From Actinomycetes bacterium (GTDB lineage Bacteria; Actinomycetota; Thermoleophilia; Gaiellales; Gaiellaceae): a stretch of 36,152 nucleotides of DNA. The translations under genes and the position numbers were made by a program. Shown here in pieces: positions 1-36,152 of the stretch. Below the pieces are notes generated by a model. It worked only from the letters and a program-made list of their open reading frames with translations, was not told the DNA's origin and searched no databases. Numbering within the stretch: position 1 is the first letter of the stretch; each line of letters starts with the position of its first letter. Location of the stretch: positions 1-36,152 of the forward strand of contig JAOPYX010000118.1 in the NCBI GenBank assembly GCA_025964535.1, read 5' to 3'.

Positions 1-750
1 AAGGGCAAGCTCGCCTTCAGCTTCGGCAACGTCGCGCAGGACGAAGGCTCCGCGATGGCGCAGTTCGCCTGGAACAAGGGCTGGCGCAAGTCAGCGATCG
101 CGACCGACACGGTGATCGTCTACTTCAAGAACGTGACCGCTGCCTTTTCCGCGCGCTGGAAGCAGCTCGGCGGCAAGATCGTTGCCAATGAGACGTACCA
201 GTCGCTCGGCAGCACGAATGTGCAGAACGCGGTCAGCCGTCTGAACGGCGCAAGCGCCGACGTGGTCGTCACGTCGACCGCGGGCGCATTCGGCGCACTG
301 TCGACGCTCGTCTCCGGGCTGCGGTCGCTCGGGAACAACACCCCGATCCTCAACTCGTGGGCCGGCGACGGCACGTACTGGCTGCCGAAGGACCCGAAGG
401 TCACGAACTACTACTTCGTCACCTTCGCCGACGCGTTCGGCGGCGATCCGAATCCGGCCGTCAACAAGCTCGCCAAGCAGATCAAGGCGGGAACCGGCGG
501 CTTCATCACCGGGTCCGCGGCGATCGACGGCGTCGCTGCTGCAATCAACAGGTCGCACGGCTCGACGAACGGCGCCACGCTCGCGACGACGATGGAGGGC
601 TTCAAGAAGGTTCCGACGCTCTCCGGGCTCGTGAGCTTCTCGCCGTCGTTGCACACGGTCTTCGGCCGTCAGTACCGCGTCATGACGATCCAGGACAACG
701 TGCCGCGGTTGGTCGCCATGATCGTCGCCAAGGTCGTCCCTCACATCTAG
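1..750 (+). CDS. Branched-chain amino acid-type ABC transporter substrate-binding protein (5' end outside window)
   Basis: The reading frame is open from base 1 to the TAG at 748-750, so the N-terminus and signal peptide lie upstream of the window. About 249 residues are visible. They have the look of a type I periplasmic-binding (LivJ/LivK, Peripla_BP_6) C-terminal half: alternating sheets and helices with conserved GlnThr/SerAla-Asp-type segments such as NAVSRLNGASADVVVTS followed by GDGTYW. The protein would bind the ligand outside the membrane and hand it to the LivHM permeases. It is followed after 6 bp by the LivG-type ATPase, and all transporter parts follow in order. The ligand cannot be read from the sequence; the downstream catabolic genes suggest an amino acid or a related compound. 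Function is known from the family; the substrate is open. Confidence 0.85.
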   Translation, partial: KGKLAFSFGNVAQDEGSAMAQFAWNKGWRKSAIATDTVIVYFKNVTAAFSARWKQLGGKIVANETYQSLGSTNVQNAVSRLNGASADVVVTSTAGAFGALSTLVSGLRSLGNNTPILNSWAGDGTYWLPKDPKVTNYYFVTFADAFGGDPNPAVNKLAKQIKAGTGGFITGSAAIDGVAAAINRSHGSTNGATLATTMEGFKKVPTLSGLVSFSPSLHTVFGRQYRVMTIQDNVPRLVAMIVAKVVPHI

Positions 751-756
751 GACGGC

Positions 757-1545
757 TTGGCGGCTTCAGCAATAGAACGTGAGCTGGAGGGGAGGCCCGG
801 AGGAACGCTCCGGGCCTCCTCCGTCTCCCGTTCGTTCTCCGGCATCGAGGCGCTACGCGGTGTGACGCTCGAGCTGCATCGCGGCGAAGTCGTCGGTCTC
901 ATCGGGCCGAACGGCGCCGGTAAGTCGACGCTGGTGAACGTGCTCAGCGGATTCGACCGCCCCACGTCCGGCGCCGTCGAGCTCGAGGGTCGCGACGTGA
1001 CGGGCTGGTCGGCCCACCGGCGCGGTCATCACGGCCTCGCACGCACGTTCCAGCACAGCCACGCCTTCCGGTCGCTCTCCGTGCGCGAGAACGTCGAAGT
1101 CGCAGCGCTCGGCACGGGTGCCGGCGCCCGCGGTGCGAGACGGCGGGCGGACGAGCTGCTCGGCCTGCTCGCCCTTGCTCCGTACGCCGACACACCTGCC
1201 GCCGCTCTCGCGCACGGGGACGAGCGCCGGCTCGGTGTCGCCCGCGCGCTCGCCAGCGAGCCGCGGTTCGTGTTGATGGACGAGCCCGCCGCCGGCCTCC
1301 CTGAGGCCGAGGTGCCGGACTTCGCCGCGGTGATCCGCTCGGTGCGCGACGACCACGGCGCCGGCGTGTTGTTGATCGATCACAACATGGCGTTGATCAT
1401 GGATGTCTGCGACCGCATCCACGTGCTGGACCAGGGCGTGTCGCTCGCGGAGGGAACGCCTGCTCAGATTCGCGCCAACCTCGACGTCGCAGCGGCATAC
1501 CTCGGTGAGAGCGCCGTGCACACCGATGAGGAGACGACAGCGTGA
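757..1545 (+). CDS. livG: ABC transporter ATP-binding protein, LivG type
   Basis: This 262-residue ATPase powers the branched-chain-amino-acid-type importer together with the next gene. Walker A (GPNGAGKST) is at residues 50-58, Walker B (FVLMDEP) at about 171-177, and the H-loop lies in DHNM. The signature segment is LAHGDERRLGVARAL instead of LSGGQ, as is usual for LivG proteins. The TTG start at 757 is 6 bp after the upstream stop, with AGGACG just before it. No ATG is available near the N-terminus, and the ABC domain proper starts around residue 18, so a slightly later start is possible. The end overlaps the livF start by 4 bp (GTGA), which implies translational coupling. Confidence 0.9.
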   Translation: MAASAIERELEGRPGGTLRASSVSRSFSGIEALRGVTLELHRGEVVGLIGPNGAGKSTLVNVLSGFDRPTSGAVELEGRDVTGWSAHRRGHHGLARTFQHSHAFRSLSVRENVEVAALGTGAGARGARRRADELLGLLALAPYADTPAAALAHGDERRLGVARALASEPRFVLMDEPAAGLPEAEVPDFAAVIRSVRDDHGAGVLLIDHNMALIMDVCDRIHVLDQGVSLAEGTPAQIRANLDVAAAYLGESAVHTDEETTA

Positions 1546-2249
1546 CCGTGCTCGTGGTCGAGAACCTCGAGGTTCGCTACGGAGCGGTCCGCGCCGTTCG
1601 CGGTCTCTCGCTCACGGTCGAGCCGGGCGAGATCGTCGGCTTGATCGGACCGAACGGCGCCGGCAAGTCGTCGACGCTGCACGCGATCATGGGCGCGGCG
1701 CCCGTTGCGGCGGGCGACGTCCGTCTCGCAGGCGCGTCGCTCGTCGGTCGCAAGCCCGAGGACGTCGCGCGCAGCGGTATTGCCCTCGTGCCCGAAGGGC
1801 GCCGGATCTTCGGCGAGCTGTCCGTCGAGGAGAACCTTCGGCTCGGTCTCGCCGGCCGGCGCTCGCAGGCCGGCGCGGACGACGCGGTCGAGCGCGCATA
1901 CGAGTTGTTCCCCATCGTGCGCGACTTCCGTCGCCGGACGGCGGGCGCGCTCTCAGGCGGACAGCAGCAGCAGCTCGCGATAGCACGTGCGCTCGTCGCG
2001 GAGCCCGACGTCCTGCTACTCGACGAGCCGTCGCTCGGCCTCGCGCCGCGCATCGTCGACGTCGTCTTCGACGCGCTCGCCGCAATCCGCGAGTCGGGGC
2101 TCGCCGTCCTCCTCGTCGAGCAGCGCGCGCAGCGGACGGTCGCGCTCGCCGACCGCTGCCACGTGCTCTCGAACGGCGAGCTCAGGCTCACGCTCGACCG
2201 CGACGACGCGGCGGACACCGAGAAGCTCGTGGCGGCCTACTTCTCGTGA
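1542..2249 (+). CDS. livF: ABC transporter ATP-binding protein, LivF type
   Basis: This 235-residue protein is the second ATPase of the importer. Walker A (GPNGAGKSS) is at 36-44, the intact LSGGQ signature at 137-141, and Walker B ends in LLLDEP at about 158-163. The segment VPEGRRIFGELSVEENL is the typical LivF Q-loop region. The GTG start overlaps the livG stop (GTGA), and its own stop overlaps the permease start in the same way. The length is normal for LivF (about 235). LivF and LivG are expected to form a heterodimer on the cytoplasmic face of LivHM. Confidence 0.93.
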   Translation: MTVLVVENLEVRYGAVRAVRGLSLTVEPGEIVGLIGPNGAGKSSTLHAIMGAAPVAAGDVRLAGASLVGRKPEDVARSGIALVPEGRRIFGELSVEENLRLGLAGRRSQAGADDAVERAYELFPIVRDFRRRTAGALSGGQQQQLAIARALVAEPDVLLLDEPSLGLAPRIVDVVFDALAAIRESGLAVLLVEQRAQRTVALADRCHVLSNGELRLTLDRDDAADTEKLVAAYFS

Positions 2250-3154
2250 TCCTCGGCATCCTCAACGTCGACTGGCAGACGCTCGCGGACGCGCTCGCGC
2301 TCGGCGCGGTGTACGCGCTCATGGCGGTCGGCATCGGACTCGTCTTCGGGGTGCTGCGGCTCGTCAACTTCGCGTACGGGCAGCTCGTGATGGCCGGCGC
2401 CTACGCGCTGGCCTTCGCGTCGCAGTGGAACTGGCCGCGCTGGGCCGGGATCCTGCTCTGCTTCGCGATCGTGCTCGCCCTGTCGCTCGTCATGGACCGC
2501 CTCGTGTTCAGGCCGCTGCGCACGCAGTCACCCGCAGTGATGCTCGTCGCGACCTTCGCCGTTGCGTTCCTGCTCCAGAGCGTCGCGCTGCTCTGGTTCG
2601 GCCCGCTCGGGAAGATCGCCTCCTCGCTGGCGCCGCTGAACCGGCCGGTCGTGATCTCCGGCGTCGACATCCGCAAGATCGCGATCGTCGCCGTGGTCGT
2701 CGCCGTGCTCTGCCTCGTCGCAGTGCAACTGCTGCTCGCGCGCACGACTGTCGGCCTGCAGATGCGTGCGGCGGCGATGGACTTCCGTACCGCCCGGATG
2801 CTGGGCGTGCGCGCCAACCGCGTGATCGGCGGGGCGGTGCTCATCTCCGGCGCGCTTGCCGCCGTCGTCGCGATCATGCTCACGGTCCAGACGCCCCTCG
2901 TCACGCCCGACTTCGCGTTGCGCGACACGATCGTCGTGCTCGCAGGTGTCGTGCTCGGCGGTCTGAACCGGCTCGTCCCGGCGACGCTCGGCGGCTTCGC
3001 GATCGGCTTTGCGAGCGGCCTGCTCGGAGGTGCGCTGCCGACGACGCAGAGCCAATACCTGCCGTCGATCCTGTTTGCGGCCGTGATCCTCGTGCTGCTG
3101 ATCCGGCCGAACGGCCTCTTCACGCGCGGGCGCGAGTCGTTGGAGCGCGTGTGA
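2246..3154 (+). CDS. livH: Branched-chain amino acid-type ABC permease, LivH type
   Basis: This 302-residue integral membrane permease begins at a GTG that overlaps the livF stop (GTGA). The N-terminal segment DALALGAVYALMAVGIGLVFGVLRLVNFAYGQLVMAGAY is the classic LivH opening. About eight hydrophobic segments follow, and the cytoplasmic loop RAAAMDFRTARMLGVRANRV is the EAA-like ATPase contact. The frame is open far upstream (to 1403), but that part overlaps livF and has shadow-like arginine-rich composition, so the start at 2246 is preferred. With LivM it forms the channel for the substrate. Confidence 0.93.
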   Translation: MILGILNVDWQTLADALALGAVYALMAVGIGLVFGVLRLVNFAYGQLVMAGAYALAFASQWNWPRWAGILLCFAIVLALSLVMDRLVFRPLRTQSPAVMLVATFAVAFLLQSVALLWFGPLGKIASSLAPLNRPVVISGVDIRKIAIVAVVVAVLCLVAVQLLLARTTVGLQMRAAAMDFRTARMLGVRANRVIGGAVLISGALAAVVAIMLTVQTPLVTPDFALRDTIVVLAGVVLGGLNRLVPATLGGFAIGFASGLLGGALPTTQSQYLPSILFAAVILVLLIRPNGLFTRGRESLERV

Positions 3155-4158
3155 GGCGCCCGGCATTGCTCGCCCAGCTGGCCGCGCCGTGCGCGCTCGT
3201 CGTCGCGGTCGCGCTGCTCGGGACGCTCGTGTCGCGTTCGAGTGAGGGCTACTTCGTCGACTCGCTCGTGAAGGTCGCGATCGTCGTCGCGCTCTACGTC
3301 TTCATCGGCAACTCCGGTGTGCTGTCGTTCGGGCACGTGAGCTTCGTCGCGCTGGGAGCGTGGACGGCGGGTGTCCTCTCCGTGCCCACCGCGGAGAAGC
3401 CGGCGATCATGCCGAACCTCGCCCACTTCCTGCGCGGCACCACGGTGGGCAACGTTCCCTCGCTCCTGCTCGCTGCCCTCGCAGGCGGTGTGTTCGCACT
3501 CGTCGTCGGGCTCGCTCTCATGCGCCTGTCCGGCCTGGCGGCCGGGATAGCGACCTTCGGCGTGCTCGAGATCACGCACAACGTGCTGCGGTACTACGAG
3601 AAGATCGGCCCGGGTCTCAACACGTTCTCGTCGGTCCCGGAGACGACCGGGCTCTGGCAGGCGTCGATTGGTGCGCTCATTGCCATCGGCGTTGCCTTCG
3701 CCTATCAGCGCAGCCGCTTCGGCCGGATGCTGCGTGCCACGCGCGAGGATGCACCCGCCGCGTCTGCGGTCGGCATCTCCGTCTATCGCCAGCGGCTCGG
3801 CGCGTTCGTCCTGTCGGGCGTGCTCGCGGGTCTCGCGGGCGGCCTCTACGTCCATCTGCTGCCGATGAACACGGAATCGCTCTACCTCGATCTCACGTTC
3901 GTCACGCTCGCGATGCTCGTGGTGGGCGGAGCGACGAGCCTGTGGGGTGCAGTCGTCGGCGCGCTGGCCGTGAGCGCGCTCGACTCCTTCCTCGCGCAGG
4001 CGGAGAACGGCGTCAAGGTCTTCGGTGGCACGCTCGACCTGCCGGCGGGCACGCGACTGGTCGTCGTCGGCGTCCTGATGGCGCTCGTATTGATCCTTCG
4101 CCCGGCGGGCCTCACCGGCGGGCGTGAATTCTCGCTGCCGCGGTGGAGGCGCCCATGA
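3151..4158 (+). CDS. livM: Branched-chain amino acid-type ABC permease, LivM type
   Basis: This 335-residue membrane protein is the second permease subunit. The GTG start overlaps the livH stop by 4 bp (GTGA). The sequence GNSGVLSFGHVSFVALGAW is the LivM signature near the N-terminus. The loop RFGRMLRATREDAPAASAVGISV is the conserved cytoplasmic loop that contacts the ATPase. GGLYVHLLPMN and VVGGATSLWGAVVGA are typical of the C-terminal half. The last codons contain GGAGG, which serves as the ribosome binding site for the next gene, whose ATG overlaps the stop. The five transporter genes thus continue without a break into enzyme genes. Confidence 0.92.
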   Translation: MRRPALLAQLAAPCALVVAVALLGTLVSRSSEGYFVDSLVKVAIVVALYVFIGNSGVLSFGHVSFVALGAWTAGVLSVPTAEKPAIMPNLAHFLRGTTVGNVPSLLLAALAGGVFALVVGLALMRLSGLAAGIATFGVLEITHNVLRYYEKIGPGLNTFSSVPETTGLWQASIGALIAIGVAFAYQRSRFGRMLRATREDAPAASAVGISVYRQRLGAFVLSGVLAGLAGGLYVHLLPMNTESLYLDLTFVTLAMLVVGGATSLWGAVVGALAVSALDSFLAQAENGVKVFGGTLDLPAGTRLVVVGVLMALVLILRPAGLTGGREFSLPRWRRP

Positions 4159-5072
4159 CGCGCGTTTGCGTTGCCGGCGCCGGCACGATCGGCAGCCTGT
4201 TCGCCGCGCATCTCGCCCAGGTGGCCGAGGTGTCGGTGCTGACCCGGCGCGAGGAGCACGCGAGCGCACTGAACGAGCGCGGCCTCACCGTCACCGGACG
4301 CACAGAGCTCACGTCGTCGGTGACCGCGGCGACGGATCCGGCACAACTGCCTGAGCCCGACCTCGTGATCGTCGCCTGCAAGGGCAGCGACGTCGAGCCG
4401 CTGACGCAACGCCTCGCCGGCCACTTCCCGGCCGCAACGCTCATGACGGTGCAGAACGGGCTCGGCGCGGAGGAGATCGCCGGCACGCACGGGACGTGGC
4501 CGCTGCTCTCGGCGGTGACGTTCATGAGCGGCACACGTCTCGGCGACACAGCCGTCGAGTACGTGCTCGACACGGAGACGTGGATCGGCCCGTACCGCGA
4601 CACCACTCCCGACGACGCGCGGGCGGTGGCCGAGCTGATCGTCTCCTCGGGCTTAAGGGCCGAGGGTTTCGACGACCTGCGGCCCGCACAGTGGTCGAAG
4701 CTCATCTTCAACGCGACCGTCAACGCCGTCGCTGCGCTCACCGGTCTGCCGCACGATCCGCATTTCGCGGAGACGGCGCAGCTGAGCGATCTCGGTCATC
4801 TCGTCCGCGACCTCGTCGACGAAGGGAAGGCGGTCGCTGCTGCGGCAGGCGTCGAGCTCTGGGAAGACCCGTGGGAGATGAACGTGCTCGCCACGCAGCG
4901 GGGTCACAGGCACTCTCCCTCGATGCTCGAGGACGTCAAGGCGCACCGGCCGACCGAAATCGACCTGATCACGGGGTCGCTCGTCCGGGAGGCGCAGAAG
5001 ATCGGCGTCCCCGTGCCGCTGCACACCGCGCTCTACAGGCTCGTCAAAGCGAAGGAGGCAAGCTACTCGTGA
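4155..5072 (+). CDS. Ketopantoate reductase-family oxidoreductase, first of a tandem pair
   Basis: This 305-residue enzyme belongs to the PanE/ApbA family of NAD(P)H-dependent 2-oxoacid reductases. The Rossmann motif GAGTIG is at 8-13 and the QNG loop at about 100-102. The catalytic lysine is K182 in QWSKLIFNATVN, and the C-terminal PSMLEDVKAHRPTEID carries the conserved Glu (about 268). An ATG at 4155 overlaps the livM stop (ATGA) and has GGAGG 5 nt upstream, so it is preferred over the GTG at 4143. Position behind a Liv transporter and beside a paralogue argues against a simple pantothenate role; reduction of a 2-oxoacid made from the imported compound is more likely (inference). Family assignment is firm; the substrate is unknown. 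Confidence 0.9.
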   Translation: MTRVCVAGAGTIGSLFAAHLAQVAEVSVLTRREEHASALNERGLTVTGRTELTSSVTAATDPAQLPEPDLVIVACKGSDVEPLTQRLAGHFPAATLMTVQNGLGAEEIAGTHGTWPLLSAVTFMSGTRLGDTAVEYVLDTETWIGPYRDTTPDDARAVAELIVSSGLRAEGFDDLRPAQWSKLIFNATVNAVAALTGLPHDPHFAETAQLSDLGHLVRDLVDEGKAVAAAAGVELWEDPWEMNVLATQRGHRHSPSMLEDVKAHRPTEIDLITGSLVREAQKIGVPVPLHTALYRLVKAKEASYS

Positions 5073-5989
5073 GGATCTGCATCGTCGGCTGCGGCGCCGT
5101 CGGCTCGTTGTTCGCCGCGAACCTCGCACAACTGGAGGACGTCGAGGTGTGGGCGTTCGACACCTCACGCGAGCACGTCGACGCGATCAACGCGAGCGGG
5201 CTCCGTCTCTCCGGTGCGGGCGAGGTTCTCGGCCGCCTGCGTGCGACGACCGACGCGCAGGAGCTCCCGGCGTGCGACTTCGGCATCGTGGCAACGAAGG
5301 CGATGCACACCGAGCCTGCAATCCGCGCGACCGCGCATGCGTTCGCGGCGGGGTCGGTCGCGACGGTGCAGAACGGGCTCGGCAACGAGCAGGTCATCGC
5401 GGCGCACGTCGAGCGCGTCATCCGCGGTACGACGTTTCCCGCGGGAAAGATCGTCGAGCCCGGTCACGTGCAATGGGACGTCAAAGGCGACACGACCCTC
5501 GGGCCGTTCGACGAGCAACCCGCGCCGTTTGCCGACGTCGAGCTGCTCGCCGATGCGTGCACGCGAGCGGGCATGCCGACACGCGCGGTCGAGGACGCTC
5601 GCGGCCCGCAGTGGCGCAAGGTGATCTTCAACGCCTCGACGAATCCGATCGGCGCCCTCACGGGCCTGACGCACGGCCGCGTCTGTGAGCGGCCGGACTT
5701 GCGCGCGCTCGTCTCCGGCCTCGTGAACGAGGGGAAGGCGGTTGCCGCGGCGCAGGGCATCGAGCTCGACTCCGACCCGGAGGTGCTGATCGACCACGCG
5801 GCGAAGCCCGAGGTCGCCTACGGGCACAAGGCGTCGATGCTGCAGGACGTCGAGGCGCATCGAACGACGGAGATCGACTATTTGAACGGCGGTATCGTCG
5901 GCTTCGGGCGCCAGCACGGAGTGCCGACGCCGCTGAACGAAGCGATCTGGGCACTCGTGAAAGGGGTTGAGCAATCGTGGCAGCAGTGA
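5069..5989 (+). CDS. Ketopantoate reductase-family oxidoreductase, second of a tandem pair
   Basis: This 306-residue paralogue of the preceding gene has GCGAVG at 8-13, an ATVQNGLGNEQ loop near 98-108, a catalytic K184 in QWRKVIFNAS, and ASMLQDVEAHRTTEID near the C-terminus. The GTG start overlaps the previous stop (GTGA) and AAGGAGG lies at 5052-5058. Both copies keep all recognisable catalytic residues, so neither looks like a decaying duplicate. They differ in the substrate-side loops, for example WSKLIFNATVN versus WRKVIFNASTN. They could be enzymes with different substrates or subunits of a heterodimer (inference). The end overlaps the next gene by 13 bp. Confidence 0.9.
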   Translation: MRICIVGCGAVGSLFAANLAQLEDVEVWAFDTSREHVDAINASGLRLSGAGEVLGRLRATTDAQELPACDFGIVATKAMHTEPAIRATAHAFAAGSVATVQNGLGNEQVIAAHVERVIRGTTFPAGKIVEPGHVQWDVKGDTTLGPFDEQPAPFADVELLADACTRAGMPTRAVEDARGPQWRKVIFNASTNPIGALTGLTHGRVCERPDLRALVSGLVNEGKAVAAAQGIELDSDPEVLIDHAAKPEVAYGHKASMLQDVEAHRTTEIDYLNGGIVGFGRQHGVPTPLNEAIWALVKGVEQSWQQ

Positions 5990-7143
5990 GCGAACCGACG
6001 TCGGAGCCGATGTACTGGGGGCTCCCGCAGGACGAGATCGAGCGGCGGTACCGGCTCGTTCGCGAGGCGGCAGCACGTGACGGCTTCGACGCCGTACTCG
6101 TGTGCGGCAACGAGTACACGGGCTTCGAAGGCGCAGTGACATATCTGAGCGGCTTCGTGATCGTGCACCGTTACGCCTATGTGTTGCTGCCTGTCGACGG
6201 CGACCCCGCGATCGTCTTCCCGAGCGAGGCTCGGTACGTAGGAGAGCACGGCACGTCGTGGATCGACGAGCAGGTCTTCGTCGATCGCCCAGGCGAGTGG
6301 ATCGCCGACCGCTTGCGCGGCAAGCGCGTTGCGGTCTACGGCCTCGACTACGTGATGACGGTACGCGACTACGCGGCGATCGGCGACACGTGTGAGCTCG
6401 TCGCCTGGGACGTCGCATTCGATCACGCCCGCATGGTCAAGTCCGAGCTCGAGCTCGAGTCCGTGCGCGACAGCGTCCGGATCAACACCGAGGGATTCTG
6501 GGTCTTCCTCGAGCACTTCGAGCCGGGGAAGACCGAGCGGGAGGTGCTTGCGCCGTGCGAGGAGTACTTCGTCGGCCAGGGCTGTGGCCGCTGGACGATG
6601 GACATGGTGCTCGACGGCCCGAACGGATCTGCGCTGCCGGAGTTCAAGATCGCCGGCTCGCACGTGTTCGGGGCCACCGAGTGCATCCTGCCGTCGCTCG
6701 AGGTGGCGGGCCCAGGGGGTCACTGGGTCGAGGTCTCGCGCGCGATCTGCCCGGGTCAGCCGAGCGACGACACGAAGCGCATGCTCGACGCGTACGAGGA
6801 GTACTACGCGGCGGCGCCCGACGCGCTCCGGCCGGGACGCACCGCACACGACGCGCACCGCGCCGTCTCGAAGGGCTTCCTCGACCGGGGCTTCCACCTC
6901 GGCCACGTCACCGGTCATTCGATCGGGATGACGATGATCGAGTTCCCGAAGATCGGCGAGGGCGTCGAGATCGAGCTGCAGGCCGGGATGGTGCTCTCGA
7001 TGCACCCGCACGCGATCTCGGCCGACGGCCAGGCGTGCCTCTACATGCAGGACACGTGGCTCGTCACCGCCGACGGCGGCGTGCCGCTGGCCGGGTTGCC
7101 GATGCGGATCTTCGACGGCACCGAGTCACGGCCCGGGCGCTAG
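5977..7143 (+). CDS. M24 (pita-bread/creatinase-fold) family protein lacking most metal ligands
   Basis: This 388-residue protein has an N-terminal creatinase-type domain (to about 150) and a C-terminal M24 domain with GHVTGHSIGMTMIEFPKIG and AGMVLSMHPHAIS. Aligned by eye to aminopeptidase P, the His ligand is kept (in GHSIG). The first Asp is lost, the second is Glu (WVEVSR), the Glu of the usual EPG is His (MHPH), and the last Glu is Gln (YMQDTW). A normal dinuclear metal site is therefore unlikely, and a metal-free mechanism like that of creatinase is more plausible than peptidase activity. The GTG start at 5977 overlaps the upstream gene by 13 bp. It sits between 2-oxoacid reductases and a tryptophan dioxygenase, so it probably acts on a small amino-acid-like substrate (inference). 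Confidence 0.8.
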   Translation: MAAVSEPTSEPMYWGLPQDEIERRYRLVREAAARDGFDAVLVCGNEYTGFEGAVTYLSGFVIVHRYAYVLLPVDGDPAIVFPSEARYVGEHGTSWIDEQVFVDRPGEWIADRLRGKRVAVYGLDYVMTVRDYAAIGDTCELVAWDVAFDHARMVKSELELESVRDSVRINTEGFWVFLEHFEPGKTEREVLAPCEEYFVGQGCGRWTMDMVLDGPNGSALPEFKIAGSHVFGATECILPSLEVAGPGGHWVEVSRAICPGQPSDDTKRMLDAYEEYYAAAPDALRPGRTAHDAHRAVSKGFLDRGFHLGHVTGHSIGMTMIEFPKIGEGVEIELQAGMVLSMHPHAISADGQACLYMQDTWLVTADGGVPLAGLPMRIFDGTESRPGR

Positions 7144-7152
7144 GGTCCTCGC

Positions 7153-7866
7153 GTGGCGAAGACGGAGCCCGACGAGTTCGCGCCGGTCCTGCCGGGTCCG
7201 GCGCCGAGCGACTACGAGCGTTACCTGCGCACCGACGAGCTGCTCGCGCTGCAGAAGGGCCCGGACGAGTGGGCGCACCGCGACGAGCTTCTGTTCCAGA
7301 CCGTCCACCAGTCGTCGGAGCTCTGGCTGAAGCACGCCTGGGTCGAGGCCGAGGAGGCGACGCGGCTCGTCGAGGCGCGCGACCTCGGCGCGGCGAACCG
7401 GCTCCTGCGCCGCTCGACCGCATGCCTGAAGTACGTCGAGGGTTTCCTGGAGCACCTCGAGCTCATGTCGCCGTGGGAGTACCAAGAGGTCCGTCGCGTG
7501 CTCGGCCACGGCTCCGGCTTCGACTCGCCTGGGTTCCGCGAGATCCGCCGTGTGTCGCTCCCGCTCTATTCCGCGTTCGACGACGTGCGCAAGGAGCGCG
7601 GGCTTTCGCTCCTCGACGTCTACGTGCGCGGCCGCGAGCATGAGGAGCTGTATCAGCTCGCGGAGCTCTTGACGGAATGGGACGAGCGCGTGGGGCTCTG
7701 GCGGTACCGCCACTTCAAGGTCGTCGCGCGGATCATCGGCGAGGACGTCGTCGGGACACAGGGAACACCGGTCGAGCTGCTGGCAGGCCTGATCAAGAAC
7801 AAGATGTTCCCCGAGCTCTGGCGTGTGCGTACCGAGCTCACGGAGCTCGCGAAGAAGTCCGATTGA
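7153..7866 (+). CDS. Tryptophan 2,3-dioxygenase family protein
   Basis: The family is haem-dependent and oxidises L-tryptophan to N-formylkynurenine. The 237 residues show the expected blocks. HRDELLFQTVHQSSELWLKH includes the distal His (H52). SPWEYQEVRRVLGHGSGFDS has Tyr110 and Arg114 at substrate-binding positions. RYRHFKVVARIIGEDVVGTQGTP has the proximal haem His (H187). The usual GTGGSSG loop after the haem His is changed to GTQGTPV, and the protein is shorter than most bacterial members (260-300). It may therefore act on a related indole or aromatic amino acid. The GTG start follows the M24 gene by 9 bp, and the stop overlaps the next start (TTGA). Confidence 0.85.
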   Translation: MAKTEPDEFAPVLPGPAPSDYERYLRTDELLALQKGPDEWAHRDELLFQTVHQSSELWLKHAWVEAEEATRLVEARDLGAANRLLRRSTACLKYVEGFLEHLELMSPWEYQEVRRVLGHGSGFDSPGFREIRRVSLPLYSAFDDVRKERGLSLLDVYVRGREHEELYQLAELLTEWDERVGLWRYRHFKVVARIIGEDVVGTQGTPVELLAGLIKNKMFPELWRVRTELTELAKKSD

Positions 7867-8807
7867 TCCCGCTCGACGAGATCCGCCGCGCCCGCGAGCG
7901 GATTGCGGATGCGGTGACGAGGACGCCGCTCATGCGGCTCGAGGTCGACGCGCCGTGCGAGATCTGGCTCAAGCTCGAGTCGCTGCAACCCATCGGCTCG
8001 TTCAAGCTGCGCGGCGCGCTGTCGGCTGTCCGCGCCGCGTCGCCCGCAGAGCTCGCAGGTGGAGTCGTCACTGCGAGCGCCGGCAACATGGCCCAGGGCG
8101 TCGCGTGGGCGGCCCGGGAGGCGGGGGTCCACGCACGGATCGTCGCGCCCGACTCGGCGCCGCGCGCGAAGCTCGACGCGGTCGAGCGTCTCGGCGGCGA
8201 GGTCATCTCGGTGTCGCATGAGACCTGGTGGCAGACGATGGTCGACCGCCGGTACGAAGGAGTCGACGGGCTGTTCGTGCACCCCGTCGAGGACGACGCG
8301 GTGATGGCGGGCAACGGGACGATCGGCCTCGAGCTCGTAGAAGATCTGCCCGATCTCGACGCCGTGGTCACGCCGTGGGGCGGCGGCGGGCTGACGACCG
8401 GCATCGCAAGCGCGGTCAAGGCGCTACGCCCGGCTGCGCGTGTGATCACGGCCGAGCCCGCGACCGCTGCACCGCTCGCTGCGGCGCTCGCGGCCGGTGC
8501 GCCGACGGAGATCGAGTACCAGCCGTCGTTCGTCGACGGCGCCGGAGGGCGTGCGCTGCTCCCGACGATGTGGGATCGCGGCCGGGAGCTCGTCGATACT
8601 GCCGTCGCAGTGCCGCTCGACGAGGTGGCGGCCGCGATGCGTGTGCTCGCGACGCGGGCCAGGGTCGTCGCAGAGGGAGCGGGCGCGCTCGCGCTGGCTG
8701 CCGCGCTGCGCGGCGACGCCGGCGAGGGCCGTGTCGTGTGCATCGTGAGCGGCGGCAACGTCGACGCCGCGGTGCTGTCCCGGATCCTCGCGGGCGAGAC
8801 ACCCTAG
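7863..8807 (+). CDS. Threonine/serine dehydratase-like PLP enzyme (fold type II)
   Basis: This 314-residue protein resembles IlvA/TdcB catalytic domains, which deaminate Thr or Ser to a 2-oxoacid. The PLP lysine is K48 in GSFKLRGAL. NMAQGVAWAAREAG follows, and the phosphate-binding glycine loop is WGGGGLTTG. SGGNVD near the C-terminus is the usual end of the active site. No regulatory ACT domain is present, so it resembles catabolic rather than biosynthetic forms. The TTG start overlaps the dioxygenase stop (TTGA), and the sequence begins at the normal family N-terminus (PLDEIRRARERI). Its 2-oxoacid product could feed the two upstream reductases (inference). The stop is inside the left arm of a long inverted repeat. 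Confidence 0.88.
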   Translation: MIPLDEIRRARERIADAVTRTPLMRLEVDAPCEIWLKLESLQPIGSFKLRGALSAVRAASPAELAGGVVTASAGNMAQGVAWAAREAGVHARIVAPDSAPRAKLDAVERLGGEVISVSHETWWQTMVDRRYEGVDGLFVHPVEDDAVMAGNGTIGLELVEDLPDLDAVVTPWGGGGLTTGIASAVKALRPAARVITAEPATAAPLAAALAAGAPTEIEYQPSFVDGAGGRALLPTMWDRGRELVDTAVAVPLDEVAAAMRVLATRARVVAEGAGALALAAALRGDAGEGRVVCIVSGGNVDAAVLSRILAGETP

Positions 8808-8877
8808 TAACACTCTGTTACAAGGAGGGAGGCGCCGGGAAAACGCGCGGCCTCTGGCCTTGTAACAGAGTGTTACT
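8806..8877. repeat. Perfect 20-bp inverted repeat between convergent genes, each arm itself a dyad
   Basis: The left arm AGTAACACTCTGTTACAAGG (8806-8825) is exactly the reverse complement of the right arm at 8858-8877; 32 bases lie between. Inside each arm GTAACA-CTC-TGTTAC is a second, smaller dyad. GAGGC (8829-8833) and GCCTC (8850-8854) can extend the stem inward. The arms contain the stop codons of both flanking genes: TAG 8805-8807 on +, TAA at 8873-8875 on -. It can act as a bidirectional terminator, but it lacks a T-tract, and the nested symmetry is more than a terminator needs. A mobile hairpin repeat or a protein-binding site are alternatives. Confidence 0.85.
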
Positions 8878-10045
8878 TGGAGAACGAGGCGAGCTCGGCG
8901 ACGAAGCCGTCGACTTCGTCCACCGTGTTGTAGTGGATGAAGCCGACCCGAACCGCGTCCTGCGGATACGGGAGCTTCTCGCGCAGGCCGAGCGAGTACC
9001 AGTTGTCGTGCGCCCAGACGCCGTAGCCGCGTTCGGCCATCGTCGTCGCGACGGTCGCGGCCTCGACGCCGTCCACGTTCAGCAGGAACGTCGGCACGCG
9101 GCCCTCCATCGTCTGCAGGCCGTACACCGTCACGTTCTCCGGCAGCGTCTCGAGGAAGCGCGCGCCGAGCTCTCGCTCGTACGTCTTGAGCACGTCCATG
9201 CCGCCGAGCGACTCCAGGTACGCGATCGTCGCGGAGAAGCCGGCGAGCAGCTCGTACGGAGCGGTGCCCGTCTCGAACTTCCGTCCGACGGGTGTCGAGC
9301 CGGCCGGGCGCGCCTTGTAGGGGCGCCACGACTCGAGCAGCTCGTGCCGTCCGTAGGCCAGCCCGAGATGCGGGCCGCAGAACTTGTACGGCGAGCACAG
9401 GAAGACGTCGCAGCCGATCGCCTGCACGTCGACCGGCTCGTGCGCCGCGTAATGCACTGCGTCGATCCAGGAGAGGGCTCCGGCTTCGCGCGCGAGCTCC
9501 GCGACACGCTGCGCATCCGTGATCGACCCGACGGCGTTCGATGCGAAGACGCAGGCGACGACGCGCGTGCGCTCGTCGAGCTTCCGCTCGAGATCGTCGA
9601 GGTCGAGGCGGAGGTCGTCGGTGACGTCGATCCAGTTGACCTCGAAACCGCGGTCGGCTGCGAGCTCGACCCAGGGTGCGACGCCGCCGTCGTGGTCGAG
9701 GCGGCTGACGAGGATCCGGTCGCCTTCCTTCCAGTCGCGTGACGCGGTGCGGCTGAGCATGAAGTCGAGCGTCGTCATGTTCGTGCCGAAGATCACGTCG
9801 TCGGACGAGCAGCCGAGGAAGCGTCCGGCATCGTCGCGGGCGTTCTTCAAGATCGCCTCGACGCGCTTGCCGGTCTCGTACGGTGCGCCGAGATTGGCGC
9901 TCGCTTCGCGCAGCGCGCGGGCGATTGCGTCCCCGACCTCGTCCGGAACCTGCGACCCGCCCGGTGCGTCGAGGAAGGCGAAGCCGCCTCGAAGGGACGA
10001 GAACCGGTCGCGTGCCGCCTGCACGTCGAGTACCGTCGCGCTCAT
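8873..10045 (-). CDS. Class V aminotransferase-fold PLP protein (cysteine desulfurase-like, VC1184-type)
   Basis: This 390-residue fold type I PLP enzyme has LDAPGGSQVP at 25-34, which is typical of the VC1184-like subfamily. Other features are the PLP Asp195 in WIDAVH and the Schiff-base Lys221 in SPYKFCGPHLG. The C-terminal VRVGFIHYN replaces the Arg-x-Gly-His-His-Cys loop of SufS/IscS, so the desulfurase cysteine is absent and sulfur transfer is unlikely. Kynureninase belongs to the same superfamily and a tryptophan dioxygenase lies just across the convergent junction, but clear kynureninase motifs are not visible. The ATG start has AGGTAGG 8 nt upstream, inside the divergent aldo-keto reductase gene, whose ATG overlaps this one by 2 bp (CATG). 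Confidence 0.85.
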   Translation of the reverse strand: MSATVLDVQAARDRFSSLRGGFAFLDAPGGSQVPDEVGDAIARALREASANLGAPYETGKRVEAILKNARDDAGRFLGCSSDDVIFGTNMTTLDFMLSRTASRDWKEGDRILVSRLDHDGGVAPWVELAADRGFEVNWIDVTDDLRLDLDDLERKLDERTRVVACVFASNAVGSITDAQRVAELAREAGALSWIDAVHYAAHEPVDVQAIGCDVFLCSPYKFCGPHLGLAYGRHELLESWRPYKARPAGSTPVGRKFETGTAPYELLAGFSATIAYLESLGGMDVLKTYERELGARFLETLPENVTVYGLQTMEGRVPTFLLNVDGVEAATVATTMAERGYGVWAHDNWYSLGLREKLPYPQDAVRVGFIHYNTVDEVDGFVAELASFSK

Positions 10046-11015
10046 GGAGCGAGCCTACCTGGGGAACACCGGCATCCGCGTCTCGAAGATCGTGCTCGGG
10101 TGCGGCAATTTCGGAGGCATCGGTTCGTCCCCCGCATTCTTCGGCAGGGGCGAGAGCCGCGACGACGCGTTCGCGATCATGGATGCCGCCTGGGAAGCCG
10201 GCATTACGACGTTCGACACCGCCGACGCGTACGGCGGCGGACGCAGCGAGTCGTGGATCGGCGACTGGCTCCGCACCAAGGGGAGCGCCGTCCGCGACGG
10301 CATCGTTCTGTCGACAAAGACGTTCAATCCGATGGACGACGGCGAGGATCACGGGCTCGCGCCACAGCGGGTGAAGCGCCAGCTCGAGAGCAGCCTGCAG
10401 CGCCTCGGCGTCGACCACGTGCAGATGTACCTCACCCACGAGCCCGATCCCGACGTGCCGATCGTCGAGACGCTGGGTGCATTCGACGAGCTCGTACGCG
10501 ACGGAAAGGTGGGCGCGATCGGCGCGAGTAACGTCGACGGCGCGCAGCTCCGCGACGCGCTCGCCACGGCGCCGGGTGCGCGCTACGAGTGGGTGCAGAA
10601 CTCCTACTCGCTCCTCGACCGCGCAGCGGAGCAGGAGGTACTGCCGCAGTGCGCGGAGGCGGGGCTCGGGTTCACGCCGTTCAGCCCGCTGGCCGGCGGC
10701 TGGCTCACCGGAAAGTACGCGCGGGGCGCCGCGGCGCCCGCAGGCTCGCGAATGACCCAGCGGCCCGAGCCGTACGCGCACTTCCTCGAGGACGACGCAG
10801 TGTGGCGCGGCCTCGACGGCCTCGCGCGCGCCGCTGAAGCGCGTGGCACGAGCCAGGCAGCGCTTGCCATTGCCTGGCTGCTCGGTGACGAGCGCGTGAC
10901 GGCGGTGGTCGTAGGTCCGCGGCGGCCGGAACATCTCGAGCCGGCGCTCGTTGCGCTCGAGCGGCCGGCCACGCCTGCGGAGCGGGACGAGCTCGCCCGC
11001 GGGTTCGCGCGCTAG
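10044..11015 (+). CDS. Aldo-keto reductase
   Basis: This 323-residue NADPH-dependent TIM-barrel reductase opens with YLGNTGIRVSKIVLG, the standard AKR N-terminus, which fixes the start at 10044. The catalytic tetrad is present: Asp58 and Tyr63 (FDTADAYGGG), Lys92 (LSTKTF) and His132 (YLTHEPDPD). GPRRPEHLEPAL is the C-terminal coenzyme segment. The ATG shares CATG with the divergent aminotransferase gene, and the TAG shares CTAG with the convergent kinase gene. No untranslated spacer therefore exists at either end. No clear ribosome binding site precedes the ATG, so the mRNA may be leaderless or the promoter may lie in the neighbour's coding region (inference). The substrate is unknown. Confidence 0.92.
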   Translation: MERAYLGNTGIRVSKIVLGCGNFGGIGSSPAFFGRGESRDDAFAIMDAAWEAGITTFDTADAYGGGRSESWIGDWLRTKGSAVRDGIVLSTKTFNPMDDGEDHGLAPQRVKRQLESSLQRLGVDHVQMYLTHEPDPDVPIVETLGAFDELVRDGKVGAIGASNVDGAQLRDALATAPGARYEWVQNSYSLLDRAAEQEVLPQCAEAGLGFTPFSPLAGGWLTGKYARGAAAPAGSRMTQRPEPYAHFLEDDAVWRGLDGLARAAEARGTSQAALAIAWLLGDERVTAVVVGPRRPEHLEPALVALERPATPAERDELARGFAR

Positions 11016-12406
11016 ACCCGCGTACGCACGTCGCGCCGCTGCGGCACGGGCTCCGCGAGTGGGACCGAGAGCCAGACGTCGGCTCCGCCGCCTTCCCGGT
11101 TCGCCGCGCCTGCTTCACCGTCGTGTGCCTCGGCCACGGTGCGCACGATCGCGAGTCCGAGGCCCGCGCCGGGCCCGCTCCGTGCTTCGTCGGCCCGGCT
11201 GAAGCGCTCGAAGGCGCGCGCCTGAAAGTCGGTCGGGAAGCCGCCGCCCTCGTCGGTGACGTGGATCTCCGCCCGCGCGCCGCGCTCGACGGTCGTGACC
11301 CGGATCGTGCCGGACCCGTGGCGAAGCGCGTTCTCGATCAGGTTCCCCAGCGCCTGCTCCAGTCGCGGTCGGTCGACGTCGACGACGAGACGCGTCTCGT
11401 CCACGTCGATTCGTCGTCCTGCGTCACGTGCGCGGCGCTCGAATCGCGTCGCGATCCCGCCGATCACTTCTCCGAGCCCGATCGTCTCGGGCCGCAGCGT
11501 CAGCACGCCCTCGTCGACGCGTGCGAGCAGAAGCAGGTCCTCGGCGAGCTGGGAGAGCCGGTCGGCCTCTTCGCCCACCGATCGCAACGCGGCTTCGAGC
11601 GACGCTTCCGTGCGCGGCGATTCGAGAGCGAGCTCGACCTCGGCGCGGACGAGCGCCAGCGGTGTTCGGAGCTCGTGGCTCGCATCCGCCACGAAGCGGC
11701 GCTCCCGCGTTCGCACCGTCTCGATCCGGCCGAGCAGCTGGTTCAGTGTGTTGCCGAGCGCGGAGATCTCGTCCCGAGCGCGCGGCACGGGCAGGCGTTC
11801 GGAGAGATCGCGCGCCGAGATCGCATCCGCGCGAGAGCGCATCCGCTCCACGGGCCGCAGCGCAGCGCCGGCCACGAAGTAGCCGATCAGGGACGCGAAG
11901 AGCAGCGCGAACGGCCCGCCGAGGAGGAGCTCCTTTCGCAGATCGAAGAGCGCCTGATCGCGTCCGGCGAGGGAGGCGCCGACCACGACGACGAGCTTCT
12001 GCCCCTGGGCGTTCACCGGGGTCGCGAGCAGCCGCACGGCTTCGCCTCCGTCTCCGGTTCGTGGCACGAGGAGGCTTCCACGCCGCGCGCTGCGGAGTTG
12101 GGCGAGCGTCAGGAGACGCTCCTGATCGAGTCCGGGTGTCTGGTCGAACACGCGACCCCGACTGTCGAGCACCTGTGCGAAGTCGCCGCGCTCCGCCGTG
12201 CCACGCGGCGCGCTCCGCAATCCGCTGTCCGCCTGCTGCACGAGCGCCGACACGTCTGCCGCTCGTGCCCGAAGCCCTTGGTCGACGGTGTGGTCGAGCG
12301 ACGAAGCGAGGCGGTTGACGAGTACGAAACCGGTCGCTGCAAGCACGAGCGCCATCGCGCCCGCGAAGACGAGCGTCAACCGCGTGCGCAGCGGGAGGCG
12401 GCTCAT
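11012..12406 (-). CDS. Sensor histidine kinase (OmpR-system partner)
   Basis: This 464-residue membrane kinase has TM1 at about 10-32, an extracytoplasmic domain of about 125 residues, TM2 at about 160-181 and a HAMP domain at 182-230. The H-box FVADASHELRTPLALVRAE has His244. The N-box is GNLIENALRHG, and the ATP lid has DEGGGFP and GAGLGLAIV. The start ATG at 12406 overlaps the response regulator stop (ATGA), so the two are cotranscribed and coupled. The frame runs on upstream to 12973, but that part overlaps the regulator gene. The sensed signal cannot be read. The stop overlaps the convergent aldo-keto reductase stop (CTAG). Confidence 0.93.
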   Translation of the reverse strand: MSRLPLRTRLTLVFAGAMALVLAATGFVLVNRLASSLDHTVDQGLRARAADVSALVQQADSGLRSAPRGTAERGDFAQVLDSRGRVFDQTPGLDQERLLTLAQLRSARRGSLLVPRTGDGGEAVRLLATPVNAQGQKLVVVVGASLAGRDQALFDLRKELLLGGPFALLFASLIGYFVAGAALRPVERMRSRADAISARDLSERLPVPRARDEISALGNTLNQLLGRIETVRTRERRFVADASHELRTPLALVRAEVELALESPRTEASLEAALRSVGEEADRLSQLAEDLLLLARVDEGVLTLRPETIGLGEVIGGIATRFERRARDAGRRIDVDETRLVVDVDRPRLEQALGNLIENALRHGSGTIRVTTVERGARAEIHVTDEGGGFPTDFQARAFERFSRADEARSGPGAGLGLAIVRTVAEAHDGEAGAANREGGGADVWLSVPLAEPVPQRRDVRTRV

Positions 12407-13083
12407 GGAGCGCCGTCGACGCGCAGCCGGTATCCCGCGCCGCGCACGGTCTCGATCGAGTCGCGCGCGAAGGGACGGTCGATCTTCTCGCGCAGGCGCC
12501 GGATGTGCACCGTGACGACGTTCGATTTGTTGTCGTACGCGATGTCCCAGGCGTTCTCGAGCAGCTCGTACCGTGAGAGCACCTCGCCCGGGCGGCGCAT
12601 GAACAACTCGAGCAACGCGAACTCCTTCGCAGCGAGCTTGATCTCGGCGCCGTTGCGCGAGACGCGCCGCGTCGCAGGATCGAGACGCAGGTCGTCGACC
12701 TCGAGCACCGCTGGGCGCTCGGATGGCCCGCGCCGGATGATCGCGCGCAGCCGCGCGCGCAGCTCCGCGATCGAGAACGGCTTCGTGAGGTAGTCGTCGG
12801 CGCCGGCGTCGAGACCCTGGATCCGGTCCTCGACCGCGTCGCGTGCCGTCAGCATCAACACCGGTGTCCACACGCCCGAGTCGCGCAGGCGCTCGCAGGT
12901 CTGGAAGCCGTCGAGCCCGGGAAGCATCAGGTCGAGGACGATCGCGTCGTACCGGTGCGCCTGTGCCATCCACAACGCGTCCTCGCCGGTCGGCGTGAGA
13001 TCGGCGGCGCTACCGCGGTCACTGAGGCCGCGACGAAGAAGCGGGCCGAGCTTTACGTCGTCTTCGACGACCAGCACGCGCAC
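12403..13083 (-). CDS. OmpR/PhoB-family response regulator
   Basis: This 226-residue transcription factor has an N-terminal receiver domain with the acidic pair E7-D8-D9, the phospho-acceptor Asp51 (VLDLMLPG), the switch Thr79 (MLTARD) and Lys101 (LTKPFS). A C-terminal winged helix (about 130-226) contains EFALLELFMRRPGEVLSR and the recognition-helix region NVVTVHIRRLREKI. The GTG start at 13083 is at the normal family N-terminus (RVLVVEDD). It is divergent from the small secreted protein gene at 13223. The spacer has TGAAC direct half-sites 11 bp apart, the spacing expected for OmpR-family dimers, so it probably regulates that gene and itself (inference). Confidence 0.93.
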   Translation of the reverse strand: MRVLVVEDDVKLGPLLRRGLSDRGSAADLTPTGEDALWMAQAHRYDAIVLDLMLPGLDGFQTCERLRDSGVWTPVLMLTARDAVEDRIQGLDAGADDYLTKPFSIAELRARLRAIIRRGPSERPAVLEVDDLRLDPATRRVSRNGAEIKLAAKEFALLELFMRRPGEVLSRYELLENAWDIAYDNKSNVVTVHIRRLREKIDRPFARDSIETVRGAGYRLRVDGAP

Positions 13084-13105
13084 CGCTCTACCGTGCCTGG
13101 ACGAA

Positions 13106-13123
13106 GGTGAACTCCAGATGAAC
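13106..13123 (+). promoter_or_regulatory. Direct half-sites 11 bp apart, likely response-regulator operator
   Basis: TGAAC occurs at 13108-13112 and 13119-13123, exactly 11 bp apart, within GGTGAACTCCAGATGAAC. One helical turn between direct half-sites is the usual OmpR/PhoB binding pattern. The site is between the divergent regulator and the secreted protein gene. Confidence 0.5.
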
Positions 13124-13154
13124 GCCTCTGCCACCAAAGGGTATCGCGTCACAT

Positions 13155-13179
13155 CCAGTTCACCTGAGCCTCCTACGTT
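13155..13179 (+). promoter_or_regulatory. Inverted half-site and -10-like box upstream of the secreted protein gene
   Basis: CCAGTTCACC (13155-13164) is the inverse of the GGTGAACT element at 13106. Just downstream CTCCTACGTT contains TACGTT (13174-13179), which fits a -10 box 49 nt before the ATG. The same CTCCTAC stretch occurs 48 nt before the ATG of the paralogue at 31270. Confidence 0.4.
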
Positions 13180-13222
13180 GACCAGGCACCACGTATCCAG
13201 CATCGACAAGGAGGCACCAGAT

Positions 13223-13591
13223 ATGCGCAAGCGCATCACCAAGCTCGGCGTCACGATCGCCGCGCTCGCAGCACTCGCCGTCGGCGGGTCCGCACTCGCG
13301 TCGGCGGCGTCGAAGACCACGCCTGCCCCCGCAGCTCCGGCTCCGGCGGCTCCGGTCGCACCGGCCGACACGACGACGACGCAGGAGAGCTCGACGGAGG
13401 CCGCCGATTCGGCCACTGACACGGACACCCTCCAGCAGGGCGACCAGTCTGCCCCCGACACCGCGTCGGCCGGCGACACCGCCGACACGGCGAGCGAGGC
13501 AGCTGCCTCCGAGACCGGCCCGAGCGACGGGCCCGGCGGCCACGCCGACCCGGCCGGTGCCGTGGACACGCAGCAGGAAGGCCAGAACTAA
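13223..13591 (+). CDS. Small secreted low-complexity protein with C-terminal GPGGHAD motif
   Basis: This 122-residue protein has a signal peptide (MRKRITKLG, then a hydrophobic stretch to about ALASA at 24-28). A Pro/Ala linker follows, then a Thr/Ser/Ala/Asp/Glu-rich acidic region, and the C-terminus has SDGPGGHADPAGAVDTQQEGQN. AAGGAGG at 13208-13214 sets the ATG at 13223; the upstream part of the open frame is not used. No enzyme motif is seen, and the body is probably disordered outside the membrane. A paralogue at 31270-31599 has the same plan and the same PSDGPGGHAD motif. The divergent two-component system is the likely regulator. The function is unknown. Confidence 0.8.
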   Translation: MRKRITKLGVTIAALAALAVGGSALASAASKTTPAPAAPAPAAPVAPADTTTTQESSTEAADSATDTDTLQQGDQSAPDTASAGDTADTASEAAASETGPSDGPGGHADPAGAVDTQQEGQN

Positions 13592-13619
13592 GGCCTACCG
13601 CACCACGCGTTCCCTCCCC

Positions 13620-13650
13620 TGCGGCCCCGGCTTCCCCTGCCGGGGCCGCA
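13620..13650 (+). terminator. Hairpin terminator after the secreted protein gene
   Basis: TGCGGCCCCGG (13620-13630) pairs perfectly with CCGGGGCCGCA (13640-13650) around a 9-nt loop. No long T-run follows, as is common in high-GC actinobacteria. It separates the secreted protein gene from the peptidase gene at 13695. Confidence 0.65.
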
Positions 13651-13694
13651 TGCATTCAGGTTCCGATCAGCGGCTTCGGGTAGACGTTCAGGCG

Positions 13695-14387
13695 ATGCTG
13701 CGGCTTGTCGCCCTGGGTGCGCTCACCGTTGCGCTCCTCGCCACAGGGACGGCGCAGGCCGTGCTCCGCCGGCACGTTGTCGGCCGGTCGCTCACCGGAC
13801 GGCCGATCGTCGCGCTCGAGCTCGGCGACCCGGGCGCCCCGCGGAAGGTGCTCGTCGTCGGCTGCGTCCACGGGAATGAGCCTGCGGGCATCGCCGTCAC
13901 GAGTCGTCTCCTGAGGCTCGCCGTGCCGCGCGGCGTCGATCTCTGGGTCGTGCCGAGCTTCAACCCCGACGGGCAGCACGCGGGCACGCGTGGGAACGCA
14001 CGCGGCGTCGACCTGAACCGCAACTTCCCCTTTCGCTGGACACAGCTTGCCGGCGTGTACTACTCGGGACGGCATGCGCTGTCCGAGCCCGAGAGCCGCA
14101 GCGCGTATGCGCTGATTCGGCGGCTTCGGCCGGCGATCTCGATCTGGTTCCACCAGCACATGGACGTCGTCGACGTCTCGGGCGGGAACAGCGCACTCGA
14201 GACGCGGTACGCGCGCCTCGTCGGGCTGCGGACGGCGTCGCTCGTCCGCCCGCCCGGCAGCATCGTCACCTGGGAGAACAACGCGTTCCCGAACGGAAGC
14301 GCATTCGTCGTCGAGCTGCCCGCCGGACCACTCGCACCGCCTGCCGCGTTGCGCTTCGCGCGCGCCGTCGACGTAATCGCCCGTTGA
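13695..14387 (+). CDS. Exported M14-type zinc carboxypeptidase/amidase
   Basis: This 230-residue protein has an N-terminal signal peptide (MLRLVALGALTVALLATGTAQA). A compact M14 catalytic domain follows: Zn ligands His and Glu in VGCVHGNEPAG, Arg/Asn in NARGVDLNRNFPF, the third ligand in WFHQHMD, and the catalytic Glu in SAFVVELPAG. The small size and substrate-loop layout recall MpaA-like murein peptide amidases, so a cell-wall peptide is a plausible substrate (inference). The start is the first ATG before the signal peptide, with only a weak ribosome binding site. A terminator hairpin precedes it and another follows, so it is probably a single-gene unit. Confidence 0.85.
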   Translation: MLRLVALGALTVALLATGTAQAVLRRHVVGRSLTGRPIVALELGDPGAPRKVLVVGCVHGNEPAGIAVTSRLLRLAVPRGVDLWVVPSFNPDGQHAGTRGNARGVDLNRNFPFRWTQLAGVYYSGRHALSEPESRSAYALIRRLRPAISIWFHQHMDVVDVSGGNSALETRYARLVGLRTASLVRPPGSIVTWENNAFPNGSAFVVELPAGPLAPPAALRFARAVDVIAR

Positions 14388-14391
14388 GAGC

Positions 14392-14417
14392 CGCGGCCGC
14401 CCCGTAGGGCGGCCGCG
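14392..14417. terminator. Bidirectional hairpin terminator between convergent genes
   Basis: The 11-bp stem CGCGGCCGCCC (14392-14402) pairs with GGGCGGCCGCG (14407-14417) around a CGTA loop and is followed by TTCTC. It lies between the + strand peptidase stop (14387) and the - strand ABC binding protein stop (14442). A short ACCGAT/ATCGGT dyad follows it. Confidence 0.7.
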
Positions 14418-14441
14418 TTCTCACCGATGGGAGAATCGGTC

Positions 14442-15509
14442 CTACTTCGCCTTGGGCGGCTTCGTCTTGTCCGCTTGCAAGGCGAACGCATTCGTGTAGG
14501 TCGCGCTGAGCTTGACGTGCTTGCCGGGGAGATCCGGCTCGAAGGCTGCGAGGACCTTGTACTGCGTGATCGGCCCGTCCTTCGGCATGATCCCGTCGCT
14601 CGAGTAGAAGCCCAGCGTTTGCTGCCACGCGTTCGTGTAGAGCGTCGCGTCATTACCTGCGTAGTCCGACGGCATCTTCGCCGCGATCTGCGCCGCCGTA
14701 TGGCTGTGGATCCACTTCAGTGTCCAGACGATCGCGTTGACGAACTTCTGCACGCTCGCCTTGTGCGTGTTGACGTAGTCCGTGCGCATGTAGATGCACG
14801 TCGACGGGAACGTGCCGCCGAATGCCTTCTTCGACTGCGCGTTGTCCTGCAGGTCGACCAGGATCTTCGCCTGACCGCTCGCCACGAGGGTGGCGATCGT
14901 CGGCTGCGACGTGATGCCGCCGTCGATCTGTCCGTGCTGGAGCGCTGCGATGAACGTCTGGCCCGCGCCGACAGGCAGGCGCGTGAACTGGCTCGGCTGG
15001 ATGCCGTTGCGGAGCCCGAGGTACTGCATCTCGAAGTCCGTCGAAGAGCCGGTGCCGGTGATGCCCATGACCTTGCCCTTGAGGTCGGCGAGCGACTTGA
15101 TCGGGCTGTTGGTGGGAACGACGATCGCATGTCCCGGCGTGAGGCCGATCTGTACGACGCACTCCGTCGCCTTGCCCTTGCCGGCGAGATCGATGGTGTG
15201 GTTGTAGTAGCCCATCGCGGCGTCGATCTGACCGGCGACGAGCGCGTCGGCCTCCTCGACTCCGGCAGGTGAGTCGAGCGGGAAGATATCGACGCCCGCC
15301 TTCTCGTAGTAGCCGAGCTGCTTCGCGAGCGTTGCGGTCGCGTAGATGATCTTGTTGATCCCGCCGACCATGATCGTGATGCGCGTCCGGCCCTGCGACT
15401 GTGCAGGCGCCGACGTATGGGCCGACGCAGCCGTTGTACCGAGCAGCGCGATCACGGTGATCGCGAGTGCGGTGACGGCGGTCGTCCGTGCCCGTCGATT
15501 CAACTCCAT
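14442..15509 (-). CDS. ABC transporter substrate-binding protein, NMT1/SsuA/ThiY type
   Basis: This 355-residue exported binding protein has a signal peptide (MELNRRARTT, then a hydrophobic core to ASA). The domain begins at RTRITIMVGGINKIIYATATLAKQLGYYEKAGVD, typical of NMT1/THI5-like proteins. SLADLKGKVMGITGTGSSTD and GGITSQPT are hinge and ligand-loop segments. AAGGAGG about 8 nt upstream supports the ATG at 15509. An in-frame GTG at 15560 overlaps the permease stop (GTGA) and is the alternative, but it would put 17 extra residues before the signal peptide. Family ligands include alkanesulfonates, taurine, nitrate, pyrimidines and thiamine precursors; which applies here is unknown. Confidence 0.9.
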   Translation of the reverse strand: MELNRRARTTAVTALAITVIALLGTTAASAHTSAPAQSQGRTRITIMVGGINKIIYATATLAKQLGYYEKAGVDIFPLDSPAGVEEADALVAGQIDAAMGYYNHTIDLAGKGKATECVVQIGLTPGHAIVVPTNSPIKSLADLKGKVMGITGTGSSTDFEMQYLGLRNGIQPSQFTRLPVGAGQTFIAALQHGQIDGGITSQPTIATLVASGQAKILVDLQDNAQSKKAFGGTFPSTCIYMRTDYVNTHKASVQKFVNAIVWTLKWIHSHTAAQIAAKMPSDYAGNDATLYTNAWQQTLGFYSSDGIMPKDGPITQYKVLAAFEPDLPGKHVKLSATYTNAFALQADKTKPPKAK

Positions 15510-15556
15510 GCCCTTGCCCTCCTTGATGGTTACAGAGCCCCTGCGTGCGCCGCTGC

Positions 15557-16408
15557 TCACAGCGCTACCTCGTCACGACGGCTTGGCCGCCACGTGATGA
15601 GCCGGTTCTCGAGCGCGGTGATGAGGAACTCCGCGCCGAGTGCGATCACGGCGAGGATGAACATCGCCGCGAAGACCCCGTTGGTGTCGAACGTCCCTTG
15701 GGCGAACGCGATCAAGTGGCCGAGCCCATGGATCGATCCGATGAACTCGCCGACGACGGCTCCGACGAGCGCGAAGCCGAAGCTTGTATGCAGGCTGGCG
15801 ATGATCCACGTCAGCGCCGACGGGAGAACGACCTGCGTCGTGACCTGCCGCCGGTTCGCGCCGAGGATGCGCGCGTTCGCGATCACGTCTTCGTTCACCT
15901 CGCGCACGCCCTGGAAGGCGTTGAAGAAGACGACGAAGAAGACGAGCACGAATGCGAGCGCGACCTTCGACGGGAGGCCCAGACCGAGCCAGATGATGAA
16001 GATCGACCCGAGCACGACGCGCGGGATCGAGTTCGCGGCCTTGATGTAGGGACCGAGCACCTCCGCGAGCAGGCGGATGCGCCCGAGCGCGAGCCCGAAC
16101 ACGATGCCGGCGCCGACGCCGATCCCGAAGCCGAGCAGTGCCTCCTCCATCGTGATCCGCACCTGCTCCCAGAGCGGTCCGTCGGGCGTGCCGACGGTCG
16201 CCCACACCCAGATCTTGTGCCCGATCTCCGACGGCCGGCCGAAGAAGAACGGATCGATGGTCTTCGTCCGGGAGAGGATCTCCCAGCTCCCGAGCATCAC
16301 GACCGCGAAGGCAATTCGAAGCACCATCACGAGTTGCTTGTGCCGGCGAACCTTGATGCGCGCGGCGGCGACGCCTTCGTCCAGCGCGGCGTGCGCGAGG
16401 CTAGCCAT
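15557..16408 (-). CDS. ABC transporter permease, SsuC/TauC type
   Basis: This 283-residue membrane protein has about six hydrophobic segments. The segment EALLGFGIGVGAGIVFGLALG follows the first helices, and EVNEDVIANARILGANRRQVTTQVVLPSALTWI is the EAA loop that contacts the ATPase. It begins at an ATG that overlaps the end of the ATPase gene by 8 bp, and its stop overlaps a possible GTG start of the binding protein. It forms the channel of the NMT1/SsuABC-type importer; the length is normal for the family. Confidence 0.92.
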   Translation of the reverse strand: MASLAHAALDEGVAAARIKVRRHKQLVMVLRIAFAVVMLGSWEILSRTKTIDPFFFGRPSEIGHKIWVWATVGTPDGPLWEQVRITMEEALLGFGIGVGAGIVFGLALGRIRLLAEVLGPYIKAANSIPRVVLGSIFIIWLGLGLPSKVALAFVLVFFVVFFNAFQGVREVNEDVIANARILGANRRQVTTQVVLPSALTWIIASLHTSFGFALVGAVVGEFIGSIHGLGHLIAFAQGTFDTNGVFAAMFILAVIALGAEFLITALENRLITWRPSRRDEVAL

Positions 16409-17249
16409 TGCTCTTCGCCCTCTCGTAGGAGAGGAGGACCTCGTCGCGGAGGTTCTCCCAGATGTCGCGGTACAACTCGACGAACCGCGTGTCGAAGCGG
16501 ATTTCGGAGACGTGACGCGGTCGCGGCAGGTCGATGTCGTAGATGCCCTTCACCGTTCCGGGCCCCGCCGTCATGACGCACACACGGTCGGAGAGGGCAA
16601 TCGCTTCTTCGAGGTCGTGCGTGACGAACACGACCGATGCAGAGGTCGACGACCAGAGCTCGAGCAGCTCATCCTCCATCAGCGTGCGCGTTTGCACGTC
16701 GAGCGCACTGAACGGCTCGTCCATCAGGAGGATCTCGGGCGACGTGATCAGGCTCTGCGCGAGCGCGGTTCTCTTGCGCATGCCCCCGGAGAGCTGATGC
16801 GGATAGTGGTCCTCGAAGCCGCTGAGACCGACCTTCGCGATCCACTCGCGGGCGCGCTCCTGCGCCTCCCGCTTCGCAACGCCGCGGAACCTCAGGCCGG
16901 CGGACACGGTGCCCATGACGCTCTTCCAGGGGAAGAGGACGTCGCCTTGGAACACATAGCCGAGCTGCTTGCCGATCGCCGTCACGGGCTCGCCCATCAC
17001 CCGCACCTCGCCGGCGCTCGCCGGGGCGAGGCCGGAGATGAGCGAGAGCGTCGTCGACTTGCCGCAACCGGTCGGGCCGACGATCGACACGAATTCCCCG
17101 CGGTGGACGCTGAGACTGAAGTCGTGCAGCGCGGTATAGACGTCTCCGCTCGGCGTGCGGAAGCGCTTCGCCGCGCCGACGAGCTCGATCGCGGGCGTCG
17201 CGCCGGAGCCCGGGGCCGTCACGCGTTCGGATGAAATTGCCGTCTCCAT
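16401..17249 (-). CDS. ABC transporter ATP-binding protein, SsuB/TauB type
   Basis: This 282-residue ATPase has Walker A GPTGCGKSTT, the Q-loop in YVFQGDVLFPWKSVMGTV, the signature LSGGMRKRTALAQSL, Walker B ILLMDEPFSALD and the H-loop VFVTHDLEEAIAL. All are typical of the nitrate/sulfonate/taurine importer group. It is first in a - strand operon with the permease and binding protein. The operon start faces the CitA-type kinase gene across about 200 bp. The first 20 residues are not part of the ABC domain, so a later start is possible, but no better-placed ribosome binding site is seen. Confidence 0.93.
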   Translation of the reverse strand: METAISSERVTAPGSGATPAIELVGAAKRFRTPSGDVYTALHDFSLSVHRGEFVSIVGPTGCGKSTTLSLISGLAPASAGEVRVMGEPVTAIGKQLGYVFQGDVLFPWKSVMGTVSAGLRFRGVAKREAQERAREWIAKVGLSGFEDHYPHQLSGGMRKRTALAQSLITSPEILLMDEPFSALDVQTRTLMEDELLELWSSTSASVVFVTHDLEEAIALSDRVCVMTAGPGTVKGIYDIDLPRPRHVSEIRFDTRFVELYRDIWENLRDEVLLSYERAKSNG

Positions 17250-17285
17250 AGCATCGTCGCCTTTGCCTCGTCGTCGAGAGCGGCG

Positions 17286-17315
17286 ATGCTACGAGCGTCG
17301 TGAAGCGCCTGTCCA
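17286..17315 (-). promoter_or_regulatory. Candidate sigma70-type promoter of the ABC importer operon
   Basis: On the - strand TGGACA (17315-17310) and TAGCAT (17291-17286) are separated by 18 bp, close to -35/-10 consensus. Transcription would start near 17279, about 30 nt before the ATG at 17249. Confidence 0.4.
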
Positions 17316-17378
17316 GAGTTGGACCGATTAGACGGAATTGCGTTCGTTGGCTTGATTCCGGCGCTTTTCGCGAGTTGA

Positions 17379-17440
17379 GATCGTTGAGGAGACTTCTGAT
17401 CGTTGTGATCGCGAATCTCGCTCGCAACCACGGTTACAAT
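17379..17440 (+). promoter_or_regulatory. Upstream region of the CitA-type kinase: repeated GATCGTTG and TACAAT box
   Basis: GATCGTTG occurs at 17379-17386 and 17398-17405 (19 bp apart). TACAAT (17435-17440) fits a -10 box whose start point would fall only a few bases before the GTG at 17452, suggesting a very short leader. A good -35 is not visible. The repeats could be sites for the CitB-type regulator; this is a guess. Confidence 0.3.
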
Positions 17441-17451
17441 CGCGCCTCCCT

Positions 17452-19083
17452 GTGAGCGCAACCATGTCCTCACGGCGGCACGCGCCGCGGCTCTCCACGC
17501 AGATCGTCCTGCTCCAGCTCGCACTGATCCTGCTGACGGTGGGAGCCGGCCTCGCAGTCTCCCTCGTCGAGGCGCGCAGGCAGTTCGACCGCTCTGCGGG
17601 CAACGAGTCGCTCGCCATCGCGCGCAGCGTCGCGGGCATACCGGCCATCCGGCGCGCGTTCGTCTCGCGCTACCCGCCGCGCCAGATCCAGCCGATCGCC
17701 GAGCGCATCCGGAAGCTGACGGGCGCGTCGTTCATCGTCGTCGCGAACCGCCAGGGCGTTCGCTATTCGCATCCGAATCCCGCGCTGATCGGGCAGCGGT
17801 TGACCGACGGCGCCATTCCGCTCTCGGGACGCACCTGGGTGGGCGTCGAGGACGGATCACTCGGCCGCTCGATGCGCGCGAAGGTGCCGCTCCTCGACGA
17901 CTTCGGTGACGTGATCGGTTTCGTGTCGGTCGGGGTGCTCGAGAAGACGCTCAGCGCCCGGCTGCGATCCGATCTGCCGGTGATCCTCATCCCGCCGCTC
18001 TTCGGGCTGTTGCTCGGCGCGGCGGGCTCGGTGCTTCTGGCCCGACGAATCAAGCGCCAGACGTTCGGGCTCGAGCCGGACGAGATCGCGGCCCTGCTCG
18101 AACAGCGTGAGGCGATGCTGCACGGTGTGCGCGAGGGCGCGATCACCGTCGATGCGAGCGGCCGCATCACGCTGCTGAACGACGAGGCGCAGCGGCTGCT
18201 CGGTCTCGACGCGTCAGCGCTCGGCGAGCACCTGGCCGACGTCGTGCCGGCCGGCCGTGTGCGGGACGTCCTCATCGGGCGCGTCGAGGGAGCAGACCAG
18301 GTGGTCGTCGTCGACGACCGCGTTCTCGTGACGAATCGTATGCCGGTAGAAGTGCGGGGGAGACCGATCGGGGCGGTCGTCACCCTGCGTGACCGCACCG
18401 AACTGGAAGGCCTCCTGCGTGAGCTCGACGACGTGCGCAGCCTTGCCGACGCGCTTCGCGCGCAGGAGCACGAGTTCTCGCACCGGCTTCACGTGATCGG
18501 CGGCTTGATCGAGCTCGATCGGAACGACGATGCGGTGCACTTCATCAACAGCTCCTCGCTCCTGCACCAGAAGCTCGCGGCGTCGCTCGTCGATCGCGTC
18601 GGCGACCCGATCCTCGTCGCCCTGCTCCTCGGCAAGGCATCGGTCGCGAGCGAGCGCGGCATCGACCTCGAGGTGTCGGCGCTGACGAAGCTGCCCGAGG
18701 ATCTCGGCGACGTTCGAGGTCTCGTCACGGTGCTGGGGAACCTGATCGACAATGCGCTCGAATCCGTCGCGGCCGGTAGCGACTCCGGCGGGCGCGTCGA
18801 GATCACCCTGTCGATCGAGGACGACGACCTCGTGATCAAGGTGCATGACTCGGGCCCTGGGGTCGATCCCACGCTCGCAGCCGAGATCTTCCGCGACGGG
18901 TACACGACCAAGGTGGCGAACGGTCCGGCGGGCCGCGGGCTCGGCCTCGCCCTCGTGAGCCAGGCAGTGCGGAGGCGCGGCGGGAGCATCTCGGTCCGCA
19001 ACGAGGAAGGGGCGCTCTTCACGGTGACGGTGCCTCTGCGCGGTCGCGTTCGCCCTGAAGCGGGCGCGCTGGTGGCGACGTGA
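17452..19083 (+). CDS. CitA/DcuS-type sensor histidine kinase
   Basis: This 543-residue membrane kinase has TM1 at about 17-38, an extracytoplasmic Cache/PAS-like sensor domain, TM2 at about 175-197, a cytoplasmic PAS domain (about 215-315) and a kinase core. The sensor domain has VRYSHPNPALIG at 103-114, the carboxylate-binding signature of CitA/DcuS (Arg104, His107). The phosphorylation box EHEFSHRLHVIGGLIEL contains His340. The ATPase has GNLIDNALESV, HDSGPGVDP and GRGLGLALVSQ. An ATG at 17464 is an equally possible start; neither has a clear ribosome binding site. The ligand is probably a di- or tricarboxylate (family knowledge). The regulator gene overlaps the stop (GTGA). Confidence 0.93.
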   Translation: MSATMSSRRHAPRLSTQIVLLQLALILLTVGAGLAVSLVEARRQFDRSAGNESLAIARSVAGIPAIRRAFVSRYPPRQIQPIAERIRKLTGASFIVVANRQGVRYSHPNPALIGQRLTDGAIPLSGRTWVGVEDGSLGRSMRAKVPLLDDFGDVIGFVSVGVLEKTLSARLRSDLPVILIPPLFGLLLGAAGSVLLARRIKRQTFGLEPDEIAALLEQREAMLHGVREGAITVDASGRITLLNDEAQRLLGLDASALGEHLADVVPAGRVRDVLIGRVEGADQVVVVDDRVLVTNRMPVEVRGRPIGAVVTLRDRTELEGLLRELDDVRSLADALRAQEHEFSHRLHVIGGLIELDRNDDAVHFINSSSLLHQKLAASLVDRVGDPILVALLLGKASVASERGIDLEVSALTKLPEDLGDVRGLVTVLGNLIDNALESVAAGSDSGGRVEITLSIEDDDLVIKVHDSGPGVDPTLAAEIFRDGYTTKVANGPAGRGLGLALVSQAVRRRGGSISVRNEEGALFTVTVPLRGRVRPEAGALVAT

Positions 19084-19763
19084 TCCGCACTGTCGTCGTC
19101 GACGACGACTTCATGGCTGCCTCGGTGCATCGAGGGTTCGTGGAGCGCGTGCCGGGTTTCTCCGTCGTCGGCGAGGCGACATCCGGTGGCGATGCCCTCG
19201 CACTCGTCGAGAAGCACCGCCCGGACCTTCTGCTGCTCGACATCTATCTGCCCGACATGAGCGGCATCGACGTGATGCGACACCTTCGCGCGCGCGACGA
19301 CGTCGAAGTCGACGTGATCGCGATCACCTCCGCGAAGGACGTGAAGACGCTCCGCGGTGCGATGCACCAGGGCGTCGTCCACTACCTCATCAAGCCGTTT
19401 TCGTTCAACATCTTCCGCGAGCGTCTGGAGAGCTACGCCGCGCTGAAGGCGCGCCTCGACGGGATCCATCACGCCGACCAGGGCCAGGTGGACCGACTGT
19501 ACGCACTGCTGCGCTCGCGCGGCGAGGACTCGCTTCCGAAGGGGATCTCCGCTCCCACGCTCGAGCTCGTCGCCGACGTCGTGCGCGAAGCGACGGCGGA
19601 GGTCTCGGCAGCAGAGGTCGCGCACCGTTCAGGGATCAGCCGCGGCACCGTGCGGCGGTATCTCGAGTTTCTCGCCGAGGCGGGCACGCTCGAGCTCACG
19701 CTGCGGTACGGGTCGGCCGGGCGCCCCGAGCACCTGTACCGCTGGCTCGGCGTTCCCGTCTGA
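19080..19763 (+). CDS. CitB/DcuR-type response regulator
   Basis: This 227-residue protein has a receiver domain with D8-D9-D10, the phospho-acceptor Asp54 (LLLDIYLPDMSG), TSAKD and the switch Lys in LIKPF. The C-terminal DNA-binding region has VSAAEVAHRSGISRGTVRRYLEFLAEAGTLEL, and YGSAGRPEHLYRW ends the protein in the manner typical of CitT/DcuR. It is translationally coupled to the kinase by a GTGA overlap. Since the NMT1/SsuABC-type importer operon is divergent from this pair, it is the obvious candidate target (inference). Confidence 0.93.
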   Translation: MIRTVVVDDDFMAASVHRGFVERVPGFSVVGEATSGGDALALVEKHRPDLLLLDIYLPDMSGIDVMRHLRARDDVEVDVIAITSAKDVKTLRGAMHQGVVHYLIKPFSFNIFRERLESYAALKARLDGIHHADQGQVDRLYALLRSRGEDSLPKGISAPTLELVADVVREATAEVSAAEVAHRSGISRGTVRRYLEFLAEAGTLELTLRYGSAGRPEHLYRWLGVPV

Positions 19764-19853
19764 GCGCGGGCGGCTTCCGCTCACTCGGACGAGGGATCGG
19801 GCCCAGGTCCCTCAACACGTAGAGCCGGCAGCCGAAAACGCTGGCTCAGCGTC

Positions 19854-22337
19854 ATGTCCGTCCAATCGAGAGCCCGCTCCAGCTATGCGTGGCACGCCAT
19901 GAGCCGCCTCGAGGCGGTCAAGGACGCCGTGCCGCTGCGCGTGCGCCTGCTCGTGGCCTGCGCGCTGCCGCCGCTGCTCTTCGTCCTGATCGAGCACAAG
20001 GGCGACACGCACGTCAACGGTGTGTTCATCGTCGCTGCGGGGATTGGCATGCTGCTCGCGAGCCGTCGCGGCGCGGTGCTCGCACTCGCGGAGGGGTTCG
20101 GCTTCGCCCTCTGGGAGATCGTCAACGCAGCGCCGGGAACGAGCCGGCCGCTCCTCGACGGCGCCGTCCTGACAGCGACCGTCGTCGTTCTCGGCGGCGC
20201 GATCTACGCGCTGGACGACGCTCGCCGCCGCGCCAGAGTCGAGGAAGAGGAACTGAACGAGAAGACCGCGTTGCTCGAGCGGGCGCAGCAGGTCGGTGGG
20301 GTGGGCAGCTGGGCGTGGTATCCGGCCGAGAACCGCGAGGTCTGGTCCGATCAGGCTCGGCGAATCTACGGTCTCACCGAGGCGGAAGCCGCGACCGAGG
20401 ATCCGGCGTATTTCTACGCACTCCTGCACCCGGATGACCGCGAGCGGATCGAGGCGCTCTCCTGGGAGTCGTTCGACACGGACGAGCCGTATGAAGTCGA
20501 GTATCGGATCGTGCGCCGCGACGGTGAGGTGCGCTGGTTGCGCGAGCAGGCGGTCGCCGAGGACGGGCCCGATGGGGCTCCGCTACGGGTGCTCGGCGCG
20601 GTGACCGACATCACCGATCGAAAGCAGGCAGAGCGGACGCTGCACGAAACGGCCGCCGAGCTCGTACGCGCGCAACAGCTCGGACGCGTCGGCACCTGGG
20701 CGTGGTACCCGTACGAGGGCCGCGGCGCCTGGTCCAGGGAGGCGCAGCTGATCTACGGGTTCACGGAGGAGCAGGCAGCCACCGGCGACCAGGCGCTCTT
20801 CTTCGATCTCGTGCATCCGGAGGATCGCGACGAGAACTCGCGCCGCACGTGGGAGGCATTCGAGGCGGGGGAGTCTGCGACTGCCGAGTACCGGATCATC
20901 CGCGCTGACGGCGAGGTTCGCTGGGTTCGGGCGCAGGGCGACGTCGAGCTGGACGCGGCCGGCAGGCCGTATCGCCTGGTCGGTGTCGCGATGGACATCA
21001 CCGAGCAGCGCGCCGCCGGCGAAGAGCTCGAGCGGCTCACCGTGAGCGACCTCCTCACGGGCCTCGTCAACCGGACGTCGTTCAACCGCCGCCTCGAGCT
21101 CGCGGTCGAGCAGGCCGAGCAGAGCGGCAGCGGCGCACTCGCCGTGCTCAACGTCGACCTCGACGACTTCAAGCTCGTCAACGACAGCTTTGGCCACGAG
21201 GCCGGTGACGAGCTTCTCCGCGAAGCGGCTCTGCGGCTCCACCAGCACGCGCCGGCGGCCGACCTGCTCGGGCGGCAGGGCGGAGACGAGTTCCTCGTGC
21301 TGCTCGACGGCGTCGACGGGGAGGGAGCCGAGCTCGTCGCGCATGACCTGCTCGATGCACTCCAAGCTCCCTTCTCCGTATTCGATGCCGAGGTTCACAT
21401 GAGCGCAAGCATCGGCATCAGCGTCTTCCGCCACGACGCGCTGTCGGCGGAAGAGCTGTTGCGGCACGCAGACATCGCGATGTACTCGGCCAAGAGTGCG
21501 GGGCGAAACAACGCCCAGCTATACACGAGAACGAGCGAAAGCCCCCTCGAGCAGATCTCGCTCACGAGCGGCCTGCGTCGGGCGCTCGACCAGGACGAGC
21601 TGGTGCTCCACTATCAGCCCGTCTTCGATCTCGTCTCCGGCCGGATGCTCAGCGTCGAGGCGCTCGTCCGCTGGAACCATCCCGAGCGAGGGCTCGTGCT
21701 TCCCGGTGAGTTCATCGCAGCGGCCGAGCGCAACGGCCTCATTGCGCCGATCTCGAACTGGGTGGCACGGGAAGCGTGCCGGCAGGCGGCCGTCTGGGAC
21801 GCTCAGGGGCTCGATCTTCCGGTTGCGTTCAACCTGCCGCCTGCGCTGTGGCGGCCGGGGACCATGCGCAACCTCCTGGGGATCCTGGACGAGCTCGAGC
21901 TCTCGCCCGACCGCGTGATCGTCGAGATCACCGAATCCGCGCTGAGCGACGATTTCGGCCGCGCGGAGCCGCTCATCTCGCAGCTGCGCGATGCCGGGCT
22001 CTGCCTCGCCATCGACGACTTCGGCACCGGTCATTCATCGCTGTCGCGCCTCGCCGATCTTCCCGTCTCGATGCTGAAGATCGATCAGTCGTTCATCCGC
22101 AACATCCCGGGCGACGGCGCTGCTGCCGCGCTCGTCGCGTCGATCATCCAGCTTGCGAGGAACCTCGGCGTCGAGCCGGTTGCCGAGGGCATCGAGACTC
22201 CGGCGCAGTGCGACTTCCTCGTCGACCACGGATGCACCGTCGGACAGGGCTTCCTACTCAGTACGGCGCTGCCGGCGTGCGAGGTCGCGGACCTCAACCG
22301 TGCCAGCCTCGGCCTCCGTGACCGGAAGGCGGCGTAG
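19854..22337 (+). CDS. PAS-PAS-GGDEF-EAL cyclic di-GMP turnover protein
   Basis: This 827-residue protein has two or three hydrophobic segments in the first 120 residues and a coiled-coil linker (about 122-145). Two PAS/PAC repeats follow, at about 145-260 and 270-390 (similar to each other: GSWAWYP and GTWAWYP). A GGDEF domain has intact GGDEF at 476-480, and an EAL domain starts at EAL 602-604. The EAL side keeps the E of ITES, DDFGTG, LKID and AEGIET, so both cyclase and phosphodiesterase activities look possible. The inhibitory RxxD site upstream of GGDEF is lost (Pro467 in place of Arg). The start may also be the ATG at 19899. No ribosome binding site is obvious. The C-terminus lies in a short tandem repeat. 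Confidence 0.92.
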   Translation: MSVQSRARSSYAWHAMSRLEAVKDAVPLRVRLLVACALPPLLFVLIEHKGDTHVNGVFIVAAGIGMLLASRRGAVLALAEGFGFALWEIVNAAPGTSRPLLDGAVLTATVVVLGGAIYALDDARRRARVEEEELNEKTALLERAQQVGGVGSWAWYPAENREVWSDQARRIYGLTEAEAATEDPAYFYALLHPDDRERIEALSWESFDTDEPYEVEYRIVRRDGEVRWLREQAVAEDGPDGAPLRVLGAVTDITDRKQAERTLHETAAELVRAQQLGRVGTWAWYPYEGRGAWSREAQLIYGFTEEQAATGDQALFFDLVHPEDRDENSRRTWEAFEAGESATAEYRIIRADGEVRWVRAQGDVELDAAGRPYRLVGVAMDITEQRAAGEELERLTVSDLLTGLVNRTSFNRRLELAVEQAEQSGSGALAVLNVDLDDFKLVNDSFGHEAGDELLREAALRLHQHAPAADLLGRQGGDEFLVLLDGVDGEGAELVAHDLLDALQAPFSVFDAEVHMSASIGISVFRHDALSAEELLRHADIAMYSAKSAGRNNAQLYTRTSESPLEQISLTSGLRRALDQDELVLHYQPVFDLVSGRMLSVEALVRWNHPERGLVLPGEFIAAAERNGLIAPISNWVAREACRQAAVWDAQGLDLPVAFNLPPALWRPGTMRNLLGILDELELSPDRVIVEITESALSDDFGRAEPLISQLRDAGLCLAIDDFGTGHSSLSRLADLPVSMLKIDQSFIRNIPGDGAAAALVASIIQLARNLGVEPVAEGIETPAQCDFLVDHGCTVGQGFLLSTALPACEVADLNRASLGLRDRKAA

Positions 22338-22389
22338 GCCCGTGACCAGCAGGCGGCGTAGGGCCGTCACCGGATTCCACGTAGGGGCC
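22317..22389. repeat. Short tandem repeat (24-bp unit, about three copies) spanning a stop codon
   Basis: CGTGACCGGAAGGCGGCGTAGG begins unit 1 (22317-22340) and CGTGACCAGCAGGCGGCGTAGG unit 2 (22341-22364). A degenerate third unit begins CGTCACCGGATTCCACGTAG at 22365. The GGDEF-EAL stop codon (22335-22337) lies in unit 1, and unit 2 keeps an in-frame copy of it. Confidence 0.7.
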
Positions 22390-22464
22390 CCTCCCGCTTT
22401 CGGGTACGCAGTCCACGCAGATCCGGCGATTGCCTACACGTGTCAACTGACCCACACTCATCTC

Positions 22465-23028
22465 ATGAGCCAGCTTCAGGACGTCTCCCTCAATGCGGGT
22501 GAGCGACAGTTCGTCATCTTCCGCGCATCGGTGCTTGCTGCGCTGAGCGCGCGGCCGGAGCTGCGTCGCCTCGGCGTGCTGCTCCAAGGCGACGACGGCT
22601 TTCGTCTCGTCGCAGTCGACGGCGTCTCGCGGGTGCACGATCTCTGGTCGTGGCTCGTCTCGAACGCGCCGGACCTCATGGCGGACGCGCCGCGCGCTGC
22701 CGCGCTGATCATTCCTCGGATGACGGACGGCGCGATCTGCGCGGTTCCAAGTGCAGCATCGTCCGCGGACTTCGAGCTCGAAGTGTGCATGGTCGACGAC
22801 CGTCACCGCCTCGAGAACGCCGGATTCCGCTGTCTCTCAGCGCGCGGTGAGCTCGTGCGGCTGCCGTCACGCCCGGGCGGCGCCGGTCCGACGGCCGCCC
22901 TTGCGGCGCTGCTCGGAACGCTGCTCGCCGAGCATCGCGATCCGCCGCCCGCTCCGATGCGGCTCCCGCGGCCGGCGAGAAATCAGCGGCCGGTCGTCGA
23001 GTACGACACGATGGCGCTGGCCGCTTAG
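22465..23028 (+). CDS. Hypothetical protein, no family recognised
   Basis: This 187-residue protein begins with MSQLQDVSLNAGERQFVIFRASVLAALSARPELRRLGVLLQ. The composition and third-position GC are those of a real gene. It looks soluble: no signal peptide or membrane segment, a mixed alpha/beta core to about 165, and a basic Pro-rich tail (PPPAPMRLPRPARNQRP). I see no catalytic motif. The open frame continues upstream to 22153 but overlaps the EAL gene there, so the ATG at 22465 is preferred. The 127 bp before it carry the short tandem repeat and no obvious promoter. It converges on the aspartate kinase gene, with 9 bp between the stops. The function is unknown. Confidence 0.65.
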   Translation: MSQLQDVSLNAGERQFVIFRASVLAALSARPELRRLGVLLQGDDGFRLVAVDGVSRVHDLWSWLVSNAPDLMADAPRAAALIIPRMTDGAICAVPSAASSADFELEVCMVDDRHRLENAGFRCLSARGELVRLPSRPGGAGPTAALAALLGTLLAEHRDPPPAPMRLPRPARNQRPVVEYDTMALAA

Positions 23029-23037
23029 GGATCTCGC

Positions 23038-24261
23038 CTACTGCGCGGCGGAGGAGAGCTCGAACCGCTCGTGCAGAATCTGAACGGCCCGTTCCAGATC
23101 GGCGCCGTGCACGACGCAGGAGATGCGAATCGACGACGTCGAGATGATCTCGATGTTGATCCCGGCGTCTGCGAGTGCCTCGAACATGTCGGCCGCGACA
23201 CCCGGGTTGCTCCGCATGCCTGCGCCGATGAGCGACACCTTGCCGATGTCCGACTCATAGGTGTGACCCTGCGCGTCGACGAGCTTCGCGATCACGTCGA
23301 GCACGGGCTCGGCCGCCGGCAGGTCGGACTGCGGCAGCGTGAAGGAGATGTCGCTGCGCCCCGCCGCCGAGACGTTCTGCACGATCATGTCGATGTGGAT
23401 GCCGGCATCGGCGAGCGGGCGGAATACGCGACCCGCGATGCCCGGCTTGTCGGGCACGCCGAGGATCGTCACTTTCGCCTCGCTTGAGTCGCTCGCGATT
23501 CCCGAGATGATCGCCTGCTCGAGCACGTCCTCCTCCTTCACGATCCAGGTGCCGTCGGCCTCACCGAACGACGAACGAACATGGACGGCGACGCCGTGCG
23601 TTCGAGCGTACTCGACCGAACGGAGTGCCAGGACCTTCGCGCCCGAAGCTGCCAGCTCGAGCATCTCCTCGTAGGTCACCGCGTCGAGCTTGCGCGCACC
23701 CGGGACGACCCGCGGGTCGGCGGTGAAGACTCCGTCGACGTCCGTATAGATCTCGCAGACGTCGGCTTCGAGGCCCGCCGCGACGGCGACCGCCGTCGTA
23801 TCGGAGCCGCCGCGGCCCAGCGTCGTGATGTTGCTCGTCCCCGAGACGCCCTGGAAGCCTGCAACGATCACGATCCTCCCGGCATCCAGTGCGTCGAGGA
23901 CGCGCTGTGGACGCAGCTCGACGATGCGCGCCTTGCCGTGCCGTTCGTCGGTGACGATGCCGGCCTGCGAGCCCGTCAGCGAGACGGCATCGCGGCCGAG
24001 CTCGATCACAGCCATGGCGAGCAGCGCGCTCGAGATCCGCTCACCGGCGGTGAGGAGCATGTCTTGCTCGCGCGGATGCGGATGCGTCGAGACTTCCCCC
24101 GCGAGCTCGAGCAACTGGTCGGTCATCGCGCCCATCGCCGAGACCACTACGCACACCTGGTGCCCGGCAGCCGCGGTGGCGACGACGCGCTTCGCGACGT
24201 TCTTGATGCGCTCGGGATCGGCGACCGACGTGCCGCCGTATTTCTGCACGATGACGCTCAC
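23038..24261 (-). CDS. lysC: Aspartate kinase
   Basis: This 407-residue enzyme phosphorylates L-aspartate, the first step to lysine, threonine and methionine. It opens with [16 protein letters not shown], the classical aspartokinase start. [18 protein letters not shown] and [13 protein letters not shown] are substrate-binding motifs. The C-terminal third holds tandem ACT domains ([28 protein letters not shown] and similar) for feedback control by end products. The length matches monofunctional actinobacterial enzymes. The GTG start is at the family N-terminus. It is downstream of an MFS gene and a homocysteine methyltransferase gene on the same strand, so a link to methionine supply is plausible. 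No asd gene follows here. Confidence 0.95.
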
Positions 24262-24307
24262 GGTCGGAGGCTACCCCGTACGGACGCGGGGATAGACGGC
24301 GTAACGG

Positions 24308-25591
24308 CTAGACGGGAACCGGCTCCGGCACGAGGCCGCCGGCGCGCTCGTGCTTGCCGATGCGCAGTGAGAGCCCCGCCGCCACGAGGCAGAGCAAGCC
24401 CGCGCTGACGAAGGCGTAGCTGTACGTGCCGAGCCAGCCGCGCGATGCGCCCGCCGCCCACGCTGCGACAGCGGCGCCGAGCTGGTGCGAGGCGAACACC
24501 CAGCCGAACACGATCCCGACCCGCTCGCGGCCGAAATGGTCGGCGGTGATGGCGACGGTCGGAGGAACGGTTGCGACCCAGTCGAGGCCGTAGAAGACCG
24601 CGAACGCGACGAGCGCGTAACCCGTGCCGAACGCGTAGGGGAGGGCGATGACGGCAAGCCCGCGAAGCGCGTAGTACCACGCGAGCAGGTGACGGGGGTC
24701 GAGGCGGTCCGTGAGCCAGCCGGAGCAGGTCGTGCCCACGACGTCGAAGAGGCCCATCAGCGCCAGCAATGACGCGCCGGCGACGGCGGTCATGTGGTGG
24801 TCGACCGCGGCGGGGATCAGGTGGGTTCCGATCAGGCCGTTCGTCGAGAGGCCACAGATGAAGAAGCTCGTGGAGAGGAGCCAGAACGTGCGGGAGCGGA
24901 TACCGAGGAGCAGGCCGTCGACCGCCGGCCGGAAGGGGCGTGGTGAGCGCTCCGGCACCGGGACGGGCTCGGTTGCGCCGTACGGCTCGAGCCCGATCGA
25001 CTGCGGGCGGTCGCGGACGAAGAGCGCGACGATCGGGAAGACGAGCACCATCGCGACGACCGCAACCGAGGCCGCGGCCCACCGCCACCCGTAGGCGGTC
25101 GCGAGCCACGCGAGCGCCGGCAGGAAGACCATCTGGCCGCTCGCGTTGCTCGCGGTGAGGATCCCGGTGACGAGGCCGCGCCGGCTCTCGAACCAGCGGT
25201 TCGCCACCGTCGCTGCGAGCGGCACCGAGACCGCGCCCGTCGCCCCGCCGACCACGACGCCCCACAGCAGGTCGAGCTGCCAGGACGACGTCATGACCGT
25301 CGTGAGCGACGCCCCGGTCGCGATCGTGACGAGCGCGACCAGCATCACGCGACGTACGCCGAAGCGCTCCATCAACGCGGCCGAGAACGGCGCGGTCAGC
25401 CCGAACAGCACGAGCCCGAGCGAGATGGCGAGGGAGATCGTGCCCCGCGACCAGCCGTACTCGGTCTGCAGCGGGACGATCAACACGCCGGGCGTCGCGC
25501 GGAAGCCTGCCGTCGTGATCAGGGTCACGAACGTGACGATCACGATCAGCCACGCGTAATGGCGTCGGCCGCCGATCAGCCGGTCGATCAT
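24308..25591 (-). CDS. Major facilitator superfamily transporter
   Basis: This 427-residue membrane protein has about 12 hydrophobic segments and a central hydrophilic loop (about 200-235, with a Pro/Arg-rich stretch). The MFS loop 2-3 motif appears as MERFGVRRVM and the second-half counterpart as LTDRLDPRHLL. RGTISLAISLGLVLFGLTAPFSAAL resembles monocarboxylate/oxalate-formate antiporter-like members. The ATG at 25591 is used; a GTG at 25612 is an alternative 7 codons upstream. It lies between the methyltransferase and aspartate kinase genes with short gaps (about 40 bp). Substrate is unknown; an amino acid or organic acid would fit the neighbours. Confidence 0.88.
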   Translation of the reverse strand: MIDRLIGGRRHYAWLIVIVTFVTLITTAGFRATPGVLIVPLQTEYGWSRGTISLAISLGLVLFGLTAPFSAALMERFGVRRVMLVALVTIATGASLTTVMTSSWQLDLLWGVVVGGATGAVSVPLAATVANRWFESRRGLVTGILTASNASGQMVFLPALAWLATAYGWRWAAASVAVVAMVLVFPIVALFVRDRPQSIGLEPYGATEPVPVPERSPRPFRPAVDGLLLGIRSRTFWLLSTSFFICGLSTNGLIGTHLIPAAVDHHMTAVAGASLLALMGLFDVVGTTCSGWLTDRLDPRHLLAWYYALRGLAVIALPYAFGTGYALVAFAVFYGLDWVATVPPTVAITADHFGRERVGIVFGWVFASHQLGAAVAAWAAGASRGWLGTYSYAFVSAGLLCLVAAGLSLRIGKHERAGGLVPEPVPV

Positions 25592-25633
25592 GCGCGTGCC
25601 CCCACCGGGCACGTGTATCAGGACCGCGGGAGG

Positions 25634-26506
25634 CTACGCGGCGAGCGCGCGGGCGATCGCCGCGATGTGCTCGGGCGTCGAGCCGCAACAGCCGCCGACG
25701 ATGCGGGCGCCCCTGTCCGCGTATGCGCGGACGTGCTCGGCAAGCATCTCCGGGCCCGCGTCGTAGATCACGGTGTCGCCGACCATGCGAGGCACACCGG
25801 CATTCGGCTTGATCCACAACGGCAGCCCGGGCGCCGCGTCGACGAGCTCGCCGACGATCGCATCGGTGTCGTCGAGCGAGCGGCCGCAGTTGGCGCCCAG
25901 CGCCGCGACGCCGAGCGGCGCAACCGCCGTGACGACGTCGGTGGGACTGAGGCCCATCATCGTGTGGGTTCCCTGGTCGAAGCTGAACGACATCACGAGC
26001 GGTAGGTCGCTCGCGCCTTGGACGCCTTCGATCGCCCAGAGCGCCTCCTCGAGAGCGAAGAACGTCTCGAGCACGAGCAGGTCGACCCCGCCGTCGGCGA
26101 GTGCGCGCGCCTGCTCGGCGTACGCGTCGACGCACAGCTCGCGCGTCAGCAAGCCGTACGGCTCCGGCAACTGACCCGTCGGGCCCATCGAACCTGCGAT
26201 GAGACGGTCGTCGCCGGCGGCGTCGCGCGCAAGCTCGGCGGCACGCATGTTGACCTCACGTGTGCGTCCGGCGAGCGGTCCGTCTGCGAGCCGCGGTGTC
26301 GTCGCGCCGAACGTGCACGTGAGTACGAGGTCGGAGCCTGCGTCCAGGAAGCGCCGGTGCAGCTCGCGCACGTTGTCGGGTGCGTCGAAGACCCATTCCT
26401 CGGGGGCGACGCCCGGCTCGATGCCCATGTTCTGGTAGTTCGTCCCCGTCGCGCCATCGGCGAGCAGTACGGGACGCGACGCGAGGAGGTCGGCGAACGA
26501 CGGCAC
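25634..26506 (-). CDS. Homocysteine S-methyltransferase family protein
   Basis: This 290-residue Zn-dependent TIM-barrel methyltransferase transfers a methyl group to homocysteine to give methionine. It starts with VLLADGATGTNYQNMGI. The zinc cysteines are visible in LGANCGRS and in the C-terminal GGCCGSTPEHI. The segment DLVLTCTFGATTPRL is also typical. The methyl donor (S-methylmethionine, betaine or other) cannot be told from the motifs; the length fits single-domain MmuM/BHMT-like enzymes. The GTG start lies 52 bp from the divergent FKBP gene. It is first in a - strand group with an MFS transporter and aspartate kinase. Confidence 0.88.
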   Translation of the reverse strand: MPSFADLLASRPVLLADGATGTNYQNMGIEPGVAPEEWVFDAPDNVRELHRRFLDAGSDLVLTCTFGATTPRLADGPLAGRTREVNMRAAELARDAAGDDRLIAGSMGPTGQLPEPYGLLTRELCVDAYAEQARALADGGVDLLVLETFFALEEALWAIEGVQGASDLPLVMSFSFDQGTHTMMGLSPTDVVTAVAPLGVAALGANCGRSLDDTDAIVGELVDAAPGLPLWIKPNAGVPRMVGDTVIYDAGPEMLAEHVRAYADRGARIVGGCCGSTPEHIAAIARALAA

Positions 26507-26558
26507 TGCGCAAGGGTACGCGCCGCATCGAACGGCGCTGGTCGATTACGGTTCCGCC

Positions 26559-26939
26559 ATGGCCACGAACGAGAAGCCGCAGGTCGACGTTCCGTCGGAT
26601 CGGGAGCCGCCCGAGCAGCTCGAGCTCGACGATTTGGTGGTCGGCGAAGGCGATGAGGCAGTTCTGGGTCGGCTGGTCGACGTCCATTACGTCGGCGTCG
26701 CGTGGTCGACCGGTGAGCAGTTCGACGCGTCGTGGGATCGCGGCGACACGTTCAGCTTCGGCCTCGGCGAAGGCCGCGTGATCAAGGGCTGGGATCAGGG
26801 TGTCGCGGGCATGAAGGTCGGCGGTCGCCGCCGGTTGACGATCCCCCCGGGCCTTGCCTACGGCGATCGCGGAGCCGGCGGCGCCATCGCACCCGGCGAG
26901 ACGCTCGTCTTCGTGGTCGATCTGCTCGGCGTTCGCTGA
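26559..26939 (+). CDS. FKBP-type peptidyl-prolyl cis-trans isomerase
   Basis: This 126-residue cytoplasmic protein lacks a signal peptide. The FKBP fold covers about residues 20-126: VDVHYVGVAWSTGEQFDASWDRG, FSFGLGEGRVIKGWDQGVAGMKVGGRRRLTIPPGLAYGDRGAGG and ETLVFVVDLLGV. The active-site residues of FKBP12 (Tyr, Phe, Asp, Ile, Trp, Tyr, Phe) are largely recognisable. The enzyme speeds proline isomerisation in folding proteins. The first 20 residues are an acidic, variable extension. It is probably a single-gene unit; the following 74 bp contain a weak GAGGC/GCCTC stem (26976-26997). Confidence 0.94.
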   Translation: MATNEKPQVDVPSDREPPEQLELDDLVVGEGDEAVLGRLVDVHYVGVAWSTGEQFDASWDRGDTFSFGLGEGRVIKGWDQGVAGMKVGGRRRLTIPPGLAYGDRGAGGAIAPGETLVFVVDLLGVR

Positions 26940-27013
26940 CCGCGCCCAGCCGCAACAGCAAAACTCGCACCGAATGAGGCGAGATCACCTCTGCCTCCTT
27001 CAGTGGTCCGGCG

Positions 27014-29752
27014 ATGTCACAGTCGAGGCTCTACGGACGCGCGGTGGAGATCCTCGCTCTTGCGTCGCTGCTCGAGGACGCGACCGAGGGCGGCGGCGCG
27101 CTCGTCCTGCGAGGTGAAGCCGGCATCGGGAAGTCAGCGCTTCTCCGGGAAGTGAGCCGGCACGCGGTCGAGCGGGGTATGCACGTCCTCGCCACGACCT
27201 GCGTTCAATCGGAGGCGCACCTACCGTTCGCCGGGCTTCATCATTCGCTGCGCCCGCTGCTCCGGGAGATGGGCAACCTCCCGCCGCCGCAGCGCGGGGC
27301 GCTCGCCACCGCGTTCGGAATGAGCGAGAACGCAGCGCCTGACGTCTTCCGTATCGCGCTCGGCGTTCTCGATCTCCTCGCCGAGGCTGCTTCGAGCGCA
27401 CCGATCGTGCTCGTCGTCGACGATGCGCATTGGCTGGATCCGGCATCGTGCGACGTGCTGCGATTTGTCGCTCGGCGAATCGACTTCGACCCGATCGTGC
27501 TCTTCTTCGGCGTCCGCGACGGAGTTGACAGCCGGTTCGTCGAGACGGAGCTTCCCGAGTTGCGACTCGGCCCACTCGGCGAGGTTGCGGCGGGAATGCT
27601 GCTCGACGCGACGGCGCCCGAGCTCGCGCACCACATGCGCCGGCGGATCCTCGAGGCCGCGGAAGGCAATCCGCTCTCGCTCGTCGAGCTGCCGCACGCC
27701 GTCGGGGCAGAGCGGTTTGACCCGTCGCCGCTGCCTGACCCAGTGCCGATCACCGATCGACTCGAGCGGGTGTTCGCAGCCGGCCTGTCGGAGTTGCCGG
27801 CCGCCGCTCGGACCCTGCTGCTCGTCGCCGCCCTCGACGATTCCGGCGACGTGCGAGAGCTTCTCGCTGCCGCCACCGTCATCGAGCAGAAACCGGTCCC
27901 GCTGCAGACGGCTGCGCCGGCTGCGGAGGCGCGCCTCGTCGAGATCCGCGAGGACGGCTTGCGGTTCCGTCATCCGCTCATTCGCTCCGCGGTCTTCCAG
28001 GCAGCGAGCGTCCCCGACCGGCACGCCGTGCATGCCGCGGTCGCCGAGGTGCTCGCCGACCAGCCAGAACGGCGGTCATGGCACCGCGCCGCGGCCTGCC
28101 TGGGGACGGACGAGGTCGTTGCTTCGGAGCTCGAGCAGGCGGCGGAGCGGGCGCAGCGCCGTGGCGCCACGAGTGTCGCGGTGGCAGCGCTGGAGCGCGC
28201 GGCCACTCTGAGCGACGACGACACGCAGCGCGCGCGACGCCTGCTGCTCGCAGCCGAGCTTGCCTTCGAGCTCGGACGCAACGACCTGCTGCTGCGGCTC
28301 GTGCACGATGTAGAGGCGCTCGAGCTCGGACTGCTCGAACGAGGCCGCCTGATGTTGATCCGCGAGCGGGCCGCCGAGCAGGTGTCGGTCGAGCCTGCGT
28401 GGGTTCACTCGCTGCTCGGCGTCGCGGAGGCTGCTCGTGTCGAGGGCGACTCGAAGCTCGCCGTCGGCCTGCTCTGGGTTGCCGCCTCCAGGTGCTACTG
28501 GACGGATCCCGACGCAGAGCTCCGGCTGAGCGTCGTCGACGCGGCCGAGCGCCTGGGCTCCGTCGAGGACGATCCACGAATCGTCGGCATCTTCGCGTTC
28601 GCAGCCCCGATCGAGTGCGGCCGCGCGGTCATCGATCACCTGCGGGACGCAGCCGTAGCGCCTGTTGGCGTCATGAACGGCAGGGTCGCCCGCGCGCGCG
28701 GCGCGGCAGCGCACGCCGTCGGCGCGTTCGATCTCGCGTCGGACTTCTTCGGTCAGGGAATCGCCGACCTGCGGCAGGAGGGGCGGTTGGCGCTGCTCGC
28801 CCGCGCACTCGTGCTGCAGTCGCGGAGCGAGATCCACCTCGGTCATCTCGACAAGGCGGTGATCCTCGCCGAGGAGGGCAGCCGGCTCGCGGCGGAGACG
28901 GGCGAGCCACTCTGGGTAGCGGGAGCGCGCACGGCGCTTGCGATTACCCACGCGATGCGAGGCGACGAGGATCTGGCGAAGAGCCACGCTGCTGCAGCCG
29001 AACGAATTGCCCTGCCCCTCGGCGCGGGCGCGATACTCGGCGCCGTCCAGCTCGCGCGCGGGCTCCTGTCCCTCGCTCATGGACGGCATGATGAGGCGTA
29101 CGGCGAGCTTCGCCGCATGTTCGATCCCGCCGATCCGTCGTACCACGTCATGGAGCGCAGCTGGGCCATCGGCGAGCTTGCCGACGCGGCGCTACACGCG
29201 GGCCGACACGACGCGGCCCGTGCTCTGCTGGCCGAGGTCGAGGCGCTGGCAGCGCAGACGCCGTCACCGCGGCTCCATGTCGCGCTGCGCTTCGCGCGGC
29301 CCTTGCTGTCCGGCGACGCGGATGCGGACTCGCTCTTCCAGGACGCGCTCGACGCCCAGCTGGCCATCTGGCCGTTCGATCGCGCAAGGCTGCTGCTCGC
29401 GTACGGCGCGTGGCTGCGCCGGCAGCGGCGAGTGGCCGAGTCGCGCACGCGCCTTCGTGCGGCGCGCGAGGCATTCGACGCGATCGGCGCTGCAATCTGG
29501 AGCGAGCGCGCACGGCAAGAGCTCCGCGCCTCAGGCGAGAGCAGCCGCCGGCCCGTCGCCATGGCGCGGGAGCATCTGACGCCGCAGGAGCTGGAGATCG
29601 CGCGCATGGCAGCAGAGGGCCTGACGAACCGCGAGATCGGGCAGCGGCTCTATCTCTCGCATCGCACGGTTGGGTCCCACCTGTACCGGATCTTCCCGAA
29701 GCTCGGAGTCACGTCGCGGAATCAGCTGCGGAGCGTCCTGACGCTGCCATAG
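27014..29752 (+). CDS. Large ATP-binding LuxR-family (LAL) transcriptional regulator
   Basis: This 912-residue protein has an N-terminal AAA-type ATPase with Walker A GEAGIGKS at 34-41 and Walker B IVLVVDDAHWLD. A long alpha-helical middle region of TPR-like repeats (about 300-830) follows. The C-terminal LuxR helix-turn-helix is LTPQELEIARMAAEGLTNREIGQRLYLSHRTVGSHLYRIFPKLG. Such regulators bind an inducer and ATP, oligomerise and activate transcription. The stop lies at a 12-bp palindrome (29752-29763). No obvious target operon is divergent from it; the downstream small genes are co-directional but have their own ribosome binding sites. The ligand is unknown. Confidence 0.93.
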   Translation: MSQSRLYGRAVEILALASLLEDATEGGGALVLRGEAGIGKSALLREVSRHAVERGMHVLATTCVQSEAHLPFAGLHHSLRPLLREMGNLPPPQRGALATAFGMSENAAPDVFRIALGVLDLLAEAASSAPIVLVVDDAHWLDPASCDVLRFVARRIDFDPIVLFFGVRDGVDSRFVETELPELRLGPLGEVAAGMLLDATAPELAHHMRRRILEAAEGNPLSLVELPHAVGAERFDPSPLPDPVPITDRLERVFAAGLSELPAAARTLLLVAALDDSGDVRELLAAATVIEQKPVPLQTAAPAAEARLVEIREDGLRFRHPLIRSAVFQAASVPDRHAVHAAVAEVLADQPERRSWHRAAACLGTDEVVASELEQAAERAQRRGATSVAVAALERAATLSDDDTQRARRLLLAAELAFELGRNDLLLRLVHDVEALELGLLERGRLMLIRERAAEQVSVEPAWVHSLLGVAEAARVEGDSKLAVGLLWVAASRCYWTDPDAELRLSVVDAAERLGSVEDDPRIVGIFAFAAPIECGRAVIDHLRDAAVAPVGVMNGRVARARGAAAHAVGAFDLASDFFGQGIADLRQEGRLALLARALVLQSRSEIHLGHLDKAVILAEEGSRLAAETGEPLWVAGARTALAITHAMRGDEDLAKSHAAAAERIALPLGAGAILGAVQLARGLLSLAHGRHDEAYGELRRMFDPADPSYHVMERSWAIGELADAALHAGRHDAARALLAEVEALAAQTPSPRLHVALRFARPLLSGDADADSLFQDALDAQLAIWPFDRARLLLAYGAWLRRQRRVAESRTRLRAAREAFDAIGAAIWSERARQELRASGESSRRPVAMAREHLTPQELEIARMAAEGLTNREIGQRLYLSHRTVGSHLYRIFPKLGVTSRNQLRSVLTLP

Positions 29753-29829
29753 CGGCCGGCCGCCCGCTCGCCGCGATATGGCGTAGCTCGTACGATGATC
29801 ATCTGTCGCCGAACGACCGAGGAGGACCG

Positions 29830-30069
29830 ATGGCCGAAGACGTCCACGCACACATCGAGGAGCTCGTCGCCGAAGAGCACCGACTCTGGGAGCTGGAAGC
29901 GAGTGGGAACTCCGGCGAGGAAGAGCAGCGGCGGCTCGCCGACATCAAGGTCGAGCTCGACCGGTACTGGGATCTTCTGCGTCGCAGGCGTGCGGCCGCA
30001 TCGCTGGGGGCCAATGAGGACAACGTCGGCCTGCGCAGCGAAGAGACGGTCGAGAACTACCTGCAGTAG
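29830..30069 (+). CDS. DUF2630 family protein
   Basis: This 79-residue small acidic protein has the DUF2630 pattern: HIEELVAEEHRLWELE, then LADIKVELDRYWDLLRRRRAAASLG and a C-terminal SEETVENYLQ. It is predicted to be mostly two helices and soluble. GAGGAGG just upstream fixes the ATG at 29830. The family is common in actinobacteria and has no established function that I know of. It is followed after 18 bp by a UBP-type zinc finger gene with its own ribosome binding site, and the two probably share a transcript. Confidence 0.85.
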   Translation: MAEDVHAHIEELVAEEHRLWELEASGNSGEEEQRRLADIKVELDRYWDLLRRRRAAASLGANEDNVGLRSEETVENYLQ

Positions 30070-30087
30070 GACGGAAGGAGACCGACG

Positions 30088-30366
30088 ATGGAAGCCTGCA
30101 GCCACCTCGACTCGATTCGTGTCACGACATTGCCGGAGCCGATCGCCGGCTGCGAGGAGTGCTTGAAGATCGGGAGCCGTTGGGTGCACCTTCGGATGTG
30201 CATGAGTTGCGGGCAGATCGGCTGTTGCGATTCCTCGCCGAATCGACATGCCAGCCGACATGCCGCGACAGCCGATCATCCGATCGCTCGCTCGGCGGAG
30301 CCGGGCGAGGACTGGAGCTGGTGCTACGTCGACGAGGTGGCCTTCGTCGTTCAGCCGGCCGAATGA
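30088..30366 (+). CDS. UBP-type zinc finger protein
   Basis: This 92-residue stand-alone ZnF-UBP domain has all expected ligands: C4, H6, C22, C25, C38, C41, C46, H54, H58 and H64. In eukaryotes this fold binds the free C-terminus of ubiquitin; bacterial versions are widespread in actinobacteria but their partner is not established. GGAAGGAG precedes the ATG. The stop overlaps the SDR start (ATGA), so the two are translationally coupled. The bacterial protein may bind the C-terminal tail of another protein (inference). Confidence 0.88.
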   Translation: MEACSHLDSIRVTTLPEPIAGCEECLKIGSRWVHLRMCMSCGQIGCCDSSPNRHASRHAATADHPIARSAEPGEDWSWCYVDEVAFVVQPAE

Positions 30367-31145
30367 CCGGAAAGATTGCGCTGGTCACCGGCGGCACGCG
30401 CGGCATCGGCCGTGCGATCGCCGAACGTCTCCTGCGAGACGGAGCGAACGTCTGGCTCTCCGGCCGGGCGGCCGACACCGTCTCGGCGACCGTGGAGGCG
30501 CTTGCTGCCGCGCATGGGGACGATCGCGTCGGTGGAAGCGCCGGCAGCGTCGCACGTCGCGAGCACGTGCAGGACATGGTCGACCGTTGCGTCGCGCGCT
30601 TCGGGAAGCTCGACATCGCAGTGGCCAACGCGGGCATCGAGAGCGGAGCGCACTTTCTCGAGATCGAGGACGACGATTGGGACGAGGTCATTGCGACGAA
30701 TCTGAAGGGCGTCTTTCTCACAACGCAGATCGCGGCGCGCGAGATGACGTCGAGCGGTGGTCGTATCGTCGTCATCTCTTCGACGAACGCGTTCTTCATG
30801 GAGTCGCACATCGCCTCGTACAACGCATCGAAGGCCGGCTGCGTCGCCTTGATGCGCACGGCGGCATTGGAGCTCGCACGGTATGGAATCACCGTCAACG
30901 CAGTCGGTCCGGGCCTTGTGCGCACGGAGATGACGGAGGGGCTCGTGCGTGATGCCGAGCATGGGCCGCGCTATCTCGAGGGCATCCCCGCCGGACGCTT
31001 CGGCACGCCCGAGGACGTTGCGGCTGCGGTCGCGTATCTCGCGTCGGACGACGCCGGGTGGGTGACCGGTCATCATCTGATCGTCGACGGCGGTCAAACG
31101 ATCGGTGTCGAACTGCCGCTCGACGCGACGAGTCGCCAGACCTGA
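30363..31145 (+). CDS. Short-chain dehydrogenase/reductase
   Basis: This 260-residue classical SDR has the cofactor motif TGGTRGIG at 9-16, NAG at about 89-91, the catalytic Ser (139/140), Tyr153 and Lys157 in SYNASKAG, and NAVGPGLVRTEM after the active site. C-terminal GHHLIVDGGQ is typical of FabG-like members. It oxidises or reduces an alcohol/ketone with NAD(P)(H); the substrate is not evident. The ATG start overlaps the zinc finger gene stop by 4 bp. Downstream, about 125 bp hold the regulatory repeats of the next gene. Confidence 0.92.
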   Translation: MTGKIALVTGGTRGIGRAIAERLLRDGANVWLSGRAADTVSATVEALAAAHGDDRVGGSAGSVARREHVQDMVDRCVARFGKLDIAVANAGIESGAHFLEIEDDDWDEVIATNLKGVFLTTQIAAREMTSSGGRIVVISSTNAFFMESHIASYNASKAGCVALMRTAALELARYGITVNAVGPGLVRTEMTEGLVRDAEHGPRYLEGIPAGRFGTPEDVAAAVAYLASDDAGWVTGHHLIVDGGQTIGVELPLDATSRQT

Positions 31146-31157
31146 GGCACGCGTCCA

Positions 31158-31175
31158 CGTTAGAGGCGCGTTAGA
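31158..31175 (+). promoter_or_regulatory. Direct half-sites CGTTAGA 11 bp apart, likely response-regulator operator
   Basis: CGTTAGA occurs at 31158-31164 and 31169-31175, exactly 11 bp apart. The layout matches the TGAAC pair at 13108/13119, which precedes the paralogous gene. The site lies about 95-112 nt before the ATG at 31270. Confidence 0.5.
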
Positions 31176-31192
31176 CGCTGACGTGGCGCTTA

Positions 31193-31227
31193 TCTCTAAC
31201 GAGGCTCCAACCCGCGACTCCTACCGT
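31193..31227 (+). promoter_or_regulatory. Inverted CGTTAGAGA half-site and -10-like box
   Basis: TCTCTAACG (31193-31201) is the inverse of the upstream half-site. CTCCTACCGT (31218-31227) contains TACCGT, which fits a -10 box 48 nt before the ATG and shares CTCCTAC with the promoter region at 13170-13176. Confidence 0.4.
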
Positions 31228-31269
31228 CGTACACGCATGTCTCAGTCAACCGATCGAAAGGAGTACGAC

Positions 31270-31599
31270 ATGCGTGCACGGATGACAAGGTTGTTTGCGG
31301 GGCTCGGCGTCTTCGGCGCTCTCGCGTTCGGCGGTGCGGCACTCGCCGGCGCGGCGAACACGCCCGCGCCCGCCCCGGTGAGCCCTCCGGCTGCGGTCGA
31401 CACGACGCAGTCGGGCGATCAGACGGCACCCGACGCCGCCGGTGCGGCTGCCGAGTCCAGCACGGAGTCGGCGTCGACCGAATCCGCGTCCACGGAGTCC
31501 GCGTCTTCGGAGTCGGCGGCTCCGAGCGACGGGCCTGGCGGTCACGCCGACGACCCGAACAACCCGAACGTCGACTACCAGTTCCAGGGCCAGCAGTAA
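31270..31599 (+). CDS. Small secreted low-complexity protein with C-terminal GPGGHAD motif (paralogue)
   Basis: This 109-residue protein has a signal peptide (MRARMTRLFAGLGVFGALAFGGAALAGA). A Pro/Ala linker follows, then a Ser/Thr/Glu-rich part with three tandem TESAS-type units, and the C-terminus is PSDGPGGHADDPNNPNVDYQFQGQQ. AAAGGAG at 31257-31263 sets the ATG at 31270; an in-frame upstream ATG adds only 11 residues and lacks a site. It has the same plan as the protein at 13223-13591, including DQTAPD/DQSAPD and PSDGPGGHAD. No enzyme motif is seen. It probably stays in the cell envelope or outside. Its function is unknown; regulation by an OmpR-type regulator is inferred from the promoter repeats. 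Confidence 0.8.
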   Translation: MRARMTRLFAGLGVFGALAFGGAALAGAANTPAPAPVSPPAAVDTTQSGDQTAPDAAGAAAESSTESASTESASTESASSESAAPSDGPGGHADDPNNPNVDYQFQGQQ

Positions 31600-31627
31600 C
31601 CGCTGCTGCTCGATCGACACGCACTGC

Positions 31628-31667
31628 ACGACGGCCGGCCCTCGCATGAGGGCCGGCCATTCGTCGT
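31628..31667. terminator. Bidirectional hairpin terminator
   Basis: GGCCGGCCCTC (31633-31643) pairs perfectly with GAGGGCCGGCC (31648-31658) around GCAT. An outer ACGAC/GTCGT pair (31628-31632/31663-31667) extends it after a small bulge. It sits between the convergent secreted protein (+) and G1 peptidase (-) genes. Confidence 0.7.
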
Positions 31668-31693
31668 GGACGGGCGCGCGGATCCTCTACGTG

Positions 31694-32545
31694 TCACGGA
31701 ATGGGTTGCGCGACGTTCTGCTGCCACGTCACCGTGAAGCCGCGGCCGTCGGCGGCGAGCTGGCCCGGGAGCGCGCCGCTGTCGCCGCTGACGGCCGCGC
31801 CGCGGCCGAGCAGGCTGCTGCTGAAGCCGCGGCTGACCAGATCGATGGGCGATGCGATCCAGGTCGGGTCGACGAGCGTGCCGGGGTGGCCGTTGCCGGT
31901 CGTCGCGGCGTCGGCGAACACGACTTGGCCGAAGTCCGCGAGCGTGACGAGCCTGCAGCTACTCGATGACGTGCAGCTCGTCGGTGCCTCTGCCACCCAT
32001 TCGGCGGACGACACGTCGAGCGCGTGACCGACCGTGATCGTCTTCGAGAAGTGCCAGCCGCGCGTCAGGCTCTTCACGCTCAGGGCCACCCGTTGCGCGT
32101 TCACGAGCACGGCTGCGCTGAGCTTGTCGCCGGGCATGACCTTCAGCGGAACGTGGACCGCTGCGGCCGGGATGATCTCCCACCACACGTCATAGGCGGC
32201 CGTCGCGGAGCTGCCGTTGCACTGCGCTGAGGTGCCAAGCTGCTCCAGCGATTGCGAGCTCGTGCTGAGCCCGCCGAGACCCACCCAGAAGGCAGCGGCG
32301 TCGGCGCGGCCCTTGACGCAGCGGATCTTCGGTTGCACCCAGGTGCCGGTGACGTCGGTGAAGTTGACGGCGGTGCCGGCCGGCGCGCTGGCGGCGTAGC
32401 CCGCCCAGTTCGAGCTCGCCTGCGGCGAGCCGGCACGTGACGCAAAGGTCAGGGCATCCGCTCGTGTGGAAGCGACGAGGGCGGCGATGACTGCGGCCAT
32501 GCACACGACGGCCGTCGTTATCGATGATGGAACGGTTCTTCTCAT
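31694..32545 (-). CDS. Secreted G1-family (eqolisin) glutamic peptidase
   Basis: This 283-residue protein has a signal peptide (MRRTVPSSIT, hydrophobic core, ADA about 29-31) and a peptidase G1 domain. Recognised blocks are SSNWAGYAA, VTGTWVQPKIRC, AAFWVGLGGL, EQLGTSAQC with the catalytic Gln102, YDVWWEIIP, MPGDKLSAAV, the AEWVAEAP block with the catalytic Glu, and LADFGQVVFADA. Eqolisins are acid proteases best known from fungi; bacterial members exist. Catalytic residues appear intact. The ATG start overlaps the stop of the rhomboid-like gene (ATGA). The open frame upstream is a shadow of that gene. Secretion and coupling to a membrane rhomboid-like protein suggest a joint role at the cell surface (inference). 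Confidence 0.85.
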   Translation of the reverse strand: MRRTVPSSITTAVVCMAAVIAALVASTRADALTFASRAGSPQASSNWAGYAASAPAGTAVNFTDVTGTWVQPKIRCVKGRADAAAFWVGLGGLSTSSQSLEQLGTSAQCNGSSATAAYDVWWEIIPAAAVHVPLKVMPGDKLSAAVLVNAQRVALSVKSLTRGWHFSKTITVGHALDVSSAEWVAEAPTSCTSSSSCRLVTLADFGQVVFADAATTGNGHPGTLVDPTWIASPIDLVSRGFSSSLLGRGAAVSGDSGALPGQLAADGRGFTVTWQQNVAQPIP

Positions 32546-33321
32546 GAGAGCAGCGACCTCCTCGTATGGAGCCTCGACGGAGCGAGCTCCGCGAGGCGTT
32601 TTCCGACCGGAGGCAGCTGCGGATGCGCGCTCCGCAGCAGCGGATAGCACGCGAGGCCGAACCCGATCGAGAGCAGATGTCCGAAGTCGGTGAACGTCGT
32701 CGACGCGACGACGTTCCAGACGGCGTAGCCGATCAGCGCCGCGAAGTACGGCAGACGCAGCCGCTGTTCGAGGACGAAGCCGAGGCACGCGGCTGCGGCG
32801 AACAGTGCGTAGCTCGGGCCGACGTCCTGTACGTCGGCGATGCTCGGATCGACGACGCCGGTGCGAACGCCGACCCACAGGCCCACCGCAGTGACCAGGG
32901 TCGCCCCGACGTGCCCGAGAACGAGCACTGCGATCGTCTTGCTCCCGCCGATCCGGCGCTCGAGCGGCGCGACCACGAGCAGCAGCATCGGCGCGACGAA
33001 GAGGATCTGCCAGGCGCTCGAGACCCAGAACGCGCTCGTGACGAGCACGCGGACCGGATCTCGGGCGAGGTGATGCAGGTTCGTGCTCAGCTCGCCCAAC
33101 AGGGAATTCGCGGTGCCGGCGGTCGAGGTCTGCAGGACCAGGGTCGTGACCAGAAGGACGATCAGGTAGATGGAGCTCACCGGGGCGGAGCGGCCGTATG
33201 CCAGCGCTGCCAGACGGAGCCGCGTCATGTCCCGTCGGACGCCGGCGAGGGCGAGCGGCCGCTCGGCACGCAACAGGAGATCGAGCCCCGCGGCGAGAAG
33301 CAAGATCGCAATGATGGTCAA
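32542..33321 (-). CDS. Rhomboid-like integral membrane protein
   Basis: This 259-residue protein has about six membrane helices. The order of features is that of rhomboid proteases: RVLVTSAFWVSSAWQILFVAPMLLLVVAPLERRIGG (helix 2 and after, but with Trp/Gln where rhomboids have His), DVGPSYALFAAAAC (GxS serine loop) and TDFGHLLSIGFGL (catalytic His helix). The Ser and His needed for a dyad are present; the usual GxSG is GPSY. The start is a TTG at 33321, 30 bp after the VIT-family gene, and it is uncertain. The stop overlaps the G1 peptidase start. It may be an active or a degenerate intramembrane protease. Confidence 0.7.
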   Translation of the reverse strand: MTIIAILLLAAGLDLLLRAERPLALAGVRRDMTRLRLAALAYGRSAPVSSIYLIVLLVTTLVLQTSTAGTANSLLGELSTNLHHLARDPVRVLVTSAFWVSSAWQILFVAPMLLLVVAPLERRIGGSKTIAVLVLGHVGATLVTAVGLWVGVRTGVVDPSIADVQDVGPSYALFAAAACLGFVLEQRLRLPYFAALIGYAVWNVVASTTFTDFGHLLSIGFGLACYPLLRSAHPQLPPVGKRLAELAPSRLHTRRSLLS

Positions 33322-33351
33322 CGGAGCGCCTCGACGTCCGCGCGCTGCACG

Positions 33352-33867
33352 TCAGCCCACAGAGCCGACGGCGGCGCTGATCCCGGCGATGATTGCGCCG
33401 CCGAGGGTGATCGAGGCGAACGAGCGGATGAAGCCGGTATCGAAGAAGCGCCAGCGGATCCAGGCCAGCGTCACGAGCTCGAACGCGATCGTCGCCAGCG
33501 CCACCAGCAGCGCGGCGCGGTATTGCGGGATCAAGAACGGCAGCGTGTGCAGGACGCCGCCCGAGAACGTGCCGACACCGGTGATCGAGCCGCGGACATA
33601 CGGGTTTCCGCGGCCGGTCAGCTCGCCTGTGTCCGACAACCCTTCCGAAAAGGCCATGCTTATGCCCGCTCCGATCGCCGTGGCCAGGCCGGCGAAGAAC
33701 GCGGTGTGGGGCTGGTGGGTGGCGAAGGCGACGGCGAAGATCGGCGCCAGCGTCGACAGCGAGCCGTCGATCAAGCCGGTCATGGCAGGCTGCACGCGCT
33801 GCAACAGGAACGACGTCGCCGCGGAGGGAGGCGACGCGTTCGGCTTCTCTGCAACGCTCGACGACAT
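33352..33867 (-). CDS. VIT/CCC1-family membrane protein
   Basis: This 171-residue protein has four to five hydrophobic segments. GLIDGSLSTLAPIFAVAFAT and AGISMAFSEGLSDTGELTGRGNPYVRGSITGVGTFSGGVLHTLPFLIP are typical of VIT1/CCC1-like iron/manganese transporters. It lacks the larger soluble metal-binding insert of some members. The start at the ATG 33867 is preferred; a GTG at 33906 would add 13 residues and neither has a strong ribosome binding site. It is first in a - strand group with a rhomboid-like protein and a G1 peptidase, and is divergent from the DedA gene. Metal transport is a family-based inference. Confidence 0.8.
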   Translation of the reverse strand: MSSSVAEKPNASPPSAATSFLLQRVQPAMTGLIDGSLSTLAPIFAVAFATHQPHTAFFAGLATAIGAGISMAFSEGLSDTGELTGRGNPYVRGSITGVGTFSGGVLHTLPFLIPQYRAALLVALATIAFELVTLAWIRWRFFDTGFIRSFASITLGGAIIAGISAAVGSVG

Positions 33868-33951
33868 GTGGTGCAGGGTTGCGAACTGGCACGCCGCCGT
33901 CTGCACGGCCAGCGCCCGTTTGCGCTCACGGCCGGCGGGTACTCGCTGCTA

Positions 33952-33963
33952 CCTGCTAGCAGG
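33952..33963. promoter_or_regulatory. 12-bp palindrome before the DedA gene
   Basis: CCTGCTAGCAGG is a perfect palindrome 10 bp before the DedA ATG and overlaps its likely ribosome binding region (AGCAGGGG). It could be an operator or chance. Confidence 0.3.
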
Positions 33964-33972
33964 GGCGCGCCG

Positions 33973-34617
33973 ATGACGCTCGCAAGCCTGTTCAACAGCT
34001 CCGGGCTCGACCATCTACTCTCGACCTACGGCTATGCCGCGGTGTTCCTGGTCGTCGCCGGGGAGAGCCTCGGCATTCCGCTTCCGGGCGAGACGATCCT
34101 GACGCTCGCCGCGATCTACGTCGGTACGACGCACAATCTGAGCATCGTGGGCGTGATCGCAGCGGCGATCGCGGGGGCGATCATCGGCGACAACATCGGG
34201 TACACGATCGGCCACTGGGGTGGATACCGCCTACTGCGCCGCTACGGCCCGTACATTCGAATCGACGAGCGCCGCCTGAAGATCGGGCGCTACCTCTTCG
34301 ATCGCTACGGCGGCAAGGTCGTCTTCTTCGGCCGCTTCGTCTCGATCCTCCGCACCTGGGCCGCGTTCCTCGCCGGTACGACGCACATGCGCTGGCGCCG
34401 CTTCCTCTTCTTCAACGCGGCCGGCGGCATCACGTGGGCGACCCTGTACGGCGTCGGGTTCTACTACTTCGGGTCCGCCCTCAAGCGGCTCCAGACGCCG
34501 GTGGACATCGCGCTCGGGGTCATCGCTTTCGGCATCCTCGTCGCCGGGTTCGTCGTGCTTCGCCGGATGGAGAAGCAACTGAGTGAGGCCGCGTTAGAGG
34601 CGTATCCCGACCCGTAG
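33973..34617 (+). CDS. DedA-family membrane protein
   Basis: This 214-residue protein has four or more hydrophobic segments. The family motifs are GESLGIPLPGETIL near the N-terminus, GDNIGYTIGHWGG in the middle, and FFGRFVSILRTWAAFLAGTTHMRWRRFLFFNAAGG with the conserved Arg residues. DedA proteins act in the cytoplasmic membrane, and some recycle undecaprenyl phosphate or phospholipids. The ATG at 33973 is the first in-frame Met at the family N-terminus; the long open frame upstream overlaps - strand genes and is a shadow. It converges on the TDT transporter gene with 17 bp between the stops. Confidence 0.92.
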   Translation: MTLASLFNSSGLDHLLSTYGYAAVFLVVAGESLGIPLPGETILTLAAIYVGTTHNLSIVGVIAAAIAGAIIGDNIGYTIGHWGGYRLLRRYGPYIRIDERRLKIGRYLFDRYGGKVVFFGRFVSILRTWAAFLAGTTHMRWRRFLFFNAAGGITWATLYGVGFYYFGSALKRLQTPVDIALGVIAFGILVAGFVVLRRMEKQLSEAALEAYPDP

Positions 34618-34634
34618 GTCGACGAGCCGCCGCA

Positions 34635-35687
34635 TCACGCTCTCTGAGCCGTTTCCGACGCGGCGTTCGTCGGCGCGACCGAGGCGGCCGGCAGGAGTTG
34701 CCCTCGCCGAGCTGCGATAACCGTGCGGGCAGCGATCGCCCCGATCAAGCCCGTGACCCCGGCGACGAGGCTCCAGGCATAGACGCTTCCGCCCACCGGC
34801 TTGTCGAGGGCGATCCATTGGAGCGCGAAGGTCGCGATCGCCGCGGGTGGAAACGTGAAGGACCAAAAGCCGGGCGTGAAGCGCAGCGCTCGGTAGAGAG
34901 GCAGCAGCCGTACCTGCGCCACGACCATGACCGCTGCGTAGCCGCCGAGCCCGAGCATCAGCAGGTCGGGCGCGCCCGGATGAATCAGGAAGTACGCATT
35001 GCCGGCGACGGCGGGCGGCGCTACTTCGATCGCCAGCGTGGGCATGAGACCCGGTGCGAGCCGCGGCCGGAAGAACATCCGGTTGAGCACGACGGAGCTC
35101 ATGAAGACCCATGAGATCACGCCGACGCCGAAGTACAGTCCGGCGAGGCTGTGCAGCCCTACGGTCGACGCGGCGTCCGATCCGACGAAGCCGATGCCGA
35201 GCCCGGGCAAGAAGAACGCCGGGCTGAAGGTCGCCTCCTCGAGCCCGCCCGTCAACCACTGTCCGGTCAGCCAACCGTCGACCAGCAGACCGAGGAAGAG
35301 GAACACGATCACGACGACGCGGGCGGCCGCCGGTGCATGAGGCTCGAGCGACGCGCCGAGCAGGAAGGCGCTAATCACTGCCGCGGCGAGGAACGGCCCT
35401 ACCGCCGCGTCGCGTGTGTCGGCCAGGATCTGGCGTGGTCCCTGCCGCAGGTAGGCGAACGTCAACACGACCCAGCTCGCGGCGGCGACGACCGCAACCG
35501 CGTCGGCGACGATGGCAGGCGCGCCAAACGAATCGGACGCGTACAGCCAGAGCGCTGCGAGCCCCGACAGTCCGAGTGCAATCCCGAAGAAATTCGGGGG
35601 AATCCGCACGACTGCTCTGCTTCTCGTTCGGGCTCGAGTGTCGGTGCTCGGCGCGCCGAGGTTCGTCGTCAGATCGGTCGCGTTCAT
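34635..35687 (-). CDS. TDT-family (TehA/dicarboxylate-type) transporter
   Basis: This 350-residue membrane protein has about ten hydrophobic segments. IPPNFFGIALGLSGLAALW opens the domain in the manner of TehA/Mae1 family members. FFLPGLGIGFVGSDA, GVGVISWVFMSSVVLNRMFF and PGFWSFTFPPAAIATFALQW are family-typical. Members export tellurite-type anions, sulfite, malate or chloride-like anions; the substrate is not evident. The ATG at 35687 overlaps the stop of a 60-codon ORF (ATGA). Upstream open frame to 35969 lacks transporter features. Residues 1-24 are a hydrophilic N-terminal tail. Confidence 0.85.
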   Translation of the reverse strand: MNATDLTTNLGAPSTDTRARTRSRAVVRIPPNFFGIALGLSGLAALWLYASDSFGAPAIVADAVAVVAAASWVVLTFAYLRQGPRQILADTRDAAVGPFLAAAVISAFLLGASLEPHAPAAARVVVIVFLFLGLLVDGWLTGQWLTGGLEEATFSPAFFLPGLGIGFVGSDAASTVGLHSLAGLYFGVGVISWVFMSSVVLNRMFFRPRLAPGLMPTLAIEVAPPAVAGNAYFLIHPGAPDLLMLGLGGYAAVMVVAQVRLLPLYRALRFTPGFWSFTFPPAAIATFALQWIALDKPVGGSVYAWSLVAGVTGLIGAIAARTVIAARRGQLLPAASVAPTNAASETAQRA

Positions 35688-35866
35688 GGTCGGCGGACGA
35701 TGACCGGCTTGTTCGTGGACAGGGCGGCGATCGGCGATTCGTCGAGGCTGAAGTGGGAAGGCAGCACGGAGGACGTTCTGCCATGCACGTGCGCGTGCGG
35801 CGAGCTCGAGGGCATGGAACGCCACCCGACGGTCGAAGCCCACACCCACCCGATCGCGGCCGACAT
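35684..35866 (-). other. Small coupled ORF of uncertain reality, perhaps a frameshifted remnant
   Basis: This 60-codon ORF starts at an ATG that overlaps the upstream stop (TGATG), and its stop overlaps the transporter start (ATGA). The second half (SHFSLDESPIAALSTNKPVIVRRP) has good codon use. The first half is poor (many Trp and Ser). In the next frame the same DNA reads RVGVGFDRRVAFHALELAARARA, which looks more protein-like. A one-base shift near 35780-35790 would join the two good parts, so this may be a frameshifted gene or a sequencing error. No family is recognised; a weak resemblance to universal stress protein ends is not convincing. Confidence 0.35.
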
Positions 35867-36081
35867 CAGCGCACGATCTCGAGCGCGAGATTCGGCGGAC
35901 AGCCATGCTGCACGAGATCCGCGATCTCGTGCCAGTCCACCCGAGCGGCGAAGATCTCCGCCGACGCACGTCGCACTCCGAGGCGTCGCAGTTGCTCTAC
36001 CCGCCAGGCGTGGACGAGCAGCTCGCCGCTCTCTGCGTCGTCGAGAGTGGCCTCTGGATCAAGAATCGAGATCGGCTCCAT
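35866..36081 (-). CDS. Small conserved-looking protein, function unknown
   Basis: This 71-residue protein begins MEPISILDPEATLDDAESGELLVHAWRVEQLRRLG and ends HEIADLVQHGCPPNLALEIVR. It is soluble and predicted to be helical, with no membrane segment. GGGAGGA about 9 nt upstream supports the ATG at 36081 over the more upstream start at 36147. The HAWRVEQLRRLG and DWHEIADLVQ-GCPP-LAL segments look like those of small actinobacterial hypothetical proteins I have a general memory of, without a known function. Its stop overlaps the start of the next small ORF (TGATG), which couples it to the TDT transporter gene. Bases 36082-36152 hold only its leader. Confidence 0.65.
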   Translation of the reverse strand: MEPISILDPEATLDDAESGELLVHAWRVEQLRRLGVRRASAEIFAARVDWHEIADLVQHGCPPNLALEIVR

Positions 36082-36152
36082 CTGAATCGTCCTCCCAGCT
36101 CGGGCGTTTGCAAGAAGAACGATTGCGCTCGCGAGGGGTGGCGGCATCGAGG

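Follow-up and report, generated by a model that had tools for sequence, protein, structure and literature searches.

How does a genome keep two closely related promoters apart when they are built to the same plan? The stretch of DNA analysed here (36,152 nucleotides from an Actinomycetes bacterium of the Gaiellaceae, referred to as the window) codes for two small secreted proteins that share the motif DGPGGHAD, and upstream of each gene short half-sites are repeated with the same spacing but with different letters. A sequence-only reading of the window suggested that two OmpR-type regulators with different specificity use one promoter design. The features on which this question turns are listed below.

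11012..12406, minus strand: sensor histidine kinase of system 1 (HAMP, HisKA and HATPase_c domains, from Pfam)
12403..13083, minus strand: OmpR-type response regulator of system 1 (Response_reg and Trans_reg_C domains, from Pfam), GTG start at 13083, recognition helix SNVVTVHIRRLR (from helix alignment)
13090..13095, minus strand: candidate -10 box of the system 1 regulator gene, CACGGT, 6 nt 5' of the GTG
13106..13123, plus strand: left pair of promoter 1, on the regulator-gene side, GGTGAAC-N4-GATGAAC, 11-bp period
13147..13164, minus strand: right pair of promoter 1, in reversed orientation, top strand CGTCACA-N4-GTTCACC
13174..13179, plus strand: -10 box of promoter 1, TACGTT, 9 bp past the right pair, with the ATG 49 nt on
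13223..13591, plus strand: paralogue 1, small secreted protein of 122 aa with C-terminal DGPGGHAD
31158..31175, plus strand: left pair of promoter 2, CGTTAGA-N4-CGTTAGA
31195..31212, minus strand: right pair of promoter 2, in reversed orientation, top strand TCTAACG-N4-TCCAACC
31222..31227, plus strand: -10 box of promoter 2, TACCGT, 9 bp past the right pair, with the ATG 48 nt on
31270..31599, plus strand: paralogue 2, small secreted protein of 109 aa with DGPGGHAD and no adjoining regulator gene

Promoter anatomy

The two secreted proteins are 50% identical, and a Pfam search of the secreted proteins of the window matched no family. Each promoter has four half-sites. Two lie on the top strand as a left pair; the other two, the right pair, are on the opposite strand and are followed after 9 bp by the -10 box. 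The position of the right pair is identical in promoters 1 and 2. The 11-bp direct repeats noticed previously (TGAAC at 13108 and 13119, CGTTAGA at 31158 and 31169) are present as described, and so are the CTCCTAC common to both promoters and the boxes TACGTT and TACCGT, 49 and 48 nt before the ATG. The single inverted copy per promoter described in the sequence-only reading is actually one member of an inverted 11-bp tandem pair, which was recognised from the relatives and supersedes it. The shift of about one helical turn reported for that copy is an artefact of pairing non-equivalent copies, since the second member in promoter 1 had been matched with the first member in promoter 2.

The repeats in both promoters are real and go beyond chance. 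Scored as the agreement among four 7-mers, two of them 11 bp apart and two 11 bp apart in reverse complement, promoter 1 reaches 18 and promoter 2 reaches 19, values attained by 0/600 dinucleotide shuffles in each case, and with repeat spacings of 8-10 and 12-14 bp the four-site score is just 12-14. When both strands of the whole 36-kb window were scanned, the top score of 19 occurred solely at promoter 2, and 18 was found at promoter 1 and in one other stretch at about 32.3-32.4 kb (two offsets).

The two regulators

The regulator coded at 12403-13083, which is divergent from paralogue 1, is the sole OmpR-type regulator seen in the window. Its scores of 97.4 bits with PF00072 and 93.5 bits with PF00486 place it in the OmpR/PhoB class. 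Membership of system 1 in the PhoB or CopRS families was rejected because the NCBIfam cut-offs are not reached: the regulator scored 201 bits with the PhoB equivalog TIGR02154 (cut-off 296.2) and 249.8 bits with CopR/CzcR TIGR01387 (curated cut-off 279.2), and the best NCBIfam match of the kinase, the heavy-metal sensor subfamily TIGR01386, scored 253 against a cut-off of 292.6. The window also codes for a two-component pair of another type at 17452-19763, with an sCache_3_2/PAS sensor and a DpiA-like regulator, adjoining genes that resemble ABC transporter genes. Elsewhere in the window, at 7153-10045, open reading frames lying close together resemble by eye tryptophan 2,3-dioxygenase and kynureninase, of the kynurenine pathway.

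A second regulator is coded in the same genome (G000:C52:15626-16297, the C52 regulator) and is followed by a kinase gene, which makes up a complete OmpR-type system. It shares 70% identity with the window regulator over 223 aa and 87% with its orthologue in a relative, G048, and when it was used as query against its own genome nothing beyond the window regulator passed E 1e-85. Upstream of the gene, its own promoter carries a CGTTAGA-type operator, GATTAGAGAGCGATTAGACGCTGATGAGGCGTTGATCTCTAACGGCAGGCTAAACGG, that matches positions 31156-31214 of the window at 39/59 positions (random mean 15.8, sd 3.5; next best in the locus 29), and the distance from start to start of the inner half-sites is 25 bp in the window, in C52 and in G048. 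In the C52 operator the outer half-site, GCTAAAC, is a weak one, and the operator is marginal in the unaided four-site test, with 15/600 shuffles reaching its score. No small secreted gene is found at the locus beyond the operator; another gene ends there, so the absence is not due to a contig edge. In G048 (locus L011, G048:C200) a GPGGHAD-family gene that lacks its tail, being truncated near the end of the contig, is divergent from the regulator gene, and the CGTTAGA letters recur. The genome is a metagenome assembly of 3.19 Mb, 76.6% complete and with 2.1% contamination, and because it is incomplete and partly contaminated the assignment of C52 to it depends on the assembly itself and on the operator match.

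Comparison of the window regulator, the C52 regulator with its CGTTAGA-type operator and the G048 orthologue thus favours the earlier suggestion that two OmpR-type regulators would read one promoter design with different specificity. We consider it very likely that each small secreted-protein gene is activated by its own OmpR-type system through the shared design, with the split between regulators 1 and 2 as proposed. The phosphorylated regulator would occupy, as a tandem dimer, the 11-bp direct repeat whose end is 9 bp from the -10 box, and the bound dimer would substitute for a -35 element and lead to activation, while the half-site pair in the opposite orientation would serve the divergent regulator gene, where there is one, in autoregulation. 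Regulator 1, of the window, is predicted to read TCAC half-sites (GGTGAAC) and regulator 2, of C52, to read TAAC/TAAT half-sites (CGTTAGA). Paralogue 2 and its operator would have become separated from regulator 2, a relocation that we infer from one relative, G048, which retains the divergent orthologous regulator together with the GPGGHAD-family gene.

The left pair of promoter 2 could be read in another manner, as a relic of the divergent regulator promoter that remained on C52 after paralogue 2 had moved away or been duplicated, so that the right pair alone would work. In divergent loci the left pair faces a regulator gene, and here its neighbour is an unrelated short-chain dehydrogenase gene; the C52 operator, moreover, is a partial copy. 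However, the left pair is the best-preserved part of the element, with two perfect 7-mers, and left half-sites are kept in several relatives that have no divergent regulator (L010, L012 and L026), which makes a relic possible but rather unlikely.

Recognition helices and half-site letters

In the complex of Mycobacterium tuberculosis PhoP with DNA, TCACAGC-N4-TCACAGC is bound by a tandem dimer, in which Asn212, Val213, Glu215, Ser216, Tyr217 and Tyr220 contact bases and Ser219 touches a phosphate (PMC4832192). With PhoP numbering assigned here from the conserved SNVV...YLR frame, the helix of the window regulator reads N212 V V T215 V H217 I R219 R220 and that of the C52 regulator N212 V I A215 V Y217 V N219 Y220. 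The two helices therefore differ at 215 (T/A), 217 (H/Y), 219 (R/N) and 220 (R/Y), at and beside base-contacting positions, and it is for this reason that different specificities are proposed. When the half-sites are placed in register, TCAC gives way to TAAC, and the altered base corresponds to the one touched by Tyr217 and Tyr220 in the PhoP complex.

Exact 11-bp repeats at the regulator-gene promoters of 118 related regulators point in the same direction. TCAT repeats accompany 48/78 regulators with D215/R219 and 12/16 with E215/R219, TCAC repeats accompany 5/6 with T215/R219, and TAAC/TAAT repeats are found with all four regulators that have A or N at 215 together with Y217, N219 and Y220. 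TTA half-sites accompany two regulators with G219, and inspection by eye adds two further ones, from other groups (L050 and L053). When regulators with and without R at residue 219 were tabulated two by two against the changed base, the numbers were 76/1 and 6/6. Residue 219 thus appears to track the changed half-site base, with the qualification that the four N219 rows may be one clade. It would not be sufficient by itself, since the regulator L243, which has N219 with H217 and H220, keeps TCAC half-sites. An origin of N219-with-TAA on two occasions was considered and is unsupported, a tree that holds the four sequences together being as good or better (AU p 0.77 for the N219 regulators as one clade).

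It could be argued that the window regulator alone, with relaxed specificity, reads both promoters and that CGTTAGA is a weak variant of GGTGAAC. The half-sites in register differ at few positions, the layout and the -10 box are common to both promoters, and no second OmpR-type regulator was seen in the window itself. The existence of a dedicated C52 regulator with the same half-site type at its own promoter speaks against this idea, as does the CGTTAGA operator that adjoins an orthologue of that regulator in G048, and a TAA tandem pair was found with none of the approximately 77 R219 regulators scored. We regard a single regulator for both promoters as improbable.

Relatives, comparable systems and the wider module

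Relatives of the secreted proteins occur in 14/34 genera of the family at a loose threshold, and a species-level genome collection gave 44 loci that range from Thermoleophilia-like MAGs to Streptomyces and Chloroflexota. Their shared traits are a signal peptide, a DTDNVQQGDQ-like stretch and a C-terminal DGPGGHAD...DHQ tail. An OmpR-type regulator or histidine kinase is coded in the fetched flank of 39/44 loci, and within 300 bp in 35/44. Absence of half-site conservation upstream of orthologues would have spoken against the shared design, and conservation was what we found: in 49 non-redundant upstream regions there are 86 exact 5-mer direct repeats at 11 bp where 8.8 were expected (z 17.0), the next-highest z values being 4.3 at 10 bp, 2.4 at 33 bp (three periods) and 2.3 at 12 bp. 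De novo search for the four sites is weak in many distant relatives, with z under 1.5 in about 20/49, and for that reason we claim the full four-site layout just where it was scored and the 11-bp period generally. A third letter set is seen in Streptomyces cirratus (L051), where GCTGAGA occurs four times without a mismatch in this arrangement.

Two Streptomyces loci, L051 and L078, have the GCTGAGA four-site layout between the OmpR-type regulator and the secreted gene, and these organisms are culturable. In G048 a sibling of the secreted proteins (L026 / L112, G048:C189, ~3804-4136) has a PepSY domain (PF03413, 26.6 bits, cut-off 24) in place of the DGPGGHAD tail. A TGAAC-type operator lies upstream of L026, which together with the PepSY tail indicates that the operator is used for secreted outputs of more than one type.

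These comparisons also bear on whether the two promoters are alike simply because duplicated genes descend from one ancestor, with no pair of functioning regulators behind them. The genes are indeed paralogues, and promoter sequence can be inherited passively, but passive inheritance would be expected to keep letters and spacing alike or to lose both; instead, the spacing holds from phylum to phylum and the half-site letters vary together with the recognition helix, and we find descent by itself very improbable. Hardly credible at all is the idea that the inverted repeats are no operator and form instead a terminator or an RNA hairpin for the dehydrogenase gene upstream: although CGTTAGAG and CTCTAACG are complementary, the folding is no better than that of shuffles (z -0.96; 29/200 as good), no T-run follows downstream, and regulator genes are likewise preceded by these half-sites and by direct repeats with the 11-bp period.

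The control by two dedicated systems that we favour has partial counterparts among known regulators. The PHO box of Streptomyces PhoP is made of 11-bp GTTCACC direct repeat units, and promoter 1 has the same GTTCACC half-site in 11-bp direct repeats; unlike in that system, the window regulator falls below the PhoB model TIGR02154 and no phosphate genes were seen nearby. The M. tuberculosis PhoP operator (TCACAGC-N4-TCACAGC; 5ED4, PMC4832192) shares with both promoters the 7-bp motif with a 4-bp spacer, hence an 11-bp period, and occupancy by an OmpR-family tandem dimer, which is proposed here. Its TCAC core is present in promoter 1 (GTTCACC) and absent from promoter 2 (TCTAACG), which has TAAC for TCAC, and the SNVV...YLR helix aligns residue for residue with that of the window regulator, which matches PhoP significantly, with no claim of orthology. 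Differences are that the pairs here stand in two opposite orientations and that the targets are small secreted proteins.

CpxRA-CpxP offers a likeness of arrangement, without a claim of homology: cpxP is divergent from cpxRA and its product inhibits CpxA (PMC6737893), and here too an OmpR-type system is divergent from a small exported-protein gene that carries predicted sites of its regulator. CpxP, however, is periplasmic and chaperone-like, whereas the proteins described here are of low complexity with a DGPGGHAD tail. By this analogy the secreted protein would be an output of its system and perhaps a feedback factor, and a CpxP-like feedback on the sensor is plausible. CopRS/CzcRS are the best-scoring NCBIfam families (TIGR01387/TIGR01386) for both proteins of system 1, but both scores are under the curated cut-offs and, in an unsystematic look, metal-resistance genes were not noticed adjoining.

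Few cases are known that show how the target sites of paralogous response regulators stay separate, and the window looks like a natural example in which a control system was duplicated and its DNA code changed to avoid cross-talk. Sequence across many genomes suffices to read the fixed spacing, the varying letters and the regulator genes that match, and these suggest a testable residue-to-base code in which, at 219, R goes with C, N with A and G with T in some contexts, and, at 215, T goes with C and D or E with T. There is about an even chance that we are dealing with a widespread, undescribed module of Actinomycetota and Chloroflexota, in which an OmpR-type system is joined to a small secreted protein with a DGPGGHAD or PepSY tail and the letters of a rigidly spaced operator diversify with helix positions 215 and 219. 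If this is true, the module would let the DNA recognition of OmpR-family regulators be read as a natural code and would document the insulation of duplicated systems. The comparisons also point to a conserved secreted family without a named domain, which travels with two-component systems and may feed back on the sensor. In the open literature we found nothing that matches this module or an OmpR helix-operator code, an absence that is weak evidence.

The regulator-gene side of the operator follows the same geometry. Of the 118 related regulator genes, 60 have a NANNNT box whose end lies exactly 6 nt upstream of the start codon and 22 have one at 7 nt, and because of this distance the regulator genes, 12403-13083 included, are probably transcribed as leaderless mRNAs. 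The gap between half-site and -10 box at regulator-gene promoters is 9 bp in 40/68 and 8-10 bp in 64/68, the same gap as in the window promoters, so that the rule of half-site, N4, half-site, N9 and -10 holds on both sides.

As to the breadth of the two regulons, CGTTAGA-N4-CGTTAGA with at most 2 mismatches has 4 matches in the 3.19-Mb genome, two of which are the window pairs, and the reversed-pattern control also has 4; genome matches being no commoner than in the control, a wide CGTTAGA regulon is not indicated. Across 129 genomes of the order, TCTAAC-N5-TCTAAC was about as frequent as its reversed control and was uninformative as a regulon search. The pattern GTCAC-N5-GTTCAC-N10-TANNNT has two perfect matches in the assembly and none for the reversed control, and both lie upstream of small secreted genes, namely paralogue 1 and a third such gene on C45. 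This third gene (L003, G000:C45:854-1126) is preceded by GTCAC-N5-GTTCACC-N9-TAGGGT, and since its right pair is the same as that of promoter 1 it probably belongs to the targets of the window regulator as well.
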